DNA from: an uncultured Chromatium sp.
GTDB lineage: Bacteria; Pseudomonadota; Gammaproteobacteria; Chromatiales; Chromatiaceae
Assembly: GCA_903897335.1 (NCBI GenBank)
Contig: CAIUAY010000096.1
Span: 1 to 42,874, forward strand
Direction: 5' to 3'
Length of the DNA: 42,874 nucleotides
In this document: piece after piece, positions 1 through 42,874 of the stretch
Numbering within the stretch: position 1 is the stretch's first letter
Layout of the letters: every line of letters starts with the position of its first letter
Translations under genes and position numbers: made by a program
Notes under the pieces: generated by a model
Databases searched by the model: none
Told to the model about the DNA's origin: nothing
The model's input: only the letters and a program-made list of their open reading frames with translations

Positions 1-68
1 ACATCCTCGAAACCGGCAACGACTCTTACCGGTTCAAGCAACGCAAAAAGGCCAATCAGACCCTCTGA
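1..68 (+). CDS. IstB-like IS21-family helper ATPase, C-terminal end only
   Basis: The window opens inside a reading frame (codons from base 3) that ends at a TGA at 66-68. The last residues, ILETGNDSYRFK followed by a basic tail, match the usual C-terminus of IstB-type AAA+ helper proteins of IS21-family elements (family knowledge: the hisILETGNxSwRFK ending). Only about 21 residues are visible, so whether the upstream gene is intact cannot be judged. Bases 69-182 hold no gene I can support. Confidence 0.6.
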   Translation, partial: ILETGNDSYRFKQRKKANQTL

Positions 69-182
69 GTCGCTCGTTCAACTGGAAAAAATTCGATGTT
101 GATGCCTGGTAACTTTTGGATGGTGATTGACAAGATCGCCGCCTTGGAGTCTCCGCTCAGACATGCCCGGTTCCGGTTTTGT

Positions 183-1346
183 TTACAGAGCCAACGCGGT
201 CAGCGTGGCATTGTGGGTGGCGAGTACGCCGACCGTTCGCGCAAATTCCCCACAGCAATAGAAGCCAAGGGTCGGCACAGCGCCGGCTGCCGCCTGCAGC
301 CGCTCGGCCTCCTCTGGCGTGCGATCGTGGAAGATCTGGGCGCGGGCGGCACAACTGAAGGCCAGCAAGACGCCGGGCTCAGGATGTCCCTCAAGGGCGG
401 TGTGCACGACCTCATCGACGACCGCGAGCAGGGTATCCGCGTTCCCTGTCATCACCTGCACGGCGCTGCCGGCTGGGGGGACGCAACCCTGAATCCGCAG
501 CGTGCCTTCCTGCGTTTTCGCGCGCGCGACCCGAATCACGGTCGAACCGTCGCATTGGAGCAACCCGAAGGGGTGATTGATCGAAGTGCCCCAGAAATCT
601 TCGGTGCTCAACTCGCCGAGACCAAGTCCGAGCTGTTCTTCATACGCCGTGACGGCCGGGCGTCCGCCAAGCTCCATCACGGTCGTGCCCTCGGCGCGCG
701 TCACCAGCAGCGGCACACCGACCGGCTCCCAGCCATGGCGGGTGACCACGGGTATGGGATGGTCGCTGGCAATCCAGAGGGCGACGGCGCCTTCCTCGAC
801 CACCTGGTCGTCATGGAAGACGTAGGTCGCGATGAATTTCAGCTCGTCTCCGGCAGCTCCGCCGACGATCCCGACCTTGGGACCCGTAATGCGATAGACA
901 CCCTGCGCAAGCTGCTGCAGATCACCAAGCAGTGCGTCGGCGAGCAGGAGCACCGCCGCATGCGGGCTGGCGCCCGCCTCCGCCCGGCTCGCGCGGGCGA
1001 TCTCTTGCCCGGCCTGATCCATCCGATCCTTGATGTGGCTTGCTGAGGCGACACCGAAGCGGTACCCACCGCCGCTGAGCGCCAGCACCACGACCCCGGC
1101 GCCGTATCCCATAAACTGACCCTGCACCATCTCGCCGGAGGTGGTGGCACCGATCAGGTGGGCCTCACCGGTGACAGAGCGAATTCCAGCCAGCAGCGCC
1201 GGCAGATCGTACCTGGGCGTCGTGAACACAATGAGGAGCGCGGGCGCGTCGCCCGCGAGGGCAGCGACCGCCTCCCTGGCGGCGGCTCTGCCTGCCTCAT
1301 CCGCCTCGTCGGCAGTGCTTGCACCGGTTCCGGCTCGAACCTTCAT
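183..1346 (-). CDS. FIST domain sensory protein
   Basis: The 387-residue protein is an FIST N plus FIST C protein. FIST is a predicted small-ligand sensor domain found with signalling genes. Features that fit are the early 'LLIVFTTPRYD' strand, the 'GATTSGEMVQG' motif, the 'VGIVGGAAGDEL' motif near the middle, and a C-terminal half with 'VLLAFSCAARAQIF' and 'GFYCCGEF', which are typical FIST C elements. There is no signal peptide or transmembrane segment, so it is probably cytoplasmic. The ATG has a good ribosome binding site (GAGGAG nine bases upstream). It is the last gene of a leftward operon, 131 bases after the EIIC-EAL gene. I infer that it passes a ligand signal to the c-di-GMP enzymes encoded upstream; the ligand is unknown (amino acids have been proposed for the family). 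Confidence 0.85.
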   Translation of the reverse strand: MKVRAGTGASTADEADEAGRAAAREAVAALAGDAPALLIVFTTPRYDLPALLAGIRSVTGEAHLIGATTSGEMVQGQFMGYGAGVVVLALSGGGYRFGVASASHIKDRMDQAGQEIARASRAEAGASPHAAVLLLADALLGDLQQLAQGVYRITGPKVGIVGGAAGDELKFIATYVFHDDQVVEEGAVALWIASDHPIPVVTRHGWEPVGVPLLVTRAEGTTVMELGGRPAVTAYEEQLGLGLGELSTEDFWGTSINHPFGLLQCDGSTVIRVARAKTQEGTLRIQGCVPPAGSAVQVMTGNADTLLAVVDEVVHTALEGHPEPGVLLAFSCAARAQIFHDRTPEEAERLQAAAGAVPTLGFYCCGEFARTVGVLATHNATLTALAL

Positions 1347-1477
1347 GACTGTTTGCTCCTCTTCATTCGTGTGGGGTCTTAGCCGCGCCCAGAGTGAAAA
1401 CGTCGTTTTGCAGCTTTCCCAGCGTTGTAGCCGCCACGGGCGATTGGTTTGCGTGGTTTAGTGTCAGCAATGCGCCT

Positions 1478-3727
1478 TCAAACGGTCTCTCGCGAGACCA
1501 TGACTGAGCGATCACCAGCGCTGGGGACGCCTATCGGCTGCGTGTTCTTCTGCCTTGCGCCAATGAATCTCAGACAATCGCCAGGCGCGAGCGGTCGGCT
1601 GAAGAGATAGCCCTGAAAGGTGTCACACCCCAGCGCGAGAAATCGCGTCAATTGGGTGTCGAGCTCGACGCCCTCGACGATGGTAAGGATCCCGAGGGAT
1701 CGGCTCAACTCGTTAATGCTGCGCACGATGTGTTCGTTGAGGCCGCCCGGGCCGCCGCATGTCAGGGAGCGATCGATCTTGACCGTATCGATCGGTAGCT
1801 CTTGCAGATAACGCAGTGAGGCATGCCCCATGCCGAAGTCGTCAATCGCGATGCGAATACCCATCCCGCGCAACTGTCGCAGGGAGTCCAGCGCGAGCCT
1901 GTCCGGGATGAGCACCGTCGATTCGGTGATTTCGAGTTCGAGCAGATGCGGGGCAAGCCCACTCTGCTCCAGGACCGCGATCACGGTGCGTGCGAAGGTC
2001 GGGCTCAACAGTTGTCGTGGCGACACGTTGACCGAGAGGATCAGCGCGTCCGGCACCTGTCCACGCCAGGCCGCCCGCTGAGCGCAGGCAGCGGCGAGGA
2101 CGAAGGCGCCGAGCCGGTCGATCAGGCCCATGTCCTCTGCGATGGCCACGGTCACCGGCGGCGGGACGCGTCCATAGATGGGATGGCTCCAACGCAACAG
2201 CGCCTCGACCCCGTGCACGGCGTCTTCCTTGGCGCCGATCTGCGGCTGGTATTCGAGGAAGAGCTGGAGGTTTCCCTTGAGCGCGAGGGCAAGATCTTCG
2301 GCCAATGCCTTCGCCAGCCGACCTTCGTCCCCTGGTCGATCGAGGCACTTGCGGCCGCCGATCCCGGTCTCGCTGCTTTCTGCGGCGCGCAGGAGCCCGC
2401 TCAGAACACGCTTGCCACGGTGCTCGCGTACGCGGTCGGAGAGGCGCACAAAGGGGATGTAGATGATCGTCCCCAATGCGAGATTGATCAGCTGCATGAC
2501 CACTCCAGAGGCGGAGCCGGTCGCGACGAATCCGCTAATCAGGGGCGGTGTCGTCCAGGGCATCACGGTCGTCGTATGGGGAACCAGATTGAGCGCTGTC
2601 GCGCCAAACGCCGTTAAGGTCTGGATCACGGGCGTGAGGAGGAAGGGAATGAGGTAGCTCGGATTCAGAATCAGCGGAATGCCGAACAGGAGCGGCTCGT
2701 TCACATTGAAGAGTGCCGGGAAGAGTGCGAAGACCGCGAGCTTACGGCTGCCGACGTCACGACTGGCGAAGAGGATGGCGATGATGAGGCAGAGCGAGCT
2801 GCCCGAGCCACCGAGTCGTGCAAAGGCATCGATGAAGGACTTGGTGACGATGAAGACTGGCTCGCCGCCCGACTGCAGCGCGGCGGCATTCACAAGCCCA
2901 GCCGGGATGAGCAGATGCTCCTCGACGGCAAAGAGCAGGTTGGGGCCATGGGCGCCAAAGAACCACAGGATCTGGGACAGGCTCACATAAGCAAGTCCGG
3001 TGCCAAGACTGCTGCCGGCCTCCGTGAACGGATGTCCCACCCACTCGCGCGTACTCGCATACAGATCACCCACTCCAGCCGCCGTGAGCGCCCATTGCAG
3101 GCCGCCAAAGCAGAGGATCGTAAGCATGCCCGCCGGCATGACCGTCATGACATCGCGCACCACCGGATCGCTGCCCATCATCCGGAACGGCAGCTGCAGC
3201 CACTCGATCCGAGCCAGACGCAGGAAGATCCAGGAACCGAGCGTGGCAACGCCCATTGCCACCAGCAATCCGCGGTTCAGCGAAAAGTGCTCGCGCCATA
3301 TCGCCGTATCACCCGGCGCAGTGATCACGAAAAAGCACGACAACACCACGACCGCCGCCATGATCGGGCTGACAAGGGGGCCAGAATGGCGTTGGTTGTA
3401 GAGCGTCGCCATGGTTCCGCTCAGTGCGCACAGCAACGCGAGCGAGGCGATGCCGAACGAGCCGTCGATCAGGTTGCCGCACCGGATCCGCCACTGCGGA
3501 CCGAAGGCGGCGTCGAGCATCTGCTGGACGCTGGCGGACGGGAAGTCCCGGATCAGGATAGCGAGGGCACCGACCATGATCAGCGGCAGAACCAGTACCA
3601 GTCCGCGTTGAATGGCCAGAAACAGCGGTTGATTGCCCGATTCGATGAGCAGATCCAACACCGCCTGCCGGGAGTCCCAACGCGCTCGCGTAAGACTGGC
3701 CGCACACGAGAAGGGGCTGCCGTTCAT
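1478..3727 (-). CDS. PTS EIIC-like membrane domain fused to EAL c-di-GMP phosphodiesterase
   Basis: This 749-residue fusion has an N-terminal polytopic domain (about 30-430) like the lactose/cellobiose family of PTS IIC permeases, including the conserved NEPLLFGIPLILNP segment (343-356) and a 'HGPNLLF' loop near 260. A cytoplasmic EAL domain covers about 470-740. The catalytic set appears complete: EALLRW (508-513), Asn567, ELEITES (597-603), the DDFG pair (629-630), Lys650 and a later EGVE, so c-di-GMP hydrolysis is likely. No IIA or IIB domain is present, so the IIC part is probably a sugar sensor and not a transporter; that is inference. Its ATG overlaps the stop of the cyclase gene (ATGA), which implies translational coupling. 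This IIC/EAL architecture is known from other gammaproteobacteria. Confidence 0.92.
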   Translation of the reverse strand: MNGSPFSCAASLTRARWDSRQAVLDLLIESGNQPLFLAIQRGLVLVLPLIMVGALAILIRDFPSASVQQMLDAAFGPQWRIRCGNLIDGSFGIASLALLCALSGTMATLYNQRHSGPLVSPIMAAVVVLSCFFVITAPGDTAIWREHFSLNRGLLVAMGVATLGSWIFLRLARIEWLQLPFRMMGSDPVVRDVMTVMPAGMLTILCFGGLQWALTAAGVGDLYASTREWVGHPFTEAGSSLGTGLAYVSLSQILWFFGAHGPNLLFAVEEHLLIPAGLVNAAALQSGGEPVFIVTKSFIDAFARLGGSGSSLCLIIAILFASRDVGSRKLAVFALFPALFNVNEPLLFGIPLILNPSYLIPFLLTPVIQTLTAFGATALNLVPHTTTVMPWTTPPLISGFVATGSASGVVMQLINLALGTIIYIPFVRLSDRVREHRGKRVLSGLLRAAESSETGIGGRKCLDRPGDEGRLAKALAEDLALALKGNLQLFLEYQPQIGAKEDAVHGVEALLRWSHPIYGRVPPPVTVAIAEDMGLIDRLGAFVLAAACAQRAAWRGQVPDALILSVNVSPRQLLSPTFARTVIAVLEQSGLAPHLLELEITESTVLIPDRLALDSLRQLRGMGIRIAIDDFGMGHASLRYLQELPIDTVKIDRSLTCGGPGGLNEHIVRSINELSRSLGILTIVEGVELDTQLTRFLALGCDTFQGYLFSRPLAPGDCLRFIGARQKNTQPIGVPSAGDRSVMVSRETV

Positions 3728-4770
3728 CCGATCGTCACCCGGTTACGTCCGGCCCCCTTAGACTGGTAGAGCGCGTCGTCAGCGCGCTTGATCAGCTCCT
3801 CGAGCCTGGGACGCGCATGTCCACGTATGCTGGCTGTCCCCAGGCTGATGGTGACGGTGAGGGCTTGGGGCGGTTCCGCGCCGATCTTGATCGGGTTTTC
3901 GGCGATGATCCGACGCAGGCGCTCAGCCGCTTGTTCGACGTCTTCCGCGCCGCACGGATAGAGGACGAACAGGAACTCTTCTCCGCCATAGCGTCCCAGG
4001 CTGTCGCTGGAGAAGGTGTGCGCACGTAGCCTGCGCGACACCTCACGCAGCACCTCATCACCGGTGAGGTGGCCATGGCTGTCGTTGATGACCTTAAAGA
4101 AATCGATGTCGGCCAGGATGATGCTGAGCGGCTCGCCGCAAGCGGCCGCATGCGCGAGCTGCGTGTCGAGACGCTCGATGATGGCGCCACGGTTCAGAAG
4201 TCCGGTCAGGGCATCGCGGCTCGCCTTGTCGACGAGGGCGTTCATGGCCTGTCGGCGCAGCTCAATACTGGACAGGCGATCGGTCAAGTGGCTGCCGAAG
4301 AGTCGGATGAACTTGACGTCCAGCTCGTTGAACGGCTCGTGGCGTGCGGCGGCGCTGAGAAGCCCTGTGCACTGCCCCAGACGGACAAAGGGCAGCACCT
4401 GGATATCGGTGATCGCTTTGCCCGCCAGGTGCTCGGGTGGGAATGGTGGCTCGATCAACTCCGCCGGCCTGACCAGGCGTGGTTTCTGGTGGGACAGGTG
4501 CCAGGCGTCCCAGGCGTCGAGCGTTCGGACGTTCGCCAGGTGCGCCTCCCCGCGAGCGCCGTCGATGACCTGGAAGCCCTCATCCTTGGGTAGCAGGAGC
4601 CGCCAGCAGGTGACATTGGCAAAGTATTTCCAATGCCGCGCGACCCGGCGCGCGATCTCCTCAATGCTCTCGGTCTGCTGAATCTCGTCGAGCAGCTTGA
4701 AGACGGCCTCGTACCGCACGAGCTGCTGCGTGGTGCGCTCCTGCCAGGGCGAGGTCAGATTCGTATCCAT
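3724..4770 (-). CDS. GAF-like/GGDEF diguanylate cyclase
   Basis: The 348-residue protein has a GAF-like sensor region (about 30-170) and a GGDEF domain (about 180-345) with DALTGLLNR (187-195), DIDFFK (221-226) and an intact GGEEF signature (262-266), so it should make c-di-GMP from two GTP. The product-inhibition I-site (RxxD, five residues before GGEEF) is absent: the matching residues are F253-S-S-D256. The enzyme may therefore lack normal feedback inhibition. It lies 21 bases downstream of the AhpD-like gene and overlaps the EIIC-EAL gene by four bases, so the cyclase and its opposing phosphodiesterase are made together. No membrane segments are seen. Confidence 0.93.
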   Translation of the reverse strand: MDTNLTSPWQERTTQQLVRYEAVFKLLDEIQQTESIEEIARRVARHWKYFANVTCWRLLLPKDEGFQVIDGARGEAHLANVRTLDAWDAWHLSHQKPRLVRPAELIEPPFPPEHLAGKAITDIQVLPFVRLGQCTGLLSAAARHEPFNELDVKFIRLFGSHLTDRLSSIELRRQAMNALVDKASRDALTGLLNRGAIIERLDTQLAHAAACGEPLSIILADIDFFKVINDSHGHLTGDEVLREVSRRLRAHTFSSDSLGRYGGEEFLFVLYPCGAEDVEQAAERLRRIIAENPIKIGAEPPQALTVTISLGTASIRGHARPRLEELIKRADDALYQSKGAGRNRVTIG

Positions 4771-4791
4771 GATCTGATCTTGGGACAGGCC

Positions 4792-5352
4792 TCAGAGAAT
4801 CGCCCGATAGTTTGGATCCAGATCCAACTTCAAGGCGCTGGTGTAGATGTTGAACATGGACGCCAGATCGATGACCGCGATGATTTCGCAGATCTCCTCC
4901 CGGCTGAAGCCCTCGTCCATCAGCGCCTCGAAGTCCTCGTCGGTGACCTGATTGGCATCGGCAACGACTTTTTCAGCGAAGGCGACGACGTGTGCGTAAT
5001 AGGGCGGCAGATTGCTTTCCGTGCCCGCTTTGACGAATGAGCCCAAATCCTCGAATGTCAGCGCCTTGTCCAGACTCAGGACGTTCTGGGCATGGCACGC
5101 CGAGCAGTAGCGCGCACCGTGTCTGGCCGATACGACAAAGACGATCATCTCCTTCAGGGGTAATGGCAGGCTTCCACTGAAGAGCGTCCCCTTGGCGCGT
5201 TCCCAATAGGCGCGGGCGAGCGGTGCGCTGTGCCCAAGGCTTTGCATCCAGATCGGGACGGCGCTCTCTCCGGTCGTGCGCATGAAGTCGTCATAGACTT
5301 CGCGTGTTTCGGAAGAGGCGTCGTTATAGTCGGTTAAAATGTAGCGTTGCAT
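4792..5352 (-). CDS. AhpD-like / carboxymuconolactone decarboxylase family protein
   Basis: The 186-residue protein belongs to the AhpD-like, peroxidase-related branch of the carboxymuconolactone decarboxylase family. The redox motif CSACHAQN (Cys83, Cys86) follows a helix 'LPLKEMIVFVVSARHGARY', as in family members that use a CxxC pair to reduce peroxides. The C-terminal half is helical ('EEICEIIAVIDLASMFNIY'), also typical. The ATG at 5352 is preceded by an AGGA stretch. It is the first gene of the leftward signalling operon and is divergent from an AraC-type regulator, which probably controls it. The substrate is unknown. A redox cue feeding the downstream c-di-GMP enzymes is possible but not shown. 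Confidence 0.85.
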   Translation of the reverse strand: MQRYILTDYNDASSETREVYDDFMRTTGESAVPIWMQSLGHSAPLARAYWERAKGTLFSGSLPLPLKEMIVFVVSARHGARYCSACHAQNVLSLDKALTFEDLGSFVKAGTESNLPPYYAHVVAFAEKVVADANQVTDEDFEALMDEGFSREEICEIIAVIDLASMFNIYTSALKLDLDPNYRAIL

Positions 5353-5593
5353 GTCTCAAGTGTCCTGTGTGATAAAAATCCATGACGACCTTAAGCCGCG
5401 CTCAGCGTGCCCAGTTTGTGCTTACTTCTGCCATGTGGTTGTTTTTGCCCCGCAAGCATCTTGAAAGGCAGAGATCACAAAAATCTTCGTTGTCAAATAC
5501 TAAAGAGATCTGAAGCAGGCCAACACCTATCACCTAAGACTAGCGCAGCCATGAAGGTCTTGAATATGCAGTTTTCGCAAAATCGGTTGGTTG

Positions 5594-6604
5594 ATGATGG
5601 CCCGTGATGATCGCATCATACCGCCCAAGATACAGCCGAGCGCCCCACCGCTAATCGGCTCGCTGGAAGTGGACGATCCGGTCCTCTACGAGGAGTTCGC
5701 CAGGCCGTGGGACTTGTGCGTCACGCCGACGACAGCGGGTCTGTTCCTCCATCGCAAGACGTTCCTGCTCACGCCCGCCTTCGTCCTGCAAGAGGAGTCA
5801 TTCCAGTGCCCCTTCCGCGTTTTTGGGATGACGCCACCCGGACTGCTCGGATTCGCTGTCCCGATTCGCCTCGATCGACGCAGCACCTTCTGGAACGCCC
5901 CGCTGCACGAACGTGGGCTTCCCGCCTCGCTCCCCGGTGCACTGGACGCGAATATCGGCGCCGGGCAGAGCCATCTCATCGTCCTCATCAGCCTGGATTT
6001 CATCTATCGGACGCTCGCCCCCGACGTGGCATCGGCGCTGGTGTCCGCTGCCATGACCCGCTTGCTGCCGGCCTCGGACATCAAGATCGATAGATTGAAG
6101 CGCCTGCTCCTGTGCACGCTGCGGCAGACCCACCGCAGGCCGATGATGCTGGAGTACCCCGCCGTCTTGCGCGCCCTGGAGACAAACCTGCTTGCGCGCC
6201 TGCTGGACACGATCGCGTTGCCCGGCTTGCGCGCCGGTCACCGTCCAGCGCCCGTCAAGCGGCAACGGGGCCTCGATCGGGCGCTGGAGTTTCTGCGCGA
6301 CGCCGACCTGGCCGGCCTCAGCGTCCCACAGCTCTGCGGCGCATCCGGCGTCAGTCAGCGCACCCTGGAGTACGCCTTCCTCGAGACCTACGGCATGACG
6401 CCATTGGCGTTCCTGCGGCGCTGGCGGCTCCATGCCGTGCGCCGCCAGCTCATGTGTCCACCAGCCGGTGGCCTGACCATCACGCAGGCCGCTTACAGCG
6501 AGGGCTTCTATCAACTAGGGCGTTTCGCTGCGGAGTACCGGCTGCTGTTCGGCGAGCGGCCGCTGGAGACCCTGCGACGGTCGCCGCGATTGCGATCCGG
6601 TTAA
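5594..6604 (+). CDS. AraC-family transcriptional regulator
   Basis: The protein (about 336 residues) has an N-terminal ligand-binding-like domain (about 1-200) and a C-terminal AraC/XylS double helix-turn-helix. The second part is clear: 'LDRALEFLRDADLAGLSVPQLC' leads into 'GVSQRTLEYAFLETYGMTPLAFLRRWRL', then 'ITQAAYSEGFYQLGRFAAEYRLLFGERP', a standard second HTH and the GxxP-type ending. Start codons at 5591 (TTG), 5594 and 5597 (ATG) are all possible and none has a clear ribosome binding site. The gene is divergent from the AhpD/c-di-GMP operon across about 240 bases, so that operon is its most likely target, perhaps together with autoregulation. Confidence 0.88.
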   Translation: MMARDDRIIPPKIQPSAPPLIGSLEVDDPVLYEEFARPWDLCVTPTTAGLFLHRKTFLLTPAFVLQEESFQCPFRVFGMTPPGLLGFAVPIRLDRRSTFWNAPLHERGLPASLPGALDANIGAGQSHLIVLISLDFIYRTLAPDVASALVSAAMTRLLPASDIKIDRLKRLLLCTLRQTHRRPMMLEYPAVLRALETNLLARLLDTIALPGLRAGHRPAPVKRQRGLDRALEFLRDADLAGLSVPQLCGASGVSQRTLEYAFLETYGMTPLAFLRRWRLHAVRRQLMCPPAGGLTITQAAYSEGFYQLGRFAAEYRLLFGERPLETLRRSPRLRSG

Positions 6605-6698
6605 TTCTGTTGAGCCGCTGGGCGTAGCGGTGTCCTCACATCTGTTGCACGGCCAGGAGACGTTCGTGTTCGCCGATGCCAGCTAGACCGGCGCCCCC

Positions 6699-6842
6699 GT
6701 GGCGCATCCGTTCCACGTCGTCACGAATCTGGTCGGCCATCGCAAGGCTCGGTATCAAGGGCTGGCGAAGAACGTCGCTCAATTGCACACCCTTTTCGCC
6801 CTGGCGAGTCGGGTGCGCGTGAAGCAGGCGCTCTTGGCCTAA
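6699..6842 (+). pseudogene. IS5-family transposase remnant (C-terminal 47 codons)
   Basis: A short frame starting VAHPFHVVTNLVGHRKARYQ and continuing GLAKNVAQLHTLFALAS to a TAA at 6840 is the conserved C-terminal end of IS5-type DDE transposases (the ExxFxxxKxxxxxRxRGLAKN region). In intact proteins the segment starts with Glu before HPF; here Ala is present and the upstream part is out of frame or missing. It is a decayed insertion-sequence fragment. Confidence 0.75.
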
Positions 6843-7133
6843 AGCCGCCACCGGGCGCCTCGGGAACGGAGCAAAACGCCGAAGGATGCCATCACCACCC
6901 TCAACCAAGACGATTCGTACCGCAACATCGCTCGATTTATCGGTCTCGGCGAAAAAATCGCGCACACCGAATGCGTCACGGCGGAAAACTCGATTGAATC
7001 AGCGTCTCCCTAAGCGGGCTGCCGTACAGACCGGAGTGCACGTGACACGCAGGCTGAGGCTCCTCAATTACTCAGATGGGCCGGACTATTTTGGTCTTCT
7101 GTCTCTCTGTCGCCACTCACCAAAGGAAAGATC
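6843..7133. other. Non-coding stretch between IS5 remnant and stress gene
   Basis: I find no convincing gene here. A leftward frame across 6636-6965 is the antisense of the transposase remnant and is not supported. The sequence may be further decayed insertion-sequence material plus the promoter region of the gene that starts at 7134. Confidence 0.4.
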
Positions 7134-7637
7134 ATGGAAAATCAAGGTTCGTCTGTCTATGTTTTCAACACGCATCTCGAAGCAGAAGTGGCCATTCGCT
7201 CATTGAGCCAAGCCGGCTTCGACGTCAAGCATCTGTCGCTGGTCGGCAAGGGCTATCACACCGAGGAGCACCCGGTCGGGTTCTATACTTCGGGTGACCG
7301 GATCAAGTCATGGGGCGGCACCGGCGCCTTCTGGGGCGGCCTCTGGGGCATGCTGTTCGCGCCAGCGGTGTTTCTACTGCCCGGCGTGGGTTTGGTGGCA
7401 ATGGCGGGGCCGGTGGTCGCCATATTGGTGAGCGCACTGGAGGGTGCGGTGGTCGTGGGTGGGGTGTCGGCCTTGGGCGCGGCACTGACTGAGATCGGAG
7501 CTTCGAAGGACGAAATGATCAAGTACGAGACGGCCGTCAAAGCCGACAAGTTTGTGCTCATGGTGCATGGCAACGCCGAAGAGGTGGCGAACGCACGCTC
7601 AGTGCTTGCCAGCTCCAGGGAATTGGAAGCCGCGTAG
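7134..7637 (+). CDS. Glycine-rich membrane general-stress-like protein
   Basis: The 167-residue protein starts with a ferredoxin-like alpha/beta segment ('VYVFNTHLEAEVAIRSLSQAGF', 'HLSLVGKGYH'), then has a central hydrophobic, Gly/Ala-rich block (about 60-120: 'GGTGAFWGGLWGMLFAPAVF', 'GLVAMAGPVVAILVSALEG'), and ends with another mixed segment ('KADKFVLMVHGNAEEVANAR'). This layout is that of the YflT/DUF1269-like general stress proteins with a glycine-zipper membrane hairpin. The start is set by AAAGGAAAG a few bases upstream of the ATG. It seems to be a single gene. The molecular role is unknown; membrane-associated stress protection is inferred from the family. Confidence 0.75.
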   Translation: MENQGSSVYVFNTHLEAEVAIRSLSQAGFDVKHLSLVGKGYHTEEHPVGFYTSGDRIKSWGGTGAFWGGLWGMLFAPAVFLLPGVGLVAMAGPVVAILVSALEGAVVVGGVSALGAALTEIGASKDEMIKYETAVKADKFVLMVHGNAEEVANARSVLASSRELEAA

Positions 7638-7647
7638 GTAGCGGATC

Positions 7648-7677
7648 GATCCCGCACGGCATTCGGTGCGCGGGGTC
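7648..7677 (+). terminator. Possible hairpin terminator after the stress gene
   Basis: An imperfect hairpin pairs GATCCCGC with GCGGGGTC (one G-T pair) around a loop containing GGCATTC, ten bases after the stop codon. No run of T follows, so a Rho-independent terminator is only a weak call. Confidence 0.3.
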
Positions 7678-7745
7678 AATTAGACTATGATGACCTCGGA
7701 TGTCCGGGGTTATGCGTTTCCACACTGCAACGGGGAATGACTTTC

Positions 7746-8297
7746 ATGAGCCACTATCAGATCGCCGTCATTGTCGGCAGCCTTCGCCACGATTCCTTCA
7801 ACCGCAAGCTGGCGGAGGCCATCGCGAAACTGGCGCCCCCGGCATTCGCGTTCAGCCAGGTGCAGATCGGCGACCTGCCGCTCTACAACCAGGACGATGA
7901 CGCGAGCCCGGCCGCGTCCGTCACGCGGCTGAAGGCTGACATCGCGGGGGCTCAGGGTCTGCTGTTCGTCACGCCCGAATACAACCGTTCGATCCCCGGC
8001 GTGCTCAAGAACGCGATCGATCATGCCTCGCGTCCCTATGGTCAGAGCGCCTGGGCGGGCAAGCCCGCTGGGGTGCTGGGCGTTTCGGTCGGCGCCATCG
8101 GCACGGCTCTAGCGCAACAGCATCTGCGCAACATTCTCGCGTATCTGGACGTCCCAACCCTGTGCCAACCGGAAGCCTTCATCCAGGCCAAAGACGGGTT
8201 GTTCGATGAGGCCGGCAACATCGGCGCGGACAGCCGGGATTTCCTGCAGGGCTGGATGGATCGCTATATCGCCTGGGTCACCAGGCACGCGGCCTGA
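7746..8297 (+). CDS. NAD(P)H-dependent FMN reductase
   Basis: The 183-residue flavodoxin-fold protein belongs to the NADPH-dependent FMN reductase/ChrR/azoreductase-like family. Diagnostic parts are the N-terminal phosphate-binding 'VIVGSLRHDSFNRKLAEAI', the 'LLFVTPEYNRSIPGVLKNAIDHASRP' flavin-binding segment (TPEYN is the family hallmark), and 'GKPAGVLGVSVGAIGTALAQ'. It should reduce FMN, quinones, azo compounds or metal oxyanions; which is not predictable. ATG 7746 is preferred over ATG 7737 because a GGGGA ribosome binding site lies 12 bases upstream of 7746 but almost touches 7737. It is followed closely by the VIT gene. Confidence 0.92.
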   Translation: MSHYQIAVIVGSLRHDSFNRKLAEAIAKLAPPAFAFSQVQIGDLPLYNQDDDASPAASVTRLKADIAGAQGLLFVTPEYNRSIPGVLKNAIDHASRPYGQSAWAGKPAGVLGVSVGAIGTALAQQHLRNILAYLDVPTLCQPEAFIQAKDGLFDEAGNIGADSRDFLQGWMDRYIAWVTRHAA

Positions 8298-8307
8298 TCG
8301 CGACACC

Positions 8308-9009
8308 ATGACAGGGTTGCGACGTCACAGGGAACACCACCGCACAGACCGCATCGGCTGGCTGCGGGCCGCCGTGCTCGGCGCGAACGATGGCATCGTC
8401 TCGACCGCCAGTCTTGTGCTCGGCGTGGCGGCGGCGGGTGCCAGTCACGACAATCTTCTGCTGACCGGGGTCGCGGGCCTGGTGGCCGGCGCCATGGCGA
8501 TGGCCGCCGGCGAGTATGTCTCAGTCCATTCGCAGGCCGATACCGAGAACGCCGACCTGGCACGCGAGCGCACCGAGCTCGAACAGAATCCTCCCGCCGA
8601 ACGCCGTGAACTCGCGGCGATCTATGTCGCCCGAGGGCTTGAGCCGAGTCTCGCCGAGCAGGTGGCGGAGCAACTGATGGCGCACGATGCCCTCGGTGCC
8701 CATGCGCGCGACGAGCTCGGCATCTCCGCGACCCTCAGCGCGCGCCCGATTCAGGCCGCACTGGCGTCGGCCGCCAGCTTCGCGGTCGGCGCGGCGCTGC
8801 CGCTGGCCGTCACGGCACTGACGCCCGAGCACGTCCTGATTCCCTGGGTGTCGGGCGCCTCGCTCGCCTCTCTGGCCATGTTGGGCGCCATCGCCGCACG
8901 GGTTGGTGGTGCTAGCATGCTGATCGGCGCCTGGCGGGTCACCTTCTGGGGAGCGCTGGCGATGGCCATCACCGCCGGTGTGGGTTCAGTGTTCGGTGGC
9001 TCCGTTTGA
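8308..9009 (+). CDS. VIT1/CCC1-family transporter
   Basis: The 233-residue membrane protein is of the VIT1/CCC1 family (vacuolar iron/manganese transporter type). The first transmembrane segment carries the family motif 'RAAVLGANDGIVSTASLVLG', followed by 'GLVAGAMAMAAGEYVSVHSQADTENADL', both hallmarks. A cytoplasmic loop rich in Glu/Arg (about 80-130) and three C-terminal membrane segments follow. The expected role is export of ferrous iron or manganese. The frame can be opened upstream within the reductase gene, but the ATG at 8308 gives the normal family N-terminus. It lies 10 bases after the FMN reductase stop and 21 bases before the SOUL gene, so the three probably form one operon. Confidence 0.93.
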   Translation: MTGLRRHREHHRTDRIGWLRAAVLGANDGIVSTASLVLGVAAAGASHDNLLLTGVAGLVAGAMAMAAGEYVSVHSQADTENADLARERTELEQNPPAERRELAAIYVARGLEPSLAEQVAEQLMAHDALGAHARDELGISATLSARPIQAALASAASFAVGAALPLAVTALTPEHVLIPWVSGASLASLAMLGAIAARVGGASMLIGAWRVTFWGALAMAITAGVGSVFGGSV

Positions 9010-9030
9010 TCGTTCGCCGAGGTCACCTCA

Positions 9031-9636
9031 ATGACTCGCTTCCAATTTCTTACCGCCTTCATCCTGTTCCTGGTCTGGAGTCATGTCATGGCCATTGATG
9101 AACCCCCGTACACCGTCGTCCGCGCGGACGATACCCTCGAAGTGCGTCACTATGAGCCCTACCTGGTGGCGGAAACCCTGGTCGACGCGTCGGCCGACGA
9201 GGCCGGAAACCAGGGCTTTCGCATCCTGGCCGGATACATCTTCGGTGGAAACAACGGGGCACAGCGCATCGAGATGACCGCGCCCGTCGCCCTAACGCCC
9301 ACCAAGATCGCAATGACGGCGCCGGTGGCGCAACGCGCAAGCGCCGGCGGATACCTCATTCAGTTCGCAATGCCCCGAAAATGGACGCTGGAGACCCTAC
9401 CGGTGCCAACCGATCCGCGCGTGACGCTCCGTGCGATGCCGGCGCGAACCATCGCCGTCATCCGCTACTCCGGCTTCTGGTCGCAGAGCCGCTACGAGGA
9501 TCACCTGAAGACGCTGAAAGACGCCCTCGCACAGCGCGGCCAGACGTGGCATGGCGAACCCGTGTGGGCTCGCTATGATCCTCCCTGGAAACCCTGGTTC
9601 TTGCGACGCAATGAGATCTGGCTTGAGCTTGATTGA
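9031..9636 (+). CDS. SOUL heme-binding family protein, exported
   Basis: The 201-residue protein begins with a hydrophobic signal peptide (about 1-22, 'FLTAFILFLVWSHVMA'). The SOUL/HBP fold follows, with 'YTVVRADDTLEVRHYEPYLVAET', 'GNQGFRILAGYIFGGN' and the repeated 'IEMTAPVALTP' / 'IAMTAPVAQ' motif typical of the family. The C-terminal part 'RTIAVIRYSGFWSQSRYEDHLKTL' also fits. SOUL proteins bind heme or other hydrophobic ligands. It is likely periplasmic. It follows the VIT gene by 21 bases, so the operon combines a flavin reductase, a metal exporter and a heme-binding protein, which suggests iron or redox stress. That link is inference. Confidence 0.92.
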   Translation: MTRFQFLTAFILFLVWSHVMAIDEPPYTVVRADDTLEVRHYEPYLVAETLVDASADEAGNQGFRILAGYIFGGNNGAQRIEMTAPVALTPTKIAMTAPVAQRASAGGYLIQFAMPRKWTLETLPVPTDPRVTLRAMPARTIAVIRYSGFWSQSRYEDHLKTLKDALAQRGQTWHGEPVWARYDPPWKPWFLRRNEIWLELD

Positions 9637-9697
9637 GCGCCAAGTGTTGTCGCTCACTGTATTTCACAGGAAATCTCAGAATCCCTTGACGATAATG

Positions 9698-9850
9698 ATG
9701 AACACGGCCGCCACCGGGCGGCGGCGGCTCAACATCAACGGCACCATTGATCTCGATCGCCCGGTGGTGCGCTTCGACGAGACGATCAACGCCGACTCCC
9801 CAGGATTGCTTTGTTCAAACAACTCGATCACTTGAACCTCGCTGCCACCC
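9698..9850 (+). pseudogene. IS630-type transposase remnant, frameshifted
   Basis: The frame reading RRRLNINGTIDLDRPVVRFD and then ETINADSP resembles the central part of IS630/Tc1-mariner DDE transposases (RRxNINGAxxL...xxxxxxNAxSTixLfxqLe). The continuation 'IALFKQLDHL' lies in a different frame, so there is a frameshift within about 120 bases. Neither end of a full gene is present. It occupies most of the gap before the L,D-transpeptidase gene. Confidence 0.6.
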
Positions 9851-9921
9851 CAGGAAAGGGGCACCATTTAGCTGACCCCATTTGTGCGCGGCGTCGACTC
9901 TCCGCATCCTTGCACTCAAAC

Positions 9922-10683
9922 ATGACCCGCATGGCTCTCTGCCTGTGCCTTAGTCTGTTGGGTGCCGGTTGCGGCTCGCGCCTGGCAACGAAGGCGGACA
10001 ATGCCGCGCATCTGCCCAACCCGATGCTCAATGCAAACGATGCTGAAGACGCAGATGTTCCGTTCGTGATGGAACAAAAAACGGACATGGCAGAGGGTGC
10101 CAGGCAGGCCAACTTTGCGTCAGAGAGCGCATCGCGCAGGACACGGGAGATGGCCGATTGGGTGGTCAGTTCACGAGACAATCTCAACATGCCGTTCGCG
10201 ATTGTCGATAAAGTCAACGCTAAGGTTTATGTCTTTGGCGTGGACGGACAGCTACGCGGAGCAGCGCCCGTGCTCCTTGGACTGGCGCAAGGTGATGACG
10301 CCACCCCCGGCATTGGTGACATGCGGATGTCACGGATCTCCCCTGCGGAGCGGACGACGCCGGCGGGTCGTTTCGTGGCGACCATGGGTCGCAATTCACA
10401 TGGCAAGGAAATCCTCTGGGTGGACTACAAAAATGCCATCTCCATGCATCCGGTCATTACGAGTCGACCCAAAGAGCGCCGGGCGGAACGCCTGGACACG
10501 CCATCGCCGCTTGATAACCGTATTTCGTATGGCTGCATCAATGTTCCAGTGAAATTCTTCGAGAACGTGATACATGGCATGTTTTCCGGGACGGACGGCA
10601 TTGTTTATGTCTTGCCCGAAACCAGGCGGGTCAGACCATCATCATCCGGAAGACGCGACTCACAGACCGGCATTCAAGATTGA
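9922..10683 (+). CDS. L,D-transpeptidase (YkuD-like) lipoprotein
   Basis: The 253-residue protein has a lipoprotein signal peptide with lipobox LGAGC (Cys17). A disordered spacer (about 20-85) is followed by a YkuD-like domain (about 92-232). Motifs are 'MPFAIVDKVNAKVYVFGVDG', 'TTPAGRFVA', 'ISMHPVIT' with His176, and SYGCIN (202-207) with the presumed catalytic Cys205. The usual motif is S-H-G-C, so Tyr203 replaces the conserved His. It would act on peptidoglycan or anchor proteins from the outer membrane. Frames open further upstream, but the ATG at 9922 gives the clean lipoprotein start. No operon partner is evident. Confidence 0.85.
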   Translation: MTRMALCLCLSLLGAGCGSRLATKADNAAHLPNPMLNANDAEDADVPFVMEQKTDMAEGARQANFASESASRRTREMADWVVSSRDNLNMPFAIVDKVNAKVYVFGVDGQLRGAAPVLLGLAQGDDATPGIGDMRMSRISPAERTTPAGRFVATMGRNSHGKEILWVDYKNAISMHPVITSRPKERRAERLDTPSPLDNRISYGCINVPVKFFENVIHGMFSGTDGIVYVLPETRRVRPSSSGRRDSQTGIQD

Positions 10684-11082
10684 ATGGCGTGAGTGGCGTT
10701 GGTACATAAATCTGCCCATTCCTGTTACTCACGGTTCGCTCATTTTGAAGGGCGCTTCCCCGGATGACGCGCTCATGCCTTGATAAATGGCCTCTGGAAA
10801 TCCGAGCAAGCCGACCATGCGCAACTGCATGGTGTTCAGCCCGCGTAGATTGGGGTGAACGAAAGTGACCCCCAACATTCGTAGCTTTCAGCCCCGGCTC
10901 ACCCTACTCTTCCGGGGACGGCGACGTCACGCGAGGCGCCTGATGGCGCACTCGGATTTTGCCACCCCCTCCGCGAATGGCTCGACGGCGTGTTGGATGC
11001 GCTTTGCGTCGCCGCCTGGCTCCTTGGCCACTGCGGCGCGACGCCCGCACCGACGCCTACCGAGAACTAGGTCGTGTTAACG
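10684..11082. other. Remnant-rich stretch without an intact gene
   Basis: Only short frames are seen. A leftward 49-codon frame (10878 to 10729) reads MLGVTFVHPNLRGLNTMQLR and then VGLLGFPEAIYQG; it looks protein-like but I do not recognise it. A rightward frame near 10965-11070 encodes 'LREWLDGVLDALCVAAWLLG', also unrecognised. The right edge abuts the broken antiporter gene, so this may be the scar of an insertion or deletion. Confidence 0.35.
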
Positions 11083-11273
11083 CTACTTGACCCAGGATTC
11101 ACCCGCTCCGAGGACGGACGCACCCACGAACGCGCCGATGAACAACTGGGCGGGGCGATGGCGCCCACCACGCTCTCCGACAAGGCCGTGGCAATGCGCA
11201 GCCAGATCGACAACAAACTTGCCAGCAACGCCAGACTCAACCAGATGGCCGCCTGAGTCCAGATTTCCGTCAT
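11083..11273 (-). pseudogene. Truncated, frameshifted cation:proton antiporter (N-terminus)
   Basis: The first 40 residues, MTEIWTQAAIWLSLALLASL followed by LSIWLRIATALSESVVGAIA, match the N-terminus of Kef/NapA-type CPA2 antiporters. The reading then shifts: 'QLFIGAFVGASVLGAGESWVK' continues in another frame after a GC-rich spot near 11150, and a stop follows at once. Intact family members continue with many more membrane segments, so the gene has both a frameshift and a 3' deletion. Its ATG overlaps the stop of the DUF190 gene by four bases, showing it was the third gene of the fluoride operon. Confidence 0.75.
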
Positions 11274-11596
11274 GACTGACTCCCGTTGGTAAAGCCCGAC
11301 TCAACCGGCACGCGCAGATAGAAGAGATTCAGCTTTTCCTTGGCAAGATGAGCCAGAAAGCGATCCGCCTCATCCTGGGTGGCCACGAAGCCGACCTCCA
11401 CCGGCAGATCGCCGGCCAGCTCGAAGAAATACTCCTCGTGCAGGCGTCCATGGCGACCGAATCCGGCCAGGGCGCGAAAGGCCGAACCGCCGTGCAGGCC
11501 AAACGTCTTGGCCTCTTCCAGCAGCCATTCATAGGCCAGTTTGTGATGATGGCGGCGGTTCTCCGCTACGTAGAACTTGAGAAAACACCCCTGCAT
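11270..11596 (-). CDS. DUF190 domain protein of fluoride operon
   Basis: The 108-residue DUF190 protein has the family start 'MQGCFLKFYVAENRRHHHKLAYEWLLEEAK', then 'GLHGGSAFRALAGFGRHG' and the C-terminal strand region 'LPVEVGFVATQDEADRFLAHL'. DUF190 proteins have a PII-like ferredoxin fold and are often encoded next to crcB, where they may regulate the channel or an antiporter; their exact role is not settled. The ATG is preceded by AGGGGAG. It lies 33 bases after crcB and overlaps the broken antiporter gene. Confidence 0.88.
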   Translation of the reverse strand: MQGCFLKFYVAENRRHHHKLAYEWLLEEAKTFGLHGGSAFRALAGFGRHGRLHEEYFFELAGDLPVEVGFVATQDEADRFLAHLAKEKLNLFYLRVPVESGFTNGSQS

Positions 11597-11629
11597 GGTC
11601 GTGCTCCCCTGAAAAGATAAAGCGGCGGT

Positions 11630-12019
11630 TCAACCGCGTGTCAGCAGTAAATGGATCAAGGCGATACCGAGCGCCGTCATGGCCAGCGAGCCGGCCAGGT
11701 GCGCTCCGATCGCACCCAGCCCCCAGAGAATTTCTCCCCGCAACAGCAGATTGACGACCTCCGCCGAAAAGGTCGAGAAGGTGGTCAGCCCGCCGAGAAA
11801 GCCAGTGATAATCAGCAGCCGGATCTCCGGCGGCACATTCGGATGGCGCGCGAGCCAGGTGATGGCAAACCCGATCAGCAGCCCGCCGAGTAGATTGGCG
11901 GCCAGGGTTCCGAGAGGGATCGTTGGAAAGACAGGGTTGAGACGACTGCCGAGCAGCCAGCGCAGCAGGGCGCCCAGACCGGCGCCAACGAAGACGGCAA
12001 AAGCAGAAAGAAGAGTCAT
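11630..12019 (-). CDS. crcB: Fluoride ion channel CrcB/FluC
   Basis: The 129-residue protein has four transmembrane segments and the family motifs: '[17 protein letters not shown]' near the N-terminus, '[17 protein letters not shown]' (the conserved GTLxxNxxG), and '[21 protein letters not shown]' (GFxGgxTTFSTF, which holds the phenylalanine-box and sodium-site residues). It exports fluoride as a dual-topology dimer. A fluoride riboswitch lies about 90-140 bases upstream on the same strand, which directly supports function and control. Confidence 0.96.
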
Positions 12020-12080
12020 GCGTTCCCTCGGACAGACAGGGTCATCGGAGAGTGCGTGATAGCGGACGCGACGTGCGCGA

Positions 12081-12160
12081 GCCTACCTTCCCCATCCGGG
12101 TTGATCGGGTAGGCATCATCAGCCGGTGAACGGCGGTTAGGGGAGGAATGCCCTCTCCAC
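12081..12160 (-). promoter_or_regulatory. Fluoride riboswitch (crcB motif)
   Basis: Read on the minus strand, the stretch GGAGAGGGCATTCCTCC (12158-12142), then CTAACCGCCG, then GGCTGATGATGCCTACC closely follows the known proteobacterial crcB motif: GGxGATGGCATTCCTCC hairpin, AACCGCC pseudoknot/stem strand, and GGCxGATGAxxCCTAC. A second dyad, GCCTACC (12087-12081) with GGTAGGC (12114-12108), overlaps the end of the aptamer and may be the switching helix. It lies in the leader of crcB, as expected for activation by fluoride. Confidence 0.9.
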
Positions 12161-12199
12161 TTGGATGTCATGCGATTGGTCACAAGGCGTCCATAGAGG

Positions 12200-12784
12200 T
12201 CAGGATGCCTCACGGCGAACCTCGCTGCTGATCGGCTCCGGCTCACGCGGCGTGAAACAGCAGACCCGCCCTTCCTCATCGAAGCGCACCTGACAGGCAT
12301 CCACCAGGCGTTGCTGCAAGCGGGCGCGGGCACGCTGAACGCGCGATTTAGCGCCGGGTAGCGAGATCCCCAGCCGGTCGGCCAGGACGCGCTGGGACTG
12401 ACCCTCGATGTCGCACAGGGTCAGGGCGAACCGGTCGGCCTCGGACAATTCCGCAAGCACTCTTGGCAGACACTGGTTGAGCTCGTCCACTGGGGCAGGC
12501 GTCGTGCTGGCTGGTGCAGGGAGATCGTCCGGCAGACTGAGATGTGCGCGGTGTGCTCGCAGCCGATCAGTCAGCGTGTTGCGCGTTACCTGGAACAGCC
12601 AGGCGCGGGGGTTCTGAACGCCGCAAAAACGCCGGCCTTGCCGCAATACCTTGAGGAACGCATCGTGCAACAGGTCCTCGGCGTCTTCGGGTTGATCCAG
12701 TCGGTGCTGGAGGTAGCGGCGCAGTTCGGCTTCATGGATTGACCAGGCGGCGAGCAGACAGGTGGGAGTGGAGCCTTTCATCAT
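12200..12784 (-). CDS. ECF-type RNA polymerase sigma factor, SigZ-like
   Basis: The protein (about 194 residues) has sigma region 2 ('LRRYLQHRLDQPEDAEDLLHDAFLKVLR', 'NPRAWLFQVTRNTLTDRLR') and region 4 ('LSEADRFALTLCDIEGQSQRVLADRLGISLPGAKSRVQRARARLQQRL'), as in ECF sigma factors. The tail 'DACQVRFDEEGRVCCFTPREP' with a Cys-Cys pair resembles the SigZ group, whose end may bind metal or sense redox state. A TTG at 12799 is possible, but ATG 12784 fits better. No anti-sigma gene is adjacent in the window. It is upstream of crcB on the same strand, but the riboswitch suggests crcB is controlled separately. Confidence 0.88.
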   Translation of the reverse strand: MMKGSTPTCLLAAWSIHEAELRRYLQHRLDQPEDAEDLLHDAFLKVLRQGRRFCGVQNPRAWLFQVTRNTLTDRLRAHRAHLSLPDDLPAPASTTPAPVDELNQCLPRVLAELSEADRFALTLCDIEGQSQRVLADRLGISLPGAKSRVQRARARLQQRLVDACQVRFDEEGRVCCFTPREPEPISSEVRREAS

Positions 12785-13096
12785 GGATGTGGTGCCCAAT
12801 AGTTATCCGGTTCGGAGATCCGCAAACGGTGCTGGGGACGGCATGTCTAAGCATGTGGCCACTTTTGCCGCAGCAGCCAAGTGACCGACGAGGTGATCAA
12901 AGCGGACATGGTCAACCCATGTCATTTTTGCAAATAACGCGACAGATCACCGAACCACATCTGATTAGACCATGGCAGCAAGGATCGTACTGGTCTTGGC
13001 CAACAATAAGGGCTGTGTCACCATTCAGTTCTGCTGGAGAACCGCGTCGCACGCCCCATTTAGCCAGAACCAGACGTTGAACCCTGGAGTGACCCC
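12785..13096. other. Intergenic stretch, no gene
   Basis: No supported gene. The rightward frame 12739-13080 lacks protein-like composition and overlaps the sigma factor start. The one structured element is a hairpin with a T-run at 12905-12929, listed separately. Confidence 0.45.
12905..12929 (+). terminator. Orphan Rho-independent-like terminator
   Basis: GACATGG, loop TCAAC, then CCATGTC forms a perfect 7-bp stem, followed directly by ATTTTT. Orientation is rightward. No rightward gene lies just upstream, so it could be a leftover from a deleted gene or could block read-through into the Lon-N gene. Confidence 0.45.
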
Positions 13097-13759
13097 ATGG
13101 CGCAAAATCCCTTTTTACCCAAATTTTCCGATCTGCCTGCCGAGATTCCGGTCTTTCCGCTCGCGGGGGCGGTGGTGATGCCAGGCGTTCAGCTTCCGCT
13201 CAATGTCTTCGAGCCACGCTATCTGGACATGGTGCTCGATGCCCTGGCTGCCGATCATCTGCTGGGACTGGCTCAACCAACCAGCGAGACGCTGTTGAAC
13301 GATATCCCGGAACTCCATCGGATCGGCTGCGTGGGGCGGATCACATCATATAGCGAGACCAGTGATGGACGGATCATTCTGGTGCTGACCGGTATCTGCC
13401 GTTTTCAGGTTAAGCATGAGGTCGATGGCCGCAAGGGTTATCGGCGTCTGGCCGTTGACTGGGAGCGGTTCGCGGCAGACTGTCACGAGAATCAGGAGGT
13501 GATTGCGGATCGCGGTGGCTTTCTGACATCACTCAAGTCCTATTGCAGGTTGCGTGGGGTCGAAGTGCCCTGGGACGACATCGAGCACATGGCCGATGCT
13601 GATCTCACTAATCTGCTGTGCGCCCATCTCCCGCTGAGCCCAGAGGACAAACAGGCATTGATCGAAACCATCTCGACGACGGATCGCGCCGCCTTGATGC
13701 GCGGATTGCTGGACATGGCATCTGTTTCCAATATCAATGTGGCGGAGCATCGCCATTAA
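13097..13759 (+). CDS. Lon N-terminal (substrate-binding) domain protein
   Basis: The 220-residue protein consists of a Lon N-terminal/LON-substrate-binding domain without the ATPase and protease parts. Key elements are 'LPAEIPVFPLAGAVVMPGVQLPLNVFEPRYLDMVLDAL' and 'GCVGRITSYSETSDGRIILVLTGICRF', the usual LON-SB signature, followed by a helical C-terminal part. Stand-alone LON domain proteins are widespread; their role (often guessed as protein quality control) is not settled. The start has GGAG seven bases upstream. It is convergent with hrpA. Confidence 0.9.
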   Translation: MAQNPFLPKFSDLPAEIPVFPLAGAVVMPGVQLPLNVFEPRYLDMVLDALAADHLLGLAQPTSETLLNDIPELHRIGCVGRITSYSETSDGRIILVLTGICRFQVKHEVDGRKGYRRLAVDWERFAADCHENQEVIADRGGFLTSLKSYCRLRGVEVPWDDIEHMADADLTNLLCAHLPLSPEDKQALIETISTTDRAALMRGLLDMASVSNINVAEHRH

Positions 13760-13848
13760 GCAAAAGATCTGTTGCCTTGCCCGCTGGTGCATCGTTGTGA
13801 TGCGTGATCACGGCTTGCAAGCACTGATCGCCACTCGGTACGTTTTGG

Positions 13849-17828
<3,980 letters not shown>

Positions 17829-17832
<4 letters not shown>

Positions 17833-20687
17833 GTGTGAGTGAGGTTTATCGGTGTGAGGTGGATCGAGCTGCTATCCAGGGCGGTCCGCTCCAGCGCGGC
17901 GGCCAGTTCCAACGCATGTGGCGAGACGGCGCGCGCAAAGAGCCGTGAGCCGACGGGGGCGGCGGGGAAATCCTGCCGGAGTTTTTTGAGTTCTGGGTCG
18001 CCTTCGGTGAGACCCTGATGGGCACGGGGGCTGGCGGTCGCAAAGAGACTGAACACGCCTTGCTGCAAATGCCCCAATTCCTGCCATTGGCCGTAGGTCG
18101 TGCTAGGCGAAAGTACCGGCTCGAAACGCCCGCGACGCAGTCGTCCGACGAACCAAGCAAAGGGCGCTTGCCCATCGTGGCGGGTGCGCAGGTGGTCGAT
18201 CAGCAGCGTGTTCTCGCCCGGGACGAGACGCAGCAAACCGAGCGCCACGCCCGTCTTGGCCGTGGGCGAATGGGGGTTTTTCTCGTCCATCGGCAGCGGG
18301 GGATGCACGATGATCTCGGGTGGCTCGTCGCCGAAGGCTTGGTCGAGCAGTTTGGTCCAATGTTCGCCCGCGATGTCGAACAGCCCCTTGATGTAGCGCG
18401 AACGGCTGCCGTTGCCGGCCAGCAGCAGGTGGATCGGCGCCGAGTCAGGCAATTCCGCGCGCAGTCGGGCCAACTCGGCGAGGAATGCCTCCACCCCGCC
18501 GCGTATCCGGCTTTCCAGTAGCGCATTCAGTGCCTGGGCGTCGATTTTAAGCTCGCACTGCTTGATTGAGGTTCCGTCAGCGTCGATCAGATCGAGCTTG
18601 ATTTGCGTAAGTGGCTTGGGCGCTTCGTCTTCGAGGAACGGGCGTAGCGTGGCCGCGAATACGACGGTATTGGTCTGCGCCGCCTGGGTAGGCGCGAGAA
18701 AGGCCTCGCTGCCAGTGAACGGGTTGGCATCTAGCGGCTTGGTGAACTGAATGCGTTTTTCGCGCAGTACAGCGAGATTGTGCTGAAAGGCGATGTAAAC
18801 CAGGTGCTCGAGCAGATTTTCGCCACCCAGGAAATTATCGCCACCGCTGGCCAGATGTTCGAACACCCGCTCGTAGCCCTGCTGTTCTTCCGCGGGCGTG
18901 GCCCAGCGCAGGAGACCGAAGTCAAAATCGGTGGTGCCGCCGCCGAAGTCGAACACGGCGTAAGGCACTCCGGCCTCGGTCGGTTCCACTCCGAATTGCG
19001 GCAGGGCCGCGGCGGCATAGGCAGCCGGCTCGCTGGCCAGTTCCGACACCGCGAAGTCGTTGAGCACCTGCGGGTGGTATTCGATCAGCGTGTGCGGCAG
19101 GCTCCGCTGCAAGCCGCGACGGAAGCTCGCCAGGGTGCGGTCCTTGATTTCGCGCGGGTATTTGGCCGGAAAGCTGAGGTAGTACTTGAGGAACAGCCCG
19201 CGCCCGCGCCAGTTGATCGCCATACCCAGATACCAGGCATAAAGCTCGATGGGATCGAAAGGATTTTGGGCACCCGCCTCTAGCGGCTGGCCGCGCACAG
19301 GGTTGCGCTCGCTGTGCGGTGCCAGTTCGATGGCCCGCCCCTTGCCGTCAGTGATGCGCACGCGCCGATCCTCGCTGGAGCGCAGCGCCCATTGCTTGAG
19401 CCGGGGCAGGATACGGGCCAGCACCTCGGTCTTCCCTGGGTTGTCGCGATAGCTCTCCTGGGCTTCGTGGGCGGCGCGCACCCAGTCCCAATCGAGCGCC
19501 GGGCGGTAGGCATGCGCCGTCCAGGCGGCCTCGAAGGCCGTGAAGTCGATACATTCGAGCACGGTCGGGTTTTCAAAGTGCCGCGCCTTGACGTCCGCGT
19601 AGAAGTCGCGCACGCCGATGCGCAGGAGTTCGCGCGCACCGCTGGCGGTATCCATGGCTACCACCGTGCTGCTGGTGCCGAAGTCGATGGCCACGGCTCG
19701 ATGCTGCACGTCGCGCCCAGGATCGCGGGCGACGAGTCCGAAGCGCGCGAGCGTCGCCGGTTCGGTTCCCCAGAGTTCCCACACCCCCTTTTCGGGGTCG
19801 GTCAATTGCGCGCGGTCGAGTTTGGGCAGACGGCAGGGCGTGTAATCGAGATACTCCAATTGGTCGGTTGCGACAAAACGGTGAGGGTCGAGGCGCGTGT
19901 TTTTGTCATCGCCGGTGTCGTTGACGGCACCAAGGTCAATCCGCTCGTTCAGCATAGTCATCAGTAGTGCCTCGATTGACAGACCCTGCCAGCGTGAGTC
20001 GCTTTGGGGAGCAAAACCTTGCCCCTGCGGGGAGAGTAGACGCCAGGCTCGGGTCATCATGTCGGCCAGCATCTGGGCATCCGATGCATGCTTCCAGAAT
20101 AGGTTACAGGCGAAGATGTAGGCATCGCCTGAACTGATACCCCAGCAGCCATCGTCAACATCGCAGTGGCCTTCTACAGTTAGCCAGTGATAGGTTTCAC
20201 TGCCGGCGGCTATGGTCAAACGGTAAGCGCTTCCCTTTTGATGTGGATTATTGCTGGCGGTGGCAAAGGCCTGGAGTTGTGCTTTTGTCGGCAAGCGCCA
20301 GCCTTCCAACCCCGCCCAGCGCCCTTTGCTCACCAACTGCTTGCCATCCGCAAGCGAAAAGACGTTATTGCTGGTCTCGTTGTTCCACAGCAGACGGGTC
20401 TTGGTGTGCAGCGTGGCGAGGCGTTTGTTGTCCTTTAAGTGATGGACGAAGACGAAGGGATGCTGATCGAGAAAGACCCGCAGATTGGCAGCCGGCGGAT
20501 AGAGCAGACGGGTTTGCGTATCGAACAGACCGCTTGCCTTCCGAATATCGTTCTCGCCGTCGGGCAGGATGTGCCAGAAACGGCTGCGGGCAAGGCTGTC
20601 GGTGAACTCCGCCAAATTGTCGGCGTGGCGCGCTTCAAGATCGAAGGCGCGAGGGGAAGAGGCGTTGGGAAGCGTCATCGCGGTCAC
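17829..20687 (-). CDS. Lcl/DUF1566-like domain fused to Hsp70/actin-fold ATPase
   Basis: The 952-residue protein has two recognisable parts. Residues about 95-225 resemble the Lcl/DUF1566 fold: 'TRLLWNNET' and 'GLEGWRLPTKAQLQAF', then 'YHWLTVEGHCD' with a Cys-rich loop. From about 330 on there is an Hsp70/actin-like ATPase: phosphate 1 motif AIDFGTSSTVV (333-343), phosphate 2 motif VFDFGGGTTDFDFG (578-591), 'SGGDNFLGGENL' (614-625) and an adenosine motif 'IHLLLAGNGSRSRYI' (752-766). No DnaK-type substrate-binding domain is clear in the C-terminal 180 residues. Start: GTG at 20687 or ATG at 20678. It is the last of five genes in the leftward operon and overlaps hrpA. I infer an ATP-driven scaffold or chaperone acting with the HerA-like ATPase encoded upstream. 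Confidence 0.85.
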
Positions 20688-20706
20688 TCGCTGTCAATGG
20701 GTGCTG

Positions 20707-21606
20707 TCAATGGGTGTTCACCAGGGCTTTACAGATCGGTTTACCGCTGCCATCGGCAATGCCGGGCAGCCGCGTTTCGCCCACAGTCTCGCCGGTGGGC
20801 GTTTGCCGGCTGCGCAGGTGCCGCTCGAAGTCGTAGGCCGTGCCCAGCGCGGCGTCGATGAGCCGGTAGGGGAGCGTGCGCCAGTTGTGGTTGTGCCAGG
20901 CCAGGGCCGCGCTCAACAGCGCCTGTTCCGGCGCCGGTGCCGGACGGTTGTGCGACTCGCAACGCTCCCTGAGCGCACCCCACAGACGTTCCAGGTTGTC
21001 GCGTTGCGCGAGTACCGCGACGACTTGGACCAGCGCCTGCTGGTCGTCATCCGGCAGATCGGCCAGCCCCAGACGCGCCGCCAGTTCGGCATCCTTGCGC
21101 AACAGGGTCAATTCCGCCGGGGCGCTGCCGGAGCGGGCGAGTTGTGCCCGACAGTCGCCCAGTTCTTGCTGCGTCTGTTGCAGTTGTTTCTCCAGTGATT
21201 TGTGCGCCCGTTCCAGACTCTGCTTGGTTTGCAGGAGTTGCTTGGTGGCGGCGCTGCATTGCTCCAGGTCTTTTTGCAGGTCGCGGCATTCGCTGTGCGC
21301 CTGTCCCAGCTCAACCCGTATGCGGGCCAGTTCCTCTTCGGCGGCACGCTGGGCCGCTTCCGCCTCGTCCATGCGCTCGCGTAAAGCCGTGGTTTCCTGA
21401 GCCAGTGCGCCCGGTGCGTCACCCGACGGCACGGCGGCAATGGCGCGGATCAGGTCTTGTAGCGGGGGGAAGTGTTCCAGCAGCAGGCGAAGATCGGGAA
21501 GGGTGAGTTTTTCCGGACAGCGTGATTCTGACCATTCGGGAGCGAGTTTCTCCAGCCGTTCGCGGCTTTTCTTGTCCAGCCCCTCGTCCTCGTCTTTCTT
21601 GCCCAT
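20707..21606 (-). CDS. Coiled-coil protein of unknown function, operon gene 4
   Basis: The 299-residue protein is not from a family I recognise. It has a charged N-terminus (1-60), a long coiled coil (about 66-160, with heptad-like 'ALRERMDEAEAAQRAAEEEL' and 'LLQTKQSLERAHKSLEKQLQ'), and a C-terminal globular part (about 165-299) with 'LAALAWHNHN'-like helical text and 'YRLIDAALGTAYDFERHL'. There is no signal peptide. The start follows an AGAGGA sequence, and the gene begins three bases after gene 3 ends. It probably forms a dimer or mixed coiled coil with the product of gene 3, acting as an adaptor between the two ATPases; that is inference. Confidence 0.75.
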   Translation of the reverse strand: MGKKDEDEGLDKKSRERLEKLAPEWSESRCPEKLTLPDLRLLLEHFPPLQDLIRAIAAVPSGDAPGALAQETTALRERMDEAEAAQRAAEEELARIRVELGQAHSECRDLQKDLEQCSAATKQLLQTKQSLERAHKSLEKQLQQTQQELGDCRAQLARSGSAPAELTLLRKDAELAARLGLADLPDDDQQALVQVVAVLAQRDNLERLWGALRERCESHNRPAPAPEQALLSAALAWHNHNWRTLPYRLIDAALGTAYDFERHLRSRQTPTGETVGETRLPGIADGSGKPICKALVNTH

Positions 21607-21609
21607 GAT

Positions 21610-22479
21610 TCAGTCCTCTTCGAGTTCGTGTAACAAATCGCGCAGTTCAGGGCGGGGTTCGAGTTTTTGCCGCTGCGGCAGATGGGCAACGAAACGGACG
21701 ATTTCCCGCTGCCGCTCATGCGGCAGGGCGCGGAAGTTTCTTTGCAGGGTATGCAGGGTTTCCACGCTTGGCTCAGGGTAGGGGTTGGGGATGGGCAACG
21801 GCTCCAGCCGCCCGCACAGGAGCGCCAGATCCGTGGCGCCAAGCACGGTGAACACGCGGGGAAAGAGCGCGGGCAGAAAGCTCACCAGACGTTCGGCGTC
21901 CACCTGCTGCAAGGCGGCGTTTTGCGTGCGCAGACGTTCGTTGTCGTGCTGCAAGCGGTCACGCTCGGCGGCCAGACGCGCGGATTCGCTGTGGTGCTCG
22001 CGGGCCAGTGCGTCCTGCATCTGATGGCGCTCGGTGGCCGTGTCCGCTGTCACGAGCCAGGGCAGCAGTTCGCGTGTGAGCAGATCGGAGATCGTCCAGG
22101 GCGCGGCATCGTTCAAGCCGAAACGCTCGACCAGCCATTCCCAGGCCAGGAGTTGCCAGATTGGCGAGTCGGGTAATGTCTGAACCAGGGGCAGACTGTC
22201 GACCCACAATCGTCGCCCCGCTGCGTCGGCCAGCCAGTGCACCTTGCCCAGGCGCGTGCCATCGCCGCGTAGTCGCTCGGCGGCATCCGCGAAGGCGGCA
22301 ACGATGGCCTGTTCGCTGTTGGCATTGACCCGCTCCTGCCCATGCAATCGCACGGCGCGCGGCGCACTGCCTGGCGCGATCTGCCACGCCGCCAGTTCTT
22401 CACCCCAAAGCACCAGCACGAGACAGGTTGCGGCAGGTGTCTTGGCGGGTGTGGTGTCGCGGGATTTGGATTGGTTCAT
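21610..22479 (-). CDS. Protein of unknown function with short coiled coil, operon gene 3
   Basis: The 289-residue protein starts with a Ser/Thr/Pro-rich tail (1-15), then an alpha/beta part (about 17-100: 'CLVLVLWGEELAAWQIAPG', 'VHWLADAAGRRLWVDSLPLV'). A helical part follows (about 105-150), then a short coiled coil (about 155-192, 'ARLAAERDRLQHDNERLRTQ') and a C-terminal helical part ending in acidic residues. No known motif was found. The ATG has a good AGGGGA site. It is preceded by a 151-base gap holding a palindromic repeat and followed closely by gene 4, so genes 3 and 4 are likely a functional pair. Confidence 0.75.
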   Translation of the reverse strand: MNQSKSRDTTPAKTPAATCLVLVLWGEELAAWQIAPGSAPRAVRLHGQERVNANSEQAIVAAFADAAERLRGDGTRLGKVHWLADAAGRRLWVDSLPLVQTLPDSPIWQLLAWEWLVERFGLNDAAPWTISDLLTRELLPWLVTADTATERHQMQDALAREHHSESARLAAERDRLQHDNERLRTQNAALQQVDAERLVSFLPALFPRVFTVLGATDLALLCGRLEPLPIPNPYPEPSVETLHTLQRNFRALPHERQREIVRFVAHLPQRQKLEPRPELRDLLHELEED

Positions 22480-22536
22480 TGCATTCCCCTAATCCAAAAA
22501 CATCCAGCCTTGATCAAAGTCCCGGTTACAACCGAT

Positions 22537-22582
22537 GGGGGACGGGCGTCTCGCCTGTCGGCGGGCGGGACGCCCGCTCCCC
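22537..22582. repeat. Dispersed palindromic repeat in operon gap
   Basis: GACGGGCGTCTCGCC, loop TGTCG, then GCGGGCGGGACGCCCGCTCC form a near-perfect inverted repeat. It resembles the widespread GC-rich repeat whose accidental translation reads 'RASRLSAGGTPAPR'. It lies in the 151-base space between genes 2 and 3 and could form a strong RNA hairpin in the operon transcript. Confidence 0.7.
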
Positions 22583-22630
22583 GCGTTGCGCGGATGGCCG
22601 GAGTGATGATCGATGTCAGAAATCCCATGA

Positions 22631-23341
22631 TCAGCTTTCCTGAGATGGATTGTTCTGGGCTTCGACCTGTTTGGCGATCTCAGCCCAGTGCTCCCGTGCG
22701 CTGTCGAGCGCACCGTACAGCGTGCCCAGATCGGTCTCGTTCATTCCCGCCCCTAGCGTCTTTGCGAAACGGCTTGACTCGCCCCCGGACAGTCGTTGTT
22801 CCAGATAGGCGTAGATGTCCCCGCCCAATCGTCCGGTGGACACCAGGCTGGTCATGCGCTCAGGCGTGAAGTAGTCCGGGTTGGCCATGGCAAGTAGCCA
22901 CAGGCCGTTGAGACTGCCGCGCTCGGCGTTGAATTTGTCTTCCACGCCGATGGTGCCGATGCCCAGGCCGGCCACGAGTTTTTCCGCCGTGCTGCGCTTG
23001 GCCGCCACCTCTGGGTCGAGTTCGAAATTGCGCAAGGCGTCCATGTACTCGTCGAAGTCTTCGAACTTATCCAGGGTGATGTCTGCTTGAGCCGCTTGCA
23101 GCGCACGTTCACCCAAGTCTTCAACTTGCTCATCCTGCTTGAGGATACCCAGCGCTTGCAGGAAGTTGTTGGCGAAACGCACGATGGCTTCGGCAATTGG
23201 CTTGATGGCGTCGATGATGTTGCCGAGTACCGGGGCGATGGTGGACGCAAATGACGAGAGCGCACCGCCGATGCTGCTGACGGCGCTGGAGATGGCGCTG
23301 CCGACGCTGCTGACGAAACTACAGATGACTCCCCAGATCAT
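22631..23341 (-). CDS. Small protein with hydrophobic N-terminal repeat, operon gene 2
   Basis: The protein (236 residues with the ATG at 23341) is unrecognised. Residues 1-65 are Ser/Ala/Gly/Ile-rich with a repeating look ('SFVSSVGSAISSAVSSIGGA', 'LSSFASTIAPVLGNIIDAI', 'IAEAIVRFANNFLQALG'), like an amphipathic or membrane-inserting helix set, as seen in pore-like or tape-measure-like segments. The rest (70-236) is an acidic helical domain ('DKFEDFDEYMDALRNFEL', 'GSLNGLWLLAMANPDYFTPER'). GGAGAA six bases upstream supports this ATG over a TTG at 23377. It lies 32 bases downstream of the HerA-like ATPase. A membrane-associated effector or anchor is possible but unproven. Confidence 0.75.
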   Translation of the reverse strand: MIWGVICSFVSSVGSAISSAVSSIGGALSSFASTIAPVLGNIIDAIKPIAEAIVRFANNFLQALGILKQDEQVEDLGERALQAAQADITLDKFEDFDEYMDALRNFELDPEVAAKRSTAEKLVAGLGIGTIGVEDKFNAERGSLNGLWLLAMANPDYFTPERMTSLVSTGRLGGDIYAYLEQRLSGGESSRFAKTLGAGMNETDLGTLYGALDSAREHWAEIAKQVEAQNNPSQES

Positions 23342-23373
23342 GGTGTTCTCCGTGGTGGTTAAGATAGAGAGGA

Positions 23374-26300
23374 TCAAATCCTCTTGAAATGGGTCAGGCG
23401 TTTGCAGTGTTCTTTTAGATCCAAAGCCTGGGGCGCGTGTATCCCCTGATGCAAATCTGCCAAGCTTAAGCTGACAGCCAATAGGGATAGCAGTGTATCG
23501 CTGGCCTGAACGAGATGCTCGCGCTCTTCCGGGGTTCGCGGGAGCAGCGATGGCACGTTCTTTTCCTGAGCCTGCGGACAGGGGTTAGCGTCGAGCAGCA
23601 GCGCCAGCCAGGCGGCGGCCAACAGGGATTCCGGCCAGTCTTCGGTTGCTTGTGTGCGCCATTGGTCGTTGTGCCGTTGGTGTGTGAGCGCCTTCGGCTG
23701 CCAGCGTGCGTGCCAGTCTTTGATCCGGCAAAACGCGCTGTTCGCCTGGAGACTTGGTGTTGTTTCTTTGCCGATGAGACGCGGAACCAGCATCCGCACG
23801 AATTGGTTTTGTGCCTGCCGGGTTTCGCGCACGAAGTCCGCGAAGTCAGCCGGGGCGTCGTCTTTCTCGCCCAGCCAGCCCAGACGGCAAAACTGCGGGT
23901 AATAGCGCGTCCGCTCGCGCCACAGTTGTTGTCTGCCGCAGGCGGTTAGGTCGAGCGGCTGATTGGCCCGGTTGCCGGTTTGGGCGCGATCGTTGCGGAT
24001 AGCCGCGTGCGCTGGCCCATGCCAGCCACCGCAGAAAACGATGGCCTCGCCGGTGGCCAGATTGGGCAGGAAGTTGCGCTGTGCCTCGTCCATCATCATG
24101 GCTTCGCCCATGGTGCGGCGGTCGTCTTCGGCAAAAAGACGGTGGACGATCTTGCTGTGGGTGTTCTTGATGACATCGGGAATCAGCTTGGCCGGAATCT
24201 GGTCAGCGATGATCAGTCCGACGCCGTATCTGCGCACCTCGGCCAGCATGTCGGCAAAGGCTTCCACGGCCATGGCGGCGGCTTTATCGCCTGGCTCGGG
24301 GCGCGAAAGCAGGCGGTGCGCTTCTTCGATGAGGGTGAGCTGGCGAAACGCCGGGTCGCGGGCGTGTCGGGCGCGGATGGCTTCGTTGATGCCACCCAGC
24401 AGGAGCGCCATGAGCAGGGCTTTTTCTTCGCCGCCTTGCAGTTCTTCCAGTTCGATGACTGCGTGCCGCTCCAGCAAGGCATGGAAGTCGATGGATTGCG
24501 GCACGTCCAGTACCCGGCCCAGAGTGCCATCGGTCAGGCTGCGCAGGCGCGAGATCAGCGAACCCCGGTATTTCTCCTCAAATTCCCGACCCAGACCATA
24601 GGTGGGAATCAGACGGTCGAGCTGCCGGATCATGTCGGTCATGGTTGGCCAGGCGCGGGTAGCCGGATCGAAGGGATCGCCGTCGGGCAGAAATGCGTTG
24701 TCGTCGATGTCCCAGCCTTGTTCTTCGTAGGCCGCCAGAATCGCCGCTTCAACCATCATCGGCATCGAGGCTTCCATCGGGAAGACAGCGGCAAAGACGT
24801 TCTTCAGAAATCCGGCATGGCTCTTGATGCGCTGGCCGACGCGCACCAGGGCAAAGGGATTGATGCGCAGGCTCTGGTCGTCGTCGCCATTGGGACGGTA
24901 ATCATCGACAGCCTTGTCAAGGCGGGTCGCCAACGTGCGGTATTCGGTCTTGGCAGGTTCGATGACCAGAAACGGCAACCCGGATTCGAGCAGCAGATTG
25001 AGACAGGTCGTGGTCTTGCCAGCGCCGGTCACGCCGGTGACGAAAACATGCTTGTTCAGGTCGTCACGAGCCAGACGTACCGGATTATTCGGGTAGCGAC
25101 GGCCACGGTCGATCACAGCACCTAGATCGAGCGTGTCGCCGTTCGCCACATCGGGCAGATCGACGATGAAAGCGACCGTTTTGCGCCGTCGGATGCCTTG
25201 CAGCTCATGTTGCGGCAGGCCGGCGACGATGGCCAGCTCATCGGCGGTGAGCAGGCTGCCCAGAGTGTTGGGAGACTTGGCATACAGGCTGTGGAACAGC
25301 AAGCCTTCGGGTCGCTGAGTGTCGGCGAGGGTGGGCAGGCGCAGCAGTTGACCCCGTGCATTCGGCGGCAGGTCGTGAACCTCAAGCGGACTCATGGTGG
25401 CCTCGGCGCCCTGGAACGTGGCGCGTAGCGTGTTCTTGAGACGCTGGTAGGTAGACTTGTTGTCGGCAGCCAGATAGACCGCCGTGTGAAACAGGCCTTT
25501 GGTCAGCCCTTTTTGCAAACGCACGATGAGCTGTTTGTCCAGATAGTCGAGCAGGTGCTGGGCGCGCTTGTTGGCAATTTCCTGAGTGATACCGAGTGTG
25601 CTGCCTTCGGTATCGGACAGACTGACATTGTCCGTTTTGGTCTCGGTGCGCGAGGTGCCGGTGGCCTGGGTCAGGCTTTCGCTGATGCCATACGTCTTGG
25701 ATTCTGACTCTCCAGAAGATTTCCCGCTGGAACTGGACGACGTATTGCTACTTGAAGAAGTGCCCCAGTTTTTGCCTGCGGTTCCGCTTTCGTTCTTGCC
25801 CCGTGTGTCCGATCGACTGTCGTTGCTCCCGCTGGCCTCGCTGGTGCCGGTCGAGGCGCTTTTCTGACGGCTGGTGTTGCCGCTGGCCTGTACGCTGGTG
25901 CGCACCAGCGTAGCCAGTTGCGACGCCAGCGTATACGCCGCGTCGAGTAACTGGCCGACTTGCGGGCGATCAAGCGGCTGGCTGACGACGACCAGTTGCC
26001 AGCCAGCATCGCTCTGGATGTCGGTGCGACTGCCGGACTGGAGCGCGCGCACCAGCCGGTCGATGCCCTGAAAATTCTGCTCGTCGCTGGCGTCGTCCTG
26101 GGCTTGCCCGGTGGGCGCCCCCAGCATCACGCCCTGCTGCGATGCGCGGCATAGCCGGTCGATGAGCGCATTTCTCGCTTCCGCCGTGACCTCCTCGCCG
26201 AAGTTGATGCCCGGCAGTTGCCCTTCGAGGGCGCTGCGCAGATTTTTCATCGCTTCGTGCATGTCGATTTGCGTTGAGTCGGCCACGACACCGAAATACA

Positions 26301-26559
26301 ACGCCACGCCCGTCGGCCCACCGTCGAGCAGGTAGAGCAGGCGTACCGGTTGCGCCGAATCGAGGGTGGCATAAACATTAGCCAGCGCCTGTCGGTAGGC
26401 TTGGTGCCGGTCTTCATTGATTTCGTCAAGTCGGATCAGACGCACGGCTGGCGCTGTCGCCACCGACGTGTCAAAGCGTAACGCTGGAGCTTGAATCAGG
26501 GTTTGGAGCCAGCCTTCATCGGCGGCAGATATGATGGGAAGTGGATGGTGTTGGATCAC
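23374..26559 (-). CDS. HerA/DUF87-like ATPase with long Ser/Thr/Gly linker, operon gene 1
   Basis: The 1061-residue protein has an N-terminal alpha/beta region (about 1-225), a low-complexity Ser/Thr/Gly/Lys/Asn linker (about 225-320), a helical segment (320-400) and a HerA/FtsK-type P-loop ATPase (about 475-860). Walker A is GVTGAGKTT (509-517) and Walker B is LTLIEEAH (741-748), followed by 'VRRYGVGLIIADQIPAKL' and 'IKNTHSKIVHRLFAEDDRRT', as in DUF87/HerA hexameric translocases. The C-terminal 190 residues are unassigned. Start is GTG at 26559 with no strong ribosome binding site. HerA-like ATPases pump DNA or form hexameric rings with partner effectors in several defence systems. No nuclease or SIR2 motif is obvious here, so the effector, if any, is new or elsewhere. 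Confidence 0.88.
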   Translation of the reverse strand: MIQHHPLPIISAADEGWLQTLIQAPALRFDTSVATAPAVRLIRLDEINEDRHQAYRQALANVYATLDSAQPVRLLYLLDGGPTGVALYFGVVADSTQIDMHEAMKNLRSALEGQLPGINFGEEVTAEARNALIDRLCRASQQGVMLGAPTGQAQDDASDEQNFQGIDRLVRALQSGSRTDIQSDAGWQLVVVSQPLDRPQVGQLLDAAYTLASQLATLVRTSVQASGNTSRQKSASTGTSEASGSNDSRSDTRGKNESGTAGKNWGTSSSSNTSSSSSGKSSGESESKTYGISESLTQATGTSRTETKTDNVSLSDTEGSTLGITQEIANKRAQHLLDYLDKQLIVRLQKGLTKGLFHTAVYLAADNKSTYQRLKNTLRATFQGAEATMSPLEVHDLPPNARGQLLRLPTLADTQRPEGLLFHSLYAKSPNTLGSLLTADELAIVAGLPQHELQGIRRRKTVAFIVDLPDVANGDTLDLGAVIDRGRRYPNNPVRLARDDLNKHVFVTGVTGAGKTTTCLNLLLESGLPFLVIEPAKTEYRTLATRLDKAVDDYRPNGDDDQSLRINPFALVRVGQRIKSHAGFLKNVFAAVFPMEASMPMMVEAAILAAYEEQGWDIDDNAFLPDGDPFDPATRAWPTMTDMIRQLDRLIPTYGLGREFEEKYRGSLISRLRSLTDGTLGRVLDVPQSIDFHALLERHAVIELEELQGGEEKALLMALLLGGINEAIRARHARDPAFRQLTLIEEAHRLLSRPEPGDKAAAMAVEAFADMLAEVRRYGVGLIIADQIPAKLIPDVIKNTHSKIVHRLFAEDDRRTMGEAMMMDEAQRNFLPNLATGEAIVFCGGWHGPAHAAIRNDRAQTGNRANQPLDLTACGRQQLWRERTRYYPQFCRLGWLGEKDDAPADFADFVRETRQAQNQFVRMLVPRLIGKETTPSLQANSAFCRIKDWHARWQPKALTHQRHNDQWRTQATEDWPESLLAAAWLALLLDANPCPQAQEKNVPSLLPRTPEEREHLVQASDTLLSLLAVSLSLADLHQGIHAPQALDLKEHCKRLTHFKRI

Positions 26560-26597
26560 GGTAACTGTTGAACTCCGATATGTTTATGATTCAAATC

Positions 26598-26614
26598 GTT
26601 ACCATGTTAGTAAC
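26598..26614. promoter_or_regulatory. Inverted repeat upstream of the HerA/Hsp70 operon
   Basis: GTTAC, seven bases, then GTAAC, sits 38 bases before the GTG start of the HerA-like gene, within the divergent control region shared with the small gene at 26737. A further GTAAC lies at 26561. The spacing suits an operator, but no matching regulator is encoded nearby. Confidence 0.35.
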
Positions 26615-26736
26615 AGACATGCACACCCGTTTCCGAGTGAAGGATATCTCCCAAAGCTCGCAAACTGGCCTTGACGAGTGAAAAACGCTTACATGCGTTT
26701 CAAGTTTTACCTTACCCATTCTTAAGGAGGCTCGCC

Positions 26737-26904
26737 ATGCCCCAATCGCCGCGACCACCCCGGCACCGTGACCCGGTGGCCAAAGCCCTGCCGCGTTTGT
26801 CTGGCAGCGACCCGCATCGCACCGATTCGACCCGCGCCAACCTCAAGCGCGAGCTGCGTCGGCGCATCATGCAGCGCAATACCGATACCACAGAACGCTT
26901 CTGA
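26737..26904 (+). CDS. Small Arg-rich protein of unknown function
   Basis: The 55-residue protein is not recognised. Its ATG is preceded by a near-perfect AAGGAGG seven bases upstream, which is the best ribosome binding site in this part of the window, so translation is likely. It is basic: 'PRPPRHRDPVAKALPRL' at the N-terminus and 'RANLKRELRRRIMQRN' as a probable basic helix near the C-terminus. A nucleic-acid-binding or small regulatory role is possible. It is divergent from the HerA/Hsp70-like operon across 177 bases. Confidence 0.6.
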   Translation: MPQSPRPPRHRDPVAKALPRLSGSDPHRTDSTRANLKRELRRRIMQRNTDTTERF

Positions 26905-26938
26905 ACCGTCGGCATCCTGAGGTGATTGTCGGCAACTC

Positions 26939-27258
26939 TCAGCGCCGTTCCTCCAACGCCTCCCAGCGGGCATAAGCACTCGCCAGCGATGATTCCAGCG
27001 TCTCCAGACGAGTTTTGAGCGTGATGACTGCGCCAGACTCCGTCGTTTGGTAGAGCAGCGGATCGGCTAGACGGGTGTGCAGTTCGGTCTGTTCCTGTTC
27101 GAGTGACTCGATCAGCGCCGGAAGTTCAGCCAGTTCGGGGGACTCCTTATAGCCCAGTTTCTCCGTGCTGCGTGAGGGCGTCGGCGCTGGCGATCAGCCG
27201 GTCGTGCTTGGCGAAGGCGTTGGTCTTGCGGTCGGCGCGGGAAAGCTGGCGGCAAACT
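26939..27258 (-). pseudogene. uup: uup (ABC-F ATPase) 3'-end remnant
   Basis: The leftward frame ending at 26939 reads STEKLGYKESPELAELPALI, then 'EQEQTELHTRLADPLLY' and 'LKTRLETLESSLASAYARWE', the characteristic C-terminal coiled-coil (UupCTD) of the ABC-F protein Uup, which binds DNA. Upstream it continues as a Pro/Ala/Ser-rich linker ('FPAPTARPTPSPS') interrupted by an in-frame stop near 27198 and another near 27259. The ATPase domains are missing. The remaining bases 27259-27490 contain no gene I can support. Confidence 0.7.
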
Positions 27259-27490
27259 AAGTCAACCGGCACACGCCCACGCCGAAGAACGTGCGCAGGT
27301 AGCCATCGCGTGCCGGATCGAGAACGACACCGCTCATAAAAAACCGAATCTCACTGAATCCCAACAAGTGAGTCTCGACTTCCACGCGCCGACCTCAATT
27401 AATCCGCAGAATCAGATTGCTGTTTGCATCGCGGCTGACACGGATTATCTTACTTCACAGTTCATCTGAATCTATCTGAAAAGACGCCTG

Positions 27491-29455
27491 ATGATGCCCT
27501 CTGATCTTCATTTGCTCCGTCCGCTCTGGTTGCTGGCGCTGCTGCCGCTCGCCTTGCTTCTGCTGTTTCTGTGGCGTCAGCAACGTCAGGCGGGAGCGGC
27601 AATCTGGCAGGATCTGGTTGATCCGCATCTGCTGACGCATCTGCTGACAGGAACCGAAGGTCGAACGCGGCGCTGGCCGTTGATGCTTTTGGGATGCGGC
27701 TGGTTGCTGCTGGTGCTGGCATTGTCTGGCCCGGTCTGGGAGCGTTTGCCACAGCCGGTGTTCACCACGGGCAGTCGGCTCATCATCCTGCTGGATCTCT
27801 CGCCCAGCATGAATGCCGCCGACGTGCCGCCTTCGCGTCTGGCTCAGGCGCGTTTCGAGATTCTGGATCTACTGCGGGCATCCAGCGAGGGACAGGTGGC
27901 GCTCATCGCCTTTAGCTCGGAACCTTTCGTGGTATCGCCACTGTCTGGCGACGCCCAGACCATCGCTGCGCAGGTGCCGCAACTGACCACGGATCTGATC
28001 CCGGTGCCCGGTGCGCGCCGGACTGATCTGGCGCTGAAGCTGGCCAGCGAGATGCTGGAGCGCACGGCAGGGCAAGGTGGTGAACTGATCCTCGTCACCG
28101 ATGCGGTCGGCGAGATGGCTGGTGCGCTAGAAGTGGCACGGCATCTCCAGACCATCGGACAGCGGCTGTCGGTGCTGGCGGTGGGAACCACGAAAGGTGC
28201 GCCGGTGCCAACCCGTCAGGGGGGATTCATCAACGATCAAACGGGTGGCATCCAGATGGCGCGACTTGAAACGGATCGTCTGCGTGAACTGGCAACCGCT
28301 GGTCAGGGTCGCTATCTGGAAGCCAGCGTGGGTGATCGTGATACCAAAGCGATTATTGAAGCCGGTTCGCCAACGGACACGATCAAACAGACGGCGCTCA
28401 CTGCCGATCAATGGCGCGAGGAAGGCCCCTGGCTGCTGCTCGTTCTGCTGCCACTGGCGGCGCTGGCCTTTCGGCGTGGCTGGTTGCTGCCGGTGCTGGC
28501 GCTGCTGCTGATCTTGCCACCGCGTCCAGGTTTTGCCTTTGGCTGGCCGGATCTCTGGTGGCGCGCCGATCAGCAGGCCAGTCGTCAACTGGATGCTGGT
28601 CATGCGCAGGCGGCGGCTGATCAATTCCAGAACCCGGACTGGCGGGCGGCGGCACAATACCGTGCAAGCGATTATCAGGCGGCACTGGACACGCTGTCTG
28701 GCGCGGTGGGTGCTGATGCCGACTACAATCGGGGTAACGCTCTGGCACGTCTCGGTCGGCTTCAGGAGGCGGTCGCCGCCTATGAACGTACCCTGAAACA
28801 CGAGCCGGATCATGCGGATGCCCGTGCAAATCTGGCGCTGGTGCGCAAACTTCTTGAACAGCAGACAGCGTCAAACCCGTCACAGGATCAGCAGAAGAAC
28901 CCGTCACAGGGTCAGCAGAATCCGTCGTCGCCGGACAGCAAGAAGCCGTCACAAAACGGATCAAAACCGGATCAACACCAGGGCGGCCAGTCGTCCCAGC
29001 AGGCGGGCGCTGACGGCCAGCAGGCAAATCAGACCGCCGCACAGTCCAGCGCGGGCAAAACGGGTGAGCAAAACCAGCCGGATAAGGCATCAGGCCGTCA
29101 ACCATCCACGCCTGAACCATCCGGGGCAAAGAGCGCCGCAGCGGGGCGTGATGCGACGCCGGATGGACGTGATTTCAGTCAGGCGTCGCGTTCCGGGTCA
29201 GCGCCGCAGTCATCCGATCAGATGGCCAAAGAACAACCCGCAGCATCCGATCAACCTGCGGGCAAGCAGACAAACCCGAAAGCACACACGCCGCCACGAC
29301 CAGCCAGTCTCGGAGAGGATGCGTTGACACCCCAGGCGCGAGAGCAGCAGCAGGCAATGGAGGCGCAGTTGCAACGGGTGCCTGATGATCCAGCCGGTCT
29401 ACTGCGGCAACGCTTTCTGTTACAACATCTACGACGCGAGGGGCATTTACCGTGA
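27491..29455 (+). CDS. VWA/TPR membrane protein (BatB-BatC-like fusion)
   Basis: The 654-residue protein has two N-terminal membrane helices (about 8-28 and 62-80), a von Willebrand A domain (about 94-270) with the MIDAS start DLSPSMNAAD, then one or two more hydrophobic segments (about 310-350). TPR-like repeats follow ('DYNRGNALARLGRLQEAVAAYERTLKHEPDHADARANLALV', about 410-455), then a long Gln/Ser/Pro/Lys-rich low-complexity tail (about 460-620). This is the BatB plus BatC arrangement of Bacteroides aerotolerance-type operons, commonly merged in Proteobacteria. It overlaps the BatD gene by four bases (GTGA). The usual moxR, DUF58 and batA genes are not upstream in the window. The start has only a weak ribosome binding site. 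Confidence 0.9.
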   Translation: MMPSDLHLLRPLWLLALLPLALLLLFLWRQQRQAGAAIWQDLVDPHLLTHLLTGTEGRTRRWPLMLLGCGWLLLVLALSGPVWERLPQPVFTTGSRLIILLDLSPSMNAADVPPSRLAQARFEILDLLRASSEGQVALIAFSSEPFVVSPLSGDAQTIAAQVPQLTTDLIPVPGARRTDLALKLASEMLERTAGQGGELILVTDAVGEMAGALEVARHLQTIGQRLSVLAVGTTKGAPVPTRQGGFINDQTGGIQMARLETDRLRELATAGQGRYLEASVGDRDTKAIIEAGSPTDTIKQTALTADQWREEGPWLLLVLLPLAALAFRRGWLLPVLALLLILPPRPGFAFGWPDLWWRADQQASRQLDAGHAQAAADQFQNPDWRAAAQYRASDYQAALDTLSGAVGADADYNRGNALARLGRLQEAVAAYERTLKHEPDHADARANLALVRKLLEQQTASNPSQDQQKNPSQGQQNPSSPDSKKPSQNGSKPDQHQGGQSSQQAGADGQQANQTAAQSSAGKTGEQNQPDKASGRQPSTPEPSGAKSAAAGRDATPDGRDFSQASRSGSAPQSSDQMAKEQPAASDQPAGKQTNPKAHTPPRPASLGEDALTPQAREQQQAMEAQLQRVPDDPAGLLRQRFLLQHLRREGHLP

Positions 29456-31206
29456 TTCTGCACCGTCGATTTCTGACGCAACTGTCCATTCTGGCGCTGC
29501 TGTTTGCCAGTGCGCCATCGCTCGTCTGGTCTGCCGGTCTGATAGTGCAACTGGATCGTGAACGTCTGTCGCTGCACGAGACCCTAACTCTGCATCTGAC
29601 CGCCGACGGCAGCACTCAAGGCGATCCCGATTTTGCGGCGCTAATGCAGGATTTCGATATCCTGCGTCGCGGACAAAGCAAGATGACGCGCATCATCAAC
29701 GGCGTCATGTCCCAGACCCGTGAGTGGACACTGGAACTTGCGCCAAAACATAGCGGACGCCTGACGGTTCCATCGCTGACACTGGGCAATGCGCACAGTC
29801 AGAGCGCCGTGGTCGATGTGACGGATACGCCGACGACCAGCGGCGCCCGACCCTTGTTCATGCAAGCTGAAACTGGAACGCAGACACCCTATGTGCAACA
29901 GGTGTTCGAGTATCGGGTTCGGATCTATTTTCAGCAACCGCCGCAGAGCGCCACGCTGTCTGATCCTGTCGCTGATGGTGCAACCATCGAGCGTGTTGGC
30001 GAGGATCGTGCCGATGAAGCGGTCATTGATGGTCAACATTATCAGGTCATCGAGCGACGCTATCGGGTGATCCCGCAGCGCAGTGGCTTGCTCAAGATTC
30101 AAAGTCCGCGTCTGGATGCCATGGTGCCTGAGCCGCGTTCAGGCAGTCAGCGCGATCCCTTTGCGGATCTGGACGATGCCTTTGGCGGGACGTTTTTTCA
30201 GGGTTTGCCGCCGGGATTCGCGGCTTCGGGGCGGCGGGTGCTGGAACGGGCGGATGATCTGACGCTTCAGGTTCGCGCCCAGCCAGATGGTGCAGGGACG
30301 CCCTGGTTGCCCGCGATCTCGGTACAGATCGCCGATGAATGGACGCCCGCCCAGCCGGTCTTCCGGGTGGGCGAGCCACTGACCCGAACCCTGACCATTA
30401 CCGCGCAGGGGGTCACGGCGGCGCAGTTACCTACTCTGGATGTCGGAACGCCTGATGGCGTCCAGGTCTATGCGGATCAGCCACAGGGCGAGGATCTGGC
30501 CGCTGCACCGGTGCCAACAGCCATCAAAACCGTCAAGGTTGCTCTGGTGCCAACCCGCCCTGGCTCGCTGACGCTGCCTGAGATTCGAGTCCCGTGGTGG
30601 GACACCGTCGCCGACGCACCGAAGGTGGCGGTGGTTCCGGCGCACACGGTTGAAGTCGCCGCCAATCCAGCGGCGGTTGCCGCGCCCCCTCCAGCAGCGC
30701 CTGCAACACATGTCAGTCCACCGCCACTGGTCGCCGCGCCGTCGCCGCAAAATCTTCCATCTGAGCCGAACAGCGTTTGGTTCTGGCTGACGCTCCTGCT
30801 GTGTCTGGCCTGGTTAGGAACACTGCTTTGGTGGTGGCGGGAGCGCCGCTCCCGTCGTCTGGCATTTCAGTCTGTGGAATCGGTCACGACATCACTGAAC
30901 GCGGCACGACATCAGATCAAGCTCGCCTGTCTTGCAGGCGATGCGCGTGTCGCCCGTCAGGCGCTGATGGCCTGGGCGCAGATCCGCTGGCCGGATGACG
31001 TCCCGTCAGGACTGTCTGAGTTAGGCCAGCGTCTGGGCGGGGATGATGGTCGCGCACTGCTGGAGACACTTGACCGGGTGATTTATGCGGAGTCTGGTGC
31101 CGTCTGGGATGGTGCGGCGGCATGGCGACGTCTGGCGCCCTGGCTCGATGCGAGATCGTCGACGCCAGCAGATGATCCGCTCCCGCCGCTCTATCCTCGG
31201 ATTTAG
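29452..31206 (+). CDS. BatD-like protein (oxygen tolerance family)
   Basis: The 584-residue protein starts with a signal peptide ('LSILALLFASAPSLVWSAG'). Immunoglobulin-like beta domains follow, with 'LSLHETLTLHLTADGS', 'MTRIINGVMSQTREWTLELAPKHSGRLTVPSL' and 'YRVIPQRSGLLKIQSPRL', typical of the BatD family. One transmembrane helix near 440-462 ('VWFWLTLLLCLAWLGTLLWW') and a cytoplasmic helical tail finish it. It starts with GTG overlapping the previous stop. BatD is thought to work with the VWA proteins at the membrane in a MoxR-linked assembly or stress system; its exact activity is unknown. It is convergent with the receiver gene, 22 bases away. Confidence 0.9.
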   Translation: MILHRRFLTQLSILALLFASAPSLVWSAGLIVQLDRERLSLHETLTLHLTADGSTQGDPDFAALMQDFDILRRGQSKMTRIINGVMSQTREWTLELAPKHSGRLTVPSLTLGNAHSQSAVVDVTDTPTTSGARPLFMQAETGTQTPYVQQVFEYRVRIYFQQPPQSATLSDPVADGATIERVGEDRADEAVIDGQHYQVIERRYRVIPQRSGLLKIQSPRLDAMVPEPRSGSQRDPFADLDDAFGGTFFQGLPPGFAASGRRVLERADDLTLQVRAQPDGAGTPWLPAISVQIADEWTPAQPVFRVGEPLTRTLTITAQGVTAAQLPTLDVGTPDGVQVYADQPQGEDLAAAPVPTAIKTVKVALVPTRPGSLTLPEIRVPWWDTVADAPKVAVVPAHTVEVAANPAAVAAPPPAAPATHVSPPPLVAAPSPQNLPSEPNSVWFWLTLLLCLAWLGTLLWWWRERRSRRLAFQSVESVTTSLNAARHQIKLACLAGDARVARQALMAWAQIRWPDDVPSGLSELGQRLGGDDGRALLETLDRVIYAESGAVWDGAAAWRRLAPWLDARSSTPADDPLPPLYPRI

Positions 31207-31228
31207 CTTACGGCAACGCCGCGTCGTT

Positions 31229-31645
31229 TCAGGAACTCGTTCGTCTGGCCAGACATTTGCGGATGTGCGCTTGTAGTGTCGCGGGCGTGAACGGTTTCGT
31301 GACATAACTCGTTACTCCAGCATCAATCGCATCCCTGACCTGTGACTGGCTTTGTTCAGCAGTCACCATCAGCACTGGCAGACCTTTGAGGTGTGGTTTT
31401 TGACGGATGCTGGCCAACACCTCAAGTCCAGTCATGCCCGGCATGCTCCAGTCGCAGATCAGGATGTCGACGCTGTTCTGATCAAGATAGTTGAGTGCAT
31501 TCTGGCCATTGCTGGCCTGTGCGACATCGAAGATACCCATCTGGTTAAGGATGGCGCGAATGAGCATCCGCATTGATCCCATGTCATCGACGACCAGTGC
31601 CCGAATCGCTTTTTTGGGGGGGAGGCTGGAGAACGTGTGTTTCAT
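31229..31645 (-). CDS. CheY-like single-domain response regulator
   Basis: The 138-residue protein is only a receiver domain. It has the acidic pair Asp20-Asp21, the phospho-acceptor Asp65 ('ILICDWSMPGMTGLEVL'), Thr95 ('VLMVTAEQS') and Lys117 ('SYVTKPFTP'), all in the right spacing. There is no output domain, so it works by protein contact like CheY, or as a phosphorelay step. Its ATG overlaps the folK stop (ATGA), an unusual pairing for a folate gene. The cognate kinase is not in the window. Confidence 0.95.
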   Translation of the reverse strand: MKHTFSSLPPKKAIRALVVDDMGSMRMLIRAILNQMGIFDVAQASNGQNALNYLDQNSVDILICDWSMPGMTGLEVLASIRQKPHLKGLPVLMVTAEQSQSQVRDAIDAGVTSYVTKPFTPATLQAHIRKCLARRTSS

Positions 31646-32175
31646 CGTGCGCGTGCATCCTGATTGATGTCCTTCGCGGTGATTCCAGACGAAAACCGCG
31701 CAATGATCTGACGATACCGGATCTCCGGCGTTAGCTCGCTGAGCGAACGTCCGCGTTCGGGGTGGCGGATCGCCGGTGCAATCTCAATCAGTGGAATCAG
31801 CATGAAATCGCGCAGGAGCAGACTCGGATGGGGGAGACAGAGATCCGGCTCATCAAGCCGCTGATCACCATAGAGCAGCAGGTCGATGTCGATGGTGCGC
31901 GGGCCGTTTCTGCACTGGCGCTGACGTTCCAGAGCTATTTCAATAGCCTGGGTCGCGGCCAGCAGGGCGTGTGGCGTCAGTCCAGTCTCCAGAGCGACGA
32001 CCAGGTTGATGAACTCAGGCTGCGATGCGATTCCCCATGGACGGGTGCGATACCAGGCAGACTCCGCCGTCAGTCTGGAACCGGGAAGTGCGCGCAGCCC
32101 CTCCAGACAGCGTGGAATATTGCGCTGCGGCTCAATGTTTGAGCCGATGGCGAGATAGACGGTGATATTGTTCAT
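31642..32175 (-). CDS. folK: Dihydropterin pyrophosphokinase (HPPK)
   Basis: The 177-residue protein transfers pyrophosphate from ATP to 6-hydroxymethyl-7,8-dihydropterin in folate synthesis. Signature pieces are 'VYLAIGSNIEPQRNI' at the N-terminus, 'SAWYRTRPWGIASQPEFINLVVAL' (the YxTxPxGxxxQPxFxN motif), and 'RNGPRTIDIDLLLYGD' (the RWGPRxxDIDLLL motif with magnesium-binding Asp residues), then 'LPHPSLLLRDFMLIPL'. It has the normal family length plus a short tail. It is divergent from yceD and coupled to the receiver gene downstream. No folP or folB gene is adjacent. Confidence 0.97.
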   Translation of the reverse strand: MNNITVYLAIGSNIEPQRNIPRCLEGLRALPGSRLTAESAWYRTRPWGIASQPEFINLVVALETGLTPHALLAATQAIEIALERQRQCRNGPRTIDIDLLLYGDQRLDEPDLCLPHPSLLLRDFMLIPLIEIAPAIRHPERGRSLSELTPEIRYRQIIARFSSGITAKDINQDARAR

Positions 32176-32223
32176 AGTCTTATGATACTGCGACCGGGGC
32201 AGCGATTCTCATGGCGCGATCAA

Positions 32224-32253
32224 TTGACGAAAGCGACTCCAATCGGTTAAATT
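32224..32253 (+). promoter_or_regulatory. Sigma-70 promoter for yceD-rpmF-fab cluster
   Basis: TTGACG (32224-32229), an 18-base spacer, then TAAATT (32248-32253) is a good sigma-70 match on the plus strand in the gap between folK and yceD. The yceD ATG is only nine bases past the -10 box, so a transcript from this promoter would have almost no leader. Confidence 0.55.
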
Positions 32254-32262
32254 TACCGGCTT

Positions 32263-32817
32263 ATGTCGGCAGACTTACCTGATTCTTTCGATCCTTGGCG
32301 CACGGCCAATTCAGGTCTCGGCTTTTCCGGGACGCTGGCATTGCGCCAACTGCCCCGACTGGCCGCAGTCGTCATCGCTTGCGATGATCCACCGGGCGTC
32401 AGTTACCGTCTGAGCTTCGGGCGTGACGAGACTGGTCGCGCCATGGTAACGGGGCAAGTCAATGCCTGTTTGCGTCTGCGCTGTCAGCGCTGCCTCGAGC
32501 CCGTCGAGATTGCTGTTGATGCCTCGCTGCAATGGGGTCTGGTGCGCACCGAGCAGGACGCAGCTCAGCTTCCCGATGAGCTTGATCCTATCGTGGTCAC
32601 GGATGATCGAATCGACCCCATTGCACTGATCGAAGACGAATTGTTGCTGGTGCTGCCAGTCGTGCCGCGACATGATGAAGGATGTTGTCGCCCACCTGGA
32701 CTGGAAGCACCTTCTTTGCTCTTAGGCAAAGACAGTGCTGGGTCAAATACAGCGGTCGGCTCTGATACGCCACATCCATTCGCTATCCTGTCTGGACTGA
32801 AACGTCATTCAGACTGA
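32263..32817 (+). CDS. yceD: YceD/DUF177 protein
   Basis: The 184-residue DUF177 protein matches E. coli YceD in start ('LPDSFDPWRTA' against LDPVRTA), in the Cys motif 'CLRLRCQRCLEPVEIAVD', in 'IDPIALIEDELLLVLPVVPRHDE' and in the end 'PHPFAILSGLKR'. YceD genes lie upstream of rpmF almost everywhere and are linked to 23S rRNA or ribosome assembly in plants and bacteria. The frame starts at an ATG with no ribosome binding site and right behind a promoter, so translation may be leaderless. It is the first gene of the fatty-acid cluster, 141 bases before rpmF. Confidence 0.95.
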   Translation: MSADLPDSFDPWRTANSGLGFSGTLALRQLPRLAAVVIACDDPPGVSYRLSFGRDETGRAMVTGQVNACLRLRCQRCLEPVEIAVDASLQWGLVRTEQDAAQLPDELDPIVVTDDRIDPIALIEDELLLVLPVVPRHDEGCCRPPGLEAPSLLLGKDSAGSNTAVGSDTPHPFAILSGLKRHSD

Positions 32818-32958
32818 TTTAACGATTGGCGCGGCTGACAGGATATTGAGATGTTCGCGTGAAGGCCAGTGCCTTCAAAAACGGCTGAATTTTCATCATG
32901 GCATTGCAGGCGCGATCCCGACTTATCGCTGGATTCCGTCCTGTCTGGAGATTTTATA

Positions 32959-33135
32959 ATGGCTGTCCAGCAAAATCGCAAGACCCCCTCGAAGCGCGGC
33001 ATGCGTCGCTCCCACGATGCACTCACCAAACCGACGCTATCGACCGATCCCAAGACGGGCGAAACGCATCTCCGTCACCATGTTTCTCCAGACGGGTTCT
33101 ATCGCGGCCGCAAGGTTGTGGATCGCACCGAGTGA
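32959..33135 (+). CDS. rpmF: 50S ribosomal protein L32
   Basis: The 58-residue protein starts [20 protein letters not shown] and continues through '[15 protein letters not shown]', the standard proteobacterial L32. It has no Cys pairs, so it is the zinc-independent form. GGAG eight bases before the ATG supports this start over longer frames. L32 sits on the large ribosomal subunit near the exit tunnel. Its place between yceD and plsX is conserved. Confidence 0.98.
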
Positions 33136-33209
33136 GCCAGCCCAGGTCTGCCGACCACTTCAGCATTGCCCGTCTGGTGCGTTCGGGTCGTCGTGCTGAT
33201 CTGGCTCAG

Positions 33210-34235
33210 ATGCCAGCCTGCACCATTGCGCTGGATGCAATGGGCGGAGATCACGGCCCTGAGGTTGTGGTTCCGGCTGCGCTACAGTTTCAGGCGAACA
33301 ATCCTCATGTTGCACTGATTCTGGTCGGGCGTGAGGAACGGATCAGGGCACAGCTTCAGGATGCTCTGCCAGAACGGATTCGTATCCATCCGGCTAGCCA
33401 GGAAGTGGCGATGGATGAATCGCCATCCAAGGTGCTGCGCAACAAAAAAGATTCATCGATGCGGGTGGCCATCGAACTTGTCCGGGACGGCGTGGCCGAT
33501 GCCTGCGTGAGTGCCGGAAACACTGGCGCACTGATGGCAACGGCGCGCTTCATCCTGAAAATGCTGCCAAACGTGGATCGTCCTGCCATCATTGCAGCGG
33601 TGCCCTCTGTTCATGGCCATACCCACATGCTGGATCTTGGCGCTAATGTCGACTGCACGGCTGAGCACCTTTTTCAGTTTGCGGTCATGGGCAGTGAGCT
33701 GGTCGCGGCGGTCGATGGCGTGTCCAGACCCAGTGTCGCGCTCTTGAACATCGGACAGGAAGAGATCAAGGGTAACGAGCAGGTTAAGCAGGCGCACGAA
33801 CTCCTGTCGCGCAGCAATCTCAACTACATCGGCTATGTGGAAGGCGACGGCATTTTCCTGGATGACCTGGACTTAGTGGTGTCAGACGGCTTTGTCGGCA
33901 ATGTCGCCCTGAAAACGAGCGAAGGTGTTGCCAAATTCGTGCGTCATTCGCTCACCAGCCAGTTTAAACTGAACTGGTTCAGCCGACTTGCCGGGCTGGC
34001 GGCGCTGCCAATCATCAGACGTTTCCGCCGGACAATGGATCCACGCCGCTATAACGGCGCCAGTCTGCTGGGGCTGCGGGGCATTGTCATCAAGAGTCAT
34101 GGCGGCGCGGATATCCTCGCCTTTGAAAACGCGATCCATATCGCTGAAAAAGAAATCCACGCCAATATCCCGCAACGTATCAGCGAGCAGGTCGGTTTCC
34201 ACCTGAGCGGCGAACCCAACAGGGACACGGCCTGA
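33210..34235 (+). CDS. plsX: Phosphate acyltransferase PlsX
   Basis: The 341-residue protein converts acyl-ACP and phosphate to acyl-phosphate, the first step of the PlsX/PlsY route to phosphatidic acid. It has the family start '[20 protein letters not shown]', then '[31 protein letters not shown]', '[14 protein letters not shown]', '[22 protein letters not shown]' and '[18 protein letters not shown]'. The ATG at 33210 gives the right N-terminus although the ribosome binding site is weak; longer frames add sequence foreign to the family. The stop overlaps the fabH start by one base. Confidence 0.97.
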
Positions 34236-35191
34236 TGAAGTATTCCCGCGTTCTCGGAACGGGCAGTCATCTGCCGTCCCGACTCATGACCAATGCTGAT
34301 CTTGAAGCAATTGTCGAAACCACGGCAGACTGGATTCAGGAACGTACCGGAATCGAACAGCGCTATCTAGTTGCGGACGGCGAGACCTGCTGTGATCTGG
34401 CTGAAGCTGCTGCCCGCAGGGCGCTGGACGCAGCAGGCATTCAGGCATCGGATCTAGACCTGATCCTGGTGGCGACAACCACTCCTGATCAGGTCTTTCC
34501 GAGTACCGCCTGTCTGTTGCAGCAGCGTCTCGATGTGCACGGTTGTCCGGCTTTCGATTTGCAGGCTGTCTGCACGGGCTTCGTCTATGCCATGAGTGTC
34601 GCGGATAAGTTCATTCGCACCGGCGCTGCAAAATATGCGCTGGTGGTGGGTTCAGAGACCATCTCGCGCATCCTCGACTGGACTGATCGGACAACCTGCG
34701 TGCTCTTTGGCGATGGTGCTGGCGCGGTGGTGCTCGGTGCCGCCGATGAGCCTGGAATCATCTCGACCCATCTCCATGCAGACGGCGCTTACAAGGATCT
34801 GCTTCAGGTTCCAGGCGGACACGGTAACGGGCACCCCGAGGCCGCCTTCATGGAGATGAAGGGCAACGAGGTGTTTCGGATTGCCGTGACGACGCTTGGA
34901 CGGATCGTCGATGAGACGCTTGACGCCAATGGACTCGACAAATCCGACATCGACTGGCTGATCCCGCATCAGGCCAATATCCGCATCATCCAGGCGACCG
35001 CCCGCAAGCTGGACATTCCGATGGAGCGCGTGGTGGTGACTGTCGGTGAACACGGCAATACCTCGTCTGCATCCATCCCACTCGCTTTCGATCAGGCTGT
35101 GCGCGACGGGCGTATCCGGCGTGGTGAGATGCTCCTGATGGAAGCCTTTGGCGGTGGTTTCACCTGGGGATCGGTGCTGATCCGTTACTGA
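34235..35191 (+). CDS. fabH: 3-oxoacyl-ACP synthase III (FabH)
   Basis: The 318-residue condensing enzyme joins acetyl-CoA with malonyl-ACP to start type II fatty-acid synthesis. The catalytic triad is in place: Cys in '[15 protein letters not shown]', His in '[12 protein letters not shown]' and Asn in '[13 protein letters not shown]'. The family length is normal. Start TGATG overlap with plsX indicates coupling. It is followed by fabD after 50 bases. Confidence 0.98.
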
Positions 35192-35241
35192 GTTCAGCCG
35201 TTTTACGGTCATTCTGTTTTCTCCATCAACCATCATTCCTC

Positions 35242-36186
35242 ATGGCACAGATACTTGCGATTTTTTTTCCAGGTCAGGGCTCGCAGTCCGTCGGGATGCT
35301 CGATGCACTCGCTGTGGTCTATCCAGATGTTTTGCACACCTTCGAGGAGGCATCTGACGCGCTTGGCAAAAACCTCTGGCAACTCGTTAGCCATGGACTG
35401 AAAGTAGACCTGGATCGTACCGAGAACACGCAACCGGCCATGCTGGCCGCCGGAGTCGCCGTGTGGCGGGTGTGGCAACAGCTTGGTGGACAGACCGCAA
35501 CGCTGATGGCCGGGCATAGTCTGGGCGAATATGCGGCACTGGTTGCGGCACAGGCGATGTCTTTTACCGATGCGGTGCGTTTAGCCGCTGATCGCGCCCG
35601 CTTCATGCAGGAAGCCGTGCCAGCCGGAGAGGGCGCAATGGCTGCCATCCTTGGTCTTGCCGATGAACAGGTGGTGGCGCTCTGCGCTGAACAGTCACAG
35701 GGCGCCGTGCTGTCTGCCGTGAATTTTAACTCTCCCGGACAGGTGGTGATCGCCGGCGAAACGGCTGCCGTCCAGCGCGCCATCGCGGCGGCCAAGACCG
35801 TAGGTGCCAAACGGGCGCTAGAGCTGCCGGTCAGCGTTCCGTCGCATTGTGACCTGATGCGTCCAGCAGCGGAGCATCTGGCGCAGCGGTTGGCGGATGT
35901 CCCGCTGTCGATGCCGACGGTTCCAGTGATTCATAACGTCAGCGTGACCGCTGCCACGACTGTTGAATCGCTGCGCGAACAGCTTGTGATGCAGCTTTAC
36001 AGTCCGGTGCGCTGGGTCGAAACGGTGCGCTTGGCAATTGATCAAGGTGTCATGACGGCGCTTGAATGCGGACCTGGAAAAGCCTTGACCGGACTCTGCA
36101 AGCGGATCGATGACAACCTGACGATGCTGCCGGTCTTTGACCCCAAGACCCTGGATGCAGCACTGGAGATGACAGCTCATGCTTAA
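35242..36186 (+). CDS. fabD: Malonyl-CoA:ACP transacylase (FabD)
   Basis: The 314-residue protein loads malonyl groups onto ACP. It shows 'FFPGQGSQSVGM' at the N-terminus, the nucleophile elbow GHSLGEYAAL (Ser in GHSLG), Arg in 'AADRARFMQEA', and the catalytic His in 'VPSHCDLM'. No clear ribosome binding site precedes the ATG, so coupling with fabH could help. It overlaps fabG by eight bases. Confidence 0.98.
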   Translation: MAQILAIFFPGQGSQSVGMLDALAVVYPDVLHTFEEASDALGKNLWQLVSHGLKVDLDRTENTQPAMLAAGVAVWRVWQQLGGQTATLMAGHSLGEYAALVAAQAMSFTDAVRLAADRARFMQEAVPAGEGAMAAILGLADEQVVALCAEQSQGAVLSAVNFNSPGQVVIAGETAAVQRAIAAAKTVGAKRALELPVSVPSHCDLMRPAAEHLAQRLADVPLSMPTVPVIHNVSVTAATTVESLREQLVMQLYSPVRWVETVRLAIDQGVMTALECGPGKALTGLCKRIDDNLTMLPVFDPKTLDAALEMTAHA

Positions 36187-36919
36187 TGGTGAAATCGCGC
36201 TGGTGACCGGTGCTTCGCGTGGCATTGGTCGTGCCATTCTGATGGCGCTGGCTGAACAGGGCGCAGCCGTCGTGGGCACCGCGACCACTGACGCCGGTGC
36301 CGCCGGAATCAGTCAGGCATTGAATGATGCCGGTTATCAAGGCATGGGGCTGGTGCTGAATGTTTCGGATCAAACATCTGTTGACGCTGCCCTGAATCAG
36401 GTCACAGAACAGCTCGGTGCGCCGACGATCCTGGTCAACAATGCGGGCATCACCCGCGATAATCTCCTGATGCGCATGAAAGATGACGAATGGAACGCGG
36501 TCATCGACACGAATCTCAGTTCAATCTACCGGCTCTCAAAGGGCTGTCTGCGTGGCATGACCAAGGCGCGCAAAGGCCGGATCATCAATATTGCCTCGGT
36601 AGTGGGGGCGATGGGTAATGCCGGGCAAACCAATTATGCCGCAGCAAAAGCCGGAATGATGGGCTTCACCAAGGCGCTGGCGCGTGAAGTTGGCTCGCGC
36701 GCCATCACGGTCAACTGTATTGCTCCGGGCTTTATCGACACCGACATGACCCGTGCGCTGCCAGATGCGCAGCGTGAGAGCCTGCTCAGCGCCATCCCCC
36801 TGGGACGCCTGGGACAACCCCAAGAGATTGCTGCGACGGTGCTCTTTCTGGCATCCACGTCTGGAGCTTACATCACTGGCGAAACCATCCATGTGAATGG
36901 CGGCATGTACATGGTGTGA
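36179..36919 (+). CDS. fabG: 3-oxoacyl-ACP reductase (FabG)
   Basis: The 246-residue short-chain dehydrogenase reduces 3-oxoacyl-ACP with NADPH. It has the cofactor motif TGASRGIGRAI, 'NNAGITRDNLLMRM', catalytic Ser in 'IINIASVVGAMGNAGQTNYAAAKAG' with the YxxxK pair, and the end 'HVNGGMYMV', which is the typical FabG ending. It overlaps fabD and precedes acpP by 143 bases; that gap is long enough to hold a separate acpP promoter. Confidence 0.98.
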   Translation: MLNGEIALVTGASRGIGRAILMALAEQGAAVVGTATTDAGAAGISQALNDAGYQGMGLVLNVSDQTSVDAALNQVTEQLGAPTILVNNAGITRDNLLMRMKDDEWNAVIDTNLSSIYRLSKGCLRGMTKARKGRIINIASVVGAMGNAGQTNYAAAKAGMMGFTKALAREVGSRAITVNCIAPGFIDTDMTRALPDAQRESLLSAIPLGRLGQPQEIAATVLFLASTSGAYITGETIHVNGGMYMV

Positions 36920-37062
36920 GCGCATGCACTCACCATCCGTTATTTGAGAGGCCGCGCTAATTGCCTGTCGTTGATCGCGGCTTTCATCGGTTATCGTTTG
37001 TCACTAGAATACATCGTGGTTCAGTCAGAACCATTTCTATATCATCCGGAGCAATCAATCCT

Positions 37063-37299
37063 ATGAGCAGCGTTGAAGATCGAGTTCGTAAAATCGTGGT
37101 CAACCAATTGGGCGTCAAGGAAGAAGAAGTCACCGCCGAAGCGTCTTTCGTGGACGATCTGGGCGCGGACTCTCTCGATACCGTGGAACTCGTCATGGCT
37201 CTCGAAGAAGAATTTGAGACCGAGATTCCGGACGAAGATGCAGAGAAGATCACGACGGTCCAGCAGGCCATCAACTACATCAACGCGCACAAGGCTTAA
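37063..37299 (+). CDS. acpP: Acyl carrier protein
   Basis: The 78-residue acidic protein has the phosphopantetheine site [14 protein letters not shown] with the modified Ser in DSL. It starts [24 protein letters not shown] lies 11 bases before the ATG. ACP carries the growing acyl chain between the Fab enzymes encoded on either side. A longer frame upstream is not protein-like. Confidence 0.98.
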
Positions 37300-37328
37300 T
37301 TTCACCCTGTTGATCTGCGTGAAGCTGT

Positions 37329-37343
37329 GCGTACAGTGTACGC
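37329..37343. promoter_or_regulatory. Perfect palindrome between acpP and fabF
   Basis: GCGTACA, one G, then TGTACGC is a perfect 15-base palindrome, too tight to form a normal hairpin loop, so a protein-binding site is more likely than a terminator. It resembles in style the unsaturated-fatty-acid repressor sites of the FabR type (GCGTACA half-sites); that match is from memory and the regulator is not encoded here. Confidence 0.4.
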
Positions 37344-37389
37344 CGCTAAGGCGCGTCGACTGTGGCGTTCTGAACGATAGAGGTACGTA

Positions 37390-38628
37390 ATGGCAGGCAG
37401 AAGGGTCGTCGTCACTGGATTGGGCCTTGTGGCTCCGGTTGGTCTGGACGTCAAGTCCTCGTGGGACAGCATCCTAGCCGGCAGGAGTGGGATTAAACCG
37501 ATTACCCACTTCGATATCGAACCGTTCAGTACCCGCTTCGGCGGGCCGATCTATGGCTTCGATCCGAGCGACTATATCTCGGAAAAAGAAGCCAAAAAGA
37601 TGGATAAATTTATCCACTACGGCATGGTGGCGGGTTGCCAGGCCATCGCGGACTCCGGGCTCCTCGTCGATGACTCCAACTGTCGGCGCATCGGCGTGGC
37701 GATCGGCGCCGGGATCGGTGGCATTACCGGCATCGAAAACAATTATCAGGCGTATCGGGACAAGGGGCCGCGGCGCATCTCGCCCTTTTTCGTTCCGGCT
37801 AACATCATCAATATGGTGGCGGGCAATCTTTCCATCAAGTTTGGTCTCAAGGGGCCAAATTATTCCATCGTCTCGGCTTGTAGCACGGGTTCCCACAATA
37901 TCGGTGAAGCGGCAATCATGATCCGTCATGGCTATGTTGATGTCATGATTGCTGGTGGCGCCGAGATGGCGACCTCGCCAGTCGGTCTGGGTGGTTTTGC
38001 TGCTGCCCGTGCGCTTTCCACCCGTAATGACGAACCGGAGCGGGCAAGCCGACCCTTCGACAGGGATCGTGACGGCTTTGTTCTGAGTGATGGCGCTGGC
38101 GTGGTCGTGCTTGAAGAATATGAACGCGCCAAGGCGCGTGGCGCACGCATCTATGCCGAACTGGTCGGTGTCGGCATGAACTCCGATGCCTATCACATGA
38201 CCGCGCCATCGGAAGACGGCGAGGGCGCAGCCAACTGTATGCTGCTGGCGCTCAACGATGCAGGTTTGAATCCAGAGCAGGTGGACTATATCAACGCCCA
38301 CGGCACCTCGACTCCGGCAGGCGATGTCGCCGAAACCAAAGCGGTCAAGCGTGCTTTTGGCGATCACGCCTATCGACTGGCGGTCAGTTCAACCAAATCC
38401 ATGACCGGACACATGCTGGGTGCCGCTGGTGGTGCCGAGGCCATCTTCACCATTCTGGCCATCCGCGACCAGACGGCACCGCCGACCATTAACTACGAGA
38501 CACCCGATCCAGACTGCGACCTCGACTGTGTACCCAATACGGCGCGTGAGATGCCGATCGAGATCGCCATCTCCAATTCGTTCGGTTTTGGCGGAACCAA
38601 CGGGACACTCGTCTTCCGGCGTTCATGA
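37390..38628 (+). CDS. fabF: 3-oxoacyl-ACP synthase II (FabF)
   Basis: The 412-residue condensing enzyme elongates acyl-ACP. Catalytic residues are visible: Cys in '[15 protein letters not shown]', His in '[18 protein letters not shown]' and His in '[16 protein letters not shown]', and the glycine-rich end '[14 protein letters not shown]'. AGAGG seven bases before the ATG supports the start. In many gammaproteobacteria pabC follows fabF; here mltG follows directly after 69 bases. Confidence 0.98.
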
Positions 38629-38697
38629 TCTGTGCATCAGGGGTTTCCGTTTCAGTGCTCCGCCACTTGAGGTCGCGGATCACACTGGTTTGACTGG

Positions 38698-39723
38698 ATG
38701 ATTCACTCGATGATCTGGCGCACAAGTCTCTTGATCGTCCTGATCGCCGCTGGATCGCTGTTCGCTGTCCTGGGAATCGATTATCACCGCTTTGAAACCA
38801 CGCCAATCACGCTGGCTGGTCACTCGACGATCATCGATATTCCCAGGGGCACCTCGCTCCTTGTCCTCGCGCAGCGCCTGACGGATCAGGGCATTCTCAG
38901 ACACCCCTATTATTTCATCGCGCTGGCCTACTTTCAGGGTGGCCAGTCGCGGATCAAGGCCGGTGAGTTTGAGCTGACCGCCACCATGACGCCACCACAG
39001 ATGCTTCAGCGCATCATGTCAGGTCAGGTCGTGGAGTATTCGATCACCCTGGTTGAGGGTTGGACTTACCAACAGGCACTTGCTGCCATCGATGCCCATC
39101 CGCGCTTTGGTGGCGACGGGCTGGCGCAACTGTCCGGCGAGATGCTGATGACTCAGCTTGGACGTCCCGGAGAGCACCCCGAAGGTCGGTTTTTCCCGGA
39201 CACCTATCGCTTCCCTGGCAAGACCCGGGGGCTTGCGGTATTAAGCCGTGCACTGGAACGGATGGAGCGGATTCTGGCGGATGAATGGGCGCAGCGTCGC
39301 GCTGATCTGCCGATCAGCACACCCTATGAGGCGCTGATTCTGGCCTCAATCATCGAGAAAGAGACGGCAGTCGCTGCCGAACGTCCACAGATTGCCGGCG
39401 TCTTTGTGCGACGGCTTCAGCAAGGGATGCGGCTCCAGACCGACCCGACCGTCATCTATGGTCTCGGAGACCGTTTTGATGGCAACCTGCGGCGTGCTGA
39501 CCTGCGTGAAGCCAATCCATATAATACCTACCTGATCAAAGGCTTGCCGCCGACACCGATTGCCCTGCCGGGGCGTGATGCGATTCGCGCCGCGCTTCAT
39601 CCACAAAATGGCGACAGTCTCTATTTCGTGGCAAAGGGTGACGGCAGTCATGAATTTTCAGGGACGCTTGATGCGCACAATCAGGCGGTGCGGCGCTATC
39701 TTCTGGAGCGGCAATCACCCTGA
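38698..39723 (+). CDS. mltG: Endolytic murein transglycosylase MltG
   Basis: The 341-residue YceG-like protein has one N-terminal membrane anchor ('TSLLIVLIAAGSLFAVLGI') and a periplasmic domain that cuts nascent glycan strands. The LysM-like part is followed by 'VEYSITLVEGWTYQQAL', 'PEGRFFPDTYRFPGKT' and the catalytic Glu in 'LILASIIEKETAVAAERP', then 'LQTDPTVIYGLGDRFDG' and 'YNTYLIKGLPPTPIALPG'. ATG 38698 or ATG 38710 could be the start. It precedes tmk, as in most relatives. Confidence 0.97.
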   Translation: MIHSMIWRTSLLIVLIAAGSLFAVLGIDYHRFETTPITLAGHSTIIDIPRGTSLLVLAQRLTDQGILRHPYYFIALAYFQGGQSRIKAGEFELTATMTPPQMLQRIMSGQVVEYSITLVEGWTYQQALAAIDAHPRFGGDGLAQLSGEMLMTQLGRPGEHPEGRFFPDTYRFPGKTRGLAVLSRALERMERILADEWAQRRADLPISTPYEALILASIIEKETAVAAERPQIAGVFVRRLQQGMRLQTDPTVIYGLGDRFDGNLRRADLREANPYNTYLIKGLPPTPIALPGRDAIRAALHPQNGDSLYFVAKGDGSHEFSGTLDAHNQAVRRYLLERQSP

Positions 39724-39749
39724 CAGCCATGCCCGCGAGTCATCTTTGA

Positions 39750-41493
<1,744 letters not shown>

Positions 41494-41496
41494 ACC

Positions 41497-41868
41497 ATGA
41501 GTGTCACGACGACCACCGCCGGTTCACTGGGCGGACAACAGCGGATTCTCAGCTTTGCCATCAAAGACAAAAGCGCACTTTACATGTCATTCATGCCATT
41601 TATCAAAAATGGTGGCTTGTTCATCCCCACCACCAAAAACTACCAGCTCGGCGATGAAATCTTTCTGCTGTTGCAACTCATGGAAGAAACGGATCGCATC
41701 CCGGTGGCTGGCAAAGTGATCTGGGTAACGCCGCAGGGCGCCGAGGGCAGCCGCTCAATTGGAGTTGGCGTCCAGTTCAGCGAACAGGACAAAGGTGGCG
41801 CACGTCGCAAGATCGAAGCCTATCTGGCCGGTTCGCTGACTGCCGAACGACCGACGCATACCATGTAA
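41497..41868 (+). CDS. pilZ: PilZ domain type IV pilus protein
   Basis: The 123-residue protein is the type IV pilus PilZ, the founding member of the family that typically does not bind c-di-GMP. It has 'ILSFAIKDKSALYMSFMPFIKNGGLFIPTTKNYQLGDEIFLLLQL', then 'VAGKVIWVTPQGAEGSRSIGVGVQFSEQD'. The RxxxR c-di-GMP motif near the N-terminus is absent, as in true PilZ. The place between holB and tatD is conserved in Pseudomonas and relatives. No other pilus genes are in the window. Confidence 0.93.
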   Translation: MSVTTTTAGSLGGQQRILSFAIKDKSALYMSFMPFIKNGGLFIPTTKNYQLGDEIFLLLQLMEETDRIPVAGKVIWVTPQGAEGSRSIGVGVQFSEQDKGGARRKIEAYLAGSLTAERPTHTM

Positions 41869-41882
41869 CGCACAGGACGATC

Positions 41883-42659
41883 ATGCTCGTTGACTCACAC
41901 TGCCACCTCGATCGGGTGGATCTCACGCACTATGCTGGTGATTTCGCACGGATGATGCACGCCTGCGCCGAAGCGGGCGTGACCCAGATGCTCTGTGTTT
42001 CGATTGACCTTCAGCGCTATCCGGCGATGCGCCGACTGGTCGATCCGTTTCACCAGGTCGCCGTTTCGGTGGGCGAGCATCCCAATCATGACACCACGAC
42101 CGAGGCGACTGTCGAGCAACTGGTCGGGCTGGCAGATGACCCCCGCGTGGTTGCTATTGGCGAGACCGGGCTTGATTATTATCGCAGCGAGGGTGATGTC
42201 GCCTGGCAACAGAGTCGCTTTCGCACCCATATCGCCGCCGCCCGCGCCTGCGGCAAACCATTGATCATTCATACCCGCGAAGCGCGTGAAGACACTCTGC
42301 GCATCCTCACTGAAGAGTGTGCGCACGAAGTCGGCGGTGTGCTGCACTGTTTTACCGAGAACTGGGAAATGGCAAAACGTGGCCTTGATCTCGATTTTTA
42401 TGTGTCTTTTTCAGGTATTGTCACCTTCAAAACAGCGACAGAATTACGCGAGGTGGCGCGTCAGGTACCGCTCGACCGGCTGCTGATCGAAACCGACTCG
42501 CCCTATCTCGCGCCGGTTCCCTACCGTGGCAAACCAAATGAACCGCGCTTTGTCGGTCATGTGGCGGACTGTCTCGCTGAGGTTCGTGGCATGGACACAC
42601 AGGCGATAGCCGCCATCACTCAAACCAACTATCAGCGTTTATTCCGCCCAAGATTTTGA
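41883..42659 (+). CDS. TatD-family hydrolase (YcfH-type)
   Basis: The 258-residue TIM-barrel metal hydrolase has 'MLVDSHCHLDRVDL' (metal-binding HxH), 'VAIGETGLDYYRSEGD' (Glu ligand), 'PLIIHTREA' (His), 'GVLHCFTENWEMA' (His) and 'LIETDSPYLAPVPYRGKPNEP' (Asp). TatD-type enzymes act as DNA exonucleases or D-aminoacyl-tRNA-related hydrolases. It closes the cluster, 14 bases after pilZ, and is convergent with the transposase fragment. Confidence 0.95.
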   Translation: MLVDSHCHLDRVDLTHYAGDFARMMHACAEAGVTQMLCVSIDLQRYPAMRRLVDPFHQVAVSVGEHPNHDTTTEATVEQLVGLADDPRVVAIGETGLDYYRSEGDVAWQQSRFRTHIAAARACGKPLIIHTREAREDTLRILTEECAHEVGGVLHCFTENWEMAKRGLDLDFYVSFSGIVTFKTATELREVARQVPLDRLLIETDSPYLAPVPYRGKPNEPRFVGHVADCLAEVRGMDTQAIAAITQTNYQRLFRPRF

Positions 42660-42669
42660 ACGTACGGTT

Positions 42670-42874
42670 CTAGCAACCGAATCTGGTTTGCAGGTCATGA
42701 CTCAGTGAGAGCGTGGAACTGTCAAGTCCCGTGAGATTATAGACCCGCTTTTTGAAGCGTTCGGGGCATTTTTGTTGCCAGTCTTTGAGTGCTTGAATCG
42801 GCGCGATGTGTCCCAGCGCCTTTTGCGGGATCTGGTGATTGTATAACCTCACATAGCCGGTGAGGGTGTCCGCC
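42670..42874 (-). CDS. Integrase-core transposase, C-terminal part (runs off window)
   Basis: The leftward frame is open to the right window edge and ends at a TAG at 42670. It reads GYVRLYNHQIPQKALGHIAP and then 'LKDWQQKCPERFKKRVYNLTG', which is the end of an rve-type DDE transposase (the YNxxxPQxALgxxtP motif of IS3/IS481-like elements). Which family it belongs to, and whether it is intact, cannot be told from this part. It begins only 10 bases after tatD stops. Confidence 0.8.
   Translation of the reverse strand, partial: ADTLTGYVRLYNHQIPQKALGHIAPIQALKDWQQKCPERFKKRVYNLTGLDSSTLSLSHDLQTRFGC

Follow-up and report, generated by a model that had tools for sequence, protein, structure and literature searches.

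What does a sugar permease do when it is fused to an enzyme that breaks down c-di-GMP, and which of its neighbours belong with it? The question is raised by a locus in a stretch of 42,874 nucleotides (the window) from an uncultured Chromatium sp., a purple sulfur bacterium of the Chromatiaceae. We know of no signal for EIIC-EAL c-di-GMP enzymes. The answer favoured here, drawn from sequence comparison and held as moderately likely, is that an orphan PTS permease domain would act as the transmembrane receptor through which sugar governs a c-di-GMP phosphodiesterase, with a co-translated cyclase working against it.

Extent of the conserved cassette

The initial annotation described four leftward genes and a divergent AraC-type gene. 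All five exist, but the span quoted for the module, 1478-5352, omits the fourth leftward gene (FIST). The features are as follows:

4792-5352, minus strand: AhpD-like gene of the CMD family, 186 aa, cassette head (PF02627, TIGR01926, alignment to 2prr)
3724-4770, minus strand: GGDEF diguanylate cyclase with a weak GAF-like N-terminus (PF00990, GAF_2)
1478-3727, minus strand: PTS_EIIC-EAL fusion, 749 aa, with a ChbC or lactose/cellobiose type EIIC (PF02378, PF00563)
3724-3727, minus strand: ATGA overlap of cyclase stop and fusion start (sequence)
1463-5354, minus strand: extent of the conserved three-gene cassette (blastn against L002)
183-1346, minus strand: FIST-FIST_C gene, a neighbour judged to lie outside the module (PF08495)
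5591-6604, plus strand: AraC-type regulator gene, a neighbour judged to lie outside the module (PF12833)

Judged by DNA alignment, the real conserved unit is smaller than four genes plus AraC: it is a three-gene cassette. The blastn alignment to one relative (L002) ends at 1463 and 5354 with 89.2% identity, and that to a second (L003) ends at 1475 and 5365 with 82.2%. The block conserved with these two relatives holds the AhpD-like gene, the GGDEF cyclase and the PTS_EIIC-EAL fusion, in an order found in three genomes. The 4-base overlap of cyclase and fusion recurs in both relatives (8001-8004 in L002, 7938-7941 in L003). The expected conservation of gene order was thus found for three genes, in two relatives, while FIST and AraC proved unlinked. 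The AhpD-like gene heads the cassette in both relatives, as had been proposed. A pair of genes making and breaking c-di-GMP, with overlapping stop and start, was also borne out: a predicted cyclase precedes a predicted phosphodiesterase, with ATGA at 3724-3727 and the order kept in both relatives.

Transcription signals add little. Across 1-6700, no sigma-70-like promoter was found by scan (1.3 expected), and there are four terminator-like sites against 3.7 expected (sd 2.3), none of them within 1347-1477. Neither scan gives an excess over shuffles, so transcription units are not separable by this means. The DNA upstream of six AhpD-like genes shows no alignment beyond the start-codon region. 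A shared promoter was rejected on both grounds. The stretch at 1-69, which we take to be an IstB-like fragment, has no family match.

The AhpD-like protein and the cyclase

The AhpD-like protein matches PF02627 (CMD) at E 1.6e-08 and TIGR01926 at E 2.3e-14, the latter under the family cut-off. The active site of AhpD peroxidases reads Glu...Cys-x-x-Cys-x-x-x-His. Aligned to 2prr, the protein has Ala in place of the first Cys of the CxxC normally present; Glu, the second Cys and His are retained, and an extra Cys before the His gives a shifted C-S-A-C-H motif. This state is identical in all six sequences (window plus five relatives). The protein was rejected as an ordinary AhpD peroxidase: the first Cys is absent and the active-site pattern differs.

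The cyclase has a strong GGDEF domain (PF00990, E 2.6e-42, 144.8 bits against a cut-off of 23.8). Its signature is GGEEF at residues 262-266 in 3/3 aligned homologues, and in the same alignment the RxxD inhibition site is without its Arg. GAF had been named earlier as one of three possible inputs; a GAF_2 match is present (E 0.0044), but at 17.7 bits it falls below the Pfam cut-off of 28.6. The structure model, built from three sequences only, is too poor to use (mean pLDDT 34.5).

The two genes travel together. At E <= 1e-20 the AhpD-like gene occurs in 6/146 genomes of the family, with the cyclase directly behind it in 6/6; at E <= 1e-35 it occurs in one of the 369 genomes of the class sample, the window's own. 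Half of the six (3/6) carry the fusion behind the pair, with the ATGA overlap, and T. drewsii holds pair and fusion on separate contigs. It could be asked whether pair and fusion belong together at all. The AhpD-like gene and the cyclase might be the functional unit, and the fusion a recent, loosely related arrival that shares their transcript. The absence of an adjoining fusion in 3/6 genomes agrees with this, as does the tree, where the neighbours of the fusion come from Deltaproteobacteria-type genomes, a placement that suggests horizontal acquisition. The 4-base stop/start overlap, kept in 3/3 trios despite unrelated flanks, speaks for a closer tie, and this account is considered unlikely.

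The PTS_EIIC-EAL fusion

The earlier proposal of a sugar-permease-like domain on the phosphodiesterase holds, with the same gene order in two relatives. The EIIC half matches PF02378 (E 8e-21, 74.9 bits against a cut-off of 30.7) and scores 229.3 bits against TIGR00410 (lacE subfamily), slightly under its cut-off of 236. Its sole sequence match in the PDB is 3qnq, ChbC, and by these matches it is ChbC-like, of the chitobiose/cellobiose type. The EAL half matches PF00563 (E 3.3e-64, 216.9 bits against 31.3).

Alignment of 76 fusions (the window plus 75 of 79 loci; the partial fusions L065, L066, L073 and L078 were dropped) shows that the EIIC half keeps ChbC sugar-pocket residues and the EAL half the residues of a phosphodiesterase. 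W255, N341, E344 and W391, equivalent to ChbC W245, N331, E334 and W382, are present in 76/76, and H260 (ChbC H250) in 75/76. In the EAL half, E508, N567, E599, E602, D629, D630, K650 and E685 are present in 76/76. The fusions with the invariant pocket span several phyla. What the alignment gives is residue identity; the roles of ChbC H250, E334 and the other pocket residues, and the catalytic roles of the EAL residues, are our assumption. No papers on the ChbC pocket residues were found in the literature searched.

The structure model of the fusion (mean pLDDT 87.0) has an EIIC half that matches 3qnq, an EAL half that matches EAL phosphodiesterases, and a long last helix at residues 406-450. 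Its rmsd to 3qnq is 11.3 over 329 residues, a large value that possibly reflects another transport state or model error.

PTS partners in fusion-bearing genomes

The search for partners covered PTS_IIB, PF02378 and HPr; glucose-type EIIB (PF00367), EIIA (PF02255) and other EIIC families lie outside it. PTS_IIB and HPr counts come from a hand-picked set of 48 of the 79 loci plus the window's own genome (short or repeated contigs omitted), of which 48/49 were searched (without L024). PTS_EIIC counts come from 37 of 47 locus genomes (G548-G557 left out) plus the own genome. Draft or metagenome assemblies make up several of the genomes, and absences from these carry less weight.

In the own genome there is no PTS_IIB match, while 7/14 control genomes are positive (PF00367 and PF02255 being outside the search), and no second PTS_EIIC (PF02378) was found. 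A lactose/cellobiose-type PTS requires PTS_IIB, and the sequence searched thus appears to lack a functional one. PTS_IIB is missing in 31/48 fusion-bearing genomes, the own included. In 23/38 genomes PTS_EIIC matches nothing but the fusion, and all 23 are without a PTS_IIB match. From these sequences, the window's EIIC domain looks like an orphan without transport partners. The initial annotation had missed this orphan state.

The fusion might still work as a PTS component or sugar facilitator and signal flux or phosphorylation state, with an EIIB of another family or the HPr relay serving it. HPr is found in 44/48 genomes, own included, so some phosphorelay exists, and PTS_IIB is present in 17/48, among them Thiocystis violacea and Thiorhodococcus drewsii. 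In these two, however, both PTS_IIB stretches lie in frames of 599-660 aa that also hold EIIC, near an HPr-bearing frame of 824 aa, an arrangement that resembles a fructose-type PTS complete in itself. Thiorhodococcus mannitoliphagus, the nearest relative, whose EIIC-EAL protein is 90% identical, is without PTS_IIB but has another PTS_EIIC within a frame of 710 aa; an HPr-bearing frame of 851 aa lies close by, so a sugar PTS of a different type is probable in this species. Two further genomes (G521 and G533) have a second EIIC above cut-off and no PTS_IIB. In the PTS, phosphorylation falls on subunits other than EIIC, which, with the absence of PTS_IIB from most genomes, weighs against a working component. 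On the other side stand the description of EIIC as a phosphoreceiver domain (PMC8846402) and the control of Vibrio cholerae PdeS by EIIA-Glc phosphorylation (PMC6877527). On balance a working PTS role is judged quite improbable.

Chitoporin-like neighbours and the ligand

For one count of neighbours, 30 of 139 frames were removed by hand (long, short, contig-edge and one miscalled in L003), leaving 109. Gene calling was mechanical (first start, longest frame), and frame overlaps with porins are not always true overlaps. An OprD-family porin adjoins 18/75 full-length fusions, and 17 of the 18 are of ChiP-like type. The link is concentrated in one clade (Betaproteobacteria, some Desulfovibrio/Bilophila, and Phaeovibrio), where 17/19 fusions adjoin a chitoporin-like porin. 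Many of the porin-linked hosts are perhaps from insect guts, an origin that we presume from record names.

A match to the ChiP model occurs in 9/38 fusion genomes, one in each; in 9/9 it shares contig and strand with the sole PTS_EIIC and stands immediately next to it, and PTS_IIB is absent from all nine. Of six fusion-adjoining porins, five match NF047822 (ChiP, cut-off 750), at 298-376 bits; by score, the porins are clear ChiP homologues, not equivalogs.

For the window itself the ligand is less well indicated. The ChiP-like porin is absent from the own genome and from three fusion-bearing relatives. GH20 was sought in 37 of 47 locus genomes (again without G548-G557), the own genome and two fusion-free relatives, the set also used for ChiP; it is present in 3/40, and absent from the own genome and all nine ChiP genomes. 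Chitin catabolism was accordingly rejected as support for the ligand, and, with neither ChiP-like porin nor GH20, chitobiose use is unsupported here.

Could the EIIC half be a mere membrane anchor and dimerisation platform, with a constitutive EAL domain and no sugar bound? Membrane domains serve as anchors in many signalling enzymes, and the missing PTS_IIB-family partners (31/48) fit such a role. An anchor would need neither a pocket with W255, N341, E344 and W391 invariant in 76/76 fusions across several phyla nor a chitoporin-like neighbour, and the idea is regarded as rather doubtful.

The FIST and AraC neighbours

The FIST gene (PF08495, E 1.2e-40) lies 131 bp from the fusion. FIST domains are shared with NosP and CdpA (PMC8846402), but the protein scores 86.8 against a cut-off of 450 for the NosP model NF041558 and was rejected as NosP. 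It was also rejected as a fourth cassette gene: conservation stops at 1463/1475, before FIST, and a close homologue is lacking in 5/5 related genomes that hold part of the cassette. Distant homologues (24-29% identity) occur in two of these five, away from the cassette.

The AraC-type protein (PF12833, E 1e-16) has homologues in 2/5 related genomes, both on contigs other than that of the pair: the closest, at 79% and from a genome of the same genus, lies on C194 and the pair there on C151; for the other, at 48%, the contigs are C10 (homologue) and C245 (pair). In the stretches examined of the five genomes, neither FIST nor AraC stands beside the cassette. A role of the AraC protein as cassette regulator is not supported, its gene being outside the conserved block and unlinked in relatives, with unconserved upstream DNA. 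A FIST sensor and a divergent AraC regulator completing the circuit, both proposed earlier, thus lack support. That all four leftward genes act together under AraC, as gene order in the window might suggest, is very improbable given two neighbours outside the conserved block, their lack of linkage in relatives and the unconserved upstream DNA.

Relation to known systems

The PTS_EIIC-EAL architecture is already published (Pfam; PMC8846402), with the same two domains in a single protein, and is counted as rare among c-di-GMP proteins in the part of that review available. The review was the only directly relevant paper found, by title and listing. It treats EIIC as a phosphoreceiver, whereas here the genome has no PTS_IIB match, the fusion is its sole PTS_EIIC, and the pocket residues are conserved. 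Pairing with an AhpD-like/cyclase operon was not found in the text available, where 'ahpd' has 0 occurrences. V. cholerae PdeS (VC1710) is likewise a c-di-GMP phosphodiesterase that answers to sugar status by way of PTS components (PMC6877527). There the control is exerted in trans, by EIIA phosphorylation; in the window's fusion the permease is part of the same chain, and PTS_IIB is absent from the genome. ChbC (diacetylchitobiose EIIC, PDB 3qnq) shares fold and pocket residues with the fusion's EIIC, but it works as a transporter together with EIIA and EIIB and lacks an EAL domain. Neither orphan-receptor evidence nor a porin link for EIIC-EAL was found in the literature searched, largely by titles, listings and passages.

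Proposed mechanism

The absence of PTS_IIB, the sole PTS_EIIC and the conserved pocket together point to a ligand receptor. Here a permease that has apparently lost its transport partners is joined to an enzyme that breaks down c-di-GMP and coupled to one that makes it, so the sugar is probably a signal, not food. In the receptor model, the three genes would form a portable c-di-GMP control cassette. The EIIC domain, no longer transporting by phosphorylation, would bind a beta-linked disaccharide of chitobiose or cellobiose type arriving from the periplasm. Its conformational change may travel along the long last helix (model residues 406-450) and alter c-di-GMP breakdown in the paired cytoplasmic EAL domains, with putative activation of the phosphodiesterase by sugar as the slightly favoured guess. 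The co-translated cyclase would counter this breakdown, its output adjusted through the N-terminal domain and perhaps also through the AhpD-like protein's redox state. Two cues could in this way set one local c-di-GMP balance.

More tentatively, and on slightly weaker footing, EIIC-EAL proteins may be a widespread sugar-receptor class built on a PTS permease whose own PTS has been lost. Within one Gram-negative clade the sugar would reach them through a chitoporin-like channel of the outer membrane, channel and receptor forming a dedicated sensory pair. The purple sulfur bacteria would have a two-input c-di-GMP switch, made by placing a Desulfobacterota-type fusion behind the AhpD-like/cyclase pair.

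If true, a transport protein has turned into a pure receptor, and sugar is read as information without PTS import. Sugar would then directly set the level of the messenger on which the choice to swim or to settle depends. Such a role would give EIIC-EAL c-di-GMP enzymes a testable ligand class, and it would argue against the printed view of EIIC as phosphoreceiver in these proteins. Going by the porin link, some bacteria may use EIIC-EAL to read fragments of chitin or cellulose.

Gene layout and extent of the conserved cassette

The window spans one entire contig (C96); the genome is 3.29 Mb in size and 99.5% complete. Its family also includes Thiorhodococcus mannitoliphagus, Thiocystis violacea and T. 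drewsii, whose names point to Chromatiaceae.

Genes of the cassette and its neighbours in the window
4792-5352, minus strand: AhpD-like gene, first gene of the cassette
3724-4770, minus strand: GGDEF cyclase, 21 bp after the AhpD-like gene
1478-3727, minus strand: PTS_EIIC-EAL fusion, ATGA overlap with the cyclase
183-1346, minus strand: FIST gene, 131 bp beyond the fusion
5591-6604, plus strand: AraC-type gene, divergent from the cassette

The initial annotation described a four-gene c-di-GMP module, FIST included. Three of these genes (AhpD-like, cyclase and fusion) are kept in the same order in T. mannitoliphagus and Thiocystis violacea, where blastn matches are confined to window positions 1463-5354 (89.2%) and 1475-5365 (82.2%), respectively; FIST lies outside the matched DNA. 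The described ATGA coupling of cyclase and phosphodiesterase genes is present in the window and recurs as a 4-base overlap in both relatives. Their flanks differ, a Rieske protein lying 3' of the cassette in one and an exosortase in the other. Judged from the matched DNA, the conserved unit is three genes.

Among 146 sampled family genomes, the fusion occurs in four (E <= 1e-100) and the AhpD-like gene in six (E <= 1e-20), each time with the cyclase directly behind it. Three of these six hold the trio, two the pair of AhpD-like gene and cyclase alone, and T. drewsii holds pair and fusion on separate contigs. G132, a genome of the same genus, matches over the pair only (3720-5353, 82.0%), close to a contig end. 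Because the pair also stands alone in relatives, the fusion would have been gained, or lost, as a unit. In one fusion-free family genome (locus L101, 3048-3746, minus strand), a 232 aa frame without Pfam match occupies the place of the fusion and shares 4 bases with the end of the cyclase gene.

FIST and AraC neighbours

FIST and AraC appear to adjoin the cassette by chance. FIST is not supported as a module member: of the five relatives that carry part of the cassette, none has a close homologue, and two have distant ones (24-29% identity). The AraC-type regulator, thought to complete the circuit, has homologues in the same-genus genome (79%) and in another pair-bearing family genome (G035, 48%), in both on a different contig from the pair, and the DNA upstream of the six AhpD-like genes gave no alignment.

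Just 3' of the AraC gene (6687-6839, plus) lies an IS5-type transposase C-terminus remnant (NF033581, E 1.8e-05, under its cut-off). At the contig edge (1-69, plus), the short open end of a frame has no family match but appears similar to the C-terminal part of IS21-type IstB proteins, so an insertion sequence may adjoin the FIST gene there. Elsewhere, a 1327 aa helicase with DUF3418 (13849-17832, minus), which we take to be HrpA-like by name, overlaps a frame for a 952 aa protein with just a weak Lcl_C match (17829-20687, minus).

Cyclase, AhpD-like protein and fusion

The cyclase signature is GGEEF. RxxD is the inhibition-site motif of cyclases; its Arg position is not Arg in 3/3 aligned proteins, so feedback inhibition is doubtful. 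Aligned to 2prr, the AhpD-like protein keeps the Glu, second Cys and His of the CMD site and lacks the first Cys, and an additional Cys immediately precedes the His; all six AhpD-like proteins of the family share this pattern. A redox role is a plausible prediction.

The EIIC half of the fusion is of the lactose/cellobiose kind, with TIGR00410 just under its cut-off (229 against 236 bits); its sole sequence match in the PDB is the diacetylchitobiose transporter ChbC (3qnq). When a collection of 84,980 species genomes was scanned, 223 relatives emerged; the analysis kept the best 80 (79 loci), 75 of them full-length. Across these 75 plus the window, the positions of ChbC W245, N331, E334 and W382 are invariant (76/76), and that of H250 is His in 75; we assume sugar-binding roles for all five. 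The one exception, L059 (1065-3329), has Asn there. The checked EAL residues are likewise kept in 76/76, except Q705 (75 and one gap).

An AlphaFold2 model from 50 fusion sequences (mean pLDDT 87.0, pTM 0.80) predicts an unbroken helix (406-450) from the last EIIC segment toward the EAL domain. Foldseek placed 3qnq first (E 9.8e-19, rmsd 10.6), followed mostly by EAL phosphodiesterases. VIA-align to 3qnq gave Z 27.0 and an rmsd of 11.3 over 329 residues, so parts of EIIC are positioned differently in model and crystal. The T. drewsii fusion frame as called (L004, 7992-10175) is open over 727 aa; the whole-genome search counted one TAG within its aligned stretch (L084).

A probable orphan EIIC domain

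The fusion is the only PTS_EIIC match in its own genome, and no PTS_IIB was found there by a search positive in 7/14 control genomes. PTS_IIB is absent from 31/48 fusion genomes, absence counting for less in draft or metagenome assemblies than in complete ones and glucose-type EIIB lying outside this family. A single PTS_EIIC match occurs in 23/38, all 23 lacking PTS_IIB. HPr was found in 44/48; it is expected for the nitrogen PTS too.

Some relatives speak against an orphan EIIC as a general rule. T. violacea and T. drewsii each have two PTS_IIB stretches within 599-660 aa frames also bearing EIIC, an arrangement suggestive of a fructose-type system in its own right. In T. mannitoliphagus there is another PTS_EIIC (710 aa frame, near an HPr frame), and two other fusion genomes (G521, G533) have further EIICs above cut-off; all three lack PTS_IIB, so a glucose-type EIIB may exist there.

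Porins beside related fusions

Among 109 scanned fusion neighbours, OprD-family porins are commonest (12), followed by GGDEF (7). By protein comparison, such a porin adjoins 18 of the 75 full-length fusions among the best 80 of 223 relatives: behind the fusion in 17, in front in L030. Seventeen are of one type and L025 of another. In the quick tree, the fusions with same-type porins all fall in one 19-member clade (its other two members are L018 and L048) of Betaproteobacteria, some Desulfovibrio/Bilophila and Phaeovibrio. Of six porins scanned, five match the ChiP chitoporin model (E 8e-89 to 3e-112, all under its cut-off); L025 does not.

ChiP-like OprD-family porins beside fusions (others occur too)
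L017, 10112-11491
L036, 7349-8728
L063, 10202-11803
L045, 5256-6713
L030, 6162-7739

Nine of 38 fusion genomes have one ChiP-model match apiece, in 9/9 beside the only PTS_EIIC on the same contig and strand, with PTS_IIB absent from 9/9. E. coli ChiP carries chito-oligosaccharides, a cargo that would fit a ChbC-like receptor. Two results count against the link: GH20 hexosaminidase is absent from all nine genomes, and no ChiP-like porin occurs in the window's genome or in the three related genomes that bear the fusion.

Origin of the fusion and proposed mechanism

A quick tree (no bootstrap, midpoint root, long-branch warnings) groups the four family fusions together (100), nested in a 17-row group (100), whose other 13 rows comprise 12 from Deltaproteobacteria-labelled or Desulfo-type genera and one Pleomorphomonas. 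Of the four, the earliest branch is the T. drewsii fusion, which has no cyclase beside it. On the simplest account, the fusion was probably acquired horizontally and then joined to the pair. In front of clostridial fusions lie GGDEF proteins that differ in kind (L074 6674-7975, L079 6674-7975, L075 6594-7916, L068 6308-7576), overlapping by 11 bases in two cases. Fusions seem to have acquired cyclase partners more than once.

The review PMC8846402 already describes the PTS_EIIC-EAL architecture as rare and terms EIIC a phosphoreceiver; searches of openly licensed literature found no account of EIIC as an orphan receptor or of its porin neighbour. Gene content, order, overlap, conserved residues and the missing PTS_IIB are established steps of the proposed mechanism; we infer its ligand, receptor action, direction and interaction. 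The cassette would set the c-di-GMP level from two cues: a sugar, which the permease-like domain of the fusion would read, and a second cue, which the cyclase may read together with the AhpD-like protein.
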